From the NCBI GenBank assembly GCA_016223145.1, contig JACRPN010000001.1, positions 1 through 64,000 on the forward strand: a DNA stretch of 64,000 bases. Reading direction: 5' to 3'. Source of the stretch: Armatimonadota bacterium (GTDB lineage: Bacteria; Armatimonadota; Fimbriimonadia; Fimbriimonadales; Fimbriimonadaceae). A program made the position numbers and the translations under genes. The notes below the pieces were generated by a model. The model had not been told where the DNA came from. It ran no database searches and was given only the letters and a program-made list of their open reading frames with translations. This document shows positions 1 through 64,000 of this stretch, piece after piece (the stretch's first letter is position 1; the number at the start of each line of letters is the position of its first letter).

Positions 1-1
1 C

Positions 2-169
2 CGCGCTCCCACATTGCTGTTTAGGCGGCGGTTTCCTCCCTGGGAGCAGGAGCCCGGCTGGCGTGGCCTGTGGCTGGCTGGTTGGTCTGCCGACGGCAAA
101 GCGATGGCGCATGTCGAGGTGGAAGGCGACGCCCACACGCTCATCGTTTCAAGGAGGGTGGACCGATGA
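2..169 (+). CDS. C-terminal end of an unidentified protein (partial)
   Basis: Frame 2 is open from the window edge to a TGA at 167-169 and would encode the last 55 residues of a protein, ending in a beta-rich stretch (AHVEVEGDAHTLIVSRRVDR). A perfect inverted repeat lies just downstream, as expected behind a gene end. There is too little sequence to name a family. It could be a chance open frame, since the visible stretch is short and rich in Trp, Gly and Arg. Confidence 0.35.
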   Translation, partial: RAPTLLFRRRFPPWEQEPGWRGLWLAGWSADGKAMAHVEVEGDAHTLIVSRRVDR

Positions 170-202
170 TGAGTCTCGCCAAAGAACCCTAAAGCATCAG
201 GA

Positions 203-289
203 ACTCACCCCACCGCGCCTACGCGGTGGGTCCGCATTGAACTCGGACCTAACGACGTGGACCCACCGCGTAGGCGCGGTGGGGTGAGT
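203..289. repeat. Perfect 31-bp inverted repeat (large hairpin)
   Basis: Arm 203-233 is the exact reverse complement of arm 259-289, with a 25-nt loop. Each arm has a smaller palindrome inside it (CCACCGCG-CCTA-CGCGGTGG). It sits between the end of an upstream frame and the S41 pseudogene and could act as a terminator, but no T-tract follows on either strand. A related block, sharing the run CAGGAACTCACCCC in reverse orientation, occurs near 37600-37620. Confidence 0.85.
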
Positions 290-407
290 CAACTTCGCTT
301 CGTAGCCGCTTTGTGATCATCGCGTCCGCTTTGTGGCCCGATGAGGCTGGGCAATGATCGAGCCGAAAGTCTCAGCAGGATCCTGCGATGCTTGGTACGC
401 TCCCAGC

Positions 408-1649
408 ATGGTCTCCTCCCTGGCGCTGCTGTTGGCTTTCGCATCCGGCCCGCTGGACCGCGCCGCCGCCTGGCAGCAGGACCTCGAGACCTTCCGCACC
501 GAACTCGCCGCAAAGCACAAGAACCCGTTCGACTTCCTCAAAAGGGAGGACTTCGACGCTGAAGTTCGGGACCTGCAGGCGAAGGCCCCCAAACTCACAG
601 ACTCTCAGATCGTGGTGGCCTTGCAGCGCATCGTCGCCAAAATCGGCGACGCGCACACCACCCTGGTCGCCGATGAAAAGCGCTTCGGCCTGGGACGGAC
701 GCCGATTTCCTTCCGCCAGTTCAAGGAAGGATGGTTCGTCTGGGGCGCGGCGAAGTCCCTCGGGCCGCTGGTTGGGGCCAGGCTGCTCGACGTTGGAGGA
801 GAACCTGCCGGCGAGGCCGTCCAGCGGCTTGCCCAATTCGTTCCCACAGAAAACGAGGGTTGGCAGGCTCAGCAGGTCGCGTCGCTGCTTTCATCGAGAG
901 CCCACGTCGTCGAGTGCAACCTTCAGCCGGTTCTGCGACTGTAGCTGCCGGACGGCACAATTCGGAAGATTGAGCTTGCGCCCCCAACCAAACCGGGTCC
1001 TCCGGGTGGGTTCGCCCTCGCCGCTCGCGCCGATGCCCAGATCAAGAGCCGACAGACTGCGTATCGGTTCGAGCGACATGGAGGGGCCATGGTCCTGACC
1101 TACAACCGGTGCCAATCCGACCCAAACAACCCCTCGGGCCCGTTCTTCGAGAAGCTCTTCGCCGAACTCGACGCCAATCCGTCACCCCTCATCGTCGACC
1201 TTCGCCAGAACGGCGGCGGCAACAATCTGGTCTTTCGCCCCGTGATCACGGGAATCCAGCGACGTCCCTGGCTCAACAAATATGGCCAGGTCTACGTGCT
1301 CATCGGCCGCGGCACATTCTCAAGCGCCATGCTCAACGCCCATGAGCTGAGGAAGATGGCCAACGCGATCCTGGTGGGGGAGCCCACCGGTGGCAGCCCG
1401 AACGGCTACGGCGAGGTCAAGGTGTTCCAACTGCCCAACTCGAAGGTCGTGGTGAGCTACTCGACGAAGTACTTCCGGATGACCGACGGAAAGGAGAAGA
1501 CGATCCGCCCCGATGTGTTGATCCCGGAGACGGCCGCGAGCTACTTCCGCAACGAGGATGAAGCCATGAAAGCAGTGGTGGCACGGATTGACCGGCGCTC
1601 GAAGGTCAACGTGCGGCAGGAAGTTCGGCACTATTGGATTTCACCGTAG
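408..1649 (+). pseudogene. S41 family peptidase split by one in-frame amber codon
   Basis: One continuous frame runs from ATG 408 to TAG 1647-1649 and is broken only by TAG at 942-944. A signal-peptide-like start (MVSSLALLLAFASG) leads into an S41-type N-domain with DAHTTL near 655. After the stop the frame resumes with a typical PDG-T-K-IELAP segment, then the peptidase core: DLRQNGGGNN (about 1198-1227), GRGTFSSAM with the expected nucleophile Ser (about 1309-1335), and GEPTGGSPNGYGE. Nothing else is missing, so a single substitution or sequencing error explains the break. The upstream ATG at 354 is less likely because it precedes the signal peptide. If the stop is real, the downstream half (from ATG 1089) would lack its N-domain and export signal. 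Confidence 0.85.
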
Positions 1650-1808
1650 GGCACCGGAAGAACGTGCCGGAACTGGGGATTGTGGCGTAAGGCGTACATG
1701 AAGGATGGAGCGCGGACGTTCGGCCCCATGTCGCCAAGTAAGAGTGCTGTGTGGTCATCCTATACTTCTTTGTACATATTTTTTAGGGTTTCTCTAGTAC
1801 TTACACTG

Positions 1809-1837
1809 TTGACACGCGCTCGTGCGCTCAGATAGAA
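1809..1837 (+). promoter_or_regulatory. Candidate sigma70-type promoter of the PEP-CTERM gene
   Basis: A consensus TTGACA at 1809-1814 is followed after 17 nt by ATAGAA at 1832-1837, a weak -10. The start codon at 1888 lies about 45 nt beyond the likely start point, and an AGGAGG ribosome site precedes it at about 1871-1876. The surrounding 1740-1860 stretch is AT-rich compared with its neighbours, as expected for a promoter. Confidence 0.4.
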
Positions 1838-1887
1838 CCTGGTTGTCACTTAATGTTTCTTAGGTTGTTCTAGGAGGTTCGCTAACC

Positions 1888-2583
1888 ATGGATTCCACAA
1901 ACCGACTTTCGGCCATCGGCATGGCCTTAGCCCTTGCGGGCGTAGCCGCTCAGAGCCAAGCTCAAACCACGATCGACGTCAATCCGGGAGATGCCTGGAT
2001 CGGCTACATGAACGTTTTCGAAATACCACAGCACGGCGGCGGCTACGTCTTTGGCAGCGGTTGGGGCACGGCCGATCTCTGCGCCACTTGGGCAGGATCG
2101 GTGCTCACCCTGAGCCCGAACACCATCGGCGACCCCGATCCCTTCTGGTACACGCCGAGCGGCGGGCCGGGCAGCGTGGGCAACAAGATCATGGACGCCA
2201 ACATGTACGTCGAGACGACCGGTACCTATGTGAACGAGATGCTCACCTTCCAGGGCCGAGTGCTCTCGAACACCCTGGTCGGAAAGGTGGACGCAAACGG
2301 CAACGGATGGAGCAGCGTGGCGTTCATCAAGGACTTTGCGGCGGATTACAGCTCATTCACCCAGGTGACGATGGCGCTTTCTCCCGGCGATTTCAGCATC
2401 AGCCTCTTCACTTCGGCGAACCCCGGCCACCACATCCAATACGGCTTCGAGACCATCGGGCCGGACGTGTGGATCACCGACGTGGCGCCCTACGGCAACA
2501 TTGAGGTCACGGCCGTTCCCGAGCCCGCCTCGCTGGTGGCAATCGGCCTTGGCCTGATGCTTCTTAGGCGACGCAGGTTATAA
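1888..2583 (+). CDS. PEP-CTERM sorting domain protein
   Basis: A 231-residue exported protein. It starts with a signal peptide (residues 1-26, ending QSQAQ) and ends with the PEP-CTERM tripartite signal: VPEP at about 212, a hydrophobic stretch, and RRRR just before the stop. In other bacteria such proteins are cut and re-anchored by an exosortase; no exosortase gene is in this window. The body is rich in Gly, Ser, Thr and aromatic residues and matches no family I recognise. It is probably a surface or extracellular-matrix protein. The ATG start has a strong AGGAGG site upstream. A second PEP-CTERM protein is encoded at 33850-34689. Confidence 0.9.
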   Translation: MDSTNRLSAIGMALALAGVAAQSQAQTTIDVNPGDAWIGYMNVFEIPQHGGGYVFGSGWGTADLCATWAGSVLTLSPNTIGDPDPFWYTPSGGPGSVGNKIMDANMYVETTGTYVNEMLTFQGRVLSNTLVGKVDANGNGWSSVAFIKDFAADYSSFTQVTMALSPGDFSISLFTSANPGHHIQYGFETIGPDVWITDVAPYGNIEVTAVPEPASLVAIGLGLMLLRRRRL

Positions 2584-3035
2584 GGTCGCTCGTGACGCCC
2601 GAATGCAGAGAGGCGTCGTGCGGCATCGGGTGGCAGGCGGCGTTGACCCGCCAGCCCAGAAGGGCGGATTCTGTGAGGGGGGCACGGCGCAGCGTCTCGG
2701 GCCCATGCGGACATTTTACGAGCGTTCGGGCCGAGGTCCGAACGAAGAGGGATGGGTCTCGTTGTTTCTCCCTCCCTCCCTCCTCATGATATGAGGGGAA
2801 CCCGTTGAGGAGTTGGAGGCGCTGATGGCCTCATCGGGATTGGCGAATTCGGCGGGTGACGCGAGAGCTGAGCCCCATGCACTTTTGGATGAACCGCGCC
2901 TGGGTCTGGTGCGGCAGGGCCACTCGATTCAGCGAGGGGATTCCAGCCCCGCATCCGTGGTCCTGAAACAAGAGGCAAACGGAGCGTGGACCCCGCTCGG
3001 CGAAACCGCAGGGCAGCGCGGGGCGAACCCCCAGG
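2584..3035. other. Intergenic region without a supportable gene
   Basis: This 452-nt gap separates convergent genes. Open frames exist (for example 2813-3049 on the plus strand) but their products are low-complexity and carry no recognisable motif or ribosome site. A short imperfect stem (GACGCC...GGCGTC, 2591-2614) follows the PEP-CTERM stop and may be a weak terminator. Confidence 0.6.
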
Positions 3036-4244
3036 TCAGAATTCCGTGACCTCGTTCTCCTTGATTTCGACCTTCACCGTACGCGTCCCAACCTTTAGAT
3101 GGTAGATGCCGATCGGAAGCGCGATCACCTCGCCGCCCTGGATGTTGTTGACCTTTCGATCTTTCGAATCGAGGATGTGAAGCTGATTGGCATAGGCGGC
3201 AGTCGACCTCAAAGCGCCGAGCCGAATCCGGGTGGCGTGGCCCACCTTCACCGGCACCTTTTCCAGGACCATACCGTTGATGACGAGGTCGTACTCGCCC
3301 TCCATGACCGTGTGCTCGGTCTTCCAGTTCTCGTTGTACTCGTTCTGGTCGCGTTTGCCGGGCAGGTACACGTAAATGCGCTGATAGCCGGCCCCCGATT
3401 TCTCGTGCCAGTTGGTGCGGATGATGCCGTTGCGCCCCTGCGCCTTGGCGTCGGCTTCCACGACCCAGGGCTTCATGTCGTTGATAGGCTCGCTGGTCTT
3501 CTTGATGCCGCGCAGGTTGAAGGCGTAGGTCCCGGTTTGGGTCTTCAGCATCGCCATCCTGCTCGCGGGCTCCACGTAAACCGGATCGCCCAACCTCACG
3601 CTGCCCGTGATCGGCGACGCGACGCTTCCCATCGTCCCCGGGTCGATGACGCTGGCGTTCAGCACGTGCAGGGCGCCCGTCGACAGGTTGCGCGCGACGA
3701 TGATGCCGTTGACCGGTTCGGCGCCGTTGAGCTCGCTGCTGAAGTCCGCCTTGATGCCGCTCACCAGGTCGGCCCCTTTGATCTTGTTGCGAAGGGCGTT
3801 GACCGGTTCTGCCGGGTTTGTGCCAGGTTTGTTGACCGGCTCGGCGGGATCGGCATTGGGGTTGGCCAAGATGCCGGCCAGCAGCGCTTCCGCCGTCGCC
3901 TTATCTTTCACCACCGCCACGACCGCGCAGCACGGCTCGACTCCGTCCGGCTCGCGGAGGGTCACCGTCCGGTCGAGGCCCTTGACCTTCACGAGCTTGG
4001 CCATGGGCCCGTCGGCATCCACCACGTCGCCGACCTTGAGCTCCTTGGCCAGCGCGGCATCGGCCACCTGCATGATCCGCCCGGTATAGCGGTTGTAAAC
4101 GGTCGCGGCGCCCTTGACGGCGTCGACCGAAACCACGCTGCAGCAGGGTTCGAGAGGGAAGATCCGCAAGGCAAGGGCCGAAAGCGCTCCCGTCGAGCAG
4201 AGCAGGATGGCTGCGGGCAGGGCGAGGGTTCGGATGGAAGTCAT
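3036..4244 (-). CDS. Secreted protein with duplicated EPCC modules and AEPVN repeats
   Basis: 402 residues, exported (signal peptide about 1-25, ALPAAILLCSTGALSALA). Directly after it comes a module starting EPCCSVVSV and containing a TGR-x-MQV / LKVGDVV pattern, then a second, shorter EPCCAVVAV module. The middle holds three near-identical AEPVN boxes plus a related SEPIN box, and 'ADLVSGIKADFSSELNG'-type spacers. The C-terminal 150 residues look beta-rich. I have seen the PCC-[SN]-[VI] module in secreted proteins of unknown role, but no function can be assigned. The paired Cys may bind metal or form disulfides. ATG 4244 is chosen over the start 30 nt further out because AGGTGA precedes it at the right distance. 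Confidence 0.75.
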   Translation of the reverse strand: MTSIRTLALPAAILLCSTGALSALALRIFPLEPCCSVVSVDAVKGAATVYNRYTGRIMQVADAALAKELKVGDVVDADGPMAKLVKVKGLDRTVTLREPDGVEPCCAVVAVVKDKATAEALLAGILANPNADPAEPVNKPGTNPAEPVNALRNKIKGADLVSGIKADFSSELNGAEPVNGIIVARNLSTGALHVLNASVIDPGTMGSVASPITGSVRLGDPVYVEPASRMAMLKTQTGTYAFNLRGIKKTSEPINDMKPWVVEADAKAQGRNGIIRTNWHEKSGAGYQRIYVYLPGKRDQNEYNENWKTEHTVMEGEYDLVINGMVLEKVPVKVGHATRIRLGALRSTAAYANQLHILDSKDRKVNNIQGGEVIALPIGIYHLKVGTRTVKVEIKENEVTEF

Positions 4245-4400
4245 GGTAACGTCACCTGGAGTCAGTATATACATTCTCTACAAACTGGTCAAGATGAAGC
4301 CGAATGCCTTCAGACGGGCAAGCTGAGGCGGCCGACGGCTCTGAAACAGGGCATCGACGGCAGGCGACAGCGGATGCCGCTCCAGGCGGAATAGACTGGC

Positions 4401-5225
4401 TTGGTGGCCCGCATCGCGATTATCGTGGACCCTGGGCAGCCGTTTGAGACGCTAGGCTATTGCCTGTCCGGCCCTGTGAGGCAGTGGCGAGTACAGGGTC
4501 TGGATGTCGAGATCTATGACTGCCCGGCATCGGCCAAAGACGCTGAACTGGCGATCCTGCACGTCGACCAGACCGTTGTGCCCGCTGCCTATCGCTCGCT
4601 CGCCGCACGCTATCCGAAGTGCCTGAACCGGTACACCAGCGACATCTCCAAGCGCGCCATCTCGCGGCAGCTGGTCAGCAAGAACGATGGCTTTGCGGGG
4701 CCTGTCATCGTGAAGTCCAACCTGAACAGCGGTGGCGGCCCTGAGGCGGCTCGTACGGCAAGATTCGGCGCGGCGAGGGGTGGTGCGATGACATTCAGGG
4801 ACTACTGCGTTCTCCCGTCGCCGCACGAAGTGCCAGACGCCGTTTGGAGCAACCCGCTTCTCGTCGTCGAGCAGTTCCTGCCTGAGCGCGAGGGCGAGCG
4901 CTACTGCGTCCGGCTCTGGAACTTCCTTGGCAGTCACGAGATCGTTTACCGCTGTGAGAGCGATGAGCCAATCGTGAAAGCCTCGAATACCGTTCGAAGG
5001 ACGATCGTCGAAGGCGTTCCCGAAGAACTCCGGCAATGGCGTGAGGAGATGGGATTCGACTTCGGTAAGTTTGATTTCGGAATCGTGGAGGGCATGCCGG
5101 TGCTCTACGACGCCAATCGGACTCCGACCTACTCTCTGAAGCAAGATGCAGCTCAAAGGGCCGAACGCGACGGCGCGATCGTGGACGGGATTTGGGATTT
5201 CATGCCGGCCAGGCTCAGGGCGTGA
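4401..5225 (+). CDS. ATP-grasp-fold-like protein of unknown substrate
   Basis: 274 residues. The N-terminal 80 residues form an alpha/beta pre-ATP-grasp-like part (ILHVDQTVVPAAY, then YPKCLNRYTSDISKR). The central part has features of an ATP-grasp nucleotide site: GPVIVKSNLNSGGG (Lys and glycine-rich loop, about 105-118), LLVVEQFLP (about 154-162), and near the end FDFGIVEG plus DANRTPTY, corresponding to the metal-binding Asp/Asn region. Families of this type are usually annotated as hypothetical. No biosynthetic partner gene is adjacent. The start is TTG at 4401 or GTG at 4404; no good ribosome site distinguishes them. The 3' end overlaps the convergent gene at 5215 by 11 bp. Confidence 0.7.
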   Translation: MVARIAIIVDPGQPFETLGYCLSGPVRQWRVQGLDVEIYDCPASAKDAELAILHVDQTVVPAAYRSLAARYPKCLNRYTSDISKRAISRQLVSKNDGFAGPVIVKSNLNSGGGPEAARTARFGAARGGAMTFRDYCVLPSPHEVPDAVWSNPLLVVEQFLPEREGERYCVRLWNFLGSHEIVYRCESDEPIVKASNTVRRTIVEGVPEELRQWREEMGFDFGKFDFGIVEGMPVLYDANRTPTYSLKQDAAQRAERDGAIVDGIWDFMPARLRA

Positions 5226-7128
5226 ACTCGACCCCCGCCAGCTTCGCCGCACGCGCTTTGAGCTTGTCATCCTTGAGTCCTTCGATGCACGCCATGACGA
5301 TCTGTTTCGTGTCCTCGTCTCCATAGGCTTCAAACACGTCGAGCGCAAGCGAGCAAAGGTCAGCCTTCCCCGAGGCCAGGAGGCTCCGCAGCCCCTCCAG
5401 GCCCCCGGCCTTGGCGATCGCCGCGCGCGAGTCCTTGCCGGCGGCAAGCAGCACTTTTGCGGCCGCCTTCAACACGCCCTCGTCATCGCTTCGGAACAGC
5501 GCGGACGCGGTCCACGCCACATGGTTCGGGCCGTCTTTGGGGTCTGAGGACGCAAGCCCCGCGACCTTGGCCGCCGACCCATTAAGGTACTGCGCCAAGT
5601 CTTTGGGCTTCACGTCGGCGATCATGCCCACCACTCGCTTCAGCGAGGATTCGTCAAGGCAAACGCCCTCCCCCACAAGGTTGGGCTCAAGGGTATCGCT
5701 GTATCCCTTCTCGGCAAAGTCGACACCCGTGAACTTGCGCACGTCGTTGAGCAGCATCACAAACCGGCCCGCGGCGATCCCCGGGACCATCCGCTTGTTG
5801 ATCTCCGTGCGCGAGGCCTTGTCCGTATAGATCCATACCCTTGCCTGATCCCAGGGGCCGCGAAACCGCGACTTGTTCGTGATCGATCCAAGGAGCTTGA
5901 GGCCGATATCGTGGCCCGGGCGAACCTTCCATTTGTTCTTGAGCGATGGCTCGTGCTTGGCCATCTCTGTGCAGGCCCAGCGGAAGGTGGCTTTGTCCTG
6001 AACCCCTATGAGATCGCCTCCCCAAGCGCTGAGTTGCAGAGTCGCGGTAGACCAACTCGGGATTCGAAGTTGGGTGTGCTGCATCGAGCTCATGATTTGG
6101 CACCCGGGGTCATCGGGATAGAACAGCGTTCCATAGGGCATGGTGAACACCACGTCCATGCCGGTCTTGTTTGTCACTTGAAGCTGCCCGTTGTTCATGT
6201 TGTCGCCGAGCACTTCGTAAGTCACCGAATCCTGTCGGATGGGCACACCCATAGGGTCATCAATCCGGATGTGACCGAAGAGATCGCTAAGGTCCGGAAG
6301 CTGAAGATCTTTGAAAGGGTTCTCATAGGCGTCATTGGCCCGGTTGAATTGCTCAAAGAACTTTTTGATCATGTCGCCAATCTTGTCTTCCTCGGGCTCG
6401 CCGTAGCAGAAGCAATAGGTGCTATTCGTGTGCTCGACGAGTTCGTCTGCCGGGACCTCGCTATAGGCCACGATTTGCTCGTGGGTTCCCACGACTTCGT
6501 TGATCGGCGTTCGCACCCCTCGGCTCATCGAGAAGCCGACCTTCGTCATGGTGCCGCGCACATGGAACCGCTTGCCGATGAATCCAGGGATCCAGGTCTC
6601 CATCGAACATGGGCCGGTGTGCTGAAACTCCCACTTCTTCTGCTTTTTGGCTTCCTTTCGAAAAGCGGCGAGGGCCTGGCTGACGCGCTGCGACCAATCG
6701 TTGGGCGACACGCTTCCTCCCCCCTTGATCGCCAAGGCGTTGGCCGCGGCGGTGGCTGCGCGCATGGCATCCTGATAGGGTTCGTAATAGCCCTTGATGG
6801 TGGCCTTGTGGGGGGTCTGGCAGCGATCGTCGCATGAAAAGTCGCACTTGGAATGCTCTTTATGGACTTTCCCGTTGCAGACGTTGTCGCAACTGAGCAC
6901 CTTGGCAACGCTCGGCTCATCTTCCTCCACCCAAGTCGACACTTGGTACTCGAGCGAAAAGAACTCGGTCGCCTCGATCACGTTGCCGTTCCGAATCTCG
7001 TTCTTGTATTCCCGCGACTTGATCGAGCCCTGGTCCTGCCAGTTCTGTCCCGAGGCGCTTGACGTCCCCAGGGCCAAGAGGGAAAGCGAAACCCATGCCG
7101 AACGGGCCACATTGCATTTCATTCGCAT
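5215..7128 (-). CDS. Large secreted protein with Cys-rich N-terminus and helical C-terminus
   Basis: 637 residues with a signal peptide (about 1-27, ending SSASG). Residues about 80-105 contain a tight cysteine cluster (C-x3-C-x10-C-x3-C-x3-C with interspersed His and Asp), suggesting disulfides or metal binding. Further Cys pairs include CFCYGEPEED near 242. The middle is beta-rich (VTYEVLGDNMNNGQLQVTNK). The last 130 residues are Ala/Leu-rich helices (AAKVLLAAGKDSRAAIAKAG) resembling HEAT or armadillo-type repeats. I do not recognise the family. The gene is monocistronic on the minus strand and converges on the ATP-grasp-like gene. Confidence 0.75.
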   Translation of the reverse strand: MRMKCNVARSAWVSLSLLALGTSSASGQNWQDQGSIKSREYKNEIRNGNVIEATEFFSLEYQVSTWVEEDEPSVAKVLSCDNVCNGKVHKEHSKCDFSCDDRCQTPHKATIKGYYEPYQDAMRAATAAANALAIKGGGSVSPNDWSQRVSQALAAFRKEAKKQKKWEFQHTGPCSMETWIPGFIGKRFHVRGTMTKVGFSMSRGVRTPINEVVGTHEQIVAYSEVPADELVEHTNSTYCFCYGEPEEDKIGDMIKKFFEQFNRANDAYENPFKDLQLPDLSDLFGHIRIDDPMGVPIRQDSVTYEVLGDNMNNGQLQVTNKTGMDVVFTMPYGTLFYPDDPGCQIMSSMQHTQLRIPSWSTATLQLSAWGGDLIGVQDKATFRWACTEMAKHEPSLKNKWKVRPGHDIGLKLLGSITNKSRFRGPWDQARVWIYTDKASRTEINKRMVPGIAAGRFVMLLNDVRKFTGVDFAEKGYSDTLEPNLVGEGVCLDESSLKRVVGMIADVKPKDLAQYLNGSAAKVAGLASSDPKDGPNHVAWTASALFRSDDEGVLKAAAKVLLAAGKDSRAAIAKAGGLEGLRSLLASGKADLCSLALDVFEAYGDEDTKQIVMACIEGLKDDKLKARAAKLAGVEFTP

Positions 7129-7210
7129 ACTTTACGCCACTTTCCGGCTGAGTTCAAGGGCATTTCGAGACGACAGAAGCGTCGTGGCCCGCGACAAGTC
7201 AGAATAAGTT

Positions 7211-7933
7211 GTGGCCCGCAAATTCCTATTCCTGTTCTGTTGGCTCTTGGCCGGATTGGCGCTCGCAGGCGAGGACGTCACGACGTCCAAGCCAAAGGTG
7301 CTGACGGCTTCCAGTCCCAACAAGTGGTCGGCACAGGCGACTCTTCTTGCGTTGGCCAACCACAAAAGCGCCCTCTGCCGTGTTGCCGAGGCAGACACGC
7401 AAAAACAAGAGCAGTCGTTCTTCAATGCCTTCGTGGAGTCCGCAAGGCAGGCAGAGGACTCGATTGGAAAGATCACGTCCGCCAAGCTCAGCTACGAAAG
7501 CTCTTTGAGTCTCCGCTTCAACGACCCCAGGCTTCTGAGCTTTAGGAGCGAGACGTACACCTATATGGGCGGCGCCCACGGCATGGCCAACATGCGCACC
7601 TACAACTATGGCTTCGTGAAGGGGAAGCCGGTTCGCTTCAGGCTTTGGGACGCGCTCAAGAGCGACGCCGACTCGAAGATGGAGATGCACATGGTGCTTC
7701 TGGAGAAGGCGATGGCGCTGAAAGGGGCGGACTGGATCGACAACGGCGAGGTCACCGAATTCGAGCCGATTCAATATGATCGGTTTTGGGTTTCGGGGAA
7801 CCAACTCGTTTTCGAGTTCGACCCCTATGAGCTTGGGCCCTTTTCCAGCGGCCCGATGAGCGTGCGCGTGAGCCTTAAGGAGATCGCTGCCCTGGTGCGC
7901 ACCGACGGCCCCCTGGCGTTCCTGCTGAAGTGA
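7211..7933 (+). CDS. Secreted DUF4163/DUF3298-type protein
   Basis: 240 residues with a signal peptide (MARKFLFLFCWLLAGLALAG). The segment YTYMGGAHGMANMRTYNY (about 116-133) is the hallmark 'GGAHG' loop of the DUF4163 domain, and FEFDPYELGPFSSGPMSVRV (about 204-223) matches the DUF3298 signature 'F-x-PYE-x-GP'. This pair occurs in RsiV-type anti-sigma factors and in extracytoplasmic domains of lipoproteins and deacetylases. Here there is no catalytic deacetylase domain, so the role is unknown. The start is GTG 7211; the divergent gene's ATG is only 82 bp away. Confidence 0.8.
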   Translation: MARKFLFLFCWLLAGLALAGEDVTTSKPKVLTASSPNKWSAQATLLALANHKSALCRVAEADTQKQEQSFFNAFVESARQAEDSIGKITSAKLSYESSLSLRFNDPRLLSFRSETYTYMGGAHGMANMRTYNYGFVKGKPVRFRLWDALKSDADSKMEMHMVLLEKAMALKGADWIDNGEVTEFEPIQYDRFWVSGNQLVFEFDPYELGPFSSGPMSVRVSLKEIAALVRTDGPLAFLLK

Positions 7934-8037
7934 GCGTCCCGCTTTCCCAATTCGGACTACATCCTTGCGCGGACGTATCGAAGCCTGTCCGTGACAACCT
8001 GACGCCACTCGCGTGACAACACTCGGTTTTGCAGGTT

Positions 8038-8568
8038 ATGAGCCTCAAAACCAGATACGATGAACCTGTGAAAGACCAGGGACCTCAGGCGTTCACGGAG
8101 GAGGAGCAGATGCGGCTGCGCGCGAGCATGCTGCGGATCATTCCGCTCAGCGATCGCATCGCGGAGAGGTTCTTGGATCTGACCTGCGAGGAGTTGTCAG
8201 AGCCGGGGTTTGAGATGACGGAGAGGCAGCGGGATCGCTTGATGGTTCTGCTGGCAACGCTTGTTGACCAGGTGCGCTCTCGCAGATCGTTCGATTCGAC
8301 CTGTCGCAAGCTGGCCGCCGAGGAACTCGGCTTGCCCGCAGCATTCCTCTTTGGGCCATCGGGAGAAACGGCCTTGCGAAGAGCGATTGCCGAGGTCGCT
8401 TGGAGTCTGGTCGAACCCGACGAGATCGAGCTCTGGGCCAAGCTCCAAAGAAAGGCGTCCCGCAGCTACTTCGGCATATCGAAGAACGCCATCGCAGAAT
8501 TCGGGTCTCCGTTGAATGAAACGGATGGAAGCGGCACACCGAGCCCACGCGTGACGTCTTCCCGATAG
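8038..8568 (+). CDS. Small helical protein resembling a globin without the haem-ligand His
   Basis: About 176 residues, all helical. The spacing of residues from SDRIAERFLDL through RDRLMVLLATLVDQV to DEIELWAKLQRKASRSYF resembles the A, E-F and H helices of single-domain globins. At the place where globins carry the proximal His (xxLGRRHxxYGV) this protein has KLAAEELGLP, so a Glu replaces His and haem binding is unlikely. It converges on the BTAD regulator and overlaps its 3' end by about 100 bp. Possible starts are TTG 8029, ATG 8038 or ATG 8110, the last with a strong GGAGGAGGAG run upstream. The globin reading is my inference from pattern only; the coding call itself is moderately secure. 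Confidence 0.55.
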   Translation: MSLKTRYDEPVKDQGPQAFTEEEQMRLRASMLRIIPLSDRIAERFLDLTCEELSEPGFEMTERQRDRLMVLLATLVDQVRSRRSFDSTCRKLAAEELGLPAAFLFGPSGETALRRAIAEVAWSLVEPDEIELWAKLQRKASRSYFGISKNAIAEFGSPLNETDGSGTPSPRVTSSR

Positions 8569-11432
8569 GCCACTTCGGTCCAAACGATAGTCAGGCCAAG
8601 CGCCAGCCGCATGGCTTCTGCAAAAGCAAGCGTTTCGGCGCCCCTGTTTTGCCGGCCTTCCACCAGGTGAAACTCGGCAGCACGCGTCAGGTGCGCATTC
8701 AGGCCTCCCCAGTCCTGCTCCGCTTGCCATCCTCTGGCGGCCCGCATCATGGTGTCCCGCGCCTCATCGAGTCTGCGTTGGGCGATGAGCGTTCGGGTCA
8801 ATGATGTGAGCTGGTCCGTGATTTGATAGCGGACGCCCATGCGTGTCCAGAGGTCGAGCGAGGTTCGAAAGGCTCGTTCGGCTTCGGCATAGAGGCCCTT
8901 GTCGTGCGCCACCCTTCCGTCGACTTCATTCCACAGCGCCAGGAGCTGGGGATCGCCCAAGCGTTGGGCAAGAGGTCGAACATGATCCAAGACCGCCTGC
9001 CCATTCGGCTCGTCGCCCCGATTCTGAAGGAAGGACCCGTAGACCAGGCCACTGGAAACGAGGTGGACTTCATCCTGGGCGGCGTTGAAGAGATCATAGG
9101 CCTCTGCGTAAACGGCCATGGACTCATCGAGCCTGTTGGAATAGCGCAAGAGCGTCGCGAGGCTAAACGCGCTGTGGGCGCGCGACAATGGGTCGGCGTC
9201 TTGAGCAAGCTTGGAGTAGCCTTCCTGGGCGCATGTGAGCCCCTCGGAAAGGGAGCCGGCCCTCCTCTGAACCATCCCACAGAGGCACTGCATTGGCCCT
9301 TGCATGTTCGGGTCTCCCAACTGCTCCGCCAGCCGGATGCCTTCACGGACAATTGGCAGGGCCCTTTGCTCCTGTCCCAGGCCCAAGAGGGCCGCCGCCG
9401 CCCCATAGGTGAACGCACATTGGTCTGCGAGCTCGAACTTGTGGGATTCGGCTTCAAGAGCCTCGTATCTCGCGACGACGCTCGAATGCCTTCCTCGCGG
9501 CAGATCGAGCCTCCAGACCGCGCCCGCCAGCTTTCCGGCGAGTTCAGGCGGCCCAGACTGCGCCGCCGCCTCTGCGGCGACGAAATTGTCGAGCTCTCTG
9601 CTGAGCCTTTCAAGGCTGTCCAGCGAGAGCGGCGCCAGAAAGGTCGGGATGGCTTCGCCAAGCTTGCTGCTCGCCCAATGAACGAGGGATCGTTCGGCGT
9701 CGAGGGCCTCCTCAGCGGTCGCTACCTTCGCCACATATTGGCGGATAGGTTCTAGAAGCCTCAATCTGAGTTCAGACTCTTGGTCATCGACAGCCACCAG
9801 GGAGGAATCCACCAATGCCTCGACCGAAGCCTCGTTCTCAGCCCCTACGACGAGTTCCAGGTCGTTCACGGCGCAGCCGGCACGAAACCACGCCAGCCGC
9901 TGCAAAGCGATCCGATTGGATTCCGAAAGCGCAGAAACACTCCAGTTCAGGGCCGATTCCAGCGATCGATGCCTCGCTTCCAGGTCGGGCGCTTGGCTAG
10001 ACAGCGGCTGAGACCGGTCCTTGAGCCGGCGGACCAGGTCCTTGGGTGAGCGGAGTTTCAGATGTGCTGCCGCCAGTCTGAGAGCGAGAGGATAGCGATC
10101 CAGAAGCGCCGCAAGCCGCTCAGCCTGCTCCAAGTTCTCTGGTGTTCGTTGAAGGCCTGGCCGGGACGAGCGCCACAGGTCAAAGAGCAGGTCGCGCGCG
10201 TCGTCCATGTTCGCGAGCGGGCCGATCGAGAGCACATTCTCACCTGCGAGCCCGAGAGGCATCCGGGAGGTGGCCAATATCTTAAAGCCCGGAGCAGCCT
10301 CGAGAAGACGCTTCACGTCCTGGGCCACGAGCGGAAGGAGGTGTTCAAGGTTGTCCAACACGGCCAAGCAAGAGACCCCTATCGAGCGGGCTAGGAAGAG
10401 GACTGGATCTCCAGCGGATGGGGCATGCAGCCCTGCTGCCTCGCAGAGCGTGCGCCCAAACTCCGGCGCCGAATCGAGTTCAGCGAAATTCGCCACGAAG
10501 GTGACGGCGAAACGGTCCTTCAGGCGATTGGCTGCCTCCACGGAAAGGCGAGTCTTGCCGATGCCACCGGGCCCGACCAGCGTTGCCAGTCTGCCGGTTT
10601 CAAGCGCCCCTTCGATCAACCCGATTTCGGCCTCTCGGCCAAAGAAGCGGTCAATTGGGGTTGGAAGGACGGGCCGGCCGGCCGGATGGGTGGCGGCCGG
10701 GACTTCCGGTGTGGAGGCAGCAAGTGCAGCCATCGCTTGCTGCGCTTCTTGCGACGGCTCCGCTCCCAGCCTTTCGCGCAACTCGCGCTTGTACTGCTGG
10801 AACTCTGCCATAGCGTTTGCGAGGCTCCCGAGCGCCGCATGTGCCCGGACGGCGAGCATGCGGGCCTCTTCATGGCAGGAGTCGGTCGCAATCGCCTCGC
10901 GGGCGCCGTTCAACGCCCCTTCGGCATCGCCTTCCTTCAGGAGAAGGGTCCCCAACGCAACGCAGCAGCGAATCTTGAGAGCGGACGCACTTGCGCGTTC
11001 TGCAATCGCCCAGTCGTCGGTCCAGGAAGGCAAGAATTCGCCGGCGCACCGGGCGCAAGCGGAGACCAAAAGCTGCCTTGTGGCTGTAGCAGTCGGGTCG
11101 GCGTGCGCGGCTCGCGAAAGGAGCGCAACGTCGGAGTCCAGCCTCTCGCTGTCCACCCAAGCCACTTGGTTATCGCACTCGAGAATGTCCGAGGCGGGTC
11201 CCAGCGCGCGTCTCAGCCTGCTAAGCTCCTGGCGCAGTCGAAGCCTCGTTGCATCCAGGTAATCGTCGGGCCAGAGGAGATCGGCAAGGTCGTCGCGGCG
11301 CATGCGTCCCGACTTGGAGAGGACGAGCAGCGCGAGCAGCTTGGCGGAGCGCTGGGTGTCGAAGCGCTCGACGGACAGGTTCTCGCAGGAGAGCCCGAAG
11401 CCACCAAACATGCGCACACGCCACTCCCCCAT
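8466..11432 (-). CDS. BTAD / NB-ARC / TPR transcriptional regulator (AfsR/SARP-like)
   Basis: 988 residues in the AfsR layout. Residues 1-85 form an OmpR-like winged helix (VRMFGGFGL, LLALLVLSKSGRMRRDDLADLLW, LRQELSRLRRALG). Residues about 95-240 are the BTAD helical domain. Residues about 262-500 are an NB-ARC/AAA-type ATPase with Walker A GPGGIGKT (287-294), a Walker-B-like strand CLAVLDNLEHLL and the ATSR sensor-like motif. The remaining 450 residues are TPR-like helices. Such proteins bind DNA and are thought to switch on ATP binding and signals sensed by the repeats; targets are often nearby, but none is evident here. ATG start; the divergent side holds only the terminator of the next gene. 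It overlaps the convergent globin-like gene. Confidence 0.9.
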   Translation of the reverse strand: MGEWRVRMFGGFGLSCENLSVERFDTQRSAKLLALLVLSKSGRMRRDDLADLLWPDDYLDATRLRLRQELSRLRRALGPASDILECDNQVAWVDSERLDSDVALLSRAAHADPTATATRQLLVSACARCAGEFLPSWTDDWAIAERASASALKIRCCVALGTLLLKEGDAEGALNGAREAIATDSCHEEARMLAVRAHAALGSLANAMAEFQQYKRELRERLGAEPSQEAQQAMAALAASTPEVPAATHPAGRPVLPTPIDRFFGREAEIGLIEGALETGRLATLVGPGGIGKTRLSVEAANRLKDRFAVTFVANFAELDSAPEFGRTLCEAAGLHAPSAGDPVLFLARSIGVSCLAVLDNLEHLLPLVAQDVKRLLEAAPGFKILATSRMPLGLAGENVLSIGPLANMDDARDLLFDLWRSSRPGLQRTPENLEQAERLAALLDRYPLALRLAAAHLKLRSPKDLVRRLKDRSQPLSSQAPDLEARHRSLESALNWSVSALSESNRIALQRLAWFRAGCAVNDLELVVGAENEASVEALVDSSLVAVDDQESELRLRLLEPIRQYVAKVATAEEALDAERSLVHWASSKLGEAIPTFLAPLSLDSLERLSRELDNFVAAEAAAQSGPPELAGKLAGAVWRLDLPRGRHSSVVARYEALEAESHKFELADQCAFTYGAAAALLGLGQEQRALPIVREGIRLAEQLGDPNMQGPMQCLCGMVQRRAGSLSEGLTCAQEGYSKLAQDADPLSRAHSAFSLATLLRYSNRLDESMAVYAEAYDLFNAAQDEVHLVSSGLVYGSFLQNRGDEPNGQAVLDHVRPLAQRLGDPQLLALWNEVDGRVAHDKGLYAEAERAFRTSLDLWTRMGVRYQITDQLTSLTRTLIAQRRLDEARDTMMRAARGWQAEQDWGGLNAHLTRAAEFHLVEGRQNRGAETLAFAEAMRLALGLTIVWTEVAYREDVTRGLGVPLPSVSFNGDPNSAMAFFDMPK

Positions 11433-11501
11433 CGTTGCGCGATTCTAACACGGATTCGATGGGATTCCAAGTGGGCGCCGATTGCGTTCTACAAAAAGCA
11501 A

Positions 11502-11527
11502 AGGGGCGCCGCGATCGCGGCGCCCCT
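11502..11527 (-). terminator. Rho-independent terminator behind the phospholipase-C-like gene
   Basis: A perfect 26-nt palindrome (AGGGGCGCCGCGA joined to its reverse complement). Read on the minus strand it is followed by TTGCTTTTTG, a U-rich tail. It lies 40 bp past the stop of the gene ending at 11568 and 70 bp before the start of the regulator, so it insulates the regulator from read-through. Confidence 0.85.
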
Positions 11528-11567
11528 CACCGGGACCTGCAAGGTTGCCCCTGCCGCAGGGCTCCCC

Positions 11568-14078
11568 TTAGTAGCCGAGTCTCTGGATCAGGTCGGTGCA
11601 CCAACCGATGAACCGCTGGCCGAAGACCGGCTCAACTCCGTTGCCGAGCTGGCCGGCAACGAGCTGCGAGGCGGCGGCGACCTTGTTGGCCGCCGTCTTC
11701 TTGTCACCTTTGTCCAGCGCCTTCTGAGCGTTGTTCAGGTGCTGCTGAAGCGCAGTCTGCGTCGTCGGTTTTGTGATCAGGCCCATCGAGTAGGCTCGGT
11801 TCACGGCTGACTTGAGACCCTGGATCGTCGCGTGGACGCTGAAGATCCGAGTCAGGCTCGAGGCGTTGCCAAGCTTGTCCGCAGCTTGGACGACGATCGT
11901 GTGGTCGCCCGCCGTCAGGAAGAACGAGTCGATCGTGGCCAGGTCGGCAAGGCTGCCGCCATCGAGCGTCGCCGAGGAGCTGTCCACGCCAGAGCCCGCG
12001 TCTCCAATCGTCATGTCGAACACGAGGGTCGTGTTCACATCCATGACTTGGTTCTGGGCTGGCGGGGCCACGGCAATCGTCGGCGGCGTCTGGTCCAGGG
12101 TCACGTTCTTGTTGTGCAGAGCGCCGGCATGGTCGTCGCCGCTCGGGCACACACCGATCCCCTGGTAGTTCAGGTTGTACACACCGTCCGGGCCGCTGAT
12201 CGGGCCAAACGTTGTGGTGGTCGTTCCGGCCGACAGCGTGCCGAGGGGCAGGTACTGGCCTTCGGCTCGAATCTCCGAGTTGTTCCAGAAGTAGTTGCTG
12301 ATGGCGTCCACGGTGAAGGTCGTGCCGCCCCCCACGTAGGTGATGCCGTTGTTTTCGAACTTGGGGCCGTTGATCGTCAGCGAGCTGTTGGGATTCGGCG
12401 TGTTCGAGAGCTTCTGCGTCGGAGCGCCAAGGTCTGGGAACTGCGCGTTGCCGTTCTGCCAGTCCTTGAAGAGGCCGCGGAAGACGCGGTCGCGGGCCAG
12501 GCAGTCCACCCACATCGGCATGCCTTCGCCGTGCTGGGCTCCGAGCGGGTTGTTGACGTATCCTCGGGCCGTGTTCACTCGCCACTGTTGGTGGCCGTCG
12601 AGCGTTCGGATGAACCCGAGCATCGCGTTCTCGTTGTCGGTGCTTCCACCCGTCGAATAGATCGCGCCGACGCGATTGTCATAGAGCACCTGGTTCAGCG
12701 CCTCGGGCGAGAGCAGGATCAGCTTCGACATCTGAATCGTGTTGTAGATCGGTGCGAAGGCGTTCTTGTCGAACGGCTCACCTTCCGATGTTCGATTCAT
12801 CAGGGCGTCGAGCTGGACCGAAGTGTTCATGGCAAAGCCAAGCTCCCATCGGTTGATGTGGTTGGCCGGGTGTTTGGTGTACTTCCACGTCTCCAACGCG
12901 TCGATTCCCGAAGCTTGGGAGAGCATGTAGTTGGCAAATTCCAATGCATAGTCCGCCAGCGGCTCGATCAAGTTGCCGAAGGCGCTGAGGATTTCGAGGA
13001 TGACGCCGAACGCATAGGCGTCGATGTCCGGCACGCCAACCATGAAGGCCAGGTGCCACTGAATGAAGTCGCCCACTTCGCTGAACGCCGAATCGAAGTC
13101 ATGGTTCTGGAAGAGGTCCACCGAGATGCTCTGGCTCATGTAGGCCCATGCTTCGAGACCCTCGTCGATATCGTCGATCCAGTCCAGCAAGTTGAGATAG
13201 ATGAGGCCCATCGTAATGGGATCTGCGATCCAGAGTGCAATGACCTCGGGATCTTGCCCGTCGATCGGGTCGAGAAAGGCGATTGCAGCGCTGACGTCTG
13301 AGCGCAGGTCATAGAAGAAGTCGAAAATCGCGCCACGGCCAAGGTTCTGCGCTGTGTACCCCTGGCTGTCAACAAAACCACCCAGGTCGCTGCCCTTCAT
13401 CATGGCCCAGAGCTGAAACTCCGCAAGCTCCTGGGAGTTCTGGACCAGGCTAAGGTCGGTCGTGGGGGTCGCGTCGCCCACATAGGACTCGACGACGATG
13501 TGCCGGACGGCGATGGGCCAATCCTGGACTTCGGAGATGGCAGGGAACACTCCGCCTGCCCAGTCGTTCACGAACGTGTGCGCCCACATGTCGCCCGCTG
13601 CGTGGGTGATGAAGCCATAGGTGAACGCGAGGATCTTTTGGCCCTCGGCGTTGCCGCTGCGGCTGTTGTAATAGGACCAGCCGGCTTGATAGATGTGGCG
13701 GAGCCAGTCCAAGGAATAGGAGTGGCCGTCACCCAGCGTGTTTCCGCTGCGTCCGTTGTCGTTACGGGTGTCGGGGTGGATGAAGCCCTGGCCGACATAG
13801 ATGTCGGGGAAAGCGTCGGGTCCGCATACGCCGGCGCGGTAGAAGTCGGGGTAGGCCCGAATCGCCGCCGCAACCTCAGGGATTACGGGGTAGTTCGTGC
13901 CATTGATATTGACCACATCGAGGTCGCTCTGAATGAGGCCGATGGCCTGGTTGGCGCAGTACATGTGGGTCTTGGGCTTCCAGGCGACGGCTGTCGTCGC
14001 TGTCAGCGCAAGAGCCGCCACAAGTGCCGGCGCTGCCAGACTTCGGACCCATTTGCGGACACTGAATTGGGTTGGCAT
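11568..14078 (-). CDS. Secreted zinc-dependent phospholipase C/S1-P1-like protein with FIMAH domain
   Basis: 836 residues. After a signal peptide (about 1-33, ending TTAVA) the mature protein begins with WKPKTHMYCANQA, the Trp/His start of zinc-dependent phospholipase C and S1/P1 nucleases whose N-terminal Trp binds zinc. Further metal-site-like motifs follow: GPDAFPD, GHSYSLDWLRH and GFITHAAGDMWAHTFVNDW. A long helical region follows, then beta-sandwich-like segments (about 560-740), and the last 80 residues (GLKSAVNRAYSMGLITKPTTQTALQQ...) match the helical FIMAH domain found at the C-terminus of bacterial extracellular enzymes. Substrate is unknown; phospholipid or nucleic acid are the family options. 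ATG 14078 is chosen because GGAGGA precedes it and a signal peptide follows at once. Confidence 0.8.
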   Translation of the reverse strand: MPTQFSVRKWVRSLAAPALVAALALTATTAVAWKPKTHMYCANQAIGLIQSDLDVVNINGTNYPVIPEVAAAIRAYPDFYRAGVCGPDAFPDIYVGQGFIHPDTRNDNGRSGNTLGDGHSYSLDWLRHIYQAGWSYYNSRSGNAEGQKILAFTYGFITHAAGDMWAHTFVNDWAGGVFPAISEVQDWPIAVRHIVVESYVGDATPTTDLSLVQNSQELAEFQLWAMMKGSDLGGFVDSQGYTAQNLGRGAIFDFFYDLRSDVSAAIAFLDPIDGQDPEVIALWIADPITMGLIYLNLLDWIDDIDEGLEAWAYMSQSISVDLFQNHDFDSAFSEVGDFIQWHLAFMVGVPDIDAYAFGVILEILSAFGNLIEPLADYALEFANYMLSQASGIDALETWKYTKHPANHINRWELGFAMNTSVQLDALMNRTSEGEPFDKNAFAPIYNTIQMSKLILLSPEALNQVLYDNRVGAIYSTGGSTDNENAMLGFIRTLDGHQQWRVNTARGYVNNPLGAQHGEGMPMWVDCLARDRVFRGLFKDWQNGNAQFPDLGAPTQKLSNTPNPNSSLTINGPKFENNGITYVGGGTTFTVDAISNYFWNNSEIRAEGQYLPLGTLSAGTTTTTFGPISGPDGVYNLNYQGIGVCPSGDDHAGALHNKNVTLDQTPPTIAVAPPAQNQVMDVNTTLVFDMTIGDAGSGVDSSSATLDGGSLADLATIDSFFLTAGDHTIVVQAADKLGNASSLTRIFSVHATIQGLKSAVNRAYSMGLITKPTTQTALQQHLNNAQKALDKGDKKTAANKVAAASQLVAGQLGNGVEPVFGQRFIGWCTDLIQRLGY

Positions 14079-14266
14079 ATTTGAGTTCCTCCAGGTGGCG
14101 CGACGATCCCGCGCCGTTGGGGAGGAGTATCTGCATCGGCTGTGACAGTCGAAATTGCGCCTCGTGAAAAAACCGTGACAAGGCATTTCACGCGTTGGAG
14201 CCCTGTGAGGACTCGCCTTCGGTTCTAAAAGCAGGAATACGGGCGTATAGCCCAAAATTGCAATTC

Positions 14267-15056
14267 GTGGCTAAGATCGGATTCGTCGGTTTGGGGGTCA
14301 TGGGCGGGCCGATGGCCGGGCACGTGGCTCGGTCGGGGGCGGACCGGCCAGGTCTTTCTGTGCGTGAGAGCGTCTGAGGATGTGGCCGCTTGCGCGGGTG
14401 CGATTGCCCAGGGCTACAAGAGCGCCGGCCGGTCAGATGGGCTGTTGATCGCGGACCACTCCACCATTCTTCCTGAGGCTGCAATAGAGCTCTTCCAGGA
14501 GCTCAGAGATCAAGGCATCGGGTTCGTGGACGCCCCGATCACCGGCGGAAGCATGGGGGCGCAGAAGGGCACGCTCACCGTCTTCTGCGGGGGTGAGTCC
14601 GGGCACATCGAGGCTGCGATGCCGACGATGAAGTGCTATGCGAAGCGGGCCGAGCGGGTAGGTGGGCCAGGCGCGGGCCAGACCATGAAGGCCGCCAACC
14701 AGATCGCCGTGGCCTGCTCGCTGCTGGGGCTCTGCGAGGCCCTGGCCTTCGCCAAGAACTCCGGACTGGACGTGGCGCAGACGCGGGAGCTGCTCTCGTT
14801 GGGAGCGGCGGGGAGTTGGGCTTTCGAGAACTACGGACCCAAGATTCTGAACTTGGATTGGTCGCCTGGCTTCACCGTGGATAACCAAGTGAAGGATCTC
14901 GCCTACTGCGAAGAGGCCGCTCGGGGGTCGGGAGCGAGCGTTCCGGGTACGGAACTGGTGCACCGGCTGCTGCGGTCCATGCAAGGCAAGGGCGAGGGCG
15001 GACTGACCACGGCGGCGCTCTATCTGGAGCTGCTCGGGCAGCAAGAGGACCGGTAG
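14267..15056 (+). pseudogene. 3-hydroxyisobutyrate/6-phosphogluconate dehydrogenase-like gene with internal deletion
   Basis: A GTG at 14267 begins the Rossmann fingerprint AKIGFVGLGVMGGPMAGHVARSG. About 14340 the frame changes: the continuation is in another frame as QVFLCVRASEDVAA, then ADHSTILPEAA, the substrate motif DAPITGGSMGAQKGTLTVFCGG and GQTMKAANQ with the catalytic Lys. Compared with family members of about 290 residues, roughly 40 residues (the end of the NAD-binding beta-alpha-beta unit) are missing and the reading frame no longer matches. The 3' part alone (GTG 14364 onward) cannot bind NAD normally. The stop at 15056 is one base from the ABC ATPase start, so transcription may still drive that operon. 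Confidence 0.85.
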
Positions 15057-15057
15057 C

Positions 15058-16545
15058 TTGGTCGAACTGCGCGGCATCACCAAACGCTTCGGGCCGTTGG
15101 CCGCCCTGGACCATGTCGATCTTTCGGTTCGTCAAGGCGAAATCCACGCGATCATCGGCGAGAACGGGGCCGGAAAGACCACGCTCATGCGGGTGCTTTA
15201 TGGTGCGCTGCTGCCAGATGCCGGCGAGATCGTGCTGAGCGGCGAGCCTCGCCGCTTCCGGTCAGCTGCCGAAGGGATCGCTGCGGGCATCGGCATGGTC
15301 AGCCAGCACTACTCGATCATCGGAGAGCTCACGTGCCTGGAAAACCTGATGCTGGGCGCCGAGCCCGGGGCCGTGATCCACCGGAAAGAAGCGGTTCGGC
15401 GGGCGGACGAGCTTGCGGCAAAGATGGATTTCAGGTTCGACTGGAGCGCCGAAGCCTCGGGCATGAGCCCGGGCAATGCCCAGAAGCTGGAGATTCTAAA
15501 GCTCCTTTGGCGCAATTCGCAAATCATGATTCTGGATGAGCCCACGGCGATGCTCTCGCCCGCCGATGGCGACGCGCTATTCGGGAGCCTCAAGCAACTC
15601 GCGGCGGAGGGGAAGACGATTCTGTTGGTGACCCACCGCTTGCCTGAGGTCCTGGAGTTCTGTGATACGGCGACGGTGCTGCGCGGCGGCAAGCGGGTGG
15701 CCAGCGTTCCCGTAACACAGGCGGACGCCAAGTCGTTGGCGGAGCTGATCGTGGGCCACGCGCTGTCGGAGCTTGCTCCACCGGTACCCGCCCAAACGGA
15801 GCGTCAGATCCTGGAGTTGGAGGGAGTCACGGTTCTTGGAGACCGCCGAAACGAGGCCGTCATCGAGGCTTCGCTTCGGGTTGGGATGGGAGAGGTCGTT
15901 GGGGTTGCCGGCGTCGATGGCAACGGGCAGCGAGAGCTTTTTGAGGCGATCATGGGGGTACGCCCGCTCCGAGCGGGGAGGATTCGGCTGGGGTCCGAGG
16001 ACATCTCATTTGCTCCGACCGGAGAGAGGCTGATGCAGGGTCTGCGATTGATCCCCGAAGACCGCCACGAGGAGGGCGTCGTGGAGGACTGGAGCCTTGA
16101 GCTGAACGCTGCGCTGGGTCTGCAGCGGGTCGCGCCACTTGCCAGTGGCGGGAGGGTGAACGTGGCCGCGCGAAGAGAGGCAGCCGGGGCGATCATCGAG
16201 CGCTTTGGGACGAAGGCGGCAGGACCCGGAGCACCGATGGCGAGCCTCTCCGGGGGGAACCAACAGCGGTTTGTGGCTGCCAGGGCGCTCGCGCTCAAGC
16301 CTCGACTCCTGCTGGCCTTTCAGCCTGCCCGGGGACTCGACATCGACGCCACGCGGGCAGTCTACGCCGGGATTCGAGAGGCATGCCTAGCCGGCGCCGG
16401 GGCCATCGTGGTGAGCTTTGATCTCGACGAACTGCTCGATTATTGCGATCGGATTGTGGTGATGAATCTGGGCCGATTGGCCGAGCCGCCACCCCAATCC
16501 GCCCGGGAGCGTGCCGCCATCGGGGCGCTGATGGTGGGCGCATGA
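15058..16545 (+). CDS. ABC transporter ATP-binding protein, nucleoside/BMP type
   Basis: 495 residues with two fused ABC domains, as in NupO/YufO and RbsA-like proteins. Domain 1 has Walker A GENGAGKTT (about 35-43), Q-loop, and Walker B IMILDEPTA; its signature is degenerate (MSPGNAQKLEI). Domain 2 lacks the Walker A Lys (AGVDGNGQRE) but keeps the signature LSGGNQQR and the variant Walker B LLLAFQPARGLD, the usual asymmetric pattern in this family. With the two permeases it would energise uptake of nucleosides or related sugars. The start is TTG 15058, two bases past the preceding stop; its 3' end overlaps the first permease by 4 bp (ATGA). Confidence 0.9.
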   Translation: MVELRGITKRFGPLAALDHVDLSVRQGEIHAIIGENGAGKTTLMRVLYGALLPDAGEIVLSGEPRRFRSAAEGIAAGIGMVSQHYSIIGELTCLENLMLGAEPGAVIHRKEAVRRADELAAKMDFRFDWSAEASGMSPGNAQKLEILKLLWRNSQIMILDEPTAMLSPADGDALFGSLKQLAAEGKTILLVTHRLPEVLEFCDTATVLRGGKRVASVPVTQADAKSLAELIVGHALSELAPPVPAQTERQILELEGVTVLGDRRNEAVIEASLRVGMGEVVGVAGVDGNGQRELFEAIMGVRPLRAGRIRLGSEDISFAPTGERLMQGLRLIPEDRHEEGVVEDWSLELNAALGLQRVAPLASGGRVNVAARREAAGAIIERFGTKAAGPGAPMASLSGGNQQRFVAARALALKPRLLLAFQPARGLDIDATRAVYAGIREACLAGAGAIVVSFDLDELLDYCDRIVVMNLGRLAEPPPQSARERAAIGALMVGA

Positions 16546-17540
16546 GAAACCTCCGCGTATGGCTTCTGGTGCTTGCGAGCGTGGCCGCCGTGCTCGGCCT
16601 GGTGGCTCTCACCAACGTCGGAGCGCGCGAAGCGCTTTCCGGCCTCATAGAAGGCAGTCTCGGCTCTCCGGGGTCGCTGAACGGCACGCTGAAAGAGATG
16701 ACCCCGTTGCTCATCGCGGGGCTGGCCGTGTATGTTGCACTCCGGGCGGGCCTCTTCAACATTGGCGTCGAGGGCCAACTCGTGGTGGGCGCTATGTGCT
16801 GCGCGGTCGTGGCGCTAAGGGTTCCAGGCCTGGCGGGCTTGGTGGCGGGCTGCGCGGCCGGATGCGTCGCGGGCGCTCTCTGGGCGCTGCCGGCGGGAAC
16901 GATCAAAGCGTTCAAGGGCGGGCACGAGGTGATCACGACGATCATGCTCAACAACGTTGCCGTCCAATTCGCCCACTACATGACGGACGGCCCGATCAAG
17001 GCGCCGGGACAGATGAACACGACCACGGACCGAGTGCCTGAGAGCGCGATGTTCCCGTTCCTCTGGTCCGACCCCCCACTTCGCATTACGAGCGCGCTGC
17101 TCTTGGGGGCGTTTGTCGTCTTCGGGTTCGCCTATTGGCTGAAGCGGACCGTATCGGGCTATGAGCTCGATCTGGTGGGAAAGAACGCAAGGGCCGCTGA
17201 GATGGCGGGGGTCGCCACCAAACGGGTGGTTCTTTCCTCGATGTTGTTCTCGGGGGCGCTGGCCGGTTTGGCGGGATCCGCGATGGTGCTTGGCCACGAG
17301 GGGCGGTTCTACGCGGGGTTCTCGCCTGGGTATGGTTTCGACGCGCTCGGCGTCGCAATCCTAGCGGGCAACACCCCTCTCGCGCTGCTGGCGTCGTCGT
17401 TCTTCTTTGCCGTGCTGAACAAGGGCGCGGCGGCGATCCAGATCGTGGGCGTGCCCAAGGGGATCAGCACGATCGTCCTGGGGTTGCTGATCGTCATCTT
17501 CGCCGCAGTCCGTTACCGGAAGGGAGAGCGCCATGAATAG
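16542..17540 (+). CDS. ABC transporter permease, nucleoside/BMP type (first)
   Basis: 332 residues, mostly transmembrane helices. It carries the branched-chain/BMP permease signatures ALRAGLFNIGVEGQ (about 66-79) and the coupling loop GLVGKNARAAEMAGV-like segment (DLVGKNARAAEMAGV), plus GFDALGVAILAGN. These are typical of NupP/YufP-type nucleoside permeases. The ATG overlaps the TGA of the ATPase gene, indicating translational coupling. It overlaps the next permease by 8 bp. Confidence 0.9.
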   Translation: MRNLRVWLLVLASVAAVLGLVALTNVGAREALSGLIEGSLGSPGSLNGTLKEMTPLLIAGLAVYVALRAGLFNIGVEGQLVVGAMCCAVVALRVPGLAGLVAGCAAGCVAGALWALPAGTIKAFKGGHEVITTIMLNNVAVQFAHYMTDGPIKAPGQMNTTTDRVPESAMFPFLWSDPPLRITSALLLGAFVVFGFAYWLKRTVSGYELDLVGKNARAAEMAGVATKRVVLSSMLFSGALAGLAGSAMVLGHEGRFYAGFSPGYGFDALGVAILAGNTPLALLASSFFFAVLNKGAAAIQIVGVPKGISTIVLGLLIVIFAAVRYRKGERHE

Positions 17541-18390
17541 CGCGTGGTTCCTCACCTTGGCGGCGAGTACGATCACGCTCAGTGCGCCGCTGATTCTGGC
17601 GTCACTGGGAGGGTGGTTCAGCGAGCGCAGCGGCGTCATCAACATTGCGCTGGAAGGCAAGATGCTCACCTCGGCCTGCCTCACGGCGCTGGTGGGGCTG
17701 GCGACCAACAACCCTTACTTCGGTCTGCTTGCGGGAATCGGCGGCGCGATCCTGATGGCCTGGCTGCATTGGCTACTCACCCACACCTACCGGATGGACC
17801 ACGTGGTGAGCGGCATGGCCATCAACGCGCTCGCCTTCGGCGCGACGAACTTCCTGGACAAGCGGTTTGCCGACCCCACGCGCAACACCCACATGCCGCT
17901 GCTGCCGGTCTCGGCGTTCTATATTGCGGCGTTCATCCTGCCTGCTCTGATCTGGCTCTATTCCAAGAACACGCGCGGCGGGTTGAGGCTGATGGCCGCG
18001 GGCAGCGACCCCTCCAAAGCCGAAACGATGGGGGTGCATCCGGCAAAAGTGCGCTTTGGGAGCTTGGCGGTCTGCGGCGTTTTGTGCGGGCTTTCCGGAG
18101 CGCTGATCGTCACGAACGCGCGATGGTTCACCGACGGCATGACCGCGGGGCGCGGGTTCATTGCGCTGGCGGCCCTGATCCTTGGCGGTTGGCGGCCCAT
18201 TCCGGCGGCGCTGGCAGGATTGGCGTTCGGGTTCTTCGACGCGGTGCAGGTCCAGGTTCAAGGCACGAAGCTCTGGGGGGTTCAGCCACCGCCGGAGTTT
18301 TGGGCTTGCCTGCCATATCTCATCACGATCGTTGCGCTGGCGGGGCTCTTGGGAAGAAGCCGCGCTCCGGCGGGATTGGGCAAACTGTAG
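17533..18390 (+). CDS. ABC transporter permease, nucleoside/BMP type (second)
   Basis: 285 residues with about eight hydrophobic helices. ERSGVINIALEGKMLTSA (about 29-46) is the characteristic NupQ/YufQ motif, and GSDPSKAETMGVHPAKVRFG is the cytoplasmic coupling loop. It completes a one-ATPase, two-permease operon. The substrate-binding lipoprotein (BmpA/NupN-like) normally encoded with such genes is absent; it may lie elsewhere in the genome. No terminator hairpin follows, and the next gene starts 34 bp downstream. Confidence 0.9.
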   Translation: MNSAWFLTLAASTITLSAPLILASLGGWFSERSGVINIALEGKMLTSACLTALVGLATNNPYFGLLAGIGGAILMAWLHWLLTHTYRMDHVVSGMAINALAFGATNFLDKRFADPTRNTHMPLLPVSAFYIAAFILPALIWLYSKNTRGGLRLMAAGSDPSKAETMGVHPAKVRFGSLAVCGVLCGLSGALIVTNARWFTDGMTAGRGFIALAALILGGWRPIPAALAGLAFGFFDAVQVQVQGTKLWGVQPPPEFWACLPYLITIVALAGLLGRSRAPAGLGKL

Positions 18391-18423
18391 GGCTAAGTTG
18401 GCACGTCCACAATTGGTACACGT

Positions 18424-19740
18424 ATGGTTGCCGCATCATTAGCCCTAATCCTCGTCGCGGCGCCATTGCCCCAGCGCTCCAGCCCCGCCGAGGCGCTGAT
18501 CGACTCGGCAATCCTCGCCCACCGCAGCCTTGCTGCGACGCGAGCGGAGCTGACCTCCAACTCAAAGCTTGACGTCGCCAGCCGCTACACGTGTTCGGTG
18601 TTCGTCGTAAAACCGAACCAGGCCCTCATCAGGCTGAAGACGCCGCAGCAGGTTTCGGTGGCGCCCACGGATCGATCCTATTTCGTTTCGGGGGATCGGC
18701 TCTCCGCATACGACCATCTGGCAGGCGAGGTCATCCGTCGCCGCGCAGCGGAAAATGCGACACTTCTCACCAAGATCGAAGCCGCGACAGGCCCACTCGA
18801 CGAGCCGATCCGTGCGCTGCTCGACTCCGGGATGATGGAAGCCCTTCTTCTGAAATTTCGTTTGATGTCGGGGTGGAAAGTGTCCAAGAAGAGCGGGATG
18901 CTGGCCATGGCGCAAGATTCGGTGCAAAAGGGCGTTCGATCGCACCTCGTGTGGACCTTCGACGACAAGACGCGCCTCGTTCGAGGCGCGACGCTAAAGC
19001 GGGGCAAGCAGTCGGTGACCTGGTCGGTGACTTACGGAACTGCGCCCACAAGTCTGTCATTGTCTACCCCTCCGGCCGCTCTTCCAGTAGACAGCTTTCT
19101 TCAAAAGCCCGTCATGCCGAAGTCGATCAACGCCAAGACAAGCAGCGTGTTGATCCGGTCGATTCTCGCCTTCTCCAAGCTTCGTCAAGCCGCCTGGACC
19201 TCTCGTGAGGCAGGAAATGAGGCCAGCGTGTGGGTTTCCGGGCCTTCGGTTCGCGAAAAGACCGCCGTGCAGGAGTGGGTTTACGACGGCAAGATGCTGA
19301 CGGTGGTGCTCGCCAAGGCACGCCTCGCCTATCGGGGCGAGTGTCGTTTTGGGGCGATAGGGACGGCCCTAAACCGATGCGGCGCGAGGGTGGATGCCAC
19401 CACTTGGCAATATCTGAGCCGCAAATCGCCGGTGCTCTCGCTGCTGAGCCAGCATTCTGCCGCTCGGCTCGCGGGCGAATTGGAGCTGAACGGCGTGCCG
19501 TGCGACATCGTGGAATTCAAGGATGCGACGTCCGTCGGGTCGGTCACGATCCGACGGACCGACAACCTGATCGCCGGCACGGGGTTCACGAGGACGGACG
19601 CGAGCGGCAAGGTGCTCTCGAACACGTGGCGGTCGGTGCAATTTCATTCGGTGGGCAAGGCGCTTCCCGCCACGACGTTTCAGGTGAAGATTCCTGATGG
19701 TGTGAAGGTTCAGGCGATTCCTCGGCCGAAGAAGGGTTAG
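18424..19740 (+). CDS. Secreted protein with two LolA-like halves
   Basis: 438 residues. A short signal peptide (MVAASLALILVAAP) is followed by two similar halves, each with a helix-rich start (SPAEALIDSAILAHRSLA; SSVLIRSILAFSKL) and a beta-sheet segment of the kind found in LolA and outer-membrane lipoprotein-sorting domains, for example LIRLKTPQQVSVAPTDRSYF and NTWRSVQFHSVGKALPATTF. The C-terminal half is closer to the DUF2092-like version. A lipoprotein carrier or periplasmic lipid-binding role is a guess from the fold. The gene may be co-transcribed with the transporter or have its own promoter in the 33-bp gap. Confidence 0.65.
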   Translation: MVAASLALILVAAPLPQRSSPAEALIDSAILAHRSLAATRAELTSNSKLDVASRYTCSVFVVKPNQALIRLKTPQQVSVAPTDRSYFVSGDRLSAYDHLAGEVIRRRAAENATLLTKIEAATGPLDEPIRALLDSGMMEALLLKFRLMSGWKVSKKSGMLAMAQDSVQKGVRSHLVWTFDDKTRLVRGATLKRGKQSVTWSVTYGTAPTSLSLSTPPAALPVDSFLQKPVMPKSINAKTSSVLIRSILAFSKLRQAAWTSREAGNEASVWVSGPSVREKTAVQEWVYDGKMLTVVLAKARLAYRGECRFGAIGTALNRCGARVDATTWQYLSRKSPVLSLLSQHSAARLAGELELNGVPCDIVEFKDATSVGSVTIRRTDNLIAGTGFTRTDASGKVLSNTWRSVQFHSVGKALPATTFQVKIPDGVKVQAIPRPKKG

Positions 19741-19796
19741 GCAGTTGGTGGAGTCACGGGCGAGGTGCCTGGGCTACTCCTTGGGTAGAGGGCCGA

Positions 19797-19853
19797 CCCA
19801 GGCGGGACGCCTGGGCCACATCGGTAGGGGCAGCCCGGGCTGACGCCTGGGCT
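19797..19853. repeat. Pair of GC-rich hairpins between convergent genes
   Basis: CCCAGGCGGGACGCCTGGG (19797-19815) is a perfect 8-bp stem with a 3-nt loop. AGCCCGGGC-TGAC-GCCTGGGCT (19831-19853) forms a second stem with one mismatch. They lie between the stops at 19740 and 19880 and probably help terminate both genes. The 'CGGGCTGA-GCC' flavour recurs at 44370-44415. Confidence 0.7.
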
Positions 19854-19879
19854 CAGCGTGAGATGGCAAGGGGGACTGT

Positions 19880-21166
19880 CTATAGGACCATTATCCTGCC
19901 GTCGCCGGAGCGTTCTTTGCGCAGTTCGATCCTTCTCAGCAGGGCCGTCGCCTTCTCGACCGCAAAGTCGGTCTCATTGAGTTTGGGCGTGGGCGCTTCG
20001 ATGTCCACGTCGACGCCGTTGGCCTCCAGCCGGACCCCTTGCACCGAGACGTAGTCCATCATCGGATACTGGAGCACCCACCCTTCGGGGAGCTGGGCCA
20101 TGACCGAGACGAGCACCGCCCCAGCCGATTTCGTACCCAGCACGGGCGCGCCCTTGAGCTCCTTGAGCGCTTGGGCTGTGATTTCGGCGGCGCTGCCGGT
20201 TCCGCCGTTCACCAGCACGGCGATGTTCCCCTTGTACGTCGTCTTTCCGCGCCGGGGCATGAGCGGACGCTTCATCCAGGCCGCTATCTCCTTGATGTCC
20301 GCCGGTTTAGATGGGAAAACATCACCATAACGTCTCACCGCGCTCCGGTCCACAAACGTGCCGAACCCCGATCCCGACGGCAGCACGTGGCCCAGGAAAT
20401 CCAGCATGTTCAGCACCACGCCGCCACCGTTTCCACGCAAGTCCACGATCAAGTTGGGAACATCCTTGGCTTTCTCGAAAAGCTCGTCGATCTTGTTTGG
20501 GTTGTAGGCCGTGTCGAACGTGTGGACGGTCATGACGGCAGTCGTCGGATTCGCCATTTTGAGGGTGTCTTCGCGGATGTTGCTGTACTTGCGCCGCACA
20601 AGCTTGTAGGCCTTGACCTTGCCATCTCCGCCCTTGACTCGGATCTCGACCTTCGTGCCCTCGTCCCCCATCATCCCTGTGGTGGTGGTTAGCTTCTTGC
20701 CGTCAGCCTCCATGATCAGGTCGCCCATCTGGAGCCCGGCTTCCGAGGCCGGCGTATCCGGAAAGACGTTCATCACCCGGAGGCCGCCCTCTTCAAGCTG
20801 CACCTGAACGCCGATGCCGACGGTCTTCCGCTCGATGCGCGCCTTGGCGGCTTTCGGCGTCACCAAAACGATGTGGCTCACGCCAAAGTAGGCGCTCAGC
20901 TTGGAGTTGATGGCCTCTACAAGCTCGCTGTCGGTGGACGCCTTGTCGATGGCCGCCTTGTTCTGATCGAGGAACTCGGGCCACTTGGAAAAGTCCACAC
21001 CCGGGACGAAACAGTTGTTCAATACGAGCTTGCCCACCTGCTCGACCACGGCGTCTTTGGTGGCCTTTTCGAGCGGCACCCCCTGGGCGGCAGAGCCTCC
21101 CACGAGTGCAAGGGCCACTCCCACAGAAAGGAGCAGGTGTAAAAACAAGCTTGGTCGTTTCGGCAT
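19880..21166 (-). CDS. S41 family C-terminal-processing peptidase with PDZ domain
   Basis: 428 residues. Signal peptide about 1-27; N-terminal helical domain about 28-100; PDZ domain about 112-190 (VGIGVQVQLEEGGLRVMNV, TPASEAGLQMGDLIMEADG); S41 core about 205-410. The core shows DLRGNGGGVVLNMLDFL, the catalytic Ser region LVNGGTGSAAEITAQAL and the general-base Lys region GTKSAGA. It should cleave periplasmic proteins near their C-termini. It is intact, unlike the S41 pseudogene at 408-1649. ATG start. Confidence 0.9.
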   Translation of the reverse strand: MPKRPSLFLHLLLSVGVALALVGGSAAQGVPLEKATKDAVVEQVGKLVLNNCFVPGVDFSKWPEFLDQNKAAIDKASTDSELVEAINSKLSAYFGVSHIVLVTPKAAKARIERKTVGIGVQVQLEEGGLRVMNVFPDTPASEAGLQMGDLIMEADGKKLTTTTGMMGDEGTKVEIRVKGGDGKVKAYKLVRRKYSNIREDTLKMANPTTAVMTVHTFDTAYNPNKIDELFEKAKDVPNLIVDLRGNGGGVVLNMLDFLGHVLPSGSGFGTFVDRSAVRRYGDVFPSKPADIKEIAAWMKRPLMPRRGKTTYKGNIAVLVNGGTGSAAEITAQALKELKGAPVLGTKSAGAVLVSVMAQLPEGWVLQYPMMDYVSVQGVRLEANGVDVDIEAPTPKLNETDFAVEKATALLRRIELRKERSGDGRIMVL

Positions 21167-21242
21167 GGCGAAGTAGTTCCTAATACGCGGGTCCCGGGCA
21201 AGAGTTCACCGTGCTCGTGGAAATCCTGGGAAGGACCTCTCT

Positions 21243-21629
21243 TTACTCTTCGGAGACTTCGACCTGAATGCCAATGGTCGCGATGATTTCTGCGGCGCGG
21301 CGGCATTCCTTCTCGGTCGAATAGTGGACCACGGACTTGCCCAGGTGGTCGACCTCCCAGGTTTCGATCTCGGCTTCGTCGAGCGAGCAGCCCGTCGCCG
21401 CCATCAGCACCATGATCACCTCGTCGTAGGTGTTGGTTTCGTTGTCAAAAACCGTGACGATCCAGCCGCCCTTTGCCGCTGGACCGCGCGATTTCTCCTT
21501 ATGCCTTTCGAGCGGCTCGATCACGCTCGCCTGCACTGCCATCGAGTGGCAGCGGCCGCCGAAGGTTACGAGTACCGAGAACTCGCTCTCACACGGACCT
21601 ATAACCGTCATTTGCCCCAGCTTCTCCAT
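21243..21629 (-). CDS. Divergent ClpS-like adaptor protein with N-terminal extension
   Basis: About 128 residues from ATG 21629; a GTG at 21698 would extend it through a low-complexity stretch overlapping the upstream gene. After a beta-rich extension of about 50 residues, the last 75 follow the ClpS fold: WIVTVFDNETNTYDEVIMVLMAATGCSLDEA, then EVDHLGK. Compared with the upstream copy, the conserved N-D-D pocket motif is changed to D-N-E, so recognition of N-degron residues may be altered or lost. It lies directly downstream of the first copy on the same strand and likely shares its transcript. ClpS proteins deliver substrates to Clp AAA+ proteases. Confidence 0.75.
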   Translation of the reverse strand: MEKLGQMTVIGPCESEFSVLVTFGGRCHSMAVQASVIEPLERHKEKSRGPAAKGGWIVTVFDNETNTYDEVIMVLMAATGCSLDEAEIETWEVDHLGKSVVHYSTEKECRRAAEIIATIGIQVEVSEE

Positions 21630-21685
21630 CCACCGCTCACCGCGCCCACTGGTTGGCCCATCGCCTATTCCCCGACTGGGCCCGT

Positions 21686-21973
21686 TCAGTCGTCCCACTC
21701 GCGCCGGACTTGGGTCTGCACGCCGATGCTTCCGATCATCGAGGCCACCACCTCACACTCGTCCCGCCCGGAGAAATGCACCGGCGCCTTTCCGTAGGTG
21801 TGCGCCTCCCAGGTCTCCATGTAGGCCTCGTTGAGCCCGCAGCCGGTCGCTTTCATCAGGATCTCGATGACGTCTTCAATCGGAGTGTGGTCGTCGTTCA
21901 GGATGACCACCATCCAGCGCCCGGTTCCCGTTGGGACCTCCAGAATCTCCGGCAACGCAAAAATCGTACTCAT
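21686..21973 (-). CDS. clpS: ClpS-like ATP-dependent Clp protease adaptor
   Basis: 95 residues. MVVILNDDHTPIEDVIEILMKATG (about 21-44) carries the NDD-x-T-P-x-E-x-V core that forms the N-degron pocket in ClpS, and EAHTYGKAPV supplies the conserved His-x-x-GKA. It lacks the long N-terminal tail needed by some ClpS for inhibition. It should bind N-end-rule substrates and hand them to ClpA or ClpC. First gene of a two-gene ClpS-like pair; its start lies inside the 3' end of the annotated frame of the YfhO-like gene. Confidence 0.85.
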   Translation of the reverse strand: MSTIFALPEILEVPTGTGRWMVVILNDDHTPIEDVIEILMKATGCGLNEAYMETWEAHTYGKAPVHFSGRDECEVVASMIGSIGVQTQVRREWDD

Positions 21974-24266
21974 CGTCGTTATCGGTACCCCAGCCTCGAT
22001 CGCCGCCGCAGGGCGACTTCTCAGAACCTATTGTACAAAACAATCTGGACTCTCGAATGCAGTTTTTTTTGCTAGGTCGCAGGGGCGTGTTTTTGAGGCT
22101 GTTTGGCGCGGCGGCCCGCGAAAGCAAGCGCGCCGAGCCGTTCGCGGTCGCAGACCATTGGCCGATGGCTCGATCCTTGACCACCAGGCGTCCTGGGCCC
22201 GTCGCCTTGACGTGAATCCCTGTGCACGACTCCTCAAGTATCTCGGCAGGGCCAGCGTGTGTGTACGCCCGGCCCTTTGACGGGATGGCGGCAGAAAACA
22301 GGCCGAGGCGGCTCGCGTCGTTTTGAAGGCCGGGCAACTGGGTCCGCGAGTAGATCCGGGTAACCCCAGCCTCGCCAAGCTTTGCCACATCGAAGCCTGG
22401 CTTAACGAACTTGATGTTTCCGTTGGCCGCAGGCGAGGCGTCTCCACCTGCGATCTCATCCAGGATTCGTGCCGAATCGCGGCTCATCAGCGAGTCGTAT
22501 CCCGCCAGGTCATGAATTCGCGCGATCGTTGCCGTGTTCGGCGGCATGGCGGCGTTGGCAGCTATGAGAAGCTCCCAGTCCCCGTTGAGGAAGGCGACGC
22601 GCTCGTGGGCTCCCGCGCCCAAGTCCACCCTTAGGTCAGAATCTCCCGACCGGATGAACCCCATGCCGAGCGTGAAGAACGGCGTCAGGGCGGCGGCCAC
22701 GAGCACAATGCCCTGAGCGCCGCGGATTCGCCTCGCCATCGCCTGCAGGCCGAAGGTGCAAGCCAACAGCACCACCGCGATGCCTGGAATGGCCGACGAG
22801 ACCCCGGCGAACGCGATCTTTCGCACGGCATCGGCGCTGACGCCTGGCATCCAGGATTCGAGTGACACGGCGTGGGAAAGGGCGGCGACCAGGTTCAGGG
22901 CCACCAGAACTCCGCCGACGAGCATTGTCAGGCGCACCTGCTTCCAGCCCGGGCGCTCGACTTCGATCCGGGTGAACCCAACCCCCGCCAATACGCAGGC
23001 GACGAGCACCACGAGCACCCCTGCACGCCCGGGAGAGCCGGTCGCCGACCAGCCAGGGACGCCAAAATAGAGGTACTGGTTAACTGGCGTACCGAACGCC
23101 ATCGCCAAGGCAAACGCGCCGGCAGCTACGAGCCCCCAATGCGCCGCGCGGAGCCGTCGCCAAGGCACAAACAGCAACCCGATGAAAGCGAGCGCACCGA
23201 CGCCGGTAGCCGACTCCGCGAAGTTGGCGCCGCGATGCTCGAAGGCCGGATAGTAGCTGCTGATCGGAGCGTCCTCTTCCCAGGGCTGGGTGGGATTGCC
23301 CAGAAGGGTGGGAAAGAGAATGCCGGCGGCCTCTGCCCCCGTCAGGGCGCCTGCCTGGTAAGCCGCGAAACCCTCAGCGGTCGGTACGTTGCGCCGATGC
23401 GACTCCTTGGAAAAGGCCAACACCTCTACGAACTGGGTCGAGGCGATACCGATGCCAAGCAGCACCGCGATCGCTGAGGCGGCGGCGCCACGCCAGGCGA
23501 CGGGCGAACGAAGGTTGGTGGAGAGCAAGGCAAGCGTGAGGATAAGCGCGGTGAGCAAGCCATAGGCGGCGAACTGCAGGTGCCCGGCAAGCAGCATCAT
23601 TCCGATGCAGGCCGCGAGAGCCGCCACGGCGGATAGGTTCAGGCCTTGAGGAGGCTGGCTGTCGGGTGGCTCATCGCTCTTTGTCGCGCGCTTGGCGGCT
23701 GGCACGAGGTGAAGCACGCACGCCAGCACCCACGGAATCCAGGCGACCGTCGATGGCACGCTTCCGAGTGAGAGCCAACCGAGCATAAAGGCCGACAGCG
23801 AGAAACCTGCGCCGGCAAGAACCGCGCCGAACTCGCGCGCGCCGAGGATGCGCGAGAGCCTAAACGCCCCGAGACCGGCCCAAAAGAGGTGGAGCCAGGC
23901 GAGCAGGGTGATGGCCAGGCTCGTAGGCAGATGGAGCAGCCCGAAGAGGATGTGCGGAGGGTAGAAAGCGCCCGACTGCGAGTTCGCCGCCAGGGGGGCG
24001 CCTGCAAGCTGATAGGGGTTCACCATCGGCGCTTGAAGCTTCCCCCAGGATTCGAAGACCAGGTCGCGCCAGCCGTAGAACTGAAGCGCGCCGTCCGCCT
24101 GGAGCACGTCCCAGGGCTGGGAAGTGGACTTGCCGAACCAAGGCGCCATCTGACGGATCTGATCGAAGGGGCCGATGGCTTCGCCGGTGAGCATGGGTTT
24201 CCAAAGAGGAAGGAGGGGTATGAGGGCCAGGAAGACGATGGGCCAGTGCCTCCGGATGAAGCTCAT
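21876..24266 (-). CDS. YfhO-family membrane protein, C-terminus probably truncated
   Basis: 796 residues from ATG 24266. N-terminal half: about a dozen transmembrane helices with YfhO-type motifs GPFDQIRQMAPWFG, WDVLQADGALQFYGWRD and NPYQLAGAPLAANSQSGAFYPP. C-terminal soluble part ends in a beta domain (GRLVVKDRAIGQWSATANGSARLL, about residues 690-712). In the family this domain continues with a W-x-x-V-x-x-P-x-G segment and often a last helix. Here the frame instead runs through a non-homologous stretch of about 80 residues and into clpS. The extra tail is unlikely to be functional; the true 3' end seems lost. YfhO proteins are linked to glycosylation of surface polymers. Confidence 0.75.
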   Translation of the reverse strand: MSFIRRHWPIVFLALIPLLPLWKPMLTGEAIGPFDQIRQMAPWFGKSTSQPWDVLQADGALQFYGWRDLVFESWGKLQAPMVNPYQLAGAPLAANSQSGAFYPPHILFGLLHLPTSLAITLLAWLHLFWAGLGAFRLSRILGAREFGAVLAGAGFSLSAFMLGWLSLGSVPSTVAWIPWVLACVLHLVPAAKRATKSDEPPDSQPPQGLNLSAVAALAACIGMMLLAGHLQFAAYGLLTALILTLALLSTNLRSPVAWRGAAASAIAVLLGIGIASTQFVEVLAFSKESHRRNVPTAEGFAAYQAGALTGAEAAGILFPTLLGNPTQPWEEDAPISSYYPAFEHRGANFAESATGVGALAFIGLLFVPWRRLRAAHWGLVAAGAFALAMAFGTPVNQYLYFGVPGWSATGSPGRAGVLVVLVACVLAGVGFTRIEVERPGWKQVRLTMLVGGVLVALNLVAALSHAVSLESWMPGVSADAVRKIAFAGVSSAIPGIAVVLLACTFGLQAMARRIRGAQGIVLVAAALTPFFTLGMGFIRSGDSDLRVDLGAGAHERVAFLNGDWELLIAANAAMPPNTATIARIHDLAGYDSLMSRDSARILDEIAGGDASPAANGNIKFVKPGFDVAKLGEAGVTRIYSRTQLPGLQNDASRLGLFSAAIPSKGRAYTHAGPAEILEESCTGIHVKATGPGRLVVKDRAIGQWSATANGSARLLSRAAAPNSLKNTPLRPSKKNCIRESRLFCTIGSEKSPCGGDRGWGTDNDDEYDFCVAGDSGGPNGNRALDGGHPERRPHSD
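22030..22057 (-). promoter_or_regulatory. Candidate promoter of the clpS pair
   Basis: On the minus strand TTCGAG (22052-22057) and TACAAT (22030-22035) are 16 nt apart, giving a start point about 50 nt before the clpS ATG. It lies inside the frame of the preceding YfhO-like gene, in an AT-rich patch, supporting the idea that this gene's real coding sequence ended earlier. Confidence 0.35.
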
Positions 24267-24428
24267 GGGCAATAGGATAGCGGATTCCTGGGTGTGGTGG
24301 AGGTCGGATAGTGGGTGAGGATGGAGAGGATGGTAAGGATAGAGACCTGGCATGAGGCCTCGCTTCTCGAGATCCGCGCCACCGGTATTGGCCAGTCGTC
24401 AATCCCCTGCGGCCTATTCCCTTCTGGA

Positions 24429-24509
24429 ATCGTCAATCGTCAATCGTAGATCCCTGCGACCTTCACCCCCACCCTCCTCCTCCTTCGGTGCAGGAGGAGG
24501 GGGCCACCC
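24429..24509. repeat. Heptamer repeats and a degenerate family-A hairpin
   Basis: 24429-24450 holds three TCGTCAA-type units, the reverse complement of the GATTGAC units at 35929-36192. Directly after it, 24465-24509 is a pyrimidine/purine inverted pair (CACCCTCCTCCTCC ... GGAGGAGGGGG) resembling the ends of family-A elements without their middle. The block lies upstream of the sugar isomerase. Confidence 0.65.
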
Positions 24510-24538
24510 GGCGAGGGTGAACCAGATAGAATCTCAGC

Positions 24539-25294
24539 ATGTCACTGCCGATAGCCCTCGAACTCTATTCCGTCCGAAACGAATGCGCACAAGACCTGCT
24601 GGGGGTGCTGGCGAAGGTGGCGAAAATGGGCTACCAGGGCGTGGAGTTCGCTGGCTTCCACGGCCATTCGGCAGAGGCGGTCAAGTCGGCCCTGCAATCC
24701 AGCGGTCTTCAGGTCGCGGGGAGCCACACCGGAATCGGCGTCCTCGGCCCCGACAAGCTTGATGAGACGCTCGCTTTCATGGAGACGATCGGCTGCAAAT
24801 ACGTGATCGTCCCGGGCATCCCTGAGGAGAAGCGCAATTCGCCGGAGGCCTGTTTGGCGACGGCAGAAGAGTTCACCGCACTTGCCGAGACCCTGGAGGC
24901 TCGTGGGTTCCGTGCAGGTTATCACTGCCATCATGGCGACATCGTTCCGCTCTCGAACGGCGAGACCGCCTGGTACATGATCGCCGAGCACACTCCGGAC
25001 TCCTTCGTCATGCAGTACGACACGGCGAACGGCATGTCCGGCGGCGCTGACCCTGTGCAGCCGATCCTGGACTTCCCAGGTCGCGGCGAAACGGTTCACC
25101 TAAAGGAGTGGGCCGGGGCTCACGGAGCGGCCCTCATCGGCGAGGGCCAGGTGCCATGGCAGCAGGTCTTCGAGGCCTGCGAGAGCGTAGGCGGTACGCG
25201 CTGGTACATCGTCGAGCACGAGGACGAATCGCTGATGCCCCCGATGGAGGCCGTCGACAAGTGCCTTCAGAACCTCCGCCGCATGGGCAAATAG
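24539..25294 (+). CDS. Sugar phosphate isomerase/epimerase (xylose-isomerase-like TIM barrel)
   Basis: 251 residues. Motifs of the AP-endonuclease-2/xylose isomerase-like barrel: ALELYSVRNEC, MGYQGVEFAGFHGHS, GSHTGIGVL, the metal ligand Glu in YVIVPGIPEE, GYHCHHGDIVPL, QYDTANGMSGGADP and HLKEW with RWYIVEHED. Members isomerise or epimerise sugars, inositols or their derivatives; the substrate cannot be inferred. It stands upstream of and convergent with the glycan-degradation genes, which fits sugar catabolism. Confidence 0.85.
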   Translation: MSLPIALELYSVRNECAQDLLGVLAKVAKMGYQGVEFAGFHGHSAEAVKSALQSSGLQVAGSHTGIGVLGPDKLDETLAFMETIGCKYVIVPGIPEEKRNSPEACLATAEEFTALAETLEARGFRAGYHCHHGDIVPLSNGETAWYMIAEHTPDSFVMQYDTANGMSGGADPVQPILDFPGRGETVHLKEWAGAHGAALIGEGQVPWQQVFEACESVGGTRWYIVEHEDESLMPPMEAVDKCLQNLRRMGK

Positions 25295-25317
25295 CGCTCG
25301 GGGCTGCTCTTGTGAAT

Positions 25318-25347
25318 GGCGAAGCGCGAAGGGCGAAGGGCGATGGG
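25318..25347. repeat. Heptamer repeat array (GCGAAGG units)
   Basis: About four copies of a 7-nt GCGAAGG-type unit start 24 nt past the stop of the isomerase gene. The same unit forms the arrays at 35979-36013, 44265-44351, 50174-50205 and, inverted, 54107-54212. Confidence 0.75.
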
Positions 25348-25356
25348 TCAGGGAGC

Positions 25357-25410
25357 CCACCCCGCCCCATCGGGGCGAGGTTGTGAGCGCAGCGAACCGG
25401 GTGAGGCGGC
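25357..25410 (+). repeat. Family-B hairpin element, copy 1
   Basis: A stem (CCACCCCGCCCC-AT-CGGGGCGAGG) is followed by the core GTGAGCGCAGCGAACCGG and GTGAGG. This is the same layout as the copies at 25457, 53933 and 60631. Confidence 0.75.
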
Positions 25411-25456
25411 GAAAATGCGCGATGCGTGATGGGCGACGTGCGATTGGAAAGCAACT

Positions 25457-25510
25457 CCACCTCGCCCCCTTGGGGAGAGGCGGTGAGCGTAGCGAACCGG
25501 GTGAGGGGCG
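25457..25510 (+). repeat. Family-B hairpin element, copy 2
   Basis: A stem (CACCTCGCCCCC-TT-GGGGAGAGG) is followed by GTGAGCGTAGCGAACCGG and GTGAGGGG. It lies in direct orientation 100 bp from copy 1, both downstream of convergent genes. Confidence 0.75.
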
Positions 25511-25539
25511 CTCCACCAAGTCCCTGCCAGAGCAAGGCC

Positions 25540-28497
25540 CTATTGCACCCAGATCAGCAAGCCCCGCTTCGGCGGCAGGATCACGGCTTGGCCCGCGTCC
25601 AGAATGGACTCCTTCTGGAAGCCCTCAATCTCGGGGCACCGAAGGACGGCTCTCTTTGGATCGATCCCAAGGGCCTTCCAATCCAATGTCATCTGGACGC
25701 GGGCCTCGGCTCCGCCAAAGTTGCCGATGGCGACAAGGGTCCGACCCTTACCAAGATAGGCCGTGGCCTTCACTTCGGCCTTGTCCGTGCGAACGGGACA
25801 ACCCGGCTCCCAATAGCCGATCATCTTCGCCTTGTCGATGCCGAACCGGTCCCAGAACTTCCACAGCGGGTCCGGGTTGATCATCACATTCTCGGTGGTC
25901 CAGCCGTAGCGCGTGGCCATGCCGAACACCATTCCGAGCCATTTGTTGCCGCCGCCCTGGAGCATCTCCCCCATCAGGCCAAACGGGATGCCAGAGACTT
26001 CGACCAGCCATTGCTCCGGCGGCATCGCGTCGTAATTGAAGCTCTCGCCGAACCACAGTCGGTCAACGAAGGGGAAGAACTCTGTGTATTGGTTGGCCGG
26101 CCCGATGGAGAACCCCGTGTTGGAGTGCAGATCCATCATCGGCTCACGGCCGCCCATCGCCAGGACCCTCCGCATGCGCATCAGGACGCGCCTATCAAAA
26201 GTGACATCGTCCAGATAGATGCCGTCGATGCCTACGTTCTTGGCCAGCCAGGCCAACCCCTCGATATAGTAGTTGATCCAGCGTGAAAAGCCCGCCGTAA
26301 CGATCGAGGCGTCGGCCGTTCCCGTTTCGACATACGGTTGATACCATGAGGGGATGTAGCCTGTGCCCAAATGCTCCTGGAGCCAGGCGAACCCGCCCCC
26401 GCCTCCGTTCGTGAAAATCTCATTGCCGAGGCTTCGAAGGGCCCAGATCTCGGTCGTGTAGTTGGTCAGTTCGCGGATGGTGTCGTAGATCTTGACCTTG
26501 CGCCCCGCGCGGTGCTGCGCATCCACAAAGGCTTTCATCTTGGGCACAGCGAGAAACGGATAGTTGATGTACGGGTTGATGTCGTTGGCGTGGTGGACGT
26601 TCACCACGTTTGCCCCCGCTTCTATGGCCTCCGGTTTAGGGGCGTACTCGAACGGGTTGTGATAGAACCGGGTCCTGAAGTGCCAAGCGGTGTCGATCGG
26701 CTTGACCGGCGTGATCAATAGCGCCAAATCAAGTTCTAGCGATTCGCCGGCCCGTAGGGTCCGTTCGCCGGTGTAGAGGCGAGCCGTGGCTTCGCCGCCG
26801 TCGCGGGTGATCATGACACCGCCCTTTCCTCCGTTGGACCACGAGGCAGGCGGCGCGGGACGGAAAAGGTTGAGCATCGGGCCGTGGTAGCTTCCGCCAC
26901 GTAGCTCCACATGCAGCCCCCTATGGACGTCCCCCATCCAGAAACTGTCAAAGGGTCCCTGCCATCTCCAATCGATCGCTTCTGGGGCGAATCCCCCCGC
27001 TCTGCCGAGACCCATGAAGTAGGTCGAGGAACCCTTATGGAAGGGCAGCACCAACGCCAAGTCCTTGAGGTGGAGGTCTTGTTTGGCCCGTAACTGAACA
27101 CGGAGGTTCACATGCCCATCAAATTCCAGATTGCCCACTATGGCAGCATCGATGGATGCGCCCACCGAGACTGATTTCCAGGAGCATTTGCCTTTTCCGT
27201 CTACGAACTCGACCGGGAGCCTGGGCTCCGTCTTGACGAACCCCCCGTCTCCGGCCACCTCCAGAGTGAGAGGGCTTCGCAGGATGGAATTCGGTCCCGC
27301 AGAGAGGCTTTGAGGTAGGCCGCTCCCCCCGACGAGCAATTGGCGCCCAAGGCACGAAACAACATGCCCGCGCCTTTGAACGGGGGTGTAGGGTGGGGTG
27401 GGCCGATCGGCTGTACCGAGGGTCGAGTTGAGCCACCTGAGGCGCGAGTGTCGCCATGGTTGAGAATCGCCGCGATCCTCCAGGATCGTTCCGCTCACGG
27501 TGAGCCGGATCGGCAGGAGCATCGGCGGCGCATTCTCGGGCTTGAGGGTGAGCACGCCTCTATAGGTTCCAGGGCGAGCGGATCGCCCCACGTCCACGCC
27601 CATCCAAAGCGCCTGAGCCAATCCCTGCGGCACATCCACCCGCTTGACCAGCTTGGAGCCATCCCAATTGGTTCCTCCCAAGTTGAAGCAGGTCAGCTTG
27701 CCGGCCCCGATCTTGGAGCGGCCCGGTCCCACCAGGTCTGAGAATTGAACCTTGACGTTCTCTAGGCTTTGCCGTGCGGCGAAGACGCCGACCTGAAAGG
27801 CAAAATACTCGTTGGGTTGAGCTTTGCCTACGATCGCCCTACCCGCACCCGCCTGAATCCACCGGTAGGGCAGGGCATCACGCATCCGGATCGGGAACTC
27901 CCGGGATTCGGGGAAGGCCAAATACGGCTCAGGGTGAGCGCGTAGCAACCGGTCCCTTTCTTCTCGCGTCGCCGCGAGTTCCATCGGTGCGAAGCTGTCA
28001 AACGGTGTGCGCGCCTCAAAACGCAAGAGCGTTGCACGGGGAAGATCGCGGATGGCAGCCCGCGTTCGCTCCGCCCACGCCGCATCGGTTGGGGGTTTGG
28101 GGGCCAGATAGTTGCCGTCGGCGCCTCCCCACACGCCTTGGTAGCGAAACGGCATGGTGTAGATCGCATAGTCTGCTGGCGCGGATAGGGGCCTGAACGC
28201 AACGGTGCCAAGCTCCGGCGTCGCATTGAGGACCAAGACGTCGGGAAGGGGGTTACCCGTTGCCAGATCGACGACTACGAGGGCTTTCTTTTCAGGATTG
28301 GGGTCGTGCCTTCTCCAAGGAAGCTCCACCACAACCGTTTCTGCCGGAGAAACCACCCTGACGATGGCGCGGTGATGGCCCAGGCCATCGACGGGCCACG
28401 GCTTTGCGGCAACCGTGAAGGGAATGCCGGCCGCCTGATTGCCATGGACCGACGGAACAAGGGCAAGGCATGTTGTGAGAACGGCCAAGGGCACCAT
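25540..28497 (-). CDS. Secreted glycoside-hydrolase-like protein (DUF6067-like)
   Basis: 985 residues with a signal peptide (MVPLAVLTTCLALVPSVHG). The first 550 residues are beta-sandwich-like. About 600-900 is a TIM-barrel-like part with NVVNVHHANDINPYINYPF, VKIYDTIRELTNYT, the acidic YLDDVTFDRR and MMDLHSNTGF, followed by LWFGESFNYD. This arrangement matches proteins annotated as DUF6067 or glycoside hydrolase-like, in which the Asp/Glu of these strands are presumed catalytic. The end is a small beta domain. Substrate unknown. First of four minus-strand genes (25540-31917) that appear to form a glycan-use cluster, though with own gaps of 27-142 bp. Confidence 0.8.
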   Translation of the reverse strand: MVPLAVLTTCLALVPSVHGNQAAGIPFTVAAKPWPVDGLGHHRAIVRVVSPAETVVVELPWRRHDPNPEKKALVVVDLATGNPLPDVLVLNATPELGTVAFRPLSAPADYAIYTMPFRYQGVWGGADGNYLAPKPPTDAAWAERTRAAIRDLPRATLLRFEARTPFDSFAPMELAATREERDRLLRAHPEPYLAFPESREFPIRMRDALPYRWIQAGAGRAIVGKAQPNEYFAFQVGVFAARQSLENVKVQFSDLVGPGRSKIGAGKLTCFNLGGTNWDGSKLVKRVDVPQGLAQALWMGVDVGRSARPGTYRGVLTLKPENAPPMLLPIRLTVSGTILEDRGDSQPWRHSRLRWLNSTLGTADRPTPPYTPVQRRGHVVSCLGRQLLVGGSGLPQSLSAGPNSILRSPLTLEVAGDGGFVKTEPRLPVEFVDGKGKCSWKSVSVGASIDAAIVGNLEFDGHVNLRVQLRAKQDLHLKDLALVLPFHKGSSTYFMGLGRAGGFAPEAIDWRWQGPFDSFWMGDVHRGLHVELRGGSYHGPMLNLFRPAPPASWSNGGKGGVMITRDGGEATARLYTGERTLRAGESLELDLALLITPVKPIDTAWHFRTRFYHNPFEYAPKPEAIEAGANVVNVHHANDINPYINYPFLAVPKMKAFVDAQHRAGRKVKIYDTIRELTNYTTEIWALRSLGNEIFTNGGGGGFAWLQEHLGTGYIPSWYQPYVETGTADASIVTAGFSRWINYYIEGLAWLAKNVGIDGIYLDDVTFDRRVLMRMRRVLAMGGREPMMDLHSNTGFSIGPANQYTEFFPFVDRLWFGESFNYDAMPPEQWLVEVSGIPFGLMGEMLQGGGNKWLGMVFGMATRYGWTTENVMINPDPLWKFWDRFGIDKAKMIGYWEPGCPVRTDKAEVKATAYLGKGRTLVAIGNFGGAEARVQMTLDWKALGIDPKRAVLRCPEIEGFQKESILDAGQAVILPPKRGLLIWVQ

Positions 28498-28639
28498 TGC
28501 GGGAGCGTACCCTTGACCCTAATGTGGCCCACCCCATATGGGAGTGCCGAGAAATGCAGTTTGGCGGCTCTATCACTACGATCTTTGAGCCTTAGTCGCC
28601 CAGGCGAGACGACTGGGCGACCTCTTTCTCAACAGACCC

Positions 28640-29677
28640 CTACGAGCCGACGTTCTTCAACCCGTTGCCATACTCTTCCAAGAACCCCAGGTCCCCGTGG
28701 ACTTTCAAGTACTCCGCGTCGATCCACGCCGCAAAGCTCGTGACGTGACGCACGCCGCGTTTGGCATACGCCTTGAGGTCCTCAAGGAACACCCCCTTCA
28801 TCCATGGGATCTTGGGCACGGGACGCCGCCAGCCCGAAAACCGCGACATATCTAGCCAGTACTCCAGAGCTTGCGCCGTCTCAGCGGGGAACACCTTGAG
28901 GTTGGCTTCGAGCGCGTTGAGGCCGTCCTTCTCCTGAAGCTGCTGATCATAGGGGACGTCGTACCGCCTGTGGATTGGCGCGAACTCAAGGAACACGCCC
29001 TTCTTCGGCTTAACTTTCGACGGCGGCAGGATCGTGTTGGCATAGGAAAGGTGCGCCAGGCTCGCTTTGGGGTTGTCTTTCCGGAGGACGCCCACCAGGT
29101 GATTGTTGAGCAACAGCGCCTGGTCTGAATCGCCAAGCTCCCGGCACTTGGGGCAGCGGCACCATTCGGCGCCGTCGTCTCCCCAAAGAAAGTGCCGGCC
29201 GGTCGTGGGTCTGAGCACCTCCGAAATCCGCAAAGCGCTCTGAGCGACAGCATCTAGCGCGGCTCTGGAGCACACGCAGAGGTTGGCGTCGGGCACTCGT
29301 CCACCCTTGTCGTTCATCCGGAAGAGTGATGGGTCTTTCTCAAAGAGGGCTCGCGGCAAAAGCTCCCTCATGGCGTGAAGCTCGTATTCCACCTCAAGCC
29401 CGAGCTTGCGACAGCTCTCCAGAAACTGCTGGCCGGCGTCCGACTGAACGAAGCGCATGACATGGCTCGGGGCGCTGCCGTGATGCAGGGCGATCGTCGT
29501 CAGCCCCGCCTTGGCCGCCCGCTCGGGCCAGTCCCTAAGCGAGAGGTCCTCAGGGTAGATCACCACGCCCCGAGTCTTGAAGTAGGGCTGTTTGGGCTCA
29601 GGCATCGACATTACGCCTCGATCCACGCAGAGCGCCGCTCCGGCCAGCAGCAGGTCGCGACGCGATGGACCTTTCAT
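28640..29677 (-). CDS. DUF4838-like protein with Tat-type leader
   Basis: 345 residues. The start MKGPSRRDLLLAGAALCV has a twin-Arg leader shape. The body shows ELHAMRELLP, NLCVCSRAALDAV, FLWGDDGAEWCRCPKCRELGDSDQALLLNN (a Cys-rich loop at about 165-187) and EFAPIHRRYDVPYD. The Trp-C-x-C-x2-C loop and YANT...EFAPIHR order are typical of DUF4838, associated with carbohydrate-active loci. The protein probably binds or hydrolyses a glycan. It lies 142 bp upstream of the DUF6067-like gene on the same strand. Confidence 0.75.
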   Translation of the reverse strand: MKGPSRRDLLLAGAALCVDRGVMSMPEPKQPYFKTRGVVIYPEDLSLRDWPERAAKAGLTTIALHHGSAPSHVMRFVQSDAGQQFLESCRKLGLEVEYELHAMRELLPRALFEKDPSLFRMNDKGGRVPDANLCVCSRAALDAVAQSALRISEVLRPTTGRHFLWGDDGAEWCRCPKCRELGDSDQALLLNNHLVGVLRKDNPKASLAHLSYANTILPPSKVKPKKGVFLEFAPIHRRYDVPYDQQLQEKDGLNALEANLKVFPAETAQALEYWLDMSRFSGWRRPVPKIPWMKGVFLEDLKAYAKRGVRHVTSFAAWIDAEYLKVHGDLGFLEEYGNGLKNVGS

Positions 29678-29703
29678 AGCCTATCTTGGCTTGAATCCCG
29701 GGC

Positions 29704-30849
29704 TCAAGACGAGGTTCGCGCCTTCTTGCACCATTCAGAAACCCTTCTGACGCGCTCGATCCCCTCTTCGCCGCAGATCTCTGGGAGCTCATCCGAGATG
29801 CCGAGGACCAGCCTCGGGTGGAAGAGCTCGACGATCCGCTCGACGCAGTGCATCAGCTCCTCCTCGGGATAGGTGTCCATGAAGAGCACCGCCGGGATGC
29901 CGTCCAGCAGGATCTTGTCGCCGAGGTGTTCGGCAATGGCGTCAAGCTCCAGGTCGCCCTGCGGCTTGGGCGTCAGCGCCTCGATGCCGTCGAACGGCAT
30001 GTCCTTGAGGCGAGGCATGAGGTTCTTGAAGTAGCCGTCGATGTGGATGTAAGTGAAGATGCCGGCTTGACGAAGCTGGCTCATCCGCCGTTCGTACCAG
30101 GGCAGATAGTAGTCCTCGAAGATCGCAGGGGAGATCAACTGCTCATGGAGATTCTCGCCGACGTTGAGGATCTTGGGCCAGGGGTGAGTTGAGTCGGAGA
30201 GGGGGTGAGTCGGTGAGTCGGTGAGATCCGAATACAGAGAGTCGTACGACCGGTCGATGGCCTCCATCGCCGCCTCAACCACAGCCCGGTCATCCGCCAG
30301 CGCGTAGACCAGATCTTCGAGCTTCATGAAGGTCTGCGCCAGGGCCTGGTAAGGACTCTTCGGCAGAAAGAACTGGGGCTCTCCGAGGTCGCCCATGTAT
30401 TCCGAGCCCTGTCGGAACAGCTCTGCGTCGAATCGAACCTGGGAGCGTTCAAGCACCCAGATGAGCGCTCGGAGGTCGCTCGGCGTCTTGGCCAAAAACT
30501 CCACCTCCCGCCACGTGTCGTCCTGAGTCTTCTGATGGCGGCTGGTAAGGATGCCTTTCGGTGTCTTGAACACCCGGTGCAGCGTGTCGCCATCCTGAGT
30601 GTCCTCTATCACGACCTCGGGCGTGTAGTGGGTCTCGAGGGGATAGGGTGCGTCGTTGTAATAGGCCAGGTACCGCATCGAGCAGCCGACGTCTCGATAG
30701 ACGTCCCTCACTTCGGCATCCCGATAGCGGGCGGACAAGTTGCCAAACTGCTTTTGGTAAGCGAGCCACGGCTCAAACCGAGGCTGGAAGAACACGTGAG
30801 GGAGCGGCTTCCTTTCGAAAACCGCCAAATTCATCTCTTTGAACGTCAT
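29704..30849 (-). CDS. Uroporphyrinogen-decarboxylase-fold protein with an internal octamer repeat
   Basis: 381 residues. The URO-D/MtaA-like barrel is seen in LVYALADDRAVVEAAMEAID, the conserved YYLPWYERRMSQLRQAG, the TYIHIDGYFKNLMPRLKD strand (equivalent to the catalytic-core His/Asp region), GIEALTPKPQGD and LVLGISDELPE. In heterotrophs with such clusters these proteins are usually not porphyrin enzymes but methyltransferase-like or unknown. Residues about 209-223 (DLTDSPTHPLSDSTHP) come from a GTGAGTCG octamer repeat and disrupt no frame, suggesting a surface loop. Starts at ATG 30849 or 30834; the second has AAAGAG before it. Confidence 0.8.
   Translation of the reverse strand: MTFKEMNLAVFERKPLPHVFFQPRFEPWLAYQKQFGNLSARYRDAEVRDVYRDVGCSMRYLAYYNDAPYPLETHYTPEVVIEDTQDGDTLHRVFKTPKGILTSRHQKTQDDTWREVEFLAKTPSDLRALIWVLERSQVRFDAELFRQGSEYMGDLGEPQFFLPKSPYQALAQTFMKLEDLVYALADDRAVVEAAMEAIDRSYDSLYSDLTDSPTHPLSDSTHPWPKILNVGENLHEQLISPAIFEDYYLPWYERRMSQLRQAGIFTYIHIDGYFKNLMPRLKDMPFDGIEALTPKPQGDLELDAIAEHLGDKILLDGIPAVLFMDTYPEEELMHCVERIVELFHPRLVLGISDELPEICGEEGIERVRRVSEWCKKARTSS
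30182..30225. repeat. Octamer repeat (GTGAGTCG) within the URO-D-like gene
   Basis: Tandem GTGAGTCG-type units (GTGAGTCG GTGAGTCG GTGAG plus a diverged unit further left) lie in frame in the coding sequence on the opposite strand. Unit length 8 is not a multiple of three, so the repeat number matters for the frame. Confidence 0.75.
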
Positions 30850-30895
30850 CGCTATTCACGATTGGTCTTCGACACTGCTAGCGCCCTCCCGCCAA

Positions 30896-30932
30896 CCTAC
30901 AAAACTACAAACCTACGAACCTACGAACCTAA
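30896..30932. repeat. Octamer repeat array (CTACGAAC units)
   Basis: CTACAAAC CTACGAAC CTACGAAC CTAAG-type units end five bases from the stop codon of the downstream esterase gene on the minus strand. A related CCTACGAACCGACGGACCTAAG stretch occurs at about 61050-61071. Confidence 0.75.
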
Positions 30933-30936
30933 GTTC

Positions 30937-31917
30937 CTATCCCCACAACTCCTTCAAGAACCGGATCTTGCACTGGTTGTGGAAGCCGCCGCCGCCCTCA
31001 TGGCCGTTGTACGGGTAGACCTCGATCGCCCTGTCCGCGCCGCCCCAGTGGTTGTAAGCAGCAAACACCGTCGAAGGCGGGCAGATCTGGTCCATCATGC
31101 CCACAGAAAAGAGCGTTCTGGCTTTGGCGCGAGCTCCCAGGTTGACGCCGTCGAAGTAGGAAAGCGTCTGGAACACCCTTTCCGTCTTGTCGCGGTGCAC
31201 GTTGCAGAACCGCGCGATCTCCTGATAGGGATAGCTGTCCACGATCTCAGTAGCCCGCCGATAGTGGCAAAGGAACGGTACGTCCGGCATCGCCGCCTGC
31301 ACGTCCGACACGAGCCCCGCCGCGGCGATCGTGATGCCGCCCCCTTGCGACCCGCCGGTCACGCAGATGCGGGCTGGGTCGATGGCCTCGTGCCCCCGGA
31401 CCGCCTCGATCATGCGCACGGCGTCCGTGAACACCCTTCGGTAGTAGTAGTGCTTCGGGTCCAGGATGCCCTGGGTCATGAATCCGGGAATCGAGGGGCT
31501 GCCCCCCTCGCCGTAGGCATCGGCGGTGTCGCCGTGGGTCCAGCCGACCGCCGCGCCCTGCCCACGCGTGTCCATGACCGCGTGCGCATAACCGAAACAG
31601 GACCACTGGAGCCAATCGGTCGCAAACCCGCGTCCGCCGGTGTAGCCCAGGTACTCGACCACGCATGGCAGGGGACGCTTTGCATTCTTGGGCAGCACCA
31701 GCCAGCCTTTGATCGGCTGCCCTCCGAAACCGTGGAAGGTGAGATCGAAACAATCTTGTGCGATGAGGCCGCTTTGAATAGGCTCGAACGCGGCCTGAAG
31801 CGGATGCTGACGGGCCGATTCGAGCGTGGCCTGCCAGAAGGCGTCGAAATCGGGCAACTCGATGCGATCTGGCTTGTAGGATTGGAGTTGGTCGAGACAG
31901 AGGTCGAAGAGCGCCAT
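30937..31917 (-). CDS. Acetyl xylan esterase / cephalosporin-C deacetylase family
   Basis: 326 residues, no signal peptide. alpha/beta hydrolase of the carbohydrate esterase 7 kind: GWLVLPKN, oxyanion-type VEYLGYTGGRGF (Tyr-containing), RGQGAAVGWTHGD, nucleophile Ser in TGGSQGG (about 188-194), Asp in GMMDQICPPST (about 273-283) and His in YNGHEGGGG (about 303-311). It should remove acetyl groups from xylo-oligosaccharides inside the cell. It sits next to the URO-D-like and glycoside-hydrolase-like genes. Confidence 0.9.
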   Translation of the reverse strand: MALFDLCLDQLQSYKPDRIELPDFDAFWQATLESARQHPLQAAFEPIQSGLIAQDCFDLTFHGFGGQPIKGWLVLPKNAKRPLPCVVEYLGYTGGRGFATDWLQWSCFGYAHAVMDTRGQGAAVGWTHGDTADAYGEGGSPSIPGFMTQGILDPKHYYYRRVFTDAVRMIEAVRGHEAIDPARICVTGGSQGGGITIAAAGLVSDVQAAMPDVPFLCHYRRATEIVDSYPYQEIARFCNVHRDKTERVFQTLSYFDGVNLGARAKARTLFSVGMMDQICPPSTVFAAYNHWGGADRAIEVYPYNGHEGGGGFHNQCKIRFLKELWG

Positions 31918-31994
31918 GACTTGGTTCGATTATGGTCTGAGGAGGACATCTCGCGGCCTGATGCGCCGATTGGGTACAACATCCAAGCATCTTC

Positions 31995-32069
31995 GGGCGG
32001 TTAGCTCAGCGGTAGAGCACTTCGTTCACACCGAAGGGGTCACTGGTTCAAATCCAGTACCGCCCACCA
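31995..32069 (+). tRNA. tRNA-Val (anticodon CAC)
   Basis: Full cloverleaf: acceptor GGGCGGT/ACCGCCC, D stem GCTC/GAGC, anticodon stem CTTCG/CGAAG with loop TTCACAC (anticodon CAC), T stem ACTGG/CCAGT with loop TTCAAAT, followed by an encoded CCA in ACCA. Divergent from the esterase gene. Confidence 0.97.
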
Positions 32070-32148
32070 TCTCGTTCTTCTTCGCAGCAAACCAGGTTCA
32101 ATGTTGAGACGGCGCTCGGTGCGCGCGTTCACTGGATAGAGGCCCAAG

Positions 32149-33783
32149 ATGGTGTACCTGGCAGCCGCCGCTTCCCTTCGCTTGTTCACGTCGCTCCCGA
32201 TCACGTTCTCCGGCCTTCTCGCCGAAATGACCGATCCCGCTTCGCTTGCGCGATGGCCGGAGCCGACCTATCAGTGCCTTCAGGCGTCCTCCTACAACCG
32301 GGAGTCCGTCAAGCGCGATGCGCCGGGATGGTTCGCCGACAGCGATGGCACCGGGTTCATTCGAACGGAAGTGATTGGGGGCCGGCAGGAGTGGGTGATG
32401 ATGGAGCATTCCGGACCCGGATGCATCACCAAAATCTGGACGCCGTTCTTCTATTACGACTTCAACAACCGAGTAGGGCCCAACGTCAACGTCTATCTCG
32501 ACGGCTCCACGACGCCCGTGATTCACGAGCCGCTCATCTCGTTGGTTTGCGGCAAGGGGAGCATCGGGGCGCCCTGGGCGGCGTATTCCGCCCGCGCGGG
32601 CAATCTTTATCTGCCGATTCCCTTCGCCAAATCGGCGAAGGTCACGATGTCCCTGCGGCCGTTCTACTTCATCATCAACTACCGGGCGTATCCGGCGGGC
32701 ACCGCAGTCGAGAGCTTCCGCACGGAAGACACGGCGAGACGGAAGACCGATCTTGTCCGCGCGGCGAGGGCCCTTATGACGAACCCACCCTTGGTGCCCA
32801 AACCCGCTGGCTACCGTATCGAGGGTGGCGAAACGGCATCGACCAAGCCACCCGCGGGTCCCAACGCGATCAAGTGCTTGACCCTTCGAATCGCCGATAT
32901 CTATCGAAGACCGGAGCTCTTAAGGAACCTCGTCTTGGAGATCACCTTCGATGGCCGGGAGACCGTCTGGTGCCCGGTAGGCGATTTCTTCTGCAGCGCC
33001 GATTCGTTGCACGCCTACCGCACGGCAAAGCGCCGCGTGGATTCGGATGGCTTGCTGGTAAGCCGTTGGGTGATGCCTTACAAAGCCAGCTGTGAAGTGC
33101 GCCTCCGAAACCTCTCCCGGACAAGCGCCGAGGTGGAACTTGGGCTCGGAACGCAGCCTTGGAAATGGGACTCTCGCTCCATGCACTTCTATGCGCGCTG
33201 GCGGCCGGACGACGTGGTGCCTGGCACTCCGTTCCAGGACTGGAACTTCGTGGACATATCCGGCAAAGGCGTGTATGTTGGGGACGCCTGGACGGTGCTC
33301 AACATCCGCAAGGACTCCTGGTGGGGCGAGGGCGACGAGAAGATCTACGTGGACGACGCCTATAAGAAGGGCTTCCCAACCCACTTCGGCACGGGCACCG
33401 AAGACTACTATGGCTGGGCCGGCGGCGTGTATCCGGTGAAGGAGGACGAGTTCTCTGCGCCCTTCCTTTCCAACGTCAAGGTGGGAGGACTCGACGGCCA
33501 CACCCAAGGCGTAAACATTTGCACCCGTGAACGCGGCCTGGATGCGATCCCCTTCCTAAGAAGGCTGAGGTTTGATATGGAGTCGTCCTTTGGGACCGAT
33601 ATGCGCCAGAAGTGGGACCTACTGGGGTACTCCTCGGTGGTCTTCTTCTATGCATTCCCCGGCGCGACCCACAACCGACCGGCAGAGTCGAAAGAGGCCG
33701 CCAAGGGTTACCTAGAGTTCGATGATGTGAAAGCTCGATCCGAGGCTATCAAGGGCGGTATCGGAAGGAGTGGACGTCCATAA
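32149..33783 (+). CDS. DUF2961 family protein
   Basis: 544 residues with a hydrophobic, signal-like start (about 1-25). DUF2961 hallmarks: SYNRESVKRDAPGWFADSD, EWVMMEHSGPGCITKIWTPF, YLDGSTTPVIHEPL, LPIPFAKSAKVTM, GDFFCSADSLHAY, WVMPYKASCEVRLRN and GKGVYVGDAWTVLN, ending with GTGTEDYYGWAGG. These proteins form a jelly-roll pair; members have been linked to fructan or other glycan breakdown, and some are glycoside hydrolases. Substrate unknown here. A GAGG ribosome site lies upstream of ATG 32149. It is 79 bp past the tRNA. Confidence 0.85.
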   Translation: MVYLAAAASLRLFTSLPITFSGLLAEMTDPASLARWPEPTYQCLQASSYNRESVKRDAPGWFADSDGTGFIRTEVIGGRQEWVMMEHSGPGCITKIWTPFFYYDFNNRVGPNVNVYLDGSTTPVIHEPLISLVCGKGSIGAPWAAYSARAGNLYLPIPFAKSAKVTMSLRPFYFIINYRAYPAGTAVESFRTEDTARRKTDLVRAARALMTNPPLVPKPAGYRIEGGETASTKPPAGPNAIKCLTLRIADIYRRPELLRNLVLEITFDGRETVWCPVGDFFCSADSLHAYRTAKRRVDSDGLLVSRWVMPYKASCEVRLRNLSRTSAEVELGLGTQPWKWDSRSMHFYARWRPDDVVPGTPFQDWNFVDISGKGVYVGDAWTVLNIRKDSWWGEGDEKIYVDDAYKKGFPTHFGTGTEDYYGWAGGVYPVKEDEFSAPFLSNVKVGGLDGHTQGVNICTRERGLDAIPFLRRLRFDMESSFGTDMRQKWDLLGYSSVVFFYAFPGATHNRPAESKEAAKGYLEFDDVKARSEAIKGGIGRSGRP

Positions 33784-33849
33784 ATGGGGCAGGCCCCCCG
33801 GGGCAAGGGGAGCCTGCGGAAGCAAAAGACGAGTTGAAAGCAGATGAGT

Positions 33850-34689
33850 CTACTTTCGGCGACGGAGCAGAGCGACAACCCCCAGGCCGAGCACTGCCAT
33901 GCTGCCCGGTTCTGGGACCGCTGTCACCGTGCCGTTCATGATAACGGCCAGGAGACGGCTGGTGTCGGCTTCAATTTGTCCGTTAACCTCTTGGCTGCCA
34001 TACACCTTGTACGAAAAGATGTCCGAGTGCTCCCCGGATTCCGAAGCCAGGTCGTCGTCGTACCAGAAGTTCTGGGGGTCGAGCTGCTCGCGTCCCCAAT
34101 ACTCCGCGCCAGTGAACGTCGGGTCGTCCTGCATCAGCTCTTCGAGCGTGATGGTGCGGTTGCGCGCGTTGTTGTAGATGTCCACAAAGAAGATGGGGCT
34201 GGTGTCCAGATCTGGGGCGGGATTGAACACGCCATCACGGATTGCCTGGCTGCCGTCGCCCAAGGTGACCAGTTCGGAGTGCCACTCGGGCAGGATCGTC
34301 GGCTTCTTGATGACCTGGTTCTGGCTTGCCCCGGGATAGAGCCAGTTTCGGATGATGCTTCCCTGGTCGAAGAGGCGATTGAAGCTCACGCCAAAGTGGG
34401 TAAAGCTTCCCTGCGAGACTCGGGCTGTCTCGGAGTAGTAGCGTATGAGCACGCCGGCCTGGCCGCTGAAGCTGGTGTCGGTGACCGTCGGCGCGCCAAA
34501 GGCCGAGTAGTTATAGGTGTGAAAGACGTCGGAGGAACTGCCTCCGTGGATCTCGATTTCAAAGCCGCATGAGTCTCTTGAGTCGTCGTTCCAGACGTCA
34601 AAGTTGCTCAAAGCGCCCCGAATGTTCAGAGCCGGCGCCTGCGAGGCGATCGCGGCGAGAAGAAAGGAAAGGGCCATTACTCGTTTCAT
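33850..34689 (-). CDS. PEP-CTERM sorting domain protein
   Basis: 279 residues from ATG 34689, which has GGAGGA upstream and a signal peptide (MKRVMALSFLLAAIASQAPA) directly after; the longer frame upstream adds a non-signal stretch. The mature part is beta-rich with NFDVWNDDSRDSCGFEIEIHG near the start. The C-terminus is the PEP-CTERM signal: VPEPGSMAVLGLGVVALLRRRK. Function unknown; probably surface or matrix exposed. Only two Cys occur near the start. Confidence 0.88.
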   Translation of the reverse strand: MKRVMALSFLLAAIASQAPALNIRGALSNFDVWNDDSRDSCGFEIEIHGGSSSDVFHTYNYSAFGAPTVTDTSFSGQAGVLIRYYSETARVSQGSFTHFGVSFNRLFDQGSIIRNWLYPGASQNQVIKKPTILPEWHSELVTLGDGSQAIRDGVFNPAPDLDTSPIFFVDIYNNARNRTITLEELMQDDPTFTGAEYWGREQLDPQNFWYDDDLASESGEHSDIFSYKVYGSQEVNGQIEADTSRLLAVIMNGTVTAVPEPGSMAVLGLGVVALLRRRK

Positions 34690-35117
34690 GAAGGGTTCCT
34701 CCGGCCAATCAGCCAGTAACCGAATGAGGCGGGCCGCTTTGAGTCTGATACGATACAAATTCGTCAAGATTTGAATGGCGATTCGGGGTCCCTCAGGCAT
34801 CTTCTGAGGCAGCAGCGAGTTCCGAGACGCCCCGAGCTTCGGGGATTCGGCATGGCGCGCAACCCACGCCAGGGGGGTTGACGATGCTGCCAGAGCTTGT
34901 TCCCAAACTGAGGCACGCCGCGAGGCGCGGCCGGCCGAACGGAGGCGGCGAGCCTTCGAGGTTGGTAGGCATCGCGAGGCCGCTTCTCCAGGCCCGAGGG
35001 GCCGACCTCAGTCACCGCAGCGCAGCGCCCCGGAACCCGGTTCCGGAGTCGCGCAGGGACTGAAAGGTCGCCTTAGGGACTGTTGGTGTGGCCTATGGTC
35101 GTCTGGCCATCCGCCTC
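34690..35117. other. Intergenic region with short palindromes
   Basis: No supportable gene. It contains CCCCGAG-CTT-CGGGG-like (about 34831-34846) and CCGGAACC-C-GGTTCCGG (about 35031-35047) hairpins and a long GC-rich tract. The promoter of the PEP-CTERM gene must lie at its left end, but no clear -35/-10 pair was found. Confidence 0.55.
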
Positions 35118-35900
35118 TTAAGCCAGCGCCGCCAAGCTGTCGATCACTCGTCGTGAGGCGAGCACATCGTGCGCACGAATGATGCGCGCCCCTTGAGTTT
35201 GCGCCCAAGCCTGAAACGCCAGAGTGCCTTCGAGGCGCTCGCCGACCGGAAGTGGGGCCGCTTCTGAGCCCAGCAGCTTCCCGATAAACGATTTGCGGCT
35301 GACGCCGACGAGCGTCGGGTATCCGGAGGCCACGAGTTCGTTCAGCCGCCTAAGGAGTTCCAGGTTGTGCGCCACGGTCTTCCCAAAGCCGATGCCCGGG
35401 TCGAGCCAGATGCGATCTCCTGGGATCCCCTCGGCTTCGGCCCGCTGAGCTTGCGCCAGTAGCCAGTCCCGTACGTCGGCCACGACGTCGCCATAGCTCG
35501 GTTCGCGCTGCATCGTCCGTGGCTCGCCCCGCATGTGCATGATGCAGACGGTGCAGCCAGCATCCGAGCAAACCTTTCGCATGGCGGAATCGCGCAGGCC
35601 GCCGACGTCATTTACGACGCCCGCGCCAGCTTGGCACGCTTGTTGGGCAACCTCGGGCTTCTGAGTGTCGATGCTCACCATCACGCCCTGAACGACGAGC
35701 GCCTCCACGACCGGGAGCACGCGCCGGAGTTCCTCTTTGGCAGAGACGGGCTCAGCCCCGGGACGCGTGGATTCGCCGCCGACATCCACCAGGTCTGCGC
35801 CCTCTTCCTTAAGGCGCAGACCGTGCTCGATCGCGGCTTGATGCGCCAGGAATTGCCCCCCGTCGCTAAAGCTGTCCGGGGTGACGTTGAGCACGCCCAT
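35118..35900 (-). CDS. folP: Dihydropteroate synthase
   Basis: 260 residues. MGVLNVTPDSFSDGGQF at the very N-terminus and GADLVDVGGESTRPGAEPV, SIDTQKPEVA, NDVGGLRDSAM, HMRGEPRTMQ, LDPGIGFGKTVAHNLELL and GVSRKSFIG are the full set of DHPS signatures, including the pterin-binding loops and the sulfa-target region. It joins 7,8-dihydropterin pyrophosphate and p-aminobenzoate in folate synthesis. Most homologues have about 10-25 residues before this MGVLNVTP; here codons matching that leader (PPGRPAL) are visible upstream but no start codon is, and a heptamer array begins 29 bp upstream. Confidence 0.92.
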   Translation of the reverse strand: MGVLNVTPDSFSDGGQFLAHQAAIEHGLRLKEEGADLVDVGGESTRPGAEPVSAKEELRRVLPVVEALVVQGVMVSIDTQKPEVAQQACQAGAGVVNDVGGLRDSAMRKVCSDAGCTVCIMHMRGEPRTMQREPSYGDVVADVRDWLLAQAQRAEAEGIPGDRIWLDPGIGFGKTVAHNLELLRRLNELVASGYPTLVGVSRKSFIGKLLGSEAAPLPVGERLEGTLAFQAWAQTQGARIIRAHDVLASRRVIDSLAALA

Positions 35901-35928
35901 CAGGGCTGGGCGGCCGGGGGGGAGGGAG

Positions 35929-36192
35929 ATTGACGATTGACGATTGACGATTTACGAATGATCGCACAATCCGCGGGGGCGAAGGGCGAAGGGCGAAGAG
36001 CGAAGGGCGAGGGGATTTAGGATTGACGATTGACGATTTGGGATTTACGATGTACGATCTACGCATTCCGATTTGGGCCCGGGTCTTGGGATAGGGGACA
36101 AGGGACAAAGGATATCGGATTCTGACCTCAGTCCTCGGATCTCAGGGCCTCAGTTCGTAAATCGACAATCGTAAATCGTAAATCGTAAATCC
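35929..36192. repeat. Mosaic of heptamer repeat arrays between folP and the thioredoxin-like gene
   Basis: Segments in order: GATTGAC/GATTTAC units (35929-35960), GCGAAGG units (35979-36013), GATTGAC units again (36014-36062), GGGACAA units (about 36095-36110), CTCAG-type units (about 36125-36150), and CGTAAAT/CGACAAT units (36153-36192). All have a 7-nt period. The right end is three bases from the stop codon of the thioredoxin-like gene. Confidence 0.85.
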
Positions 36193-36194
36193 CC

Positions 36195-37481
36195 TTACTT
36201 CTCCGCCAGAGCCTTCTCGACTTCCTTGCGGAACTCAGCAAACGTCGCTGCCGAATACCCCACGTGCAGGGACTTCAGAACCCCGTCCTTGCCGATCAGC
36301 GCCGTCGTCGGGATGCCGGTAATGCCGTACGCGTCGAAGTTGGTCCGCTCGCCATAGACCACGGTCCAGGGCAGGCTGTACTCCTTCATGAAGTCGCCCA
36401 TTTTCGCAAACTCGGTGTCTTTCGGCATGTCGCGCTTCTGGCTGTTCTCGCCCTTGTAGTAGCCGTAATAGGTCGTGAACGCGACGACTTCCAGGCCCTT
36501 GTCGTGCAGGTCGGCATACATCTTCTTCATGTCGGGGAAGGAGGCGATGCAAGGGCCGCACCAGTGCGCGAAGAAGTCGACGATCACGACCTTGCCTTTC
36601 ATCGAGGCAAGGCTGGTGTAAGTTCCATAGGCGCGCTCGGCGACGATGTTCGGCGCGGTCTTGCCGACGATCACCATACGGGTCTTGCTGGACTTTAAGG
36701 ACCGGGCGGCCGTGCTCTCCGGGCGGATGCCGGCGAGAGCGGCGTCGATGGCCCTCAGGGCCTCCGCTTCTTTGCCCTCCGAGGTGTAGAGTTCGGCCTT
36801 CGCTTGACCAATAGCGGCTTTCAGGGTCTCGACCTGCAACAGTGGGTCAACACCCGCTGCATTGGGGTTTTGCGCCTTCATCTTGTCGGACTGCTCTTGG
36901 TAGAACGCCTTCACCTTGTCGAAGTCCACCTTCCTTTCGGCGGCGTCCAGTGCGGCGAGGGCGGCGTTCAATCCTTCGGTCTTGCGGATCGTGTCAGCGT
37001 AGAGGGCGGCGGTGGATCTTAGGAAGTTGGCCGACGAGATGGGATCGGGCGGCTGGATTTGGCCGACGAGCATGTTCACCATGTGCCCTTCACCCAAGGT
37101 GTTGCAGCACTGGATCTGGAGCATTTGGGCTCGGTATTTGTCCTGCGGCCCGGGGTTCGAGCTCAGGTAGCGGCCGGCGGCGTCGCAGGCGTCTTTGGTC
37201 TGTCCGGCCTGCTGGAAGAGCCGCGCCCATTCATAGGCCTGGGCTGCCGGGACCATGTTCGGGTCGACGCCTTTCACGTTCTCGCGCGCAATCTTCTCGG
37301 CCTCGGCCTCGATAGCGCCAAAGTCGGGGGTCTGCTTGGCGTCGCGTGCCGCGGTGATCCTCTGGGTGCGCATCTCGGTGATCTGCTTTAGGACGTCGGA
37401 CGGGTTGACGTCCGCACGGAAGGCAGAGGCGAGAAACGCGGCGACGACGAGAGTGAGCGAGAGAAGGACGGCTTTTTTCAT
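36195..37481 (-). CDS. Secreted thioredoxin-like (TlpA/ResA-type) protein with helical N-domain
   Basis: 428 residues. Signal peptide about 1-21, helical N-domain about 22-270 with CC at 125-126 and TPR-like spacing, thioredoxin-fold domain about 275-428. The active site WCGPC is at about 307-311, in FFAHWCGPCIASFPDMKKM, and the fold continues with YGITGIPTTALIGKDG (cis-Pro). It should act as an extracytoplasmic thiol oxidoreductase. ATG 37481 is preferred over the start 111 nt upstream because a signal peptide follows at once. The 530-bp region upstream contains several hairpins. Confidence 0.88.
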   Translation of the reverse strand: MKKAVLLSLTLVVAAFLASAFRADVNPSDVLKQITEMRTQRITAARDAKQTPDFGAIEAEAEKIARENVKGVDPNMVPAAQAYEWARLFQQAGQTKDACDAAGRYLSSNPGPQDKYRAQMLQIQCCNTLGEGHMVNMLVGQIQPPDPISSANFLRSTAALYADTIRKTEGLNAALAALDAAERKVDFDKVKAFYQEQSDKMKAQNPNAAGVDPLLQVETLKAAIGQAKAELYTSEGKEAEALRAIDAALAGIRPESTAARSLKSSKTRMVIVGKTAPNIVAERAYGTYTSLASMKGKVVIVDFFAHWCGPCIASFPDMKKMYADLHDKGLEVVAFTTYYGYYKGENSQKRDMPKDTEFAKMGDFMKEYSLPWTVVYGERTNFDAYGITGIPTTALIGKDGVLKSLHVGYSAATFAEFRKEVEKALAEK

Positions 37482-37723
37482 GATGGAACCCCGAACTCGT
37501 ACAGGAATTGTACGCGCAAAAGGTGGGAATGGGTCCCCTGAAGTTAGGTTTGCCCCCATATGTTCGGCTTCCGATCGAACTCTGGGTGCCACCCCGATTC
37601 ATCGGGGTGAGTTCCTGAAGCATCAGGATCGGGGTTTTCTAGAAATACAGGTGGCGGTTTGATTCAAACACCCCGGACCAGCCACCTTTCGGGTGGGTTT
37701 CCACTGGGTCGTCGGTTTCGGTT

Positions 37724-37908
37724 GCCTGCAGACGCCAGTCTGCTGCAGTTGAAGTGTCGACCGGTTTTGGCGAAAGGATCCGACAACCTCCACATCTTCA
37801 CCTTACGTCAACCTACTCCAGTTCGCGGCGTGGCTCTTCGGCTTGTTGAGTCGACGTAGCGCAAGGCCGGCGGAACCCACACCTGCAGCAAACTGGCGTC
37901 TGCAGGCA
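37724..37908. repeat. 26-bp imperfect inverted repeat spanning about 185 bp
   Basis: Arm 37724-37749 and arm 37883-37908 are reverse complements with one mismatch (TGCCTGCAGACGCCAGT...). The 133-nt loop has no clear open frame. Possible MITE-like element or structured RNA; no flanking target-site duplication was obvious. Confidence 0.75.
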
Positions 37909-37959
37909 CCCCAGGTTTTTACTCCAGCGTTTCGTCCTCCTGATGCCAAATATAATGGA

Positions 37960-37986
37960 CTACGGGGGCTCAAAGAGCCCCCGTAG
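37960..37986. terminator. Terminator hairpin behind glutamate dehydrogenase
   Basis: A perfect 12-bp stem (CTACGGGGGCTC-AAA-GAGCCCCCGTAG). On the plus strand it is followed by CTTGTTTTTG; on the minus strand, where gdhA is read, by an AT-rich stretch (TCCATTATATTTGG). It lies 26 bp past the gdhA stop and could work in both directions. Confidence 0.8.
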
Positions 37987-38011
37987 CTTGTTTTTGCCCC
38001 GGAGGGACAGC

Positions 38012-39286
38012 CTAGACTTTCGCCTTTTGTCGGACATCGCCCTTGACCCAGCCGCGCTCTCTGCACGCCTGTGCCACACGCTCGACCGCCACCAGGTAGG
38101 CCGCCAGCCTGCTATGGACGCCATACTTCGCCCTTCGCTCGAAGACCGCGTCAAACGCCGCTGTCATTCGCTCGTCGAGCTTTCGATGGATGTCTTCCAG
38201 CTTCCAGCGATCCAGATTGAGGTTCTGGACCTGCTCGAAGTAGCTGACCGTCACGCCGCCCGCATTGCACAGAAAGTCGGGAATCACAAAGACCCCTCGC
38301 TCGTGCAGGATGTGGTCGGCCTCGGGGGTCGTCGGTCCATTGGCAAGCTCGGCAATGATCTTCGCCTGAATCTTGCCGGCGTTCTCTTTGGTGATCACGT
38401 TTTCGAGGGCCGACGGCAGGAGCACATCGCACTCCAGTTCGAGCAGTTGCTCGTTGGTGATTTCCATCGAGCCCGGGAAGCCCACCACAGAACCTGTCTT
38501 GTTCTTGTAGTCCGAGACGGCCATCGGGTCGAGTCCAAGCTCGCTGTAGATGGCGCCTTTGGAGTCGCTGACCGCGATGACCGTAGTGCCGAACAGGCTC
38601 TTGAGCAAGCGATGCGCGTGCATACCTGCGTTGCCGTAGCCCTGGACGACCGCGCGCGCCTTCTTCAGGTCGATTTCCATCGCGCGCGCCGCTTCGCGGA
38701 GGGTGTACATGCCGCCTCGGGCAGTGGCGTCATCGCGTCCGGGCGATCCGCCCATGTCCAGCGGCTTGCCGGTGATGACGGCCGGAGCGTGATGCCCGGT
38801 CAGCATCTCGTACTCGTCCATCATCCACGTCATGATCTGGGGCGTGGTGTAGACGTCGGGGGCAGGAATGTCGATTTCCGGGCCAAGGGTCCGGCAGACC
38901 GCGCGCATATAGCCTCGGCTCAGCCGTTCCAGTTCATCCGGAGAAAGGGACTTCGTGTCACAGATCACGCCGCCTTTGCCGCCTCCGAGCGGGAGGTCGA
39001 GCACGGCGGTCTTCCAGGTCATCCAAGCCGCAAGGGCTCGTACGGTGTCGATGGTCTCCTCGGGATGAAAGCGAATGCCTCCTTTGTTGGGACCGCGCGC
39101 CGAGTTGTATTGCACGCGAAAACCCGTGAAGACCTTGGTCGTTCCGTCGTCCATCCGAACCGGAATTCGGACGTGATGCTCCGCCATGGGATACCGGAGG
39201 AGTTCATGGACGTCGGGAGAGAGTTCGAGGAATTTGGCGGCTTCGTCTAGCTGCCGCTGAGCAGTTGTAAAGGGATTGGTCGTCAT
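38012..39286 (-). CDS. gdhA: Glutamate dehydrogenase (hexameric, NAD(P)-dependent)
   Basis: 424 residues, the normal length for the small hexameric class. Dimerisation/catalytic domain: [20 protein letters not shown] with the substrate Lys, [10 protein letters not shown] with the catalytic Lys (about 110-119), IPAPDVYT (catalytic Asp). Cofactor domain: [13 protein letters not shown] (Rossmann, about 214-226) and VSDSKGAIY; then [19 protein letters not shown]. It interconverts glutamate and 2-oxoglutarate plus ammonium. Cofactor choice cannot be settled by eye. Divergent from the M14 peptidase gene. Confidence 0.93.
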
Positions 39287-39431
39287 TGTCCGCTCCAGTT
39301 GTAATTGTGGCTTTTTTGGAGCGCTCGTTACATATACAAAGAAGTAGGGATAGAGTCACCATCGAGTCTGTCGATGCCTCTATGTAGGAGGACTTCGCGG
39401 GACCTGCTCGAATTACTTGCGTCGTACCGCC

Positions 39432-42152
39432 ATGAAATCCCTCCGCACCCTCCTCCTCGTTGGTTTTGCCTGCGTTTCAACACTCGGCCAGGGCGCGATC
39501 ACGTCGCCCAGAGACTTCTTTGGGTTTGCGGTCGGCGACGACTACATGCTTGCCAACTACAAGCAATACTCGGCCTACCTGAACAAGATCGACAAGGAGT
39601 CGGATCGGATCAAGGTGCTCAGCATCGGCAAGACCGAGGAGGGCCGCGATCAGCTCATGGCGGTGGTCACGTCTCCGGCCAACCTTCGCAATCTTGAGAA
39701 ATATCGAAAGTTGGCCACGCAGCTCGCCTCGGGTCAACCCGCTTCGGCAGAAGACGCAAAAAGGCTGGCGGTTCAGGGCAAGACGGTCGTCTGGATCGAC
39801 GGCGGGCTCCATGCCACCGAGGTGCTCGGCGCGCAGCAACTCATCGAGTCCATCTATCAGCTCGCCTCACGAGACGACGCGGAAACCAAGCGCCTTCGGG
39901 ACGATGTGATCACGCTCTTTGTGCATGCGAACCCCGACGGGATGGACCTGGTCAGCGACTGGTATATGCGGAACTCCGAGAAAGAGCGCCGCTCGATGGG
40001 CGGGCTCCCGAGGCTCTACGAGAAGTACGCCGGGCACGACAACAACCGTGACTTCTATGCCTGCAATCTCGCCGAATCGATCAATATGAACCGAATTCTC
40101 TATACAGAATGGTGCCCGCAGATTCTGTACAACCACCACCAGACGTCACCGCCCGGAACGGTCATCTTTGTACCTCCCTTCCGACCGCCGTACAACCATC
40201 ACGTCGATCCGCTGGCCCAAGTGCAGACCGATCTCGTGGGCATGGCGATGCACCAGAGGTTCGTCGCCGAGGGCAAGCCGGGCGCAGTGATGCGCAGCGC
40301 GGCGAGCTATCAAACGTGGTGGAATGGCGGCCTGCGCACCACCGCTTATTTCCATAATATGGTTGGAATCTTGACTGAAGCAATGGGCAGCCCCACGCCG
40401 GGCAGCATTCCCTACATGCCCGGGCGGCTGGTCAAGACCAACGACATGCCCTTCCCGATCGAGCCGCAGCCGTGGCGGTTCCGACAGTCCATCGAGTACG
40501 AAGTGACGGCCAATTTTGCGATCCTCGACCTGGCATCACGGCAGCGAGAGACATTGCTCTTCAACACCTGGCGGATGGCGCGCAACGCCATCGAGAAGGG
40601 CATGAAGGACACGTGGACCGATTATCCCGCGCGGGTGGCTGCGAACACGGGCGGTTTCCAGGGCCTCCGAAAACCCGAACTACGCGATGCCAAGGCTTAT
40701 GTAATTCCGGCTTTCCAGGCGGACTTTCCGACTGCCTGCAAGTTTGCGAATGCCTTAATCAAGAACGGCGTTCAGGTGCTCAGGGCGAAGTCCAGCTTTG
40801 TGGCAGACGGCAAATCCTATCCGGCCGGGTCCCTGGTGGTCAACTGCGCCCAGGCCTATCGGGCGCACGTATTGGATATGTTTGAGCCGCAAGACTATCC
40901 GAACGATTTCCAGTATCCGGGCGGTCCGCCGATCGCGCCCTACGATAGCGCCGGGTACACGCTTGCCTACACGATGGGGGTTCAGTTCGACCGGATCCTG
41001 GAAAAGTTCGAAGGTGACTTTGAGCCGATCGCGGGAATGGTCCTTCCTCCCGAGGGCTCGATCATGCAGAAGCGCTCTCTACAGCGCGCTTTGGTCCTCA
41101 ACTGCAGCCCGAACGACGCCTTTACGGCGGTCGCCCTCATGCTGAAGGCCGGCATCGAAGTCCGCCGTCATGAGGCCGTTCCGGCACCGACCGCAAGCCC
41201 GGCCTTTTACATTGCGGAGAACGCCGACTCCCTTCAGCTCGCGCGAAAAGTGGCGAAAGAGCTTGGGCTCAGCTTCGGCGAAATGGCCGACATGCCGAAC
41301 GGCATGCCCAAACTGGCGGCGCCACGAGTAGCATTGCTCGACCGTTACGGCGGCTCGATGGAGTCCGGATGGACCCGCTGGATACTTGAGAGGTTCCAGA
41401 TTCCGTTCACCGTCATCTATCCGCCCGACATCGACGCCGGCGGCCTAAAGGACAAGTTCGATACGCTGATCCTCGTGAGCGGCATGACCTTCGGGGGCGG
41501 ACCTGGTGGGGGCGGTGGCTTCGGTGTGGGTGAAGGCATCGAAGAATGGACGGATTCGCCTCTGCAGGGCGGTGGTGGCGGACAGGGCAACCTGCGCAAC
41601 GATCCCACGATCCCCGAAGAGCTTCGTCGCCAAATGGGTAGCCTGACCCCCGGCACGTCGTACCCCAAAGTCAAGGAGTTTCTGGAAGCCGGCGGACGGG
41701 TCGTGGCGATCGGTTCGGCGACGGGCATAGCGAGGCAGCTCAACTTGCCGGTCGCCAGCGCGCTAACCGAAACGGTTGACGGGAAAGAGCGAGCCCTGCC
41801 GCGGGACAAGTTCTATTGCCCCGGGTCCGTCCTTAGAATGAAAGTTGACACCGCCCAGCCGGCCGCCTGGGGGATCACTGAGGACTTGGACGTGATGAGC
41901 GACAACAGCCCGGCCTTCAAGTTTCTCGATGGCGCGGAAGCGGCGGGACTCAAGAAGATCGCCTGGTTCGATACCGACAAGCCGCTGCGAAGCGGTTGGT
42001 GCTGGGGACAGGCCTATCTCAAAGGCGCGATCGCGGCCTACGAGGCGCCGATCGGCAAGGGAAAACTCTACGCATTTGGGCCGGAGATTCTCTTCCGCGG
42101 CCAGACCCACGCCAGCTTCAAGTTCTTGTTCAACGTGATCTTTGGGGGATAG
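39432..42152 (+). CDS. Secreted M14 family zinc carboxypeptidase
   Basis: 906 residues with a signal peptide (MKSLRTLLLVGFACVSTLGQG). The zinc motif H-x-x-E is in DGGLHATEVLG (His127, Glu130); the third ligand His lies in LYNHHQTSPPG about 100 residues later, and NPDGMDLVSDW is also typical. The second half contains sheets and a GGGPGGGGGFG-rich linker (about 690-720). The family cleaves C-terminal residues or acts on peptidoglycan peptides. ATG 39432 is chosen over the upstream TTG because it begins a good signal peptide. Confidence 0.9.
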   Translation: MKSLRTLLLVGFACVSTLGQGAITSPRDFFGFAVGDDYMLANYKQYSAYLNKIDKESDRIKVLSIGKTEEGRDQLMAVVTSPANLRNLEKYRKLATQLASGQPASAEDAKRLAVQGKTVVWIDGGLHATEVLGAQQLIESIYQLASRDDAETKRLRDDVITLFVHANPDGMDLVSDWYMRNSEKERRSMGGLPRLYEKYAGHDNNRDFYACNLAESINMNRILYTEWCPQILYNHHQTSPPGTVIFVPPFRPPYNHHVDPLAQVQTDLVGMAMHQRFVAEGKPGAVMRSAASYQTWWNGGLRTTAYFHNMVGILTEAMGSPTPGSIPYMPGRLVKTNDMPFPIEPQPWRFRQSIEYEVTANFAILDLASRQRETLLFNTWRMARNAIEKGMKDTWTDYPARVAANTGGFQGLRKPELRDAKAYVIPAFQADFPTACKFANALIKNGVQVLRAKSSFVADGKSYPAGSLVVNCAQAYRAHVLDMFEPQDYPNDFQYPGGPPIAPYDSAGYTLAYTMGVQFDRILEKFEGDFEPIAGMVLPPEGSIMQKRSLQRALVLNCSPNDAFTAVALMLKAGIEVRRHEAVPAPTASPAFYIAENADSLQLARKVAKELGLSFGEMADMPNGMPKLAAPRVALLDRYGGSMESGWTRWILERFQIPFTVIYPPDIDAGGLKDKFDTLILVSGMTFGGGPGGGGGFGVGEGIEEWTDSPLQGGGGGQGNLRNDPTIPEELRRQMGSLTPGTSYPKVKEFLEAGGRVVAIGSATGIARQLNLPVASALTETVDGKERALPRDKFYCPGSVLRMKVDTAQPAAWGITEDLDVMSDNSPAFKFLDGAEAAGLKKIAWFDTDKPLRSGWCWGQAYLKGAIAAYEAPIGKGKLYAFGPEILFRGQTHASFKFLFNVIFGG

Positions 42153-42158
42153 CAACTC

Positions 42159-42353
42159 ATGAAGGTCCGAGTCGAGCTAGGAGCCGAATTTGTTGAGCGG
42201 GCGAAGCAGGTTACTGGAGTCGCGTCTCTGGAGGAACTTGTCCACCGTGGGCTTCAATGCCTCGTTGAGCGAGAGAGTGCGAGGAAGCTGTCGGCAATGG
42301 GTGGGTCAGATCCGGCACTCAAGCCTGTGAGGCGCAGGCGTTCGGCACGATGA
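42159..42353 (+). CDS. VapB-like type II antitoxin, orphan
   Basis: 64 residues. The first 45 (MKVRVELGAEFVERAKQVTG, then SLEELVHRGLQCLVERE) follow the ribbon-helix-helix pattern of VapB/DUF2191 antitoxins, which dimerise and bind operator DNA. The tail is basic (VRRRRSAR). A VapC toxin gene normally follows but the next gene, 18 bp away, is trpA, so the toxin is missing. Start ATG 42159 with GGGGAT at a fair distance. Confidence 0.75.
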   Translation: MKVRVELGAEFVERAKQVTGVASLEELVHRGLQCLVERESARKLSAMGGSDPALKPVRRRRSAR

Positions 42354-42371
42354 GCCACAATCCCCTATCCC

Positions 42372-43175
42372 ATGAGCAAACTTGCCGGCCGCATGGCCGA
42401 ACTGCAGCAGAAAGGCGAAAGGGCCCTGGTGGCCTATGTGACGGGCGGCGATCCGAGCCTTGAGGACCTCCCGGAAATCCTCGCGACACTCTCCCGCGCG
42501 GGGGTCGACGCCATCGAGATCGGCATCCCGTTCAGCGACCCGATTGCCGATGGCCCGACCATCCAGGGCAGCAGCCAGCGCGCGCTCGACCGTGGCGTGA
42601 AGCCCGCGGACGTTCTCAGGCAGGTCGGGTCATTTACGGCGGCACATCCAGATGCTCCGCCGCTCGTGCTCATGGTCTACACCAACACCGTCATGCGCTG
42701 GGGCTGGCAGGCGTTTGCCGAGGCGGCCAAATCGGCTGGTGTCTCAGGAGTGATCGTCACCGACCTGACCCCTGAGGAATCCGAAGCCTGGCGGACCGCC
42801 GCGAAAGCCGCTGGACTCGACACCATCTTCCTCCTTGCGCCGACCAGCACCGACCCTCGGCTCGACGCCATCGCTCCGCTCTCGACCGGGTTCGTCTATG
42901 CGGTCTCGCGAACCGGCGTCACGGGAACAGAAAACGCGGTTCCGGCCGACGTCGCGGGTCTGGTGGAGCGCATCAAGGCGCGTACGCAGACTCCAGTATG
43001 TGTGGGGTTTGGCATCAGCAAGCCGGAGCACGTGCGCATGGTCGTTTCCGCCGCTGATGGCGCTGTGGTGGGTTCCTGGCTCGTCGACCTGCTCCATCGC
43101 GAGTGGAGCGGTGGAGCAGGGGCGGGAGTGGTCGAGGCCCAGGTCCGAGGCCTGAAAGAGGCGACGAGGCGTTGA
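42372..43175 (+). CDS. trpA: Tryptophan synthase alpha subunit
   Basis: 267 residues, standard length. VTGGDPSLED, the catalytic Glu in IEIGIPFSDPIADGPTIQ (about 49-66, with the Asp of FSDP), VIVTDLTPEE, LLAPTSTDPR, YAVSRTGVTG and VGFGISKPEHV are all present. It cleaves indole-3-glycerol phosphate for the beta subunit, which is not in the window. Start ATG 42372. Ends with a 4-bp overlap (TTGA) with the aminotransferase gene, an operon sign. Confidence 0.96.
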   Translation: MSKLAGRMAELQQKGERALVAYVTGGDPSLEDLPEILATLSRAGVDAIEIGIPFSDPIADGPTIQGSSQRALDRGVKPADVLRQVGSFTAAHPDAPPLVLMVYTNTVMRWGWQAFAEAAKSAGVSGVIVTDLTPEESEAWRTAAKAAGLDTIFLLAPTSTDPRLDAIAPLSTGFVYAVSRTGVTGTENAVPADVAGLVERIKARTQTPVCVGFGISKPEHVRMVVSAADGAVVGSWLVDLLHREWSGGAGAGVVEAQVRGLKEATRR

Positions 43176-44266
43176 ACCCGGAGAAGCACGCCGTTCACGG
43201 TGGCGACTTCTTCAAAGCGATCGGCGAGGAGTTCGACGACCTTTGGCGTCGTCGCGAGGTGGTCAACGCCGACGTGCTCGACGCATGGTACGAGCCCGCG
43301 CCGGAAGTGCTTGCAGCCGTCCAGGAACACCTGAGCTGGCTCATGCGCACCAGCCCCCCGACCCACGGCGAAGGGCTCGTTCGGGTCATCGCCCAGGCGC
43401 GCGGCGTTCTGGAGAACTCCGTTGTCGTTGGAGCGGGCTCATCGTCGCTGATCTACCTTGCGTTTCCGATTCTCCTTCACGAACCGAAGCCGATCGTGCT
43501 GCTGGACCCCACCTACGGCGAGTACGAGCATCTGGCGAAGCGGCTGGGGTTGCCGGTGCGAAAGGTGTTCCTAGAGCCGGAGAACGGGTTCAGACCAAGC
43601 GTGGACGGCATCCTTGAAGCTGCGAAGGGTGCGGGCATGGTGGCGCTGGTGAACCCGAACAGCCCGACCGGCGTCTCGATGCCCAAAAACGAGATCCAGG
43701 CGCTGTTGGAGGGCCTCGACGCTGACACGACGCTCTGGGTGGATGAGACCTACATCGACTTCGCCCCTGGCGATCAGTCGGTCGAGCCGTTGGTGGCGGC
43801 CCACCGCTACCTGGTGGTGGCCAAGTCGATGTCGAAGTTTTATGCGCTGTCGGGGCTTCGGGTGGGCTACCTGGTGTGCAATGAGGGCCTTGCTGACCGC
43901 CTTAGGCAGCTTTCTCCGCCGTGGCCGGTGGGGTTGCTGTCGCAGGTGGCGGCGGTGAGGGCGTTGCAGTCGCCGGGGTACTACCGGCAGAAGGCCTTGG
44001 AAACGGCCGCCCTGCGTGAAGCGCTTTTTCGGAGTCTCTCCAAGATCCGGGAGATAAGGCCGTTCCCCTCAGAAGCGAACTTCATCCTGTGTCGATTGGA
44101 GGGACTCACAGCTTCGGAGGTTTGCGCCCGCGCCGAAACGTCCGGCGTGTTTCTTAGGAACTGTGATTCGTTGTCGGAGAGGTTTCAGGACCGGTTCGTG
44201 CGCACGGCGGTGAAGGGGGAAGAAGAGAACGCGCGGATTCTAGAGGCGTTGAGCCAAGCTCGTTAG
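43172..44266 (+). CDS. PLP-dependent aminotransferase, class I/II (HisC-like)
   Basis: 364 residues from TTG 43172, whose TGA-containing overlap with trpA suggests coupled translation. Motifs: VVVGAGSSSLIYLAF, LDPTYGEYEHLA, LVNPNSPTGVSMPKNE, WVDETYIDFAPGD, then the PLP Lys in VAKSMSKFYALSGLRVGY (about 222-239) and the Arg in FVRTAVKGEEEN. The layout fits histidinol-phosphate aminotransferases and close relatives, for example CobD-like. With trpA beside it, an amino-acid biosynthetic role is likely, but the substrate is not proven. Confidence 0.88.
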   Translation: MNPEKHAVHGGDFFKAIGEEFDDLWRRREVVNADVLDAWYEPAPEVLAAVQEHLSWLMRTSPPTHGEGLVRVIAQARGVLENSVVVGAGSSSLIYLAFPILLHEPKPIVLLDPTYGEYEHLAKRLGLPVRKVFLEPENGFRPSVDGILEAAKGAGMVALVNPNSPTGVSMPKNEIQALLEGLDADTTLWVDETYIDFAPGDQSVEPLVAAHRYLVVAKSMSKFYALSGLRVGYLVCNEGLADRLRQLSPPWPVGLLSQVAAVRALQSPGYYRQKALETAALREALFRSLSKIREIRPFPSEANFILCRLEGLTASEVCARAETSGVFLRNCDSLSERFQDRFVRTAVKGEEENARILEALSQAR

Positions 44267-44351
44267 GCGAGAGGCGAGAGGCGAGAGGCGAGAGGCGAGG
44301 GGCGAGGGGCGAGGGGCGAAGGGCGAGGGGCGAAGGGCGAGGGGCGAAGGG
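44265..44351. repeat. Heptamer repeat array (GAGGCGA / GGGCGAA units)
   Basis: About 12 head-to-tail 7-nt units drift from GAGGCGA to GGGGCGA to AGGGCGA. The array starts inside the TAG stop codon of the aminotransferase gene and is the longest in the window. Confidence 0.88.
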
Positions 44352-44369
44352 TGGATGCGCCGGAAATGC

Positions 44370-44415
44370 GCGGGCTGAAGCCCGCTCCTCCTGAAAAGGC
44401 GGGGTAAACCCCGCC
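44370..44415. repeat. Two neighbouring GC-rich hairpins
   Basis: GCGGGCT-GA-AGCCCGC (44370-44385) and GGCGGGG-TAAA-CCCCGCC (44398-44415) are perfect stems of 7 bp. They follow the heptamer array; together with the array they fill the gap to the convergent M48 gene. From 44416 to 44610 I see nothing recognisable. Confidence 0.75.
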
Positions 44416-44610
44416 CTCTGTCCAGGCTATCCTGCGTCCAAAACCGCCCTCCGTCATTTGCAGACGCCAAACCGCGAACCGCCAACGGCCACTACTTCCG
44501 GCACTCTCAGCGTCTTCGGCGTCGTCGGCACCCGGGACGCTACTCCCCGATCTCTCCGTGAACTCCCGCAAAGCGCCGCCAAGCAGCCGCTCACCAAGAA
44601 CACCTCCTAA

Positions 44611-44680
44611 AGCCCTAATGCCTTAACGCCCCAATGCCCCAATGCCTCAATGCCCTAATGCCTTAACGCCTTAACGCCCC
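44611..44680. repeat. Octamer repeat array (CCCTAATG/CCTTAACG units)
   Basis: Eight or nine 8-nt units: CCCTAATG, CCTTAACG, CCCCAATG (twice), CCTCAATG, CCCTAATG, CCTTAACG (twice). The stop codon and last residues of the M48 protease on the other strand lie inside it. Confidence 0.88.
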
Positions 44681-45496
44681 GCCACCTTCCTTCTTCTCCT
44701 TCTTCTTCTCTTCAGGCGCTTTGGGGAAGGGCAGGGGTGTTTGGGGTGCGAACGTCTTGCCGGTTTTCGCCACCCTCTCCTGGAGCTTCTTGATGCGGTT
44801 CTTGTCGTCCGGGTGCGTGCTCAGCCACTCGGGCGGCTTGTCGCCGCTCTGCTTGCGCAGCATCTCGAACACGTCCACCATCCCCTGAGGGTTGAAGCCC
44901 GCCTGGACCATCAGGTCGAAGCCCACAGTATCCGACTCGGTTTCGTGCCTGCGCGAAAATGGGAGCGAAAGTGCCACGTCGTTGGCGATGCTCGCCGCGC
45001 TGGCGATGGTGTTGTTGGCGTTAAAGATGGTCAGGAGTACCGTGAGGCCCAGCGCACGGCGCTGCTGGTCGGCATAGGCGTTCGCCCAGTGCTCTTTGCG
45101 CACATGGGTCAACTCGTGAGCGAGCACCCCCGCCATCTGGTCCTCGGTATCCATCTTGTTGATGAGCCCGGTGTAGAAAAAGACCGGCCCGCCAGGGAGC
45201 GCAAAGGCGTTCACCTGCTTGGATTCGACCACGTCAAAGCTGAACTTCCAGGTGGCCTTCTCCTTTTGGGGGACAAAAGCCATCAGGCGGTCGGCGATGC
45301 GCCGGAGCGTAGCCACCTTGATGTCGGCGTCTGGCAAGATCTTCTCTTGCTTCCGCAGGTCCTTCGCCACGCGCTCGCCCAGCTTCACCTGCTCAGACTT
45401 GCTCGGCTTGAACATGTCCGCCTGAGCCTGTGGCAGGCTCGAAAAAACCAGTCCGGCAACAAGCAGAGGGTGATGCCACTTCATGCGTAAGCTCAT
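44663..45496 (-). CDS. Secreted M48 family metalloprotease
   Basis: 277 residues. Signal peptide about 1-27 (ending LPQAQA). The zinc motif HELTH is at about 127-131 (VLAHELTHVRKEHW), and the third ligand Glu is in RRHETESDTVG. FALPGGPVFFYTGLI and WLSTHPDDKNRIKKL are typical of M48 (BepA/Oma1-like) periplasmic proteases that act in outer-membrane quality control. The tail is Lys/Glu-rich (EEKKKEKKEGGG). The last residues ALRR and the stop are encoded by an octamer array, so the C-terminus has been replaced or extended. Start ATG 45496; ATG 45484 is an alternative. Confidence 0.9.
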   Translation of the reverse strand: MSLRMKWHHPLLVAGLVFSSLPQAQADMFKPSKSEQVKLGERVAKDLRKQEKILPDADIKVATLRRIADRLMAFVPQKEKATWKFSFDVVESKQVNAFALPGGPVFFYTGLINKMDTEDQMAGVLAHELTHVRKEHWANAYADQQRRALGLTVLLTIFNANNTIASAASIANDVALSLPFSRRHETESDTVGFDLMVQAGFNPQGMVDVFEMLRKQSGDKPPEWLSTHPDDKNRIKKLQERVAKTGKTFAPQTPLPFPKAPEEKKKEKKEGGGALRR

Positions 45497-45557
45497 CTCT
45501 TACTTTGACGCCTGCCAAGCGCCATTGTTTGCAGGAGGCGGGACCTTGTCGCTTGCG

Positions 45558-45563
45558 TACAAT
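45558..45563 (+). promoter_or_regulatory. Possible -10 element of a leaderless gene
   Basis: TACAAT ends 6 nt before the ATG at 45570, the spacing seen in leaderless transcripts of some phyla. No -35 at 17 nt and no ribosome site is visible, so this is only suggestive. Confidence 0.3.
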
Positions 45564-45569
45564 GCACAA

Positions 45570-46163
45570 ATGCTCCCAGCTCTCTTGGCCGTAGCCTGGA
45601 TTCAGCCGGACCAGTCGCCCTCTTCGCCCGCAGCCCGTGAAATCGCCTTTCAGATCGAGGCGCGGGTAATGGCGGACCAGGAGGCGCGAAACGTCATCGT
45701 CGAAGCGATGAAACAGAGCAAGCCGCTCAGCCAGGCCGACCTGCGGGAGATGGCGCGAATCGACCGCGAGAACACGGCCTACATGAAGGAACTGATTGCA
45801 CGAATCGGGTGGCCCAGATCGAGTTCGGTGGGAAAGCAGGCTGCCCACGACGCTTGGCTGCTCGTTCAGCACGCCGACCTGGACCCGAAGTTTCAAGAGC
45901 ACTGCCTCAAGCTGATCGAGCCGCTCATGGGGACCGGCGAGGTTAAGAAGCAAGACTACGCCTATCTCTTTGACCGCGTGGCGAGGGCGATGCACCGCAA
46001 GCAGCGATACGGCACTCAGTTCATCATCGAGCGCGGAAAGTGGGTGATGGCCCCCACCGAGGACCCCTCTCGGCTTGACGCGAGGCGGAAGAAGATGGGT
46101 ATGCCGCCGATGGCCGTTTACCAGAAAAAGCTCGAAGAGGTTTACGGCCACCCCAAGCCCTGA
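45570..46163 (+). CDS. DUF6624-like protein, probably exported
   Basis: 197 residues from ATG 45570. A hydrophobic start (MLPALLAVAWIQPDQSP) could be a short signal peptide. The rest is helical: DLREMARIDRENTAYMKELI, then QAAHDAWLLVQHADLDPKFQEHCL, VKKQDYAYLFDRVARAM and KQRYGTQF. The His/Asp order 'H-D-A-W-x-x-x-Q-H-A-D' is the DUF6624 signature; function unknown. The longer frame starting at 45483 would overlap the divergent M48 gene and lacks a signal, so the later ATG is preferred. Confidence 0.75.
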   Translation: MLPALLAVAWIQPDQSPSSPAAREIAFQIEARVMADQEARNVIVEAMKQSKPLSQADLREMARIDRENTAYMKELIARIGWPRSSSVGKQAAHDAWLLVQHADLDPKFQEHCLKLIEPLMGTGEVKKQDYAYLFDRVARAMHRKQRYGTQFIIERGKWVMAPTEDPSRLDARRKKMGMPPMAVYQKKLEEVYGHPKP

Positions 46164-46305
46164 GCGCACCCAAGCCCAACCCTAAGAAGTCCCTGGCCTC
46201 CCGCCGACAATCCTGGTGTTAGTACGTGCTCCGTGTGGTGGCCGTTGTGGAAACACCCAGCTACCGGGGCTCTGCCCAAACCAACGGGAGGACGAATAGG
46301 TCGCT

Positions 46306-46644
46306 ATGAACCGAATTAGAAAATCGAAGGGTTTCACGCTGGTCGAAATCATGATCGTGGTTTTGATCATCGGAATCCTACTTGCCATCGCTGTTCCGAA
46401 CTTCATCAAGGCTCGCGAGTCGAGCCGAGGTAAGACTTGTGTCGCCAACCTTCGCCAGATCGAGGCTGCCAAAGAGCAGTGGGCGATGGAAGAGAAGAAG
46501 GGCGCCACCGACACGCCCGTCCAGGGTGACCTCGAGCCCACGTACATCAAGAAGTGGCCCGATTGCCCGAGCGGCGGCAGCTACACGATTGGAGACGTCG
46601 CCACCGAGCCGACCTGCTCGACCGGCGGCACGCACACCCTGTAA
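46306..46644 (+). CDS. Type IV pilin / type II secretion major pseudopilin-like protein
   Basis: 112 residues. Class III prepilin leader MNRIRKSKG, cleavage before F, Glu at +5 (FTLVEIMIVVLIIGILLAIA), then the N-terminal helix. The globular part is short and contains three Cys (GKTC, PDC, EPTC). It is probably a pilus or pseudopilus subunit assembled across the envelope. A strong terminator follows, suggesting a separate high-level transcript from the minor pilins downstream. No ATPase, PilC-type or secretin gene is in the window. Confidence 0.9.
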   Translation: MNRIRKSKGFTLVEIMIVVLIIGILLAIAVPNFIKARESSRGKTCVANLRQIEAAKEQWAMEEKKGATDTPVQGDLEPTYIKKWPDCPSGGSYTIGDVATEPTCSTGGTHTL

Positions 46645-46660
46645 TCTCGCTTTCGAGATC

Positions 46661-46704
46661 AACGACGGCGCGGCCAGTGTTGGCCGCGCCGTCGTTGTTT
46701 GTTT
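46661..46704 (+). terminator. Rho-independent terminator after the major pilin
   Basis: A perfect 16-bp stem (AACGACGGCGCGGCCA / TGGCCGCGCCGTCGTT) with loop GTGT (46661-46696) is followed by GTTTGTTT. It lies 17 bp past the pilin stop. Confidence 0.92.
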
Positions 46705-46780
46705 GGCGGGTCGATTCGCGGGGCATTGCCTGGTGAATTGGACGCCAAAGTATGGAATCGATCTCATTGGGTGTAAATTG

Positions 46781-47224
46781 ATGAACCGCAAGCGTGGTGC
46801 AACCCTAATCGAGAGTCTGTTTGCCGTGTTCCTTGTGTTCTCTGCGGCGAGCGTCGTCTTGTCCACGATGCCGATCGGGACGAACGCGCGCACAATCTCC
46901 GAGCTCAAGCAGCGGGCCATGGGGCTCGCGCAAAAGGAGCTCGAGGCCATCCGGGGCCTGGGCTACGCCAACGCCACCTACACTCAGCTCTATTCCTTCG
47001 GCCTGATTGATAGCACCACGCCGATCGCCGATACGACCTATTCGTTCACCAATGCCGACAACGCCGCCCGCGACAATCCCAGCCGCATTCTTCCAAGCGG
47101 AACCGGCGCCGTCAAGCTCGAGCAGGCCGACATCGACCTGCGGCGCGTGACGGTGACCGTGAGCTACGTCGAGCGTGGATCGGCCAAGTCGGTGTCGGTG
47201 GGCACACTGATCGCCAACCTCTGA
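46781..47224 (+). CDS. Minor pseudopilin (GspI/PilV-like)
   Basis: 147 residues from ATG 46781. Leader MNRKRG, cleavage before ATLIESLFAVFLV with Glu at +5. The rest follows the pattern of minor pseudopilins that cap a pilus: ELKQRAMGLAQKELEAIRG (the membrane-proximal helix with a conserved 'A-x-x-x-x-E') and a beta end (RRVTVTVSYVERG). Start set at the ATG because the leader begins there; the longer upstream frame crosses the terminator. First of four genes with 8-9 bp spacing or overlap. Confidence 0.88.
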   Translation: MNRKRGATLIESLFAVFLVFSAASVVLSTMPIGTNARTISELKQRAMGLAQKELEAIRGLGYANATYTQLYSFGLIDSTTPIADTTYSFTNADNAARDNPSRILPSGTGAVKLEQADIDLRRVTVTVSYVERGSAKSVSVGTLIANL

Positions 47225-47233
47225 AGGAGACCC

Positions 47234-47800
47234 ATGACGAAGCAACGCAAGAACCTTGGCTTGACCACTGTCGAGCTGATGATGGCCAGCACCATAAGTG
47301 TCGGCGTACTGTTCACGGCCGTCATGCTGTTTCTCTTCGGCATGGCGCAGTGGTCTCGCGGTGAGGCGCACATCACGGCAAACAACGGGTCGCAGATCGC
47401 CGTTCGACTCATCGCGTCCGAGTTGCGTGAGGCCATGTCGGTCACCGTGGATTCGGACGGTTTAGGGCTCAGCTACCGCCTTCCCAAGAAGAACGAGAGC
47501 GGCGATTGGATCACGCCGGTCGAGTGGGACGGAGTCCAACGGCGGATCGACTACGTTGATGGGAATATCTGGATCACCGGCGGCGGAGAACGCGTGGTCT
47601 GCCGGCACGTGGTGTTGAACGACCCTCAATGGGACGGCAACCACGCCTACAAGTTGTTCACGGCGGGCTCGGGCTCGATCACCCGTCAGTTGACGATCAT
47701 GGTCGTGACGAAAACCAACGAATACAAGGACGAGTGGAGCACCAGTCGCAGCCGTGAGACGATTTACCTTCGGAATGTGCCCGAGTTGACGGGCACTTAG
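47234..47800 (+). CDS. Minor pseudopilin (GspJ/PilW-like)
   Basis: 188 residues. Leader MTKQRKNLG, cleavage before LTTVELMMASTISVGVLFTAV, Glu at +5. ITANNGSQIAVRLIASELREAM is the conserved helix of PilW/GspJ-type subunits. The globular part is beta-rich. It lies 9 bp after the previous pseudopilin and 8 bp before the PilX-like gene. Confidence 0.87.
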   Translation: MTKQRKNLGLTTVELMMASTISVGVLFTAVMLFLFGMAQWSRGEAHITANNGSQIAVRLIASELREAMSVTVDSDGLGLSYRLPKKNESGDWITPVEWDGVQRRIDYVDGNIWITGGGERVVCRHVVLNDPQWDGNHAYKLFTAGSGSITRQLTIMVVTKTNEYKDEWSTSRSRETIYLRNVPELTGT

Positions 47801-47808
47801 GAGATGCC

Positions 47809-49728
47809 ATGAAAGGAACTCGAAAGAGGAACAACCGCAAGCGCGGCTACGTGCTGGTGACGACGTTCGCCATCCTTGGCCTGCTCGCCATCGGCGGCGT
47901 GTCGTATGTGAACAGCGCGACCCAGACCGTCCGCGTCGCCTATCGTCAGGAACTCGACATCGAAACGACGCACCTGTGCGAGGCAGGCGTTCAGGCCGTT
48001 CTGCGAAACCTGTGGCGCCCCTTCAAGATCACGCAGCAGTTCACGGGCCTGGAATCTTCTTGCAACGGCGCCAGTGAGAACTCGCCCGTAGCGATGGTCA
48101 ATGGCACGATTCCCGGCGTGGGCCGATACTCCGCCGGAGTCATCTCGATGCAGCAGCCCAACGGAGATACCTACTCCAGGCTGGTGCGCGTTCGGGCGGT
48201 CGGCTGGCAGGACCTTAACGGCAATGGGCAGCTCGACGAAGCGGAGCCTCGCAAGACCGTCGACGTCAACTCCAATTTCCAGCTTACGCGCAGCCAAGTC
48301 TTCGATTACACCTATTTCGTGAACAACTACGGCTGGATGGACGGCTTCTCGCCGACCCAGCTCTACATCAACGGAGACAGCCGCGCGAACGGGAACTTCA
48401 ACTTCCTGAACGGCTCTCCCACCTGCAACGGCTCGATCCTGGCGTGCATGAACGAGAAGCTGAGCCCGGCTGCAGCGGGCACCATCAACACCGCGCCGGT
48501 GAAGATGAACACCTCCAGCTACGCGTCGATGGTGGCCAGCACCTCCACGCCCTCTAAGGAGCGCATGCGCCAGGTCTACGACTCCACTAAGCACGGCGAG
48601 CGGGGCAGTGACACCTACGAGCAGTGGCGCGACGTCATTTTCGATCCCGATGCCTCGATCGTGAAGAACAGGCTCGCCGGCGCATTCCTCGGAGACGTCT
48701 CGGGATACAAGTCTTGGCAGCGCACGAGTTCCAGCTCCACGCCAACCACGTCGCTTCTCGACGGCAAGTCGACGGAAGAGGTCATCATGCCCGACCTTAG
48801 CGACCTTGCCTATTATCAGAGCCTTAGCAGCTCCTATGTGGATACCAAGGCCAAGTTTGCCGACGGCTCGAACAACCCGGGATACGGCCAGGGCGCCTAT
48901 GTGGACGTCTGGAACTCCTCGACCAACTCCTACCAGCGCATCACGACGAACGGCGTACTCTCCGGCACGGGCACCATCATCGGGACCTCGTCGAAGCCGA
49001 TCCGGGTGCATGGACCGGTCACTTTCACTCAGGACTGCGTGATCAAGGGCTACGTCGCGGGCCAGGGGACCATCTACACGGGCCGAAATGTGCACGTGGT
49101 GGGGAGCGTCCGGTACTCCAACCAGAACCTCGCCGGGATGGATGTCGGCGCGCCGGACTTCCGCGGATCGAGCATGTCGGCCATCGACAATGCGAACGAG
49201 AAGCGCTCGTTCCTGGGTCTGGCGGCGCGCGGCTCCGTGGTCATGGGCAAGACGACTGCCTTTACGGACTCCTATCCGCTTCAGTATATGACCCCGCCCT
49301 TCACCAAGGGCCGTTACGACGAGAACGGCAACTGGATCCCGCCCTACAACGCCAAGGAAGTGGACTCGACCGGAAAGAAGCGATATCAGTCGACGATCTC
49401 CGATGCCACGATGAACAGCATCGCCGAGGGGATCAACCAAATCGACGCGATCCTCTATACAAACTTCATCGGCGGCGGAAACATCGGCACGGGTGGTGGC
49501 GGTGTGGTGATGAACGGCTCGATCATCTGCAAGGACGAAGCCATGGTCGTGTTCAGCCTGCCGATGTATATGAACTACGACACCCGGATTCGCGAGCGAA
49601 GCCTCACCAACTCGCCGCTGATCGACCTCACGCTTCCGCGCAGCCCAACCCTGCTGCGAAGCACCTGGCAAGACAGGGGCTTCATGTTCAACATGGCGTA
49701 TGGAAGCAGCACAGGAGCCAGTAACTGA
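47809..49728 (+). CDS. PilX/GspK-like minor pilin with a large extracellular domain
   Basis: 639 residues, much longer than ordinary PilX or GspK. Start MKGTRKRNNRKRG followed by YVLVTTFAILGLLAIGGVSYV; the +5 position is not Glu, as is usual for GspK/PilX. Residues about 40-70 form the helix with THLCEAGVQAVLRNLW. The remaining body contains right-handed beta-solenoid-like repeats (RVHGPVTFTQDCVIKGYVAGQGTIY, GRNVHVVGSVRYSN) resembling bactofilin or adhesin helices. It probably sits at the pilus tip. The stop overlaps the next ATG by 1 bp. Confidence 0.82.
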   Translation: MKGTRKRNNRKRGYVLVTTFAILGLLAIGGVSYVNSATQTVRVAYRQELDIETTHLCEAGVQAVLRNLWRPFKITQQFTGLESSCNGASENSPVAMVNGTIPGVGRYSAGVISMQQPNGDTYSRLVRVRAVGWQDLNGNGQLDEAEPRKTVDVNSNFQLTRSQVFDYTYFVNNYGWMDGFSPTQLYINGDSRANGNFNFLNGSPTCNGSILACMNEKLSPAAAGTINTAPVKMNTSSYASMVASTSTPSKERMRQVYDSTKHGERGSDTYEQWRDVIFDPDASIVKNRLAGAFLGDVSGYKSWQRTSSSSTPTTSLLDGKSTEEVIMPDLSDLAYYQSLSSSYVDTKAKFADGSNNPGYGQGAYVDVWNSSTNSYQRITTNGVLSGTGTIIGTSSKPIRVHGPVTFTQDCVIKGYVAGQGTIYTGRNVHVVGSVRYSNQNLAGMDVGAPDFRGSSMSAIDNANEKRSFLGLAARGSVVMGKTTAFTDSYPLQYMTPPFTKGRYDENGNWIPPYNAKEVDSTGKKRYQSTISDATMNSIAEGINQIDAILYTNFIGGGNIGTGGGGVVMNGSIICKDEAMVVFSLPMYMNYDTRIRERSLTNSPLIDLTLPRSPTLLRSTWQDRGFMFNMAYGSSTGASN

Positions 49729-50168
49729 TGAAAGGAAGATGCATCGTAGCGTTCATCGTCTTTGGGATCGCGGCCTATTCTCCGGCGCCGATCGGAGACC
49801 GCGGGCCGCTGAAGGTTGAAGCGGAGCGGGGCCAGGACGTGGTCGCCCAAGAGCAGGCGCTCTATCAGGGCACCCAAGGGCCCGTCGGCGAGGTGCCGAT
49901 GGACACCGAGCAGGAATACGCCGGGCGCGAATCCTCAGATCCGGACGCGGCAGGCGCCCTCAGCGCCGCCCAGGCCTCGGGCGATGAAGGGTCAGCGGCG
50001 CAGGTGCTGCGTGAGGCGGCAAGAGGCATGAACGATGGCCGGGGATTTCCCTGGATGTGGGCGGTGATCACGCTCCTTCTTGGGTTCGCGCTTGTGGCGG
50101 CGCTTCGGATGCTGGCCAACCGGATCGCACCGGTTCCGGCTAGCTTCCGCGGAAAACCCGGGCGATGA
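49728..50168 (+). CDS. Membrane protein of the pilin operon, unknown role
   Basis: 146 residues. A signal peptide or N-terminal helix (MKGRCIVAFIVFGIAAYSPA), an acidic, Ala/Gln/Glu-rich linker (about 25-100), and one transmembrane helix (MWAVITLLLGFALVAALRML, about 110-129) with a short basic tail. Its ATG overlaps the TGA of the PilX-like gene, so it is translationally coupled and probably functions with the pilins. No family recognised. Confidence 0.75.
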   Translation: MKGRCIVAFIVFGIAAYSPAPIGDRGPLKVEAERGQDVVAQEQALYQGTQGPVGEVPMDTEQEYAGRESSDPDAAGALSAAQASGDEGSAAQVLREAARGMNDGRGFPWMWAVITLLLGFALVAALRMLANRIAPVPASFRGKPGR

Positions 50169-50173
50169 GGCCG

Positions 50174-50249
50174 TCCCTTCGCGAAGGGTGAAGGGCGAGG
50201 AGCGAAGCGAATCGCAGATCCCGCGCCTTACGGGACCGGGTGAGGGGGC
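50174..50249. repeat. Heptamer units followed by a long-type family-B element (reverse)
   Basis: 50174-50205 holds GAAGGGT/GAAGGGC-type units beginning six bases past the operon stop. 50197-50249 is nearly identical, in reverse, to 61083-61133: GATCCCGCGCCTTACGGGAC then CGGGTGAGGGGG. Confidence 0.75.
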
Positions 50250-50277
50250 AGCGGGCGAAGGTCGAAGTAAGGTCGAG

Positions 50278-50324
50278 CCCCCTCCTCGTTTTGGTTCGTA
50301 AATGAGGAGGGGGTTGGGGGTGGA
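50278..50324 (-). repeat. Short family-A element
   Basis: CCCCCTCCTCGTTTTG ... AAATGAGGAGGGGG: inverted ends of 9-10 bp around a short middle, followed by GTTGGGGGTGG. It is the same end structure as the 75-bp copies but without the central TCCCGACATGTCGGGA palindrome. Confidence 0.7.
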
Positions 50325-50404
50325 CACTCCGCCGGCGCAAAACCCAACTCCCGCCCCTAGCACCTTGCGCCTACGGCGCCAGCGACCGCCCAAAGCCATC
50401 CACC

Positions 50405-50791
50405 CTAGGGCTGCCGGCGAAGATGGAGAATTCCGGCTGCGACCCGGCTTCTGTCGCTGGCCACCGGAAGATAAGAAGGGCTCGAATAGCCGTAGATGCC
50501 GGTGGAGGTCGGCTGCTGCGTGTGGTCCGTCCCATAGGGCGCGTAGACCTCGCCAAACCTCGGCGGCGCGGCGCGCTGTCCGGGCGGCGGCGGCGGCGCT
50601 CCGAACGGCTGCGACATTCGAAAGCAGTCGGCAAGTTCGCTCACGCGGTCGGCGGTGAGCCAATCGGGCATGCCCGGATGCCAGACGTAGGTCTCGCGCG
50701 TGATGACGCCGCCCACGATCAGTTCGTCGATCTGATCCCGGGTGAGCGGTCCCAGTTGGCCGTAATGCCCGATGTAATACCAATCCGCCAC
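50405..50791 (-). pseudogene. GYF_2-domain protein whose C-terminal TM2-like domain is frameshifted
   Basis: 128 residues as read. Residues 1-58 match a GYF_2/DUF4339 domain: WYYIGHYGQLGPLTRDQIDELI and VWHPGMPDWLTADRVSEL. A Pro-rich linker follows, then SDRSRVAAGIL, the first half of a TM2-like hydrophobic domain. At that point the frame shifts: the continuation 'SIFAGS' is in another frame and then degenerates. The last residues HLRRQP are out of frame. In full-length relatives the domain spans the membrane twice. Whether the shift is real or an assembly error is open. Confidence 0.7.
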
Positions 50792-50968
50792 GATTTTTGG
50801 GTCCGGACGCCGTTCGCGCTGCCTCCTGATGAGAGCTTACGCGAGGCTTGACAGATTATGGCTTGCGAACGGAGAATTCAGGGCGAATGTCCCAGTCGAA
50901 CCCTCCTATTGTCGGGAAAGGCCCGCCACTCACGCCCCACAAGACCGCCTCCCGCGCACAGCTTCTGG

Positions 50969-51056
50969 GTGGCGCGGGCTACTTGTTGCCCGTGCCTGGG
51001 ACTTCGGAAGGTTCAAGTTGCGTTGGGACTCACGGGCAACACGTAGCCCGTGCCAC
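50969..51056. repeat. 26-bp inverted repeat with 36-nt loop
   Basis: Arms 50969-50994 and 51031-51056 are reverse complements with two mismatches (GTGGCGCGGGCTACTTGTTG and its partner). The element lies in the 306-nt gap between the divergent GYF-domain gene and the next plus-strand gene; the rest of the gap has no recognisable feature. Confidence 0.8.
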
Positions 51057-51097
51057 CCCCTAAAGCACGATTGTCCCGTTCCCCTCATAATTCAGGC

Positions 51098-51520
51098 GTG
51101 CGGGTCCTTTACAGCAAGTTTTGCGAATACGCCTGCCAGCTTTTGAACGGCAGGCACAGCATGATCGGCATCTTCGACAACATCCGGGTGCCGGAGCTGC
51201 CAATCGACCACCCACCCTTTTTCATCTGCGTGGAAGTGGAGTTCGAGCACTCCGAATCGGGGTCGCCCCACGCCTTCGTCTTCGAGGTCATCGACGAGGA
51301 CGGCCGCTCGATTCTCCGGTTCGAGGGCCCGCCGGCGAACGTGCCGAAGGACCCGGGTTTCGGTCCCCAGCGCATGCACATGACGGTTGGCATGGGCGGC
51401 GTCCGTTTCGAAAAGGCAGGAATCTATCGCCTGGACATCCTTTGCGACGGGCACAAGATCGGCGAAGAGCGCCTGCCGGTCATTAAGATCGACTTTCCTC
51501 AAGACGCTCCGGGGGCATAG
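51098..51520 (+). CDS. DUF6941-like cytosolic protein
   Basis: 140 residues from GTG 51098. The start VRVLYSKFCEYACQL and the following SMIGIFDNIRVPELPIDHPPFFICVEVEF match the DUF6941 pattern 'M-x-x-x-C-E-x-A-x-x-x-G-K-x-x-I-x-G-x-F-D'. The rest is beta-rich (MTVGMGGVRFEKAGIYRLDI, GHKIGEERLPV). Function unknown. The start could also be an ATG 48 nt upstream, but that would add a stretch unlike the family. Confidence 0.75.
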   Translation: MRVLYSKFCEYACQLLNGRHSMIGIFDNIRVPELPIDHPPFFICVEVEFEHSESGSPHAFVFEVIDEDGRSILRFEGPPANVPKDPGFGPQRMHMTVGMGGVRFEKAGIYRLDILCDGHKIGEERLPVIKIDFPQDAPGA

Positions 51521-51726
51521 GAATGAACAAGGCACTCCCGGTTATGGGAGCAGCCTCTTGCCCACTGGGCATCGAACCCAGGAAGCCACTGCGATTCCTG
51601 CAAATGCGGTTCCTTAGGCTCAAAGGGCCGAGCCGTTGGAGCGAAGGGAGGAGCCCTGGAACTCGGTGTCGGACCGCAATGAGCCCTGTCGGGGTGAAAT
51701 TGCAGCCCCTAAACGTCTCAATAGAC

Positions 51727-52149
51727 ATGAGGTCAAGGCGCTTCGTGAAGTGGCTGGCTCTCGCTGCGGGCATCGGCCTCTCATACCGCTACGTCTGGTG
51801 GCTCGGAGCCAATGCTTGGTGCCCCGACCCTTCTGTTCGCGTAACCGTGGAGGGCAAACCCGTCTCGGCCAGAGCTCTTGTGTCTCCGTGTGGTGACCTT
51901 TGGGTCGAATTCGAGAGTGGAACGATCCACCGCTATACAATTCGTTCCGGCCATTACAGCTCAGAACTTGGCTTGGGAGCCAGTTTCAAGGACTACGGTT
52001 TCTTTGCTCTGCCCGCGGGATCGTGGTTTGGCGTTACGGTTGATGCCCGTTCTCCAAAGACAGAGCATGACCCCAAGCTGAGATCGGACGAGCAAGGCAT
52101 TCATTTCGTGGCCATGGACGGGAAGCAAGTGTCGCTTACAAGGCGCTAG
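51727..52149 (+). CDS. Small membrane-anchored protein, unknown
   Basis: 140 residues from ATG 51727: MRSRRFVKWLALAAGIGLSYRYVWWLG is one N-terminal helix with a basic front, i.e. a signal anchor. The outer part is beta-rich, with VTVEGKPVSARALVSPCGDLWVEFESG and YGFFALPAGSWFGVTVDARS. The longer frame from 51523 has a low-complexity start and no ribosome site, so the later ATG is favoured. No family recognised. The 240-nt gap that follows contains only a degenerate copy of the ACTCACCCAACCGCG repeat (about 52292-52312). Confidence 0.6.
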   Translation: MRSRRFVKWLALAAGIGLSYRYVWWLGANAWCPDPSVRVTVEGKPVSARALVSPCGDLWVEFESGTIHRYTIRSGHYSSELGLGASFKDYGFFALPAGSWFGVTVDARSPKTEHDPKLRSDEQGIHFVAMDGKQVSLTRR

Positions 52150-52389
52150 CAGAAATGGGACTGAGCCCATCGGCTCGAACTGTTGATCCCGTATAAACGT
52201 ATCTGGTCTGGTGAGGGTGGCCCTATAGCACTAACTGTCACGGATCCCACCTGTGAGTGGTGTCCTTCAGGCAGTTCGCAAACGCAAGAGACTCACCCAA
52301 CCGCGCCGCCGCGTTAGGCCCGAACAATACATCTGTCGAGGCAGAATTATCCATCGCAATGTGGGGTCTTGCAGTTTCGCACTGCCGGG

Positions 52390-53898
52390 TCAGTGAAGAG
52401 CGCGACCCATATCCGTGTACGGTCCCTGCAACACCCTCCCAGGCCTCTTTCCCGTCATCCGACCCTTGTCCAGCACGATCTGCCCGTTCACCAAGACGTA
52501 CTGAACCCCTTTTGAAAGGGCCGTAGGGTTGTTGGGGGTAGCCAGGTCCGTGATGGTCTTGGGATCGAAGATGGTGATGTCGGCAAAGTAGTCCTTAGCG
52601 ATCCTGCCCCGGCCAATCAGGCGAAATCGGGATGCCGGGAGTGACGTCATCTTTCGGATTGCCTCCTGGAGCGAGAGGACTTTCTTTTCGCGCACGTACC
52701 GCCCGAGGATCCTGGGAAACGATCCCGCTCCCCTGGGATGTGAGCCACCGTCGCGCCCATCCGTGCAGAACATGATGTGCGGCGACTGGATGAACGCCAC
52801 CAGATCGTTCTCCGACATCGCGGTGCACACGATCGACTCCCGTCCCTGGCCCTCAGGTCCATGGGTCTTGCGGACGATCTCCTGAATCACCTCGACCGCG
52901 TCCTTGCCGGTCTCGTCGGCGATCTGCTTCAGGGTTTTGCCAACCCAGGCGGGGTTCGGCGAATACTCGCTGAGCAGCACGTTCTGGGGCCCGCCCACTT
53001 CGGCGAGCGCCTTGACCCACACTTGTTTGTCGTCCCAGTTGCGGTCGAGTGTCAGGACGGTGATTGTGGACTGCCAATAGAGGTACGGGTATACGTCAGC
53101 GGCGATCGAAAGCCCCTCCATTCGAGCCTGATGAATGAGTTTCAGGACCTCGGGCGCTTTGCCCCACACGGAGGCCGTTCCCAGTTTGATGTGGGAGATC
53201 TGGGCTGGGATTTTGGCTTCTCGGGCAATGCGAACGACCTCGCGGAAGCTGTCCAAGGCTGCGTTGCCCTCGTCGCGGACGTGGCTGATGTAGCTTCCCC
53301 CCCAGTCCGCTGCAATCTTCGCCAGTTCAATCAACTCCTCAGTTGAAGCGTAGTAGCCGGGATCGTATTCAAGGCCGGAAGAAAGGCCGAGCGCGCCGGC
53401 GCGCAAGGTACCTGCGAGAAGCGTCTTCATTTGCTCCAGTTCTTCCCGGGTCGCGGGCCTCTTATAGTCCTTTCCCATAACCTCCTCGCGTATTTCCCCG
53501 TGTCCAGCGAATGAAGCGAAATTCAGGGCCGCGTGAGCCATTTTCAACGGAAGAAAGAACCTGTATACAGGTTTGGTGCCACCGCCGTCTTGCCCCACGA
53601 TTGCCGTCGTGATGCCCTGCAGGATCTGGCTCTTTTGAAGCGGCTGCTCCTTGGCGTTGCCGTCTGCATGGCTGTGCGCGTCGATGAATCCGGGTGCGAC
53701 GGCCAGGCCTTTGGCGTCGATCAGGGTCTCATTGGCCCGTCTTCGCAGGTTCCCTACGGCCTCAATGCGGTCTCCGACGATCCGAATGTCGGCCCGCTTC
53801 GGCGCACCGCCCAGGCCGTCGACAACGGTTCCGCCACGGATCAGGATCGACTGCGGCGCCAGGACCGCCGATGCGAGGAGAGACAGGACGAAGTGCAT
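52390..53898 (-). CDS. N-acyl-D-amino-acid deacylase (D-aminoacylase family), exported
   Basis: 502 residues with a signal peptide (MHFVLSLLASAVLAPQ). Amidohydrolase barrel with the metal motif PGFIDAHSHAD (about 68-78), the catalytic-region GLEYDPGYYASTEEL and SHVRDEG, HIKLG, and ADVYPYLYWQSTI; the late Asp is in CTDGRDGGSHPRGAGSFPRIL. The C-terminal beta part closes with YVLVNGQIVLDKGRMTGKRPGRVL. It should hydrolyse N-acyl-D-amino acids or D-peptides outside the cytoplasm. No partner genes nearby. Confidence 0.9.
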   Translation of the reverse strand: MHFVLSLLASAVLAPQSILIRGGTVVDGLGGAPKRADIRIVGDRIEAVGNLRRRANETLIDAKGLAVAPGFIDAHSHADGNAKEQPLQKSQILQGITTAIVGQDGGGTKPVYRFFLPLKMAHAALNFASFAGHGEIREEVMGKDYKRPATREELEQMKTLLAGTLRAGALGLSSGLEYDPGYYASTEELIELAKIAADWGGSYISHVRDEGNAALDSFREVVRIAREAKIPAQISHIKLGTASVWGKAPEVLKLIHQARMEGLSIAADVYPYLYWQSTITVLTLDRNWDDKQVWVKALAEVGGPQNVLLSEYSPNPAWVGKTLKQIADETGKDAVEVIQEIVRKTHGPEGQGRESIVCTAMSENDLVAFIQSPHIMFCTDGRDGGSHPRGAGSFPRILGRYVREKKVLSLQEAIRKMTSLPASRFRLIGRGRIAKDYFADITIFDPKTITDLATPNNPTALSKGVQYVLVNGQIVLDKGRMTGKRPGRVLQGPYTDMGRALH

Positions 53899-53932
53899 GT
53901 TGGAGTTTTACTCGGGATGGGGGAGAGATGGT

Positions 53933-53990
53933 CCCCCTCTCCACTCGTGGGAGAGGGTCCGTGAGCGGAGCGAACGGGGGTGAGGGGGCG
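53933..53990 (+). repeat. Family-B hairpin element
   Basis: CCCCTCTCC-ACTCGTG-GGAGAGGG is followed by GTCCGTGAGCGGAGCGAACG and GGGGTGAGGGG. Same layout as 25357, 25457 and 60631. Confidence 0.8.
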
Positions 53991-54025
53991 GGATTTGACA
54001 CCCGATTCAGGCACCCGCCGGAGTC

Positions 54026-54100
54026 TCCACCCCCAACCCCCTCCTTCCCGACAAGCCGGGACTCGGAAGCAGTTTCGCTGCGCAAAACCAAGGAGGGGGC
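54026..54100 (+). repeat. Family-A palindromic element
   Basis: CCACCCCCAACCCCCTCCTT, then CCCGACAAGCCGGGACTCGG, AAGCAGTTTCGCTGCGCAAA and the closing CCAAGGAGGGGG. The ends are inverted (CCCCCTCCTT / AAGGAGGGGG). It is the reverse-complement match of the copy inside gltX. Confidence 0.85.
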
Positions 54101-54106
54101 TCCAGA

Positions 54107-54212
54107 ATCGCCCCTCGCCTATCGCTTATCGCCTGTCGCCCTTCGCGCATCGCCCGACGCTCTTCGCGCATCGCCCGACGCTCTTCGCGCATCGCGCTTC
54201 GCCCTTCGCTTC
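54107..54212. repeat. Heptamer repeat array (CGCCCTT-type units)
   Basis: About 15 units, the reverse complement of the GAAGGGCG family. A 21-nt super-repeat (three units) occurs twice in the middle. The right end is one base from the stop codon of the phosphofructokinase gene. Confidence 0.88.
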
Positions 54213-54213
54213 C

Positions 54214-55380
54214 CTAGTAAAGAAACATCGGCTTGTTCAGCACGTGCGCAACCTTCGGGCGATAGGCGTCGGCGTCGTAGAGCTCCAGCACGTCCACTCG
54301 CTTCTTGCCAGAAATCGCTGTTTCCAGCGGCACGACGGTGTACTTGCCTTCGCGGAGCGCGACCATCGTGCCCGACTTGCCCTTCAGCAGCAGGTCGGTC
54401 GCGAGGTTGGCAAAGCTGAACGCCACCATGCGGTCGAGCGCGTCCGGCTCACCGGAGCGCATCAGGTAGGCGATTTGCTGATAGATGATGTGCTCGCCGG
54501 TCAGGTCCTTGATGGCGTCGCCGGTGATCTGCCCGATACCGCCCAGCTTCTTGTGGCCGTAGGCGTCGGCTTGGCCATACTCGATGATCTTGCCGCCGAT
54601 CATCTGCGCGCCTTCGGAAATCGTCATGATCGCATAGTTGCTGGGGTTGTTCTTCTTGTCCTGGACCAGCATCCAAGCGAGCTTCTCCGGATCGAAATGA
54701 ACCTCCGAGATGATGGCGCGGTCCACTCCCGCCAGGTAGGCCGAGATCAGCGAGGTCTCGCCGGAATTGCGCCCGAAGAGCTCGACCACGCAGATGCGCT
54801 CATGCGAGCCGGTGGGGGTTCGCAGAGCCGTGATGAAGTTGACGCTGCGCGTGACGGCGGTCGAAAACCCGATGCAGTAGTCGGTGCCATACACGTCGTT
54901 GTCCATCGTTTTCGGGATGGCGATGACGGGGAACTTCTCTTGGTCAAGCCGAGCGGAATAGGAAAGCGTGTCGTCGCCGCCGATGGTCACCAGCGCATCC
55001 ACACCCAGAAAGTCCAGGTTCTTGAGAACGTGGGGCGTGAAGTCGAATATCTCATCGGGTCCTGGGCTCGGGTTGTTCGGGTCTTTCAGAAATTCAGGGA
55101 TTCGGTCTGCCGTCACACGCTGAGGGTTCGTGCGCGAGGTGTGAAGGAACGTGCCTCCGGTGCGGTCGATCGTGCGCGTGTTGTAGATGTCCAGGGGGAT
55201 CATCCACTGCTTGTTGCCTTCGGGATCGTCCGGGTTGAAGTTGAGCAGGCCCGCCCAGCCGCGTCGAAAGCCGATGACCTCGTGGCCCTCTTCGGTGGCG
55301 CGCTGAACGACCGCTTTGATACACGGGTTAAGGCCGGGGACGTCGCCGCCGCCGGTCAAGATGCCAATCCTCTTTGCCAT
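54214..55380 (-). CDS. 6-phosphofructokinase, pyrophosphate-dependent type by signature
   Basis: 388 residues from ATG 55380, preceded by [23 protein letters not shown] starts the PFK fold. The key site reads [11 protein letters not shown] and [21 protein letters not shown]: an Asp at the second position of GGDD and a Lys in PKT-x-DND are the residues known to mark PPi-using PFKs, whereas ATP enzymes have GGDG and [22 protein letters not shown] completes the substrate site. It should phosphorylate fructose 6-phosphate with PPi, reversibly. A heptamer array abuts its stop codon. Confidence 0.92.
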
Positions 55381-55477
55381 AGTTCTCCCCACTCAAGGTA
55401 GTAGGTCGGTGAAAGACGCGCCTCAAAGTTGGCGCCCCGGCATCGTCGGCGGGAATGCAGTGCCTTTCCTTCAGAGT

Positions 55478-56701
55478 TTAGCCCACGGGGGCCGCTTCCT
55501 TCTCGATGGCAAAGACGTTGGCGTCGAACACGCTTGGATGGAGCTTAATTCTGTGGATCGACTCCTCCCCGGGCGCCTTGTCCAGCGAGATTTGCGCGAT
55601 GGCGGCGTGAGCCCCGCCTAGGATCACGTTTTCCATTTCCTGAACGCTGATCCCCTCTTCCTTCAGGATTGCGAACACGTCGGAAAGAACGCCGACGCGG
55701 TCCTCATGCCGAACGACCATGACGTGCGTGGCGATCTCCGCTTTCTTCACGTTCACCACGTTGGGCGGCACGCCGGTGTTCTTATAGTCCTTCACGATCC
55801 GCACCGTCTCGCGCGCGACGGCTTCCTGGGCCTGCTCGGTGCTTGCGCCGATGTGGTGGGTGCAATACACGCGGGGATGGTCCTTGAGGACGCCATCATA
55901 GTCGGCTTCGCCTGTGTCCGGTTCACCCTCGAAAACGTCCAGGCCGGCGATCAGGCCTTTCTCGCGAATGGCGCTCAGCAGGGCCGCCTGATCGATCACC
56001 TCGGCACGGCTCGTGTTGACGAAAATGGCTCCCGGCTTCATTGAGTCGAAGAACGCCTTGCCTAGGAGGCCGCGAGTTGCGGGGTTCAGGCTTACGTGTA
56101 CCGAAACCACGTCCGACTGCTCGGCGATTTCCTTGGCGGAATCCGCCCGGCCGATCCCAAGCGCAGAAGCCACTTCGGGGGTCATCCAACGGCTAAAGGA
56201 CACGACGTGCATTCCGAACGCCTTGGCGCGCGAAACCATTTCCTGCCCGATGTTGCCCATGCCGATAAGGCCGAGGGTTCGTCCATAGAGACCGCGCGCC
56301 TTGCTGTACTCCTTCTTGTTCCAGTGCCCGGCTCTGAGTTCTGCGACGTTGTCGGGTATTCGGCGGTCGCAGGCGAGGATGAGGCCAAAAGCAAGCTCCG
56401 CCACGGCAAGTCCGTTTTTGCCGGGGCAGTTCGTCACATAGATGCCCTTCTTGCTCGCTGCGGCCACGTCGATGGTGTTGTAGCCTGCGCCGGCGCGGAT
56501 GATGAGGCCAAGGCGCGTGTCTTCCAGCATGTCGGCCGTCACCTTGGTGCCCCGAACAATCAGGACCTCGGCGCCGGAGCTTCGTATGGCCTCGCCTAGG
56601 GCAGCGTCCTTCAGATCGGGCTGGCTGTCGACCTCCAATCCCAGGGACTTCAAGCCGTCCATTCCGATCTTTTCAAACTTGTCCGCGACGAGAACCTTCA
56701 T
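55478..56701 (-). CDS. serA: D-3-phosphoglycerate dehydrogenase with ACT domain
   Basis: 407 residues from ATG 56701. MKVLVADKFEKIGMDGL, RAGAGYNTIDVAAASKKGI, GRTLGLIGMGNIGQEMVSRA (Rossmann, about 145-164), VSVHVSLNPATRGLLG, NTSRAEVIDQAAL with the active Arg, DVFEGEPD (catalytic Glu region) and the catalytic His in YCTHHIGAST are present. The last 80 residues (THVMVVRHEDRVGVLSDVFAILKEEGI) are an ACT domain. It makes 3-phosphohydroxypyruvate for serine synthesis; the ACT domain may sense serine. Divergent from gltX with 85 bp between the starts. Confidence 0.93.
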   Translation of the reverse strand: MKVLVADKFEKIGMDGLKSLGLEVDSQPDLKDAALGEAIRSSGAEVLIVRGTKVTADMLEDTRLGLIIRAGAGYNTIDVAAASKKGIYVTNCPGKNGLAVAELAFGLILACDRRIPDNVAELRAGHWNKKEYSKARGLYGRTLGLIGMGNIGQEMVSRAKAFGMHVVSFSRWMTPEVASALGIGRADSAKEIAEQSDVVSVHVSLNPATRGLLGKAFFDSMKPGAIFVNTSRAEVIDQAALLSAIREKGLIAGLDVFEGEPDTGEADYDGVLKDHPRVYCTHHIGASTEQAQEAVARETVRIVKDYKNTGVPPNVVNVKKAEIATHVMVVRHEDRVGVLSDVFAILKEEGISVQEMENVILGGAHAAIAQISLDKAPGEESIHRIKLHPSVFDANVFAIEKEAAPVG

Positions 56702-56786
56702 GGCTGCAGAGTTTACCGGCGCACCCTGGCGTCTGGCCTTGGCAGCCCGTTGCCACGCACCCCTCCCAGGTACTCTCTGACCTTCC

Positions 56787-58382
56787 ATGTCCGTCCGCGT
56801 CCGCTATGCTCCAAGCCCCACCGGCAGCCCACACGTCGGCAACATCCGCACGGCGCTGTTCGACTATTTGCTGGCGCGGCGATTCGGCGGCACGATGATC
56901 GTGCGACTGGAGGACACCGACCGCAGCCGCTACATCCCCGGTTGCGAGGAGGAGATCCTCGAATCCCTCAGGTGGATCGGCGTCGAATGGCAAGAAGGGC
57001 CGGACATTGGCGGGCCGTACGCGCCGTATCGGCAATCAGAGCGGGCGCAGCTTGGTATCTATAGGGAATGGGTCGATAACCTGATCGAATCCGGTAACGC
57101 CTATTGGGCTTTTGACACCCCAGAGGAGCTTGAGGAGATGCGCCTGACGCAGCAACTCAACAAGCTCCAAGTGGGCTACTTCGGCGGCCATTGGCGAGAG
57201 GCTTCAGCGGGCCAGATCGCACAGGCAACTGAAGAAGGCAAGCCGGGGGTGATCCGGCTAAAGATGCCCAGAGGACGCAAGCTTGTCGTCCACGACGCCA
57301 TTCGAGGACGCGTAGAGTTCGACAGCGACGTGGTCGATGACCCGGTGCTCCTGAAGGCCGACGGCATGCCGACCTATCACTGCGCGGCGATGATCGACGA
57401 CCACCTGATGGAGATCACGCACATCATTCGTGGCGAAGAGTGGATCAGCAGCGCGCCCAAGCATGTGTGGCTCTTCGAGGCGCTCGGCTGGGAGCCGCCT
57501 GAGTTCGTGCACGTACCGGTGATCCTGGGCAAGGACGGCAAGAAGCTCAGCAAGCGCCACGGCGACACGAAGTGCCTGGACTATCGCGACGGCGGGTACC
57601 TGCCCGAGGCCCTGGCGAACTTCATCGCGCTGATCGGCTGGGCGCCGGGGGGCGACCGCGAACTGATGAGCATGCAGGAGATGGCAGAGGCGTTCGACCT
57701 CAGTGGCCTTCAGCCCTCGCCCGGCGTTTTCGACCTCGACAAGCTGGTCTGGATGAACGGCAACTACATCCGGTCCTTGGCGCCCGAGCAGTTAGCCGAT
57801 CGGGTCAGAACCTATCTTCACCGTCCGGAAACGGCGGACTACTGGCTGCGCCCGGAGCATGAGGGCCACAAGGGGCAGTCGCTGCAGCTTCTCGAAAACA
57901 GCTTGGACAAGGACGCCGGCTATGTCACCCAGGCGATTGCTCTGGAGCGCGAGCGCGTGACGACGCTGGCAGACTTTGGCGAGGCCTGCGCGTTCTTCCT
58001 GCAGGACGAGCCCCCGATGGACGAGAAGGCAGTCGAAAAGTGGTTTGGTGAGTCTCACGTGCGGGGGCTTTGTGAGGACTTGGTGGGGTGGCTCTCTTCC
58101 CCCTCCTCGTCTTCGCGAAGCGAAAATGCCTCCGAGTCCCGACGTGTCGGGAAGGAGGGGGTCAGGGGGTGGAGATCCGGTCCGTCAGCCGCCGACTGCG
58201 AAGCCTTCCTCCGCGCCTGGGCTGAGACGCACGGTTTCGAGAAGCTCGGCCCGATTGTCCACCCGGTGCGTGTGGCGCTCACTGGCAAGACCACCGGCCC
58301 GGGGCTGTTCGAGCTGATGGAAGTGCTCGGCCCCGAGCGCATGGTCCGCCGCCTTCAACGCGCCAAGGAGATGCTCCGTTGA
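56787..58382 (+). CDS. gltX: Glutamyl-tRNA synthetase with an in-frame palindromic element
   Basis: 531 residues. Class I signatures: RYAPSPTGSPHVGNIRTAL (HIGH-like, about 5-23), RLEDTDRSRY, PTYHCAAMIDDHLMEITHIIRGEEW, and the KMSKS motif as LSKRHGD (about 253-259). The C-terminal anticodon domain ends with VHPVRVALTGKTTGPGLFELM. Residues about 437-463 (from SSPSSSSRSENASESRRV on) are encoded by a family-A repeat element read in frame; homologues have a short linker there. It charges tRNA-Glu and possibly tRNA-Gln. Its stop overlaps the hisD start by 4 bp. Confidence 0.95.
   Translation: MSVRVRYAPSPTGSPHVGNIRTALFDYLLARRFGGTMIVRLEDTDRSRYIPGCEEEILESLRWIGVEWQEGPDIGGPYAPYRQSERAQLGIYREWVDNLIESGNAYWAFDTPEELEEMRLTQQLNKLQVGYFGGHWREASAGQIAQATEEGKPGVIRLKMPRGRKLVVHDAIRGRVEFDSDVVDDPVLLKADGMPTYHCAAMIDDHLMEITHIIRGEEWISSAPKHVWLFEALGWEPPEFVHVPVILGKDGKKLSKRHGDTKCLDYRDGGYLPEALANFIALIGWAPGGDRELMSMQEMAEAFDLSGLQPSPGVFDLDKLVWMNGNYIRSLAPEQLADRVRTYLHRPETADYWLRPEHEGHKGQSLQLLENSLDKDAGYVTQAIALERERVTTLADFGEACAFFLQDEPPMDEKAVEKWFGESHVRGLCEDLVGWLSSPSSSSRSENASESRRVGKEGVRGWRSGPSAADCEAFLRAWAETHGFEKLGPIVHPVRVALTGKTTGPGLFELMEVLGPERMVRRLQRAKEMLR
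58097..58172 (-). repeat. Family-A palindromic element inserted in gltX
   Basis: Read on the minus strand it gives CCACCCCCTGACCCCCTCCT, then CCCGACACGTCGGGACTCGG, AGGCATTTTCGCTTCGCGAA and GACGAGGAGGGGGAA, matching the copies at 54026 and 60727 along their length. On the plus strand it has no stop in the gltX frame. Confidence 0.92.
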
Positions 58383-59788
58383 GCCTGTGCCGGGTGGTGG
58401 AACTCTCCAAGGAGACGATCCCACAATGGGTTGATCTGTGCATGGAAATTGCTGCGAGGCGGCCAAAGCCGAACCCTGAAACATCTAAGGCTGTATGGAA
58501 GATTCTTGCTGACATCGAGAAGAACGGCGTTCGGGCAGCGGTGAAATATGCCAAACGGTTCGACAGTCCCAAGATCAGTCTCAAGAACATCGCCGTCTCG
58601 TCAAAGGAAATCCGAACCGCCCGACTTGCAACGCGCGAGCACGATGCCATTGTCAAGAGCATCGAGCGTGTCACTCAATTCCACTATCAGCAGCTCACTG
58701 CCCTCACCAGGGGGTGGAAGAAAGCAAAGCTCTGGGGCGAGACGAGGATCTGGGAATGGCGCACGCCTGCTCGCAAGGATGCGGCTGCGGAGGCGACCGG
58801 CTTCGAAGGCCAGCGTCTGATTCCCGTCAATCGCGTCGGGCTCTATGTGCCAGGAGGCAAGGCGGCCTATCCAAGCTCGGTCATCATGAATGCCGTACCA
58901 GCGATTGTGGCCGGTGTGGGTGAGCTTTGTGTGTGCACGCCTGCCCTGCCGGATGGAAGCGTCCATCCGGCGATCTTGGTTGCGGCCCGAGAGCTTGGCA
59001 TCGAGCAGATCGCTAAGGTTGGTGGCGCGGCCGCCATTGCATTCATGGCTCATGGCGATACAACGGAGGAGTTCTGGTCGGACAAGAATCCCTGGCTGAG
59101 GTGCGACCTGGTGTGCGGCCCTGGCAACGCCTGGGTCAATGAGGCGAAGAGACAGTTGTGGGGTTCTGTGGGTCTCGATAGCTACGCTGGGCCCAGCGAG
59201 GTCTGCGTTCTTGTCGATGAGACGGCGAACGCCCGATTCGCCGCAGCAGACCTGTTGACCCAAATCGAACACAGCGAAGATAACTTCGCCGTGCTGGTCA
59301 GCACGAACCGCGACAAAGCCGACGAGATTTTGGCCGAGGCAGAGAAGCAGCTTGCCGGCTCTCCACGAGAAGCCATCATGCGAAAGGCTCTGAAGGAAAA
59401 GGGAATCTGCTTTGTCGTCAAGAAGCTCTATGAGGCGAGCATGAAGGGTAGTTCGATCGCCTCAGAACACCTTTCGTGCATGGTTGGAGAGCTCGAGCAA
59501 GCAGCTTCTTATATTAAGAGCGCAGGCTGCATACTCCTCGGCGACTACACTCCCCAGTCGGCCGGCGACTTCGTCTCCGGACCCTCCCACACCCTCCCCA
59601 CCAACCTCGGCGCGCGGTTCGCCAGTCCGGTCAACGTCATGACCTTCCTCAAGTTCCAGAGCATCAGCTGCCTGACCAAAGAGGACCTCGCCGAACTTCG
59701 CCCGACCATCGAGGCGTTCGCCGAGATGGAGGGCTTCCCCCAACACGGCCGCGGCGCAAGCATCCGATTCGAAGATGAGGCACGATAG
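58379..59788 (+). CDS. hisD: Histidinol dehydrogenase family protein (divergent)
   Basis: 469 residues from TTG 58379. The family backbone is clear: VNRVGLYVPGGKAAYPSSVIMNAVPA, KVGGAAAIAFMAHGD, DLVCGPGNAWVNEAKRQLWG, AGPSEVCVLVDE, QIEHSEDNFAVLV (zinc-ligand Gln and His), SEHLSCM (catalytic Glu-His) and GDFVSGPSHTLPT, with HGRGASIRFE holding the last His. Some usually fixed positions differ (DSYAGPSE for DMIAGPSE; SEHL for PEHL), and the protein is about 30 residues longer than usual. It probably oxidises L-histidinol, but a related substrate is possible. Coupled to gltX; no other his gene nearby. Confidence 0.85.
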   Translation: MSLCRVVELSKETIPQWVDLCMEIAARRPKPNPETSKAVWKILADIEKNGVRAAVKYAKRFDSPKISLKNIAVSSKEIRTARLATREHDAIVKSIERVTQFHYQQLTALTRGWKKAKLWGETRIWEWRTPARKDAAAEATGFEGQRLIPVNRVGLYVPGGKAAYPSSVIMNAVPAIVAGVGELCVCTPALPDGSVHPAILVAARELGIEQIAKVGGAAAIAFMAHGDTTEEFWSDKNPWLRCDLVCGPGNAWVNEAKRQLWGSVGLDSYAGPSEVCVLVDETANARFAAADLLTQIEHSEDNFAVLVSTNRDKADEILAEAEKQLAGSPREAIMRKALKEKGICFVVKKLYEASMKGSSIASEHLSCMVGELEQAASYIKSAGCILLGDYTPQSAGDFVSGPSHTLPTNLGARFASPVNVMTFLKFQSISCLTKEDLAELRPTIEAFAEMEGFPQHGRGASIRFEDEAR

Positions 59789-59795
59789 AACCTAG

Positions 59796-60560
59796 ATGGA
59801 GCCCAGCCAACCCTCGAAGAAGCGCTTTTCAGAGAAGCAGGTCGCCAAGATCCTTCGGCGGGCCTCAGAGATCCAGCAGACGGAGGGCTCAACGCCGGCG
59901 ACCGAGGGCATTGGCGGGAGCGAGCTCGTCGAGATCGGATCGGAGCTTGGGTTGGATAAGTCCGCGATTCGGCAGGCGATCGAAGAGGTTCAAGCGGCGG
60001 AAGCCGGTGGTTCAGCGACGGTCGGCGGTCCGATCCGTGTCGAGGAGGCCATGACCCTCGACGGTCCGCTCAACAGCGAACGATGGGAAGCCCTGACCGC
60101 CGAGTTGCGCCATGCGTTTGGACGCGCCGGGAAAACGAACAAGGTGGGCGACGTCTACGAATGGAGTGGAGGTGAGAATGAGCTCGACACGATCCACGTG
60201 AGCGCCCTTTCCGTGGACGGCAAAACGAAGCTGCGAATCAATTCGAGCATGGACAGCCTGCTCTGGCTCAATTTGATCCTCAACGGACTCTTCAGCCTCA
60301 TGATAACCGCAATCGTGCTCACCAAGTCGCCACTTCCGATTGCCGGGAAGCTCCTCACTTTGGTGGCGCTCCTTGCGTGCCTCTTCAGCATCGTGCGATG
60401 GCTGTTACTTGGCGCCTGCCGACGGCGAAAGGCCGCCATTCGTCGCGTTATTGCCAAGGCGCGGATGATCTTTGAATCCGATCACCTTCGCCAGGCTGCT
60501 GGATCAGATACGAGCCTGGAAGCTACTGCAGAAGGCGTCGACCAGCGCTTGCAGGGCTAA
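59796..60560 (+). CDS. Membrane protein with SHOCT-like N-terminus
   Basis: 254 residues. The N-terminal RFSEKQVAKILRRASEIQQ and LVEIGSELGLDKSAIRQAIEEV (about 10-66) are two helical units of the type 'RYTEEEV-x-x-ILRRA', seen in many hypothetical membrane proteins. The middle is mixed; about 155-205 there are two transmembrane helices (LLWLNLILNGLFSLMITAIV; LLTLVALLACLFSIVRWLLL) followed by a basic cytoplasmic tail. Role unknown. It lies 8 bp after hisD and is likely co-transcribed. Confidence 0.75.
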   Translation: MEPSQPSKKRFSEKQVAKILRRASEIQQTEGSTPATEGIGGSELVEIGSELGLDKSAIRQAIEEVQAAEAGGSATVGGPIRVEEAMTLDGPLNSERWEALTAELRHAFGRAGKTNKVGDVYEWSGGENELDTIHVSALSVDGKTKLRINSSMDSLLWLNLILNGLFSLMITAIVLTKSPLPIAGKLLTLVALLACLFSIVRWLLLGACRRRKAAIRRVIAKARMIFESDHLRQAAGSDTSLEATAEGVDQRLQG

Positions 60561-60630
60561 GTCCTCCGGAACCTCCACCCCTACCCTCTCCTACTCTCGC
60601 GGCTTCGCAACGACAAGCGGAGGGGAGCAC

Positions 60631-60684
60631 TCCCTCTCCCCTCGTGGAAGAGGGTCTGTGAGCAGGGCGAACAAGTGTGAGGGG
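60631..60684 (+). repeat. Family-B hairpin element
   Basis: CCCTCTCCC-CTCGTGG-AAGAGGGT is followed by CTGTGAGCAGGGCGAACAAG and TGTGAGGGG. It is slightly diverged from the copies at 25357, 25457 and 53933. Confidence 0.75.
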
Positions 60685-60726
60685 CTTGGCCGGAGGATTT
60701 GCTGTCGTCGGCAGTGCGCTAGTCTC

Positions 60727-60801
60727 CCACCCCAACCCCTCCCTTCCCGACATGTCGGGACTCAGAAGCATTTTCCGCTTCGCGAAAAACAAGGGAGGGG
60801 C
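60727..60801 (+). repeat. Family-A palindromic element
   Basis: CCACCCCAACCCCTCCCTT, then the perfect palindrome TCCCGACATGTCGGGA (16 bp), CTCAGAAGCATTTTCCGCTT, CGCGAAAAACAAGGGAGGGG. It ends about 5 bp before the stop codon of the convergent small gene. Confidence 0.87.
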
Positions 60802-60806
60802 CAGAG

Positions 60807-61010
60807 CTAGTTACGCGAGATCGACTCGCGGTCGCTGATCATCCGAAGCTTGACGCCGTCGGGATTCCAGGCGTCGGCGCCCTTGGGAATCTGCCCGGCC
60901 TTCTTCTTGGCGACGTGGTCGGTCCACAGGCAGATCAGCAACAGCGCGGCAAACAGCTTGGCCACCGCCCAGGCGACGGGGAGCGAGGTCCATTCACTGA
61001 AGTCGTTCAT
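60807..61010 (-). CDS. Small membrane protein, unknown
   Basis: 67 residues: MNDFSEWTSLPVAW, then a transmembrane helix (AVAKLFAALLLICLW, about 16-30) and a soluble tail (HVAKKKAGQIPKGADAWNPD). It has ordinary codon use and fits between two repeat clusters. No family recognised. The call rests on the clear helix plus a sensible soluble tail; it could be spurious. Confidence 0.55.
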   Translation of the reverse strand: MNDFSEWTSLPVAWAVAKLFAALLLICLWTDHVAKKKAGQIPKGADAWNPDGVKLRMISDRESISRN

Positions 61011-61082
61011 GGGCTATGGCTATTGTAACCCTGATTTTGGGGCCACTTAGGCCTACGAACCGACGGACCTAAGAACTTCGGC

Positions 61083-61133
61083 CCCCCTCACCCGGTCCCG
61101 TAAGGCGCGGGATCCTCGATTCGCTTTGCTCCC
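61083..61133 (-). repeat. Long-type family-B element
   Basis: CCCCTCACCCGGTCCCGTAA, GGCGCGGGATCCTCGATTCG, CTTTGCTCCCC. It matches the reverse of 50197-50249 almost base for base, a subtype distinct from the GTGAGCG-core copies. The next 30 bp also hold a CCTCCCACAAGGGGCGAGG hairpin. Confidence 0.75.
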
Positions 61134-61191
61134 CGACGGAACCGGGGCAGGCACCGACCCCTCCCACAAGGGGCGAGGTTGTCTGTCTCCC

Positions 61192-61241
61192 TCCCCAACC
61201 CCTCCCTCATTTTCCGCCAGAGCGAAAAACAAGGGAGGGGC
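61192..61241 (+). repeat. Short family-A element
   Basis: CCCCAACCCCTCCCTCATTT ... CGAAAAACAAGGGAGGGG: the same ends as the copy at 60727, without the central palindrome. It ends 14 bp before the stop codon of rnjA. Confidence 0.75.
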
Positions 61242-61254
61242 CCAGACTTCTACC

Positions 61255-62901
61255 TCAGACCTCCACAACAGTTGGAAGCACCAGGGGGCGAAGGTTGGCC
61301 TTCTTGAAGATGAGGCGCCGGGTCAGGTCCGCCACCTGGTGCCTAAGCACGTCGGCGTCGCCGACATCCTCCGGGCCAAGCCTCCGCAGCGCTTCTGCGA
61401 GAGCCACCGTCACTTCCTCAAGAAGCCCCTCGGGACCGTGGAACCCTTTCGTCTGCAGCATCGGCTCACCGACGATATCTCCCACTTCGGGGTCCACCAC
61501 GATCGTCACCGCCACCAGACCGTCCTTGCTGAGGTTCGTGCGGTCGCGAAGCACGTCGTCGCTGATTCCTGGTGTCCCGCTCCGGTCCACGAGCACGCGC
61601 CCGCAGGGAACCTGGTCGCCCAAGACCGCTTCGGTTTCGTCGATGGTCAGCGGACGGCCGTCCTCCATCATGAAGAGCCGATGCTCGGGATACCCCATCT
61701 CCTTCGCCATCTCGAGATAGAGGTGCTGGTGGCGGGCCTCGCCGTGAACGGGCGCCAGATAGAACGGCCGCACCAGGTTGATCATCATCTTCAGCTCTTC
61801 CTGATAAGCGTGGCCGCTCACATGGACCGGTGAATCGCTTTCGTAGATGACCTTTGCACCAAGCCGAAAGAGTCGGTTGATCGTACGCCAAACGGACGCC
61901 TCGTTCCCAGGAATCGGCCGCGCCGAGTAGATGACGGTGTCGCCTTCATGAATCTGCAAGCGCCCATATTCGCCTTTGGACATCTGCACGAGTGCCGACA
62001 TCGGCTCGCCCTGGGTGCCGGTGGTGAGCACAACGAGCTTCTCGGGAGGATAGGCCTCTTTGTCTTCCAGCTTGATCCGCACGCCTTTGGGAATGCTCAG
62101 ATACCCCAGGTTCGAGCAAAGATCGACGTTGCGCTCCATGCGCCGCCCGACCACCATCACCTTCCGCCCTGTTTCGGCGGCCACGTCGTAGACCTGCTGC
62201 ATCCGGTGGATGTTCGAGGCGAATGTGGTGAGCAGCACCCTTCCCGGCGCCTCCATGAAGACCTTTCGAAGCCCCTCAGCCACCCTCCGCTCGCTGGGTC
62301 CCCAACCGGGACGCTCGACGTTCGTCGAGTCGCTGAGCAGCACGACGACACCCTCCTTGCCAAGCTCGCCGAACCGTGCGATGTTCGAGAGCTTGCCGTC
62401 CACGGGGCTGAAATCCAGCTTGAAGTCGCCGGTCAACAGCACAATCCCGTGCGAGGTGCGAATGGCAAAAGAAGCGCACTCGGGAATGGAGTGGGTTACG
62501 CGGATGGCCTCGACGCTGAGCGCCCCGGCCTTCACCGGCTCGCCAAACTTCATTTCCTTCAGGCTGTAGGACTTCTTGGGAAGCTCCTCCTCCAGCTTGG
62601 CGTTGGCGAGCGCCAACGTGAGCTCCGTCCCGTAGACTGGCGCCTTCAGGTTCGGCAACAGATAAGAGAGTGCGCCGATGTGGTCCTCGTGGCCGTGAGT
62701 TAGGAAGATTCCCCGCACCTTGTCCTGGTTCTCGATCAGATAGGTGAAATCCGGGATGACGATATCGACGCCCGGCATCTCCTCGGTCGGGAAGGAGAGG
62801 CCCACGTCCACCACGATGATGTCATCGCCCTCGCGGATCGCCGTACAGTTCTTGCCGATTTCCCCAACGCCGCCGAGGGGAATGATCTCTACCTTTGCCA
62901 C
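61255..62901 (-). CDS. rnj: Ribonuclease J
   Basis: 548 residues from GTG 62901. Metallo-beta-lactamase/beta-CASP layout: PLGGVGEIGKN, DVGLSFPTEEMPGVDIVIPD, the metal motif THGHEDHIGAL (about 69-79), THSIPECASF, TGDFKLD, SDSTN, TTFASNIHRMQQV (CASP motif region), TTGTQGEPMSAL, SDSPVHVSGHAYQEELKMM and VHGEARHQH. It does 5'-to-3' and endonucleolytic RNA decay and maturation and stands in for RNase E in organisms lacking it. The last 100 residues are the typical C-terminal domain. Confidence 0.95.
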   Translation of the reverse strand: MAKVEIIPLGGVGEIGKNCTAIREGDDIIVVDVGLSFPTEEMPGVDIVIPDFTYLIENQDKVRGIFLTHGHEDHIGALSYLLPNLKAPVYGTELTLALANAKLEEELPKKSYSLKEMKFGEPVKAGALSVEAIRVTHSIPECASFAIRTSHGIVLLTGDFKLDFSPVDGKLSNIARFGELGKEGVVVLLSDSTNVERPGWGPSERRVAEGLRKVFMEAPGRVLLTTFASNIHRMQQVYDVAAETGRKVMVVGRRMERNVDLCSNLGYLSIPKGVRIKLEDKEAYPPEKLVVLTTGTQGEPMSALVQMSKGEYGRLQIHEGDTVIYSARPIPGNEASVWRTINRLFRLGAKVIYESDSPVHVSGHAYQEELKMMINLVRPFYLAPVHGEARHQHLYLEMAKEMGYPEHRLFMMEDGRPLTIDETEAVLGDQVPCGRVLVDRSGTPGISDDVLRDRTNLSKDGLVAVTIVVDPEVGDIVGEPMLQTKGFHGPEGLLEEVTVALAEALRRLGPEDVGDADVLRHQVADLTRRLIFKKANLRPLVLPTVVEV

Positions 62902-62954
62902 GGGCCGCAGGGTACCTGGAGCCTGCCGGTTTGGACTCGCGCCGCTGGCCCGCT

Positions 62955-63881
62955 TTACATGCCGGCGTTATATCGCACCAAGTCGGCCAGACCCTTATCC
63001 AGCGCCACCAGCGCCGAAAAGCCGAGCATCTGGCGAGCCAAACTCGGGTCGCAATAGGAACGGCGGATGTCGCCTTGTCGGGCAGGTTCGTGACGAAGCG
63101 TGGCGATGCGGCCTGCCGCACGAAAGGCGATCTGCGCGAGTTGTAGGAGGTTGGTCGCCATGCCCGTGCCGACATTGACCGCGTCGCCTTTCGCCGTCTT
63201 GGCCTTCATTGCCGCCAGGTTGGCGCGCACGACGTCGGAGACGTGGACGAAGTCGCGGGTCTGCTTGCCGTCGCCGTAGATGACCAGGGGCTGGCCGGCC
63301 ATCGCCCGTTCGGCAAAAATGCTGATGACCCCGGAATAGGGGCTGCTCGGGTCTTGGCGCGGGCCATAGACGTTGAAATACCGCAGGGAAATGCCCTGTG
63401 CCCCGTTGCCGCTAGCCGCGGAAAGCAGATGCTCGCCATAGAGCTTCTGCGCGCCGTAGTTCGAGATCGGGTTCAGCTTGGCGTCCTCGCGGATCGGCAT
63501 GGTCATCACGTCGCCATACACCGCCGCCGAAGAGCTGAAGATGAACCTCGCGCCGGCCTTCTTGGACGCCTCCAGTGCGACCAAAGTGCCTAGCGAGTTG
63601 ACGTTATGGGTCGCAATGGGTTCGACGATGGACTTCTGCACGCTCACCACCGCCGCCAAATGAAACACGGCCTCACAGCCTTGGGCCATTGAATCGACGA
63701 TCGACTCGTTGGTCACCGACCCCCGCTCGAACACGAACTTGCCCTGAACTGCGCTCAAGTTCTCGAGCTTGCCTGCTGAAAGATCGTCGAGAACCCGAAC
63801 CTGGTGGCCCTCCGCAACGAGTGCCTCTGTAAGGTGGCTGCCGATGAAACCGGCTCCGCCAGTAACTAAAACTTGCGCCAT
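62955..63881 (-). CDS. NAD-dependent nucleotide-sugar epimerase (GalE-like)
   Basis: 308 residues. Rossmann motif VTGGAGFIGSHLTEALV (about 6-22), VLDDLSAGK, HLAAVVSVQKSIVEP, SSSAAVYG and the catalytic YGAQKLYGEHL (Tyr-x3-Lys, about 147-157), then RYFNVYGPRQDPSSPYSGVI and GDGKQTRDFVHV. It belongs to the extended short-chain dehydrogenase family that epimerises UDP-sugars; the DSSxPYSGVIS segment is typical of UDP-glucose 4-epimerase-like enzymes. Exact substrate is open. The 119-nt flank to the window end shows nothing further. Confidence 0.88.
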   Translation of the reverse strand: MAQVLVTGGAGFIGSHLTEALVAEGHQVRVLDDLSAGKLENLSAVQGKFVFERGSVTNESIVDSMAQGCEAVFHLAAVVSVQKSIVEPIATHNVNSLGTLVALEASKKAGARFIFSSSAAVYGDVMTMPIREDAKLNPISNYGAQKLYGEHLLSAASGNGAQGISLRYFNVYGPRQDPSSPYSGVISIFAERAMAGQPLVIYGDGKQTRDFVHVSDVVRANLAAMKAKTAKGDAVNVGTGMATNLLQLAQIAFRAAGRIATLRHEPARQGDIRRSYCDPSLARQMLGFSALVALDKGLADLVRYNAGM

Positions 63882-64000
63882 TGCTCCATACCTGGCCTCA
63901 CCTCGCCGGGCGACGCCAACGTGGCGCCAGTCTCCAACAAGCCTTTGCTTCGAAGCGACACTCGGAATGGCCGGGGTGTCCTAAGCCGGATCAAACGTGC

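Follow-up and report, generated by a model that had tools for sequence, protein, structure and literature searches.

Here, we describe a tandem pair of clpS genes from an Armatimonadota bacterium of the family Fimbriimonadaceae (assembly GCA_016223145.1), located in a window of 64,000 nucleotides that comprises positions 1 to 64,000 of contig JACRPN010000001.1. Both products, called A and B in the following, belong to the ClpS family and have its fold, the pair is conserved under purifying selection, and Aat, ClpC and ClpP are present in the same genome. From comparison of these sequences we propose, with moderate confidence, that A and B are two ClpC adaptors which divide N-terminal specificity between them. 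Paired ClpS adaptors are already known from a few bacteria; new here is a tandem pair kept across a large lineage of little-studied bacteria. The literature searched contained no paper on ClpS in Armatimonadetes. The B-type pocket departs from a position called universal (Asp35), and B is a bacterial sequence nearer to the degron-reading domain of human UBR1/UBR2 than to E. coli ClpS. With roughly 85 sequences of the B-type and 58 of the A-type, a natural series is available from which to learn how the specificity of a ClpS pocket changes.

Two clpS genes and the N-terminal tail of copy B

A and B are arranged head to tail within 21243-21973, both on the minus strand (Table 1), and are the sole ClpS matches in the 3.87 Mb assembly. 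Both score above the Pfam ClpS (PF02617) cut-off of 23 bits, with E-values of 7e-13 for A and 9e-10 for B, and both miss the cut-offs of the NCBIfam ClpS equivalogs (at most 25 bits for A and 14.5 bits for B, versus cut-offs of 86-159). The two copies share 42% identity over 79 residues. AlphaFold (AF2) models, computed from a shallow alignment and with a pLDDT of about 65-88 in the core block, display the ClpS order of elements in each copy, and the top Foldseek matches of both models are all ClpS. The original prediction of two tandem ClpS-like genes is borne out by the Pfam scores and the shared strand, and the motifs are those first described, with NDDHTPIED and HTYGKA in A and, in B, DNETNTYDE in place of the former, followed by DHLGKS.

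Table 1. Coordinates of the clpS pair and adjoining features in the window
Feature	Position	Strand	Details
clpS copy A	21686..21973	-	95 aa; Pfam ClpS 48.7 bits; ClpS fold; A clade
clpS copy B	21243..21542	-	99 aa from ATG 21542; Pfam ClpS 38.6 bits
ClpS core of copy B	21246-21464	-	coding signal, fold
Upstream open frame, once read as beta-rich extension	21543..21698	-	GTG 21698 overlaps end of A
YfhO-like multi-pass membrane protein gene	22119..24266	-	tblastn 45% identity to same-genus relative
PDZ + S41 peptidase, carboxyl-terminal-processing type	19880..21166	-	Pfam Peptidase_S41 E 1.5e-29; directly downstream of the pair

A beta-rich extension of about 50 residues, which had been assigned to the N-terminus of B, could not be upheld. 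The frame in question scores -0.15 bits per codon, with the other two forward frames about equal, compared to +0.33 for A and +0.42 for B. The stretch is missing from two same-genus relatives, in which the gap between A stop and B core measures 107 nt versus 221 nt in the window, and it models at pLDDT < 50 almost throughout. On these three grounds the extension was rejected as a conserved domain, which 21543-21698 probably is not. Read from its ATG, B carries the tail MAVQASVIEPLERH, which resembles the M..IExPE tails of relatives and has the usual length of ~25 residues; in most relatives the start of B lies some 20-27 codons ahead of the core, with a comparable M..IExPE stretch. ClpS proteins ordinarily have a short flexible N-terminal tail, which goes into the ClpA channel in delivery (PMC9663308). 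Since some relatives can start B only at an M/V-ERL codon homologous to GTG 21698, B of the window may likewise start at this GTG and possess a longer tail; in one genus, a B tail of 40-45 residues is under purifying selection.

Conservation and ancestry of the pair

Searching with the B profile, we found at least two ClpS copies in 75 of the 85 genomes of the window's family and in all genomes of two sister families (8/8 and 1/1), and a single, different ClpS in the fourth family of the order. Among 54 loci read directly, 51 hold A and B adjacent and on the same strand, the three exceptions being two reduced 1.5 Mb genomes with A-type only and one locus at a contig end. One genome retains B alone. 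At loci L090 and L091, core coordinates place A upstream of B as well. The start of B often overlaps or adjoins the stop of A, which suggests translational coupling of the two genes. dN/dS values from close genome pairs amount to 0.02-0.14 across both copies and 0.02-0.11 for B, which is the better conserved copy with a mean pairwise identity of 61% vs 56% for A. The pair is real, co-directional and conserved over three families, and a recent decaying duplicate, the outcome named beforehand as speaking against it, is ruled out by this spread, the low dN/dS and the trees described below.

Some single genomes deviate from this general picture. The two reduced family genomes (L069 and L070; G133 and G134) have a single A-type ClpS and neither B nor Aat. 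At L074 (G068), the pocket of A is wrecked (QTG..G) and its branch very long while B is normal, so A can decay while B persists. No matches to B were found in plasmids, phages or viral contigs.

In trees of a 73-column core, A and B separate, A forming one clade nested among B-type sequences (SH-aLRT 97, or 92 without the motif columns) with the phylum's canonical-type ClpS as a separate outgroup. Single matches of equal strength to the B profile occur in five families outside the window's order, by which a restriction of the B-type to this order is ruled out, and some genomes outside the order hold a B-type beside a canonical-type ClpS located elsewhere. Given the nested position of A, the trees lend moderate support to B as the old, phylum-wide type and A as a later derivative found only in the window's order, with a polarity that depends on a short alignment and on rooting by a long outgroup branch. 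The trees thus point in the opposite direction to the original prediction, which took the first copy as original and the second as derivative, and B as a degenerate copy of A is rejected on the same nesting.

On the tree of A- and B-type rows, Asp35 requires about 9 changes and Thr38-Pro39 about 10; these residues are found in A copies only, and A of same-genus relatives reads NNAYNTVDE. From these repeated changes and the relatives' motif, we read the NDDHTPIED of window A as a secondary return, with NDDxTP regained several times among A copies. Two genomes deserve separate mention. G202, whose family lies outside the order, carries two copies that are not adjacent (L112 and L113), one B-type and one A-like (WEAH, GQA, VHF); L113, the copy with A-like residues, is placed outside the A clade. 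Within the order, the ClpS match L093 (G173) reaches 109.6 bits, far above the others, with a sequence that resembles the proteobacterial type, for which horizontal transfer or contamination is possible.

Pocket residues, protease partners and gene neighbourhood

Residue numbers follow E. coli, via gap-free alignment to PDB chains. The canonical triad Asn34/Asp36/His66 is present in window A and absent from window B, which carries D34, E36 and D66 together with N35 and N38. NDD-x-TP occurs in window A, is missing from most of its relatives and is found in none of 50 B copies, all of which have N35 and N38. The A pocket varies widely among relatives, and N35 is also present in 43 of 52 A. Position 34 of the 50 B is N or D, and position 36 holds D or E in all but four (S or P). 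At position 66, B copies have Asp (37) or His (13), while His is found in 48/52 A. Position 65 is Ala in 49/52 A and Ile or Val in every B, and position 71 is Ala in A and Ser or Cys in B. Counted over 34, 36 and 66, two acids are present in 43/50 B, and in 67/85 B-type sequences overall, compared to one in 44/53 A. In 85 B-type rows, residues 34 and 66 co-vary with a Fisher p of 4e-6, but only one supported independent pair is present on the tree, and the association may reflect phylogeny; the pattern at the three positions looks like a maintained charge. Lys84, a ClpA contact, is replaced by Val or Ala in almost every A and B copy, and acidic residues persist in both copies near 79-82 (ClpA contacts Glu79/Glu82), in an uncertain register.

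The pocket of the second copy is therefore divergent, as first stated, but not degenerate, since N35 and N38 are invariant and the B-type stands alone in five families. By its residues it appears as a conserved alternative pocket and, save for the invariant N35, as one of a kind known elsewhere. In Caulobacter ClpS, the equivalents of N34, D36 and H66 hold the alpha-amino group, according to a passage of PMC12493166 that cites the crystal structure, and one study calls Asp at position 35 universal and models this residue as the main ClpC contact (PMC6274998). In yeast Ubr11, a double mutant abolishes type-2 recognition (PMC4447728); in our own alignment, its changes correspond to D35N and a change at position 38. 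Because N35 and N38 match these mutated positions, B may fail to bind N-degrons in the usual way, which is our main doubt.

This doubt can be extended to a reading in which B no longer reads N-degrons and instead binds and regulates the ClpC N-domain, or competes or forms a mixed complex with A as an anti- or co-adaptor. The invariance of N35 and N38 at positions important for Ubr11 would fit, as would the fact that A and B are strictly linked, their genes overlapping or nearly so, and the precedent of plant ClpS1, which has a co-adaptor, ClpF (PMC7966870). We nevertheless consider such a role doubtful: the B-type lives without a tandem A in several families, in some genomes with a canonical ClpS elsewhere, and is thus independent of A, its core is under strong purifying selection, and most B retain two acids at the alpha-amino site.

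The genome contains one ClpP and one ClpC-like ATPase (two N-domain repeats, 835 aa); a further large ATPase of the Clp/Hsp100 kind, with 899 aa, is presumably ClpB, and no ClpA was found above the cut-off in this genome. Of the 85 family genomes, 77 possess Aat, the Leu/Phe-tRNA-protein transferase that generates N-degrons in E. coli, and the window's genome is among them. In our preferred reading of divided specificity, A and B would serve the single ClpC-ClpP protease as ClpS-type adaptors, each of them docking on the ClpC N-domain, holding the N-terminus of the target in its pocket and aiding handover by its flexible N-terminal tail. B would represent the older phylum-wide form, with a UBR1-like pocket of N/D34-N35-D/E36-x-N38-T39-Y/F40 plus D/H66, and A a later tandem duplicate, the specificities having split after duplication. 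A would then have approached the canonical NDDxTP pocket again on several occasions, for hydrophobic N-degrons such as Aat makes, while B would have retained two acids at its alpha-amino site and would prefer different N-termini. A specialised second adaptor, as originally suggested, is the likeliest reading, although not as a degenerate derivative of the first copy with an added domain. Divided specificity has a precedent in cyanobacterial ClpS1/ClpS2 (PMC7966870). Against it count the N35 of B, the loss of Lys84 in both copies and the genomes with A-type or B alone. More tentatively, and with a rather small chance of being correct, the B-type could be a distinct phylum-wide reader of N-termini, in which a two-acid site without Asp35 would accept substrates other than classical hydrophobic N-degrons, as a bacterial counterpart of the UBR1 pocket.

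The gene neighbourhood is a lead for the substrate class, not evidence of function. A YfhO-like gene immediately precedes the pair, on the same strand, in 41/54 loci, in nearly all of them 30-130 nt from the A core, with an assignment that is weak, as the Pfam YfhO match of a relative reaches only E 0.0033, below the cut-off. FtsH lies further upstream in 23/54 loci, and in 18/54, including the window, an S41 peptidase gene of the same strand follows the pair directly. These neighbours would agree with a pair that acts as an adaptor module for membrane quality control, tied to the YfhO-like protein and often to FtsH and S41, with envelope or membrane fragments as substrates. We regard this as improbable, since neighbourhood by itself does not prove a function, the YfhO assignment is weak, and, in the flanks read, B-type genes that stand alone outside the order lack a YfhO-like neighbour. 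A still less probable reading, in which B is a redundant dosage duplicate with a neutrally drifting pocket, would suit the common fold and family of the copies and the variable A pocket but is at odds with the better conservation of B, its fixed clade-specific residues, its phylum-wide occurrence and its low dN/dS.

In the flanks of L034-L088, the recurring order in the family is ftsH - TPR protein - yfhO-like - clpSA - clpSB - S41 peptidase. In the window, an open frame at 21876-24353 (minus strand) loses YfhO-like homology at ~22119 and continues into clpS A in another frame, while in relatives the YfhO-like gene ends 30-130 nt ahead of the A core. In the window's copy, a frameshift near 22119, by error or mutation, is possible.

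Comparison with known systems

Against the PDB, the B profile gives significant matches to UBR1/UBR2 alone (E 8e-7 and 2e-6), with no canonical ClpS below 0.7, the A profile also matches Arabidopsis and E. coli ClpS, and the canonical-type profile of the phylum has E. coli ClpS as its best match. Likeness to UBR1/UBR2 was judged by the profile match and Asp66, and both are found, D66 in the same 37 of 50 B, with the window among them. In UBR1, D263 replaces H66 in the domain that binds type-2 N-degrons (PMC8346999). Window B shares E36, S/T39, Y40, D/E41 and D66 with the human UBR1/UBR2 ClpS domain; however, UBR1 and UBR2 are giant ubiquitin ligases with D35, whereas B is a bacterial adaptor of ~100 residues with N35. 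The alpha-amino site of B (D34/E36/D66) thus resembles that of UBR1/UBR2 by its residues; B has no E3 context, and we do not class it as a UBR protein.

Canonical ClpS proteins of E. coli and Caulobacter have in common with the pair the Pfam family, the fold, the adaptor size and the short tail, and with A the triad N34/D36/H66. They differ from B at D34/E36/D66, N35, N38, T39 and Y40 and from both copies in Lys84, and the partner in the window's genome is presumably ClpC; no ClpA exceeds the cut-off. Actinobacterial ClpS (M. tuberculosis, M. smegmatis), the best Foldseek match of B, has the same D34 and N38 (residue table in PMC6274998) and works with ClpC1, but retains D35 and H66 and has P36.

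Similar substitutions are found in ClpS1 of Leptospira interrogans, which occurs together with a ClpS2. By published residues (PMC12493166), it shares with B the changes of H66 to Asp, M40 to Tyr and K84 to Val, and it still binds ClpA with the H-to-D and M40Y changes (PMC12493166); in contrast to the window pair, the two Leptospira genes lie apart, with clpS2 adjoining clpA. Cyanobacteria and Agrobacterium likewise possess two ClpS paralogues per cell, ClpS1 and ClpS2, and the cyanobacterial proteins both serve ClpC with different N-terminal preferences (PMC7966870). Unlike these pairs, the genes of the window are arranged in tandem, nearly overlap and were duplicated inside their own phylum.

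Follow-up and report, generated by a model that had tools for sequence, protein, structure and literature searches.

Small palindromic elements inserted in frame in conserved protein genes of a Fimbriimonadaceae bacterium

The glutamyl-tRNA synthetase gene (gltX) of an Armatimonadota bacterium of the family Fimbriimonadaceae carries a small palindromic element within its reading frame, one of 17 in-frame, stop-free copies found in 15 long ORFs on seven contigs among 105 places examined. With a probability of roughly 85%, these are small, gene-less fold-back elements that have recently been amplified in one Fimbriimonadaceae lineage, and whose survivors inside genes are in frame and tolerated as extra loops. 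Palindromes read in frame are familiar chiefly from Rickettsia; in that reduced intracellular parasite, weak selection could explain their presence in housekeeping genes. Here the same outcome is found in a larger genome. Four aminoacyl-tRNA synthetases and TrmD are hit, and one in-gene copy is identical to an intergenic one. The short and long forms of the element and its nested modules can serve as natural empty and filled sites, and the system offers a way to find out which of its parts is mobile, by what means it is copied and how much insertion a core enzyme can bear.

The gltX gene lies in the window, as the whole stretch of 64,000 nucleotides that was analyzed is called here (Table 1). 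Its product scores 458.5 bits against the TIGR00464 profile (cut-off 289.95), and its match to the Pfam family Anticodon_2 is split into two stretches. In a sequence-only reading of the window, 58097-58172 had been taken for a reverse-oriented copy of intergenic elements at 54026-54100 and 60727-60801, and this is borne out: 54030-54099 and 58099-58168 form an inverted repeat of 70 nt with 84% complementarity, and a BLAST search with the intergenic copy 60731-60800 as query finds the gltX copy on the minus strand with E 1.1e-11. The best non-genic relative of the gltX copy is 91% identical over 64 nt. The coordinates and residue numbers given at that time are correct to within a few bases, the element being slightly longer than written; the covariance model described below spans 58097-58170 (minus strand), and the TCTCC end lies further on, at 58171-58175. 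It was also rightly recognized that the element keeps the frame and introduces no stop, the ORF 56787-58382 reading through, while the placement of the insert in the linker of the anticodon domain is roughly right, an alignment with the Thermus enzyme (1j09) setting it between residues 386 and 410. In the predicted fold, the hairpin proper of the hairpin-1 module occupies 58137-58152.

Table 1. Coordinates of the element in gltX, of the other copies in the window and of the copies inside genes (contig:position for the latter).
Feature	Position	Strand	Basis or remark
gltX, glutamyl-tRNA synthetase, 531 aa	56787..58382	+	host gene; ORF and TIGR00464
Palindromic element in gltX, long form, outer-stem type B	58097..58175	-	in frame, about residues 437-463
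Outer stem arm of gltX element, CCCCCTCCT (plus-strand reading)	58099..58107	-	sequence and fold
Outer stem arm of gltX element, AGGAGGGGG (plus-strand reading)	58153..58161	-	sequence and fold
Hairpin-1 module of gltX element, TTCCCGAC..GTCGGGACTCGGAGGC in element orientation	58128..58153	-	unit of ~25 nt
Hairpin 2 of gltX element	58112..58124	-	centroid fold only; minimum-energy fold pairs the region otherwise
Intergenic copy, long form	54028..54101	+	covariance model
Intergenic copy, long form	60727..60802	+	covariance model
Intergenic copy, short form without hairpin 1	61190..61242	+	long-form model, E 0.0058
Intergenic copy, short form, ACGAACC inner hairpin	50275..50335	-	BLAST and eye; outside the model's list
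GltX	C1:58097
MurC-Ddl fusion	C13:158040
IleRS, two in tandem	C11:199499 and 199556
LeuRS	C13:182469
GlnRS	C22:126223
TrmD	C1:211213
Aconitase	C11:342064
6-Phosphogluconate dehydrogenase (6PGDH)	C9:16939
MazG	C8:176533
GH20	C8:199285
GH2	C9:86876
GH2, module in the ACCTCTCCC..AAGGGGCGAGGT repeat	C1:69264
M14 peptidase	C17:19210
Amidohydrolase, two in tandem	C22:118934 and 118997
428-aa ORF	C11:80077		no Pfam or NCBIfam family

The short copies at 61190-61242 and 50275-50335 had not been named in the earlier reading. A pattern for the core hairpin has six matches in the window, corresponding to three places on both strands, where shuffled sequences lead one to expect 0.14. Chance similarity among the copies is ruled out by the BLAST results, by this comparison with shuffles and by the matches between in-gene and non-genic copies. 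A known RNA family was likewise rejected as the identity of the element, the Rfam search of the window at the gathering score returning one tRNA only. The folding of 60727-60802 (z = -3.6) and 61190-61242 (z = -4.7) is clearly better than that of shuffles, and that of the gltX copy (z = -2.4 and -2.0) and 54028-54101 (z = -1.7) only modestly so. Other repeats are present in the window as well. A second dispersed palindromic repeat occurs at 50196-50248 and 61083-61135, both intergenic and 92% complementary over 53 nt, and intergenic, tandem-like runs of GCGAAGGGCGA / ATCGCCCGACGC at 44270-44360 and 54107-54211 resemble, by eye, runs found beside several copies of the element.

In the whole genome, a draft assembly of 3.87 Mb in 23 contigs, a BLAST search with the copy 60731-60800 gives 40 matches at E<=1e-3 and, with the weaker ones up to E<=10, 47 in all. 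A covariance model was built on an alignment of 23 copies, among them the gltX copy, 54028-54101 and 60727-60802, and finds at least 111 matches at E<=10 and at least 72 at E<=0.01; the model scored 150 of 2388 first-look candidates, and the copy numbers are lower bounds. The 111 matches reduce to 105 places, five being the same place on the opposite strand and one (C9:97781) being weak. The match at C15:106645 (E 3.25) lies in an apparent coiled-coil ORF and was taken as chance. Model spans of the 105 copies range from 48 to 91 nt, and a simple pattern divides them into 41 long and 64 short forms. The short form is without the hairpin-1 module TTCCCGAC..GTCGGGACTCGGAAGC, so that the outer stem holds one inner hairpin rather than the two of the long form. 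The ends of the element read 5'-G/TCTCC and GGGG/CT-3' (the slash marking the boundary), with the G at 49, the C at 44 and the T at 40 of the 55 sites where both ends were recognized.

The outer stem exists in two versions, CCCCTCCC/GGGAGGGG or CCCCCTCC/GGAGGGGG. Both arms could be typed in 74 of the 105 copies, giving 50 A/A, 23 B/B and a single mixed pair. Each stem type is seen with long and short forms and with varied inner hairpins, which points to an exchange of modules. In the 23-copy alignment, 93.7% of the cells are paired (97.4% in the outer stem, whose arms constitute terminal inverted repeats) and 19 cells are changed on both sides; the overall pairing and the two-sided changes exceed all 500 shuffles, and the covariation score was reached by none of the 500. 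In contrast, 209 of the 500 shuffles attain the three pairs with changes on both sides, and all of them attain the eight further pair types. The structure tested for covariation was drawn from those same sequences. Moreover, the covariation may stem from the existence of two subfamilies, because the 5' tail tends to go with the outer-stem type.

The element family is common to a few Fimbriimonadaceae and amplified in the lineage studied here. At E<=1e-3, BLAST finds no match in 84 other genomes of the family. The covariance model has matches in five of 85 family genomes: 46 in the genome under study with the stricter filters of this search, four in genome G093, and one each in G001, G013 and G019. 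An exact-pattern scan of the GTDB collection, which possibly leaves out the genome under study, returned three loci, all in one Fimbriimonadaceae MAG with seven model matches at E<=0.05; judging by the agreement in place and score, this MAG is apparently G093. The element is probably mobile, as the earlier suggestion of a mobile or spreading element had it, to judge from its dispersal, its near-identical copies and its restriction to a lineage.

No consistent target-site duplication was found at the 55 sites, of 105, with both ends recognized: the best of 180 combinations of length and offset, a 3-nt duplication, is present at seven of the 55 sites, against 1.5 expected. The most serious competing account is a REP or TIR family mobilized in trans by a Y1 transposase of the RAYT or TIRYT type. 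Transposases of the Y1 class are expected to leave no target-site duplication, as is the case here; the hairpin units are of REP size, and 11 Y1_Tnp matches above the cut-off were counted in this genome, compared with four in each of two genomes of the same genus. The surroundings of these genes speak against it. Around all 12 Y1 matches, 11 stretches were examined, each reaching about 1.2 kb to both sides except one that a contig end truncates, and at E<=0.01 none of the three consensus sequences (long, short and class-2) has a hit in them; in eight of 10 stretches scanned, the Y1 ORF is flanked, by eye, by other inverted repeats. An element flanking a Y1 transposase was discarded as a candidate, and mobilization by such an enzyme is considered less likely than not. 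Derivation as a MITE of a DDE-type insertion sequence is improbable: it would agree with the terminal inverted repeats and the small size, but not with the lack of a consistent target-site duplication at the 55 of 105 sites, and no longer copy with an internal gene was noticed, incidentally, among the matches. Under the preferred reading of small gene-less elements, a copy would insert as a single unit, and the most likely route, proposed with less assurance, may be that single strands of the hairpins are copied or joined and leave the target unduplicated.

The presence of further copies in coding sequence had been foreseen, and the 17 copies in 15 ORFs listed in Table 1 provide them, in both orientations; several of the hosts are housekeeping genes. 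The long-form model gives low scores to several of the short ones (E 5.9 for MazG, 1.08 for the 428-aa ORF, 0.14 for the first IleRS copy and 0.11 for M14), and for this reason each was compared by BLAST with the 87 non-genic copies. Every one of the 17 has a counterpart among them with 80-100% identity and an E value between 7.8e-31 and 7.6e-10, and from 33 to 70 non-genic matches at E<=1e-3. Letter-reversed controls of these G/C-rich palindromes gave matches down to E 3e-8, always far below the true match. The LeuRS copy is identical to the intergenic copy C14:173509 over 56 nt (100%) and the GlnRS copy shares 98% of 57 nt with a non-genic copy, an indication that movement was recent.

Given that 85% of the window is coding (54546 of 64000), against 17 of 105 copies in genes, in-gene insertions are strongly depleted, presumably because most of them would break the protein and be lost. 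The survivors would be those in which the frame is kept, no stop arises and the site lies where aligned homologues vary in length; the surviving insert would then be translated as an extra loop that the enzyme tolerates. Apparently, the host proteins do tolerate the added loops, and the GltX insert is probably one such tolerated survivor without a function of its own. A beneficial role, either as adaptive linkers or as regulatory mRNA hairpins in translation genes, might be read into the four aminoacyl-tRNA synthetases and TrmD among the 15 hosts. It is nevertheless judged quite unlikely: glycosidases, a peptidase and an amidohydrolase are hosts too, the depletion in genes argues against benefit, long proteins with variable loops would simply be big targets, and the use of several frames and both orientations yields no common peptide. 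A preference for hydrophilic frames was also considered and rejected, the frames used by the 17 copies being varied and not consistently the most hydrophilic.

Further low-complexity peptides were observed in TrmD (L030), LeuRS (L154), 6PGDH (L144), MazG (L174) and GH2 (L135), namely QSAIRNPKS, SDQSD, SDLSDKSD, PLEGEVGERSEPGEG and RDKGTKGQG, which look like dispersed repeats read in frame. In TrmD, MazG, 6PGDH and LeuRS such peptides lie next to the element, which suggests that tolerated sites gather more than one insert.

The 17 copies were gathered as copies spanned by an ORF, and their in-frame state is thus partly a matter of selection; likewise, the absence of stops is by itself weak evidence, since any one of the six frames is free of them in between 52 and 101 of the 105 copies. 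A codon-usage screen trained on 30 window ORFs, which requires no spanning ORF, was applied to the 103 testable places, the other two of the 105 having too little flank at a contig end. Both flanks are coding on one strand at 19 of the 103, and the frame is the same on both sides at 16 of these 19, where a third would be expected. Three of the 16 are in ORFs of only 55-108 aa, were not counted and are probably not in genes. Among the three frame-differing places, one is located just before a fructose-6-phosphate aldolase gene and another before the family-matching part of a GlcF-like ORF. These frames bear on the idea that the insert is left untranslated, by ribosome bypass or by removal from the mRNA, in which case the frame would not matter. 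The element can fold back on itself and has a bypass-like size, and bypass of a coding gap is documented for phage T4 gene 60. Bypassing is also known in mitochondria. Inserts of either sort would be expected to keep the frame in roughly a third of cases, in contrast to the 16 of 19 places and the 17 spanning copies (selected as such), and, at 49-77 nt by model spans, they are to our knowledge far smaller than any self-splicing intron; escape from translation is accordingly held to be very improbable. An assembly artefact is the least credible explanation of all: despite the draft state in 23 contigs, comparable in-frame inserts, not identical to one another, occupy 15 ORFs spread over seven contigs, and a fault at 58080-58190 is unlikely given 14 other ORFs with a similar insert.

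Comparison with homologues shows the insert to be absent from related proteins. The GltX query has matches in all 61 genomes searched, its own included, and 30 loci were considered: the gene itself, one locus left out for want of a start (L057) and 28 relatives, which were aligned. As the sequence-only reading had proposed to verify, all 28 are without the insert, and an ancestral loop of GltX was dismissed as its origin. The two genomes of the same genus, which are among the 28, have five other residues nearby instead. The related MAG that carries the element is likewise without it in GltX, its match breaking off at 434 and resuming at 465. Homologues without the insert are available for 12 of the 15 hosts, the other three being GH20, the GH2 at C1:69264 and the 428-aa ORF. 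The insert is absent in two to four aligned relatives each of Ddl, IleRS, LeuRS, aconitase, GH2 (C9), M14 and MazG, and in four each of TrmD and the amidohydrolase; the LeuRS of one relative has a different long insert. For GlnRS and 6PGDH, no good match was found in the relatives searched, and solved homologues were used, which have eight residues in place of 31 (GlnRS) and none in place of 40 (6PGDH). The GlnRS segment (C22:126223, L134) has no GlnRS match in G001, G002, G019 or G034, the one weak hit in G034 lying in its gltX; the lineage may have acquired GlnRS first and the element may have come into the gene later. Neither a polymorphic copy nor, in any single-copy gene, an exact nucleotide-level empty site for a whole element was observed.

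Smaller units within the element may also be able to move. A pattern search of the fetched DNA found 40 hairpin-1 modules, of which 29 were typed as lying in the main loop, five as lying in a different repeat (ACCTCTCCC..AAGGGGCGAGGT) and six as other. By eye, three of the latter (C10:28272, C8:206290 and C8:219000) occupy the main element's left arm or its tail, and the remaining three belong to the main loop but have altered arms. A further module, degenerate in sequence, is found inside the ACCTCTCCC..AAGGGGCGAGGT repeat at C1:69264, and one empty copy of that repeat was recognized by strict pattern. This arrangement of sequences suggests that the hairpin-1 module may move on its own. The element would then be an assembly of smaller hairpin units capable of inserting into one another, as may be supposed less surely than the insertion of whole copies. 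A more far-reaching proposal can be offered only tentatively: a modular, self-nesting system in which units of about 25 nt insert beside CCC runs in other repeats and form composites that seed in-frame loops in essential genes, so that selfish hairpins generate protein insertions through a copying mechanism other than a known transposase.

In its outcome, the element works like the Rickettsia palindromic elements (RPE) and in-gene REPs. In-frame palindromes are indeed documented in Rickettsia, as the sequence-only reading stated (PMC10969869 and PMC2229807), but they are not special to it, since PMC3733652 describes in-gene palindromes, some of them in tRNA synthetases, from Opitutus terrae, Thauera, Xanthomonas and other bacteria. 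PMC10969869 and PMC2229807 describe RPE as dispersed palindromes, inter- and intragenic and in frame in conserved housekeeping genes; their length is given as about 105-150 bp and their terminal repeat as 12 bp, and a conserved peptide is attributed to them. PMC3733652 assigns REP size and a CGTC tag to RPE-4 and RPE-6. By these descriptions, the present element shares the in-frame insertion in conserved protein genes and the absence in relatives, whereas it measures about 50-80 nt, against about 105-150 bp for the RPE-1 type, and is read in several frames and both orientations instead of giving one conserved peptide. REPs of the GTAG/CGTC superfamilies are outlined in PMC3733652 as hairpins of 20-40 bp, single or grouped and mostly intergenic, with some in genes, including uvrA and tRNA synthetases. 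The element resembles these intragenic REPs in being a hairpin repeat that is mostly intergenic and partly in genes, tRNA synthetases among them. No GTAG/CGTC tag was noticed by eye in the listed copies, and, unlike in REP/RAYT systems, no element hit accompanies the 12 Y1 matches of the genome. Composite stem-loops are also a trait of the TIR repeats of TIR-associated tyrosine transposases, and the genome has Y1 genes with inverted repeats of their own, which differ from the element (no hit). Correia/NEMIS and ERIC, small MITE-like repeats with known in-frame fusion to ORFs (PMC2229807), are similar in these respects, but have target-site duplications and TA ends in the table of that paper, neither of which was seen in the present element.

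In the sequence-only reading no in-frame palindromic element was known from this phylum, and the literature examined agrees: titles and the opening lines of abstracts on Armatimonadetes and Fimbriimonas gave no report of such palindromes. Searches joining Armatimonadetes with palindromic repeats led to CRISPR, microbiomes and genome surveys, and those joining Fimbriimonas with palindromes to a heme-binding protein.

A further observation concerns uvrA, which is apparently split into two ORFs on two contigs, C5:171955-173934 (L079) and C9:254675-255622 (L080), at the boundary of the ATPase halves (TIGR00630 positions 1-611 and 609-924). On the minus strand of C9, between 246.5 and 254.4 kb (L064), there are degenerate duplicates of the 3' end of the C-part. 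In three of these IDLGPG is followed by the main element, while no such insert is present in the original (254.7 kb); duplicates and original are natural filled and empty sites. Two of the three have other small palindromic inserts too, by eye. Upstream of the C-part of uvrA (L080), the beginning of the ORF (TTGAGCAACAACGGCTGG) occurs a second time, the two being separated by a CCCAGGCGTCTCGCCTGGG-like palindrome, an arrangement that resembles the inverted repeats around one Y1 transposase gene (L246).
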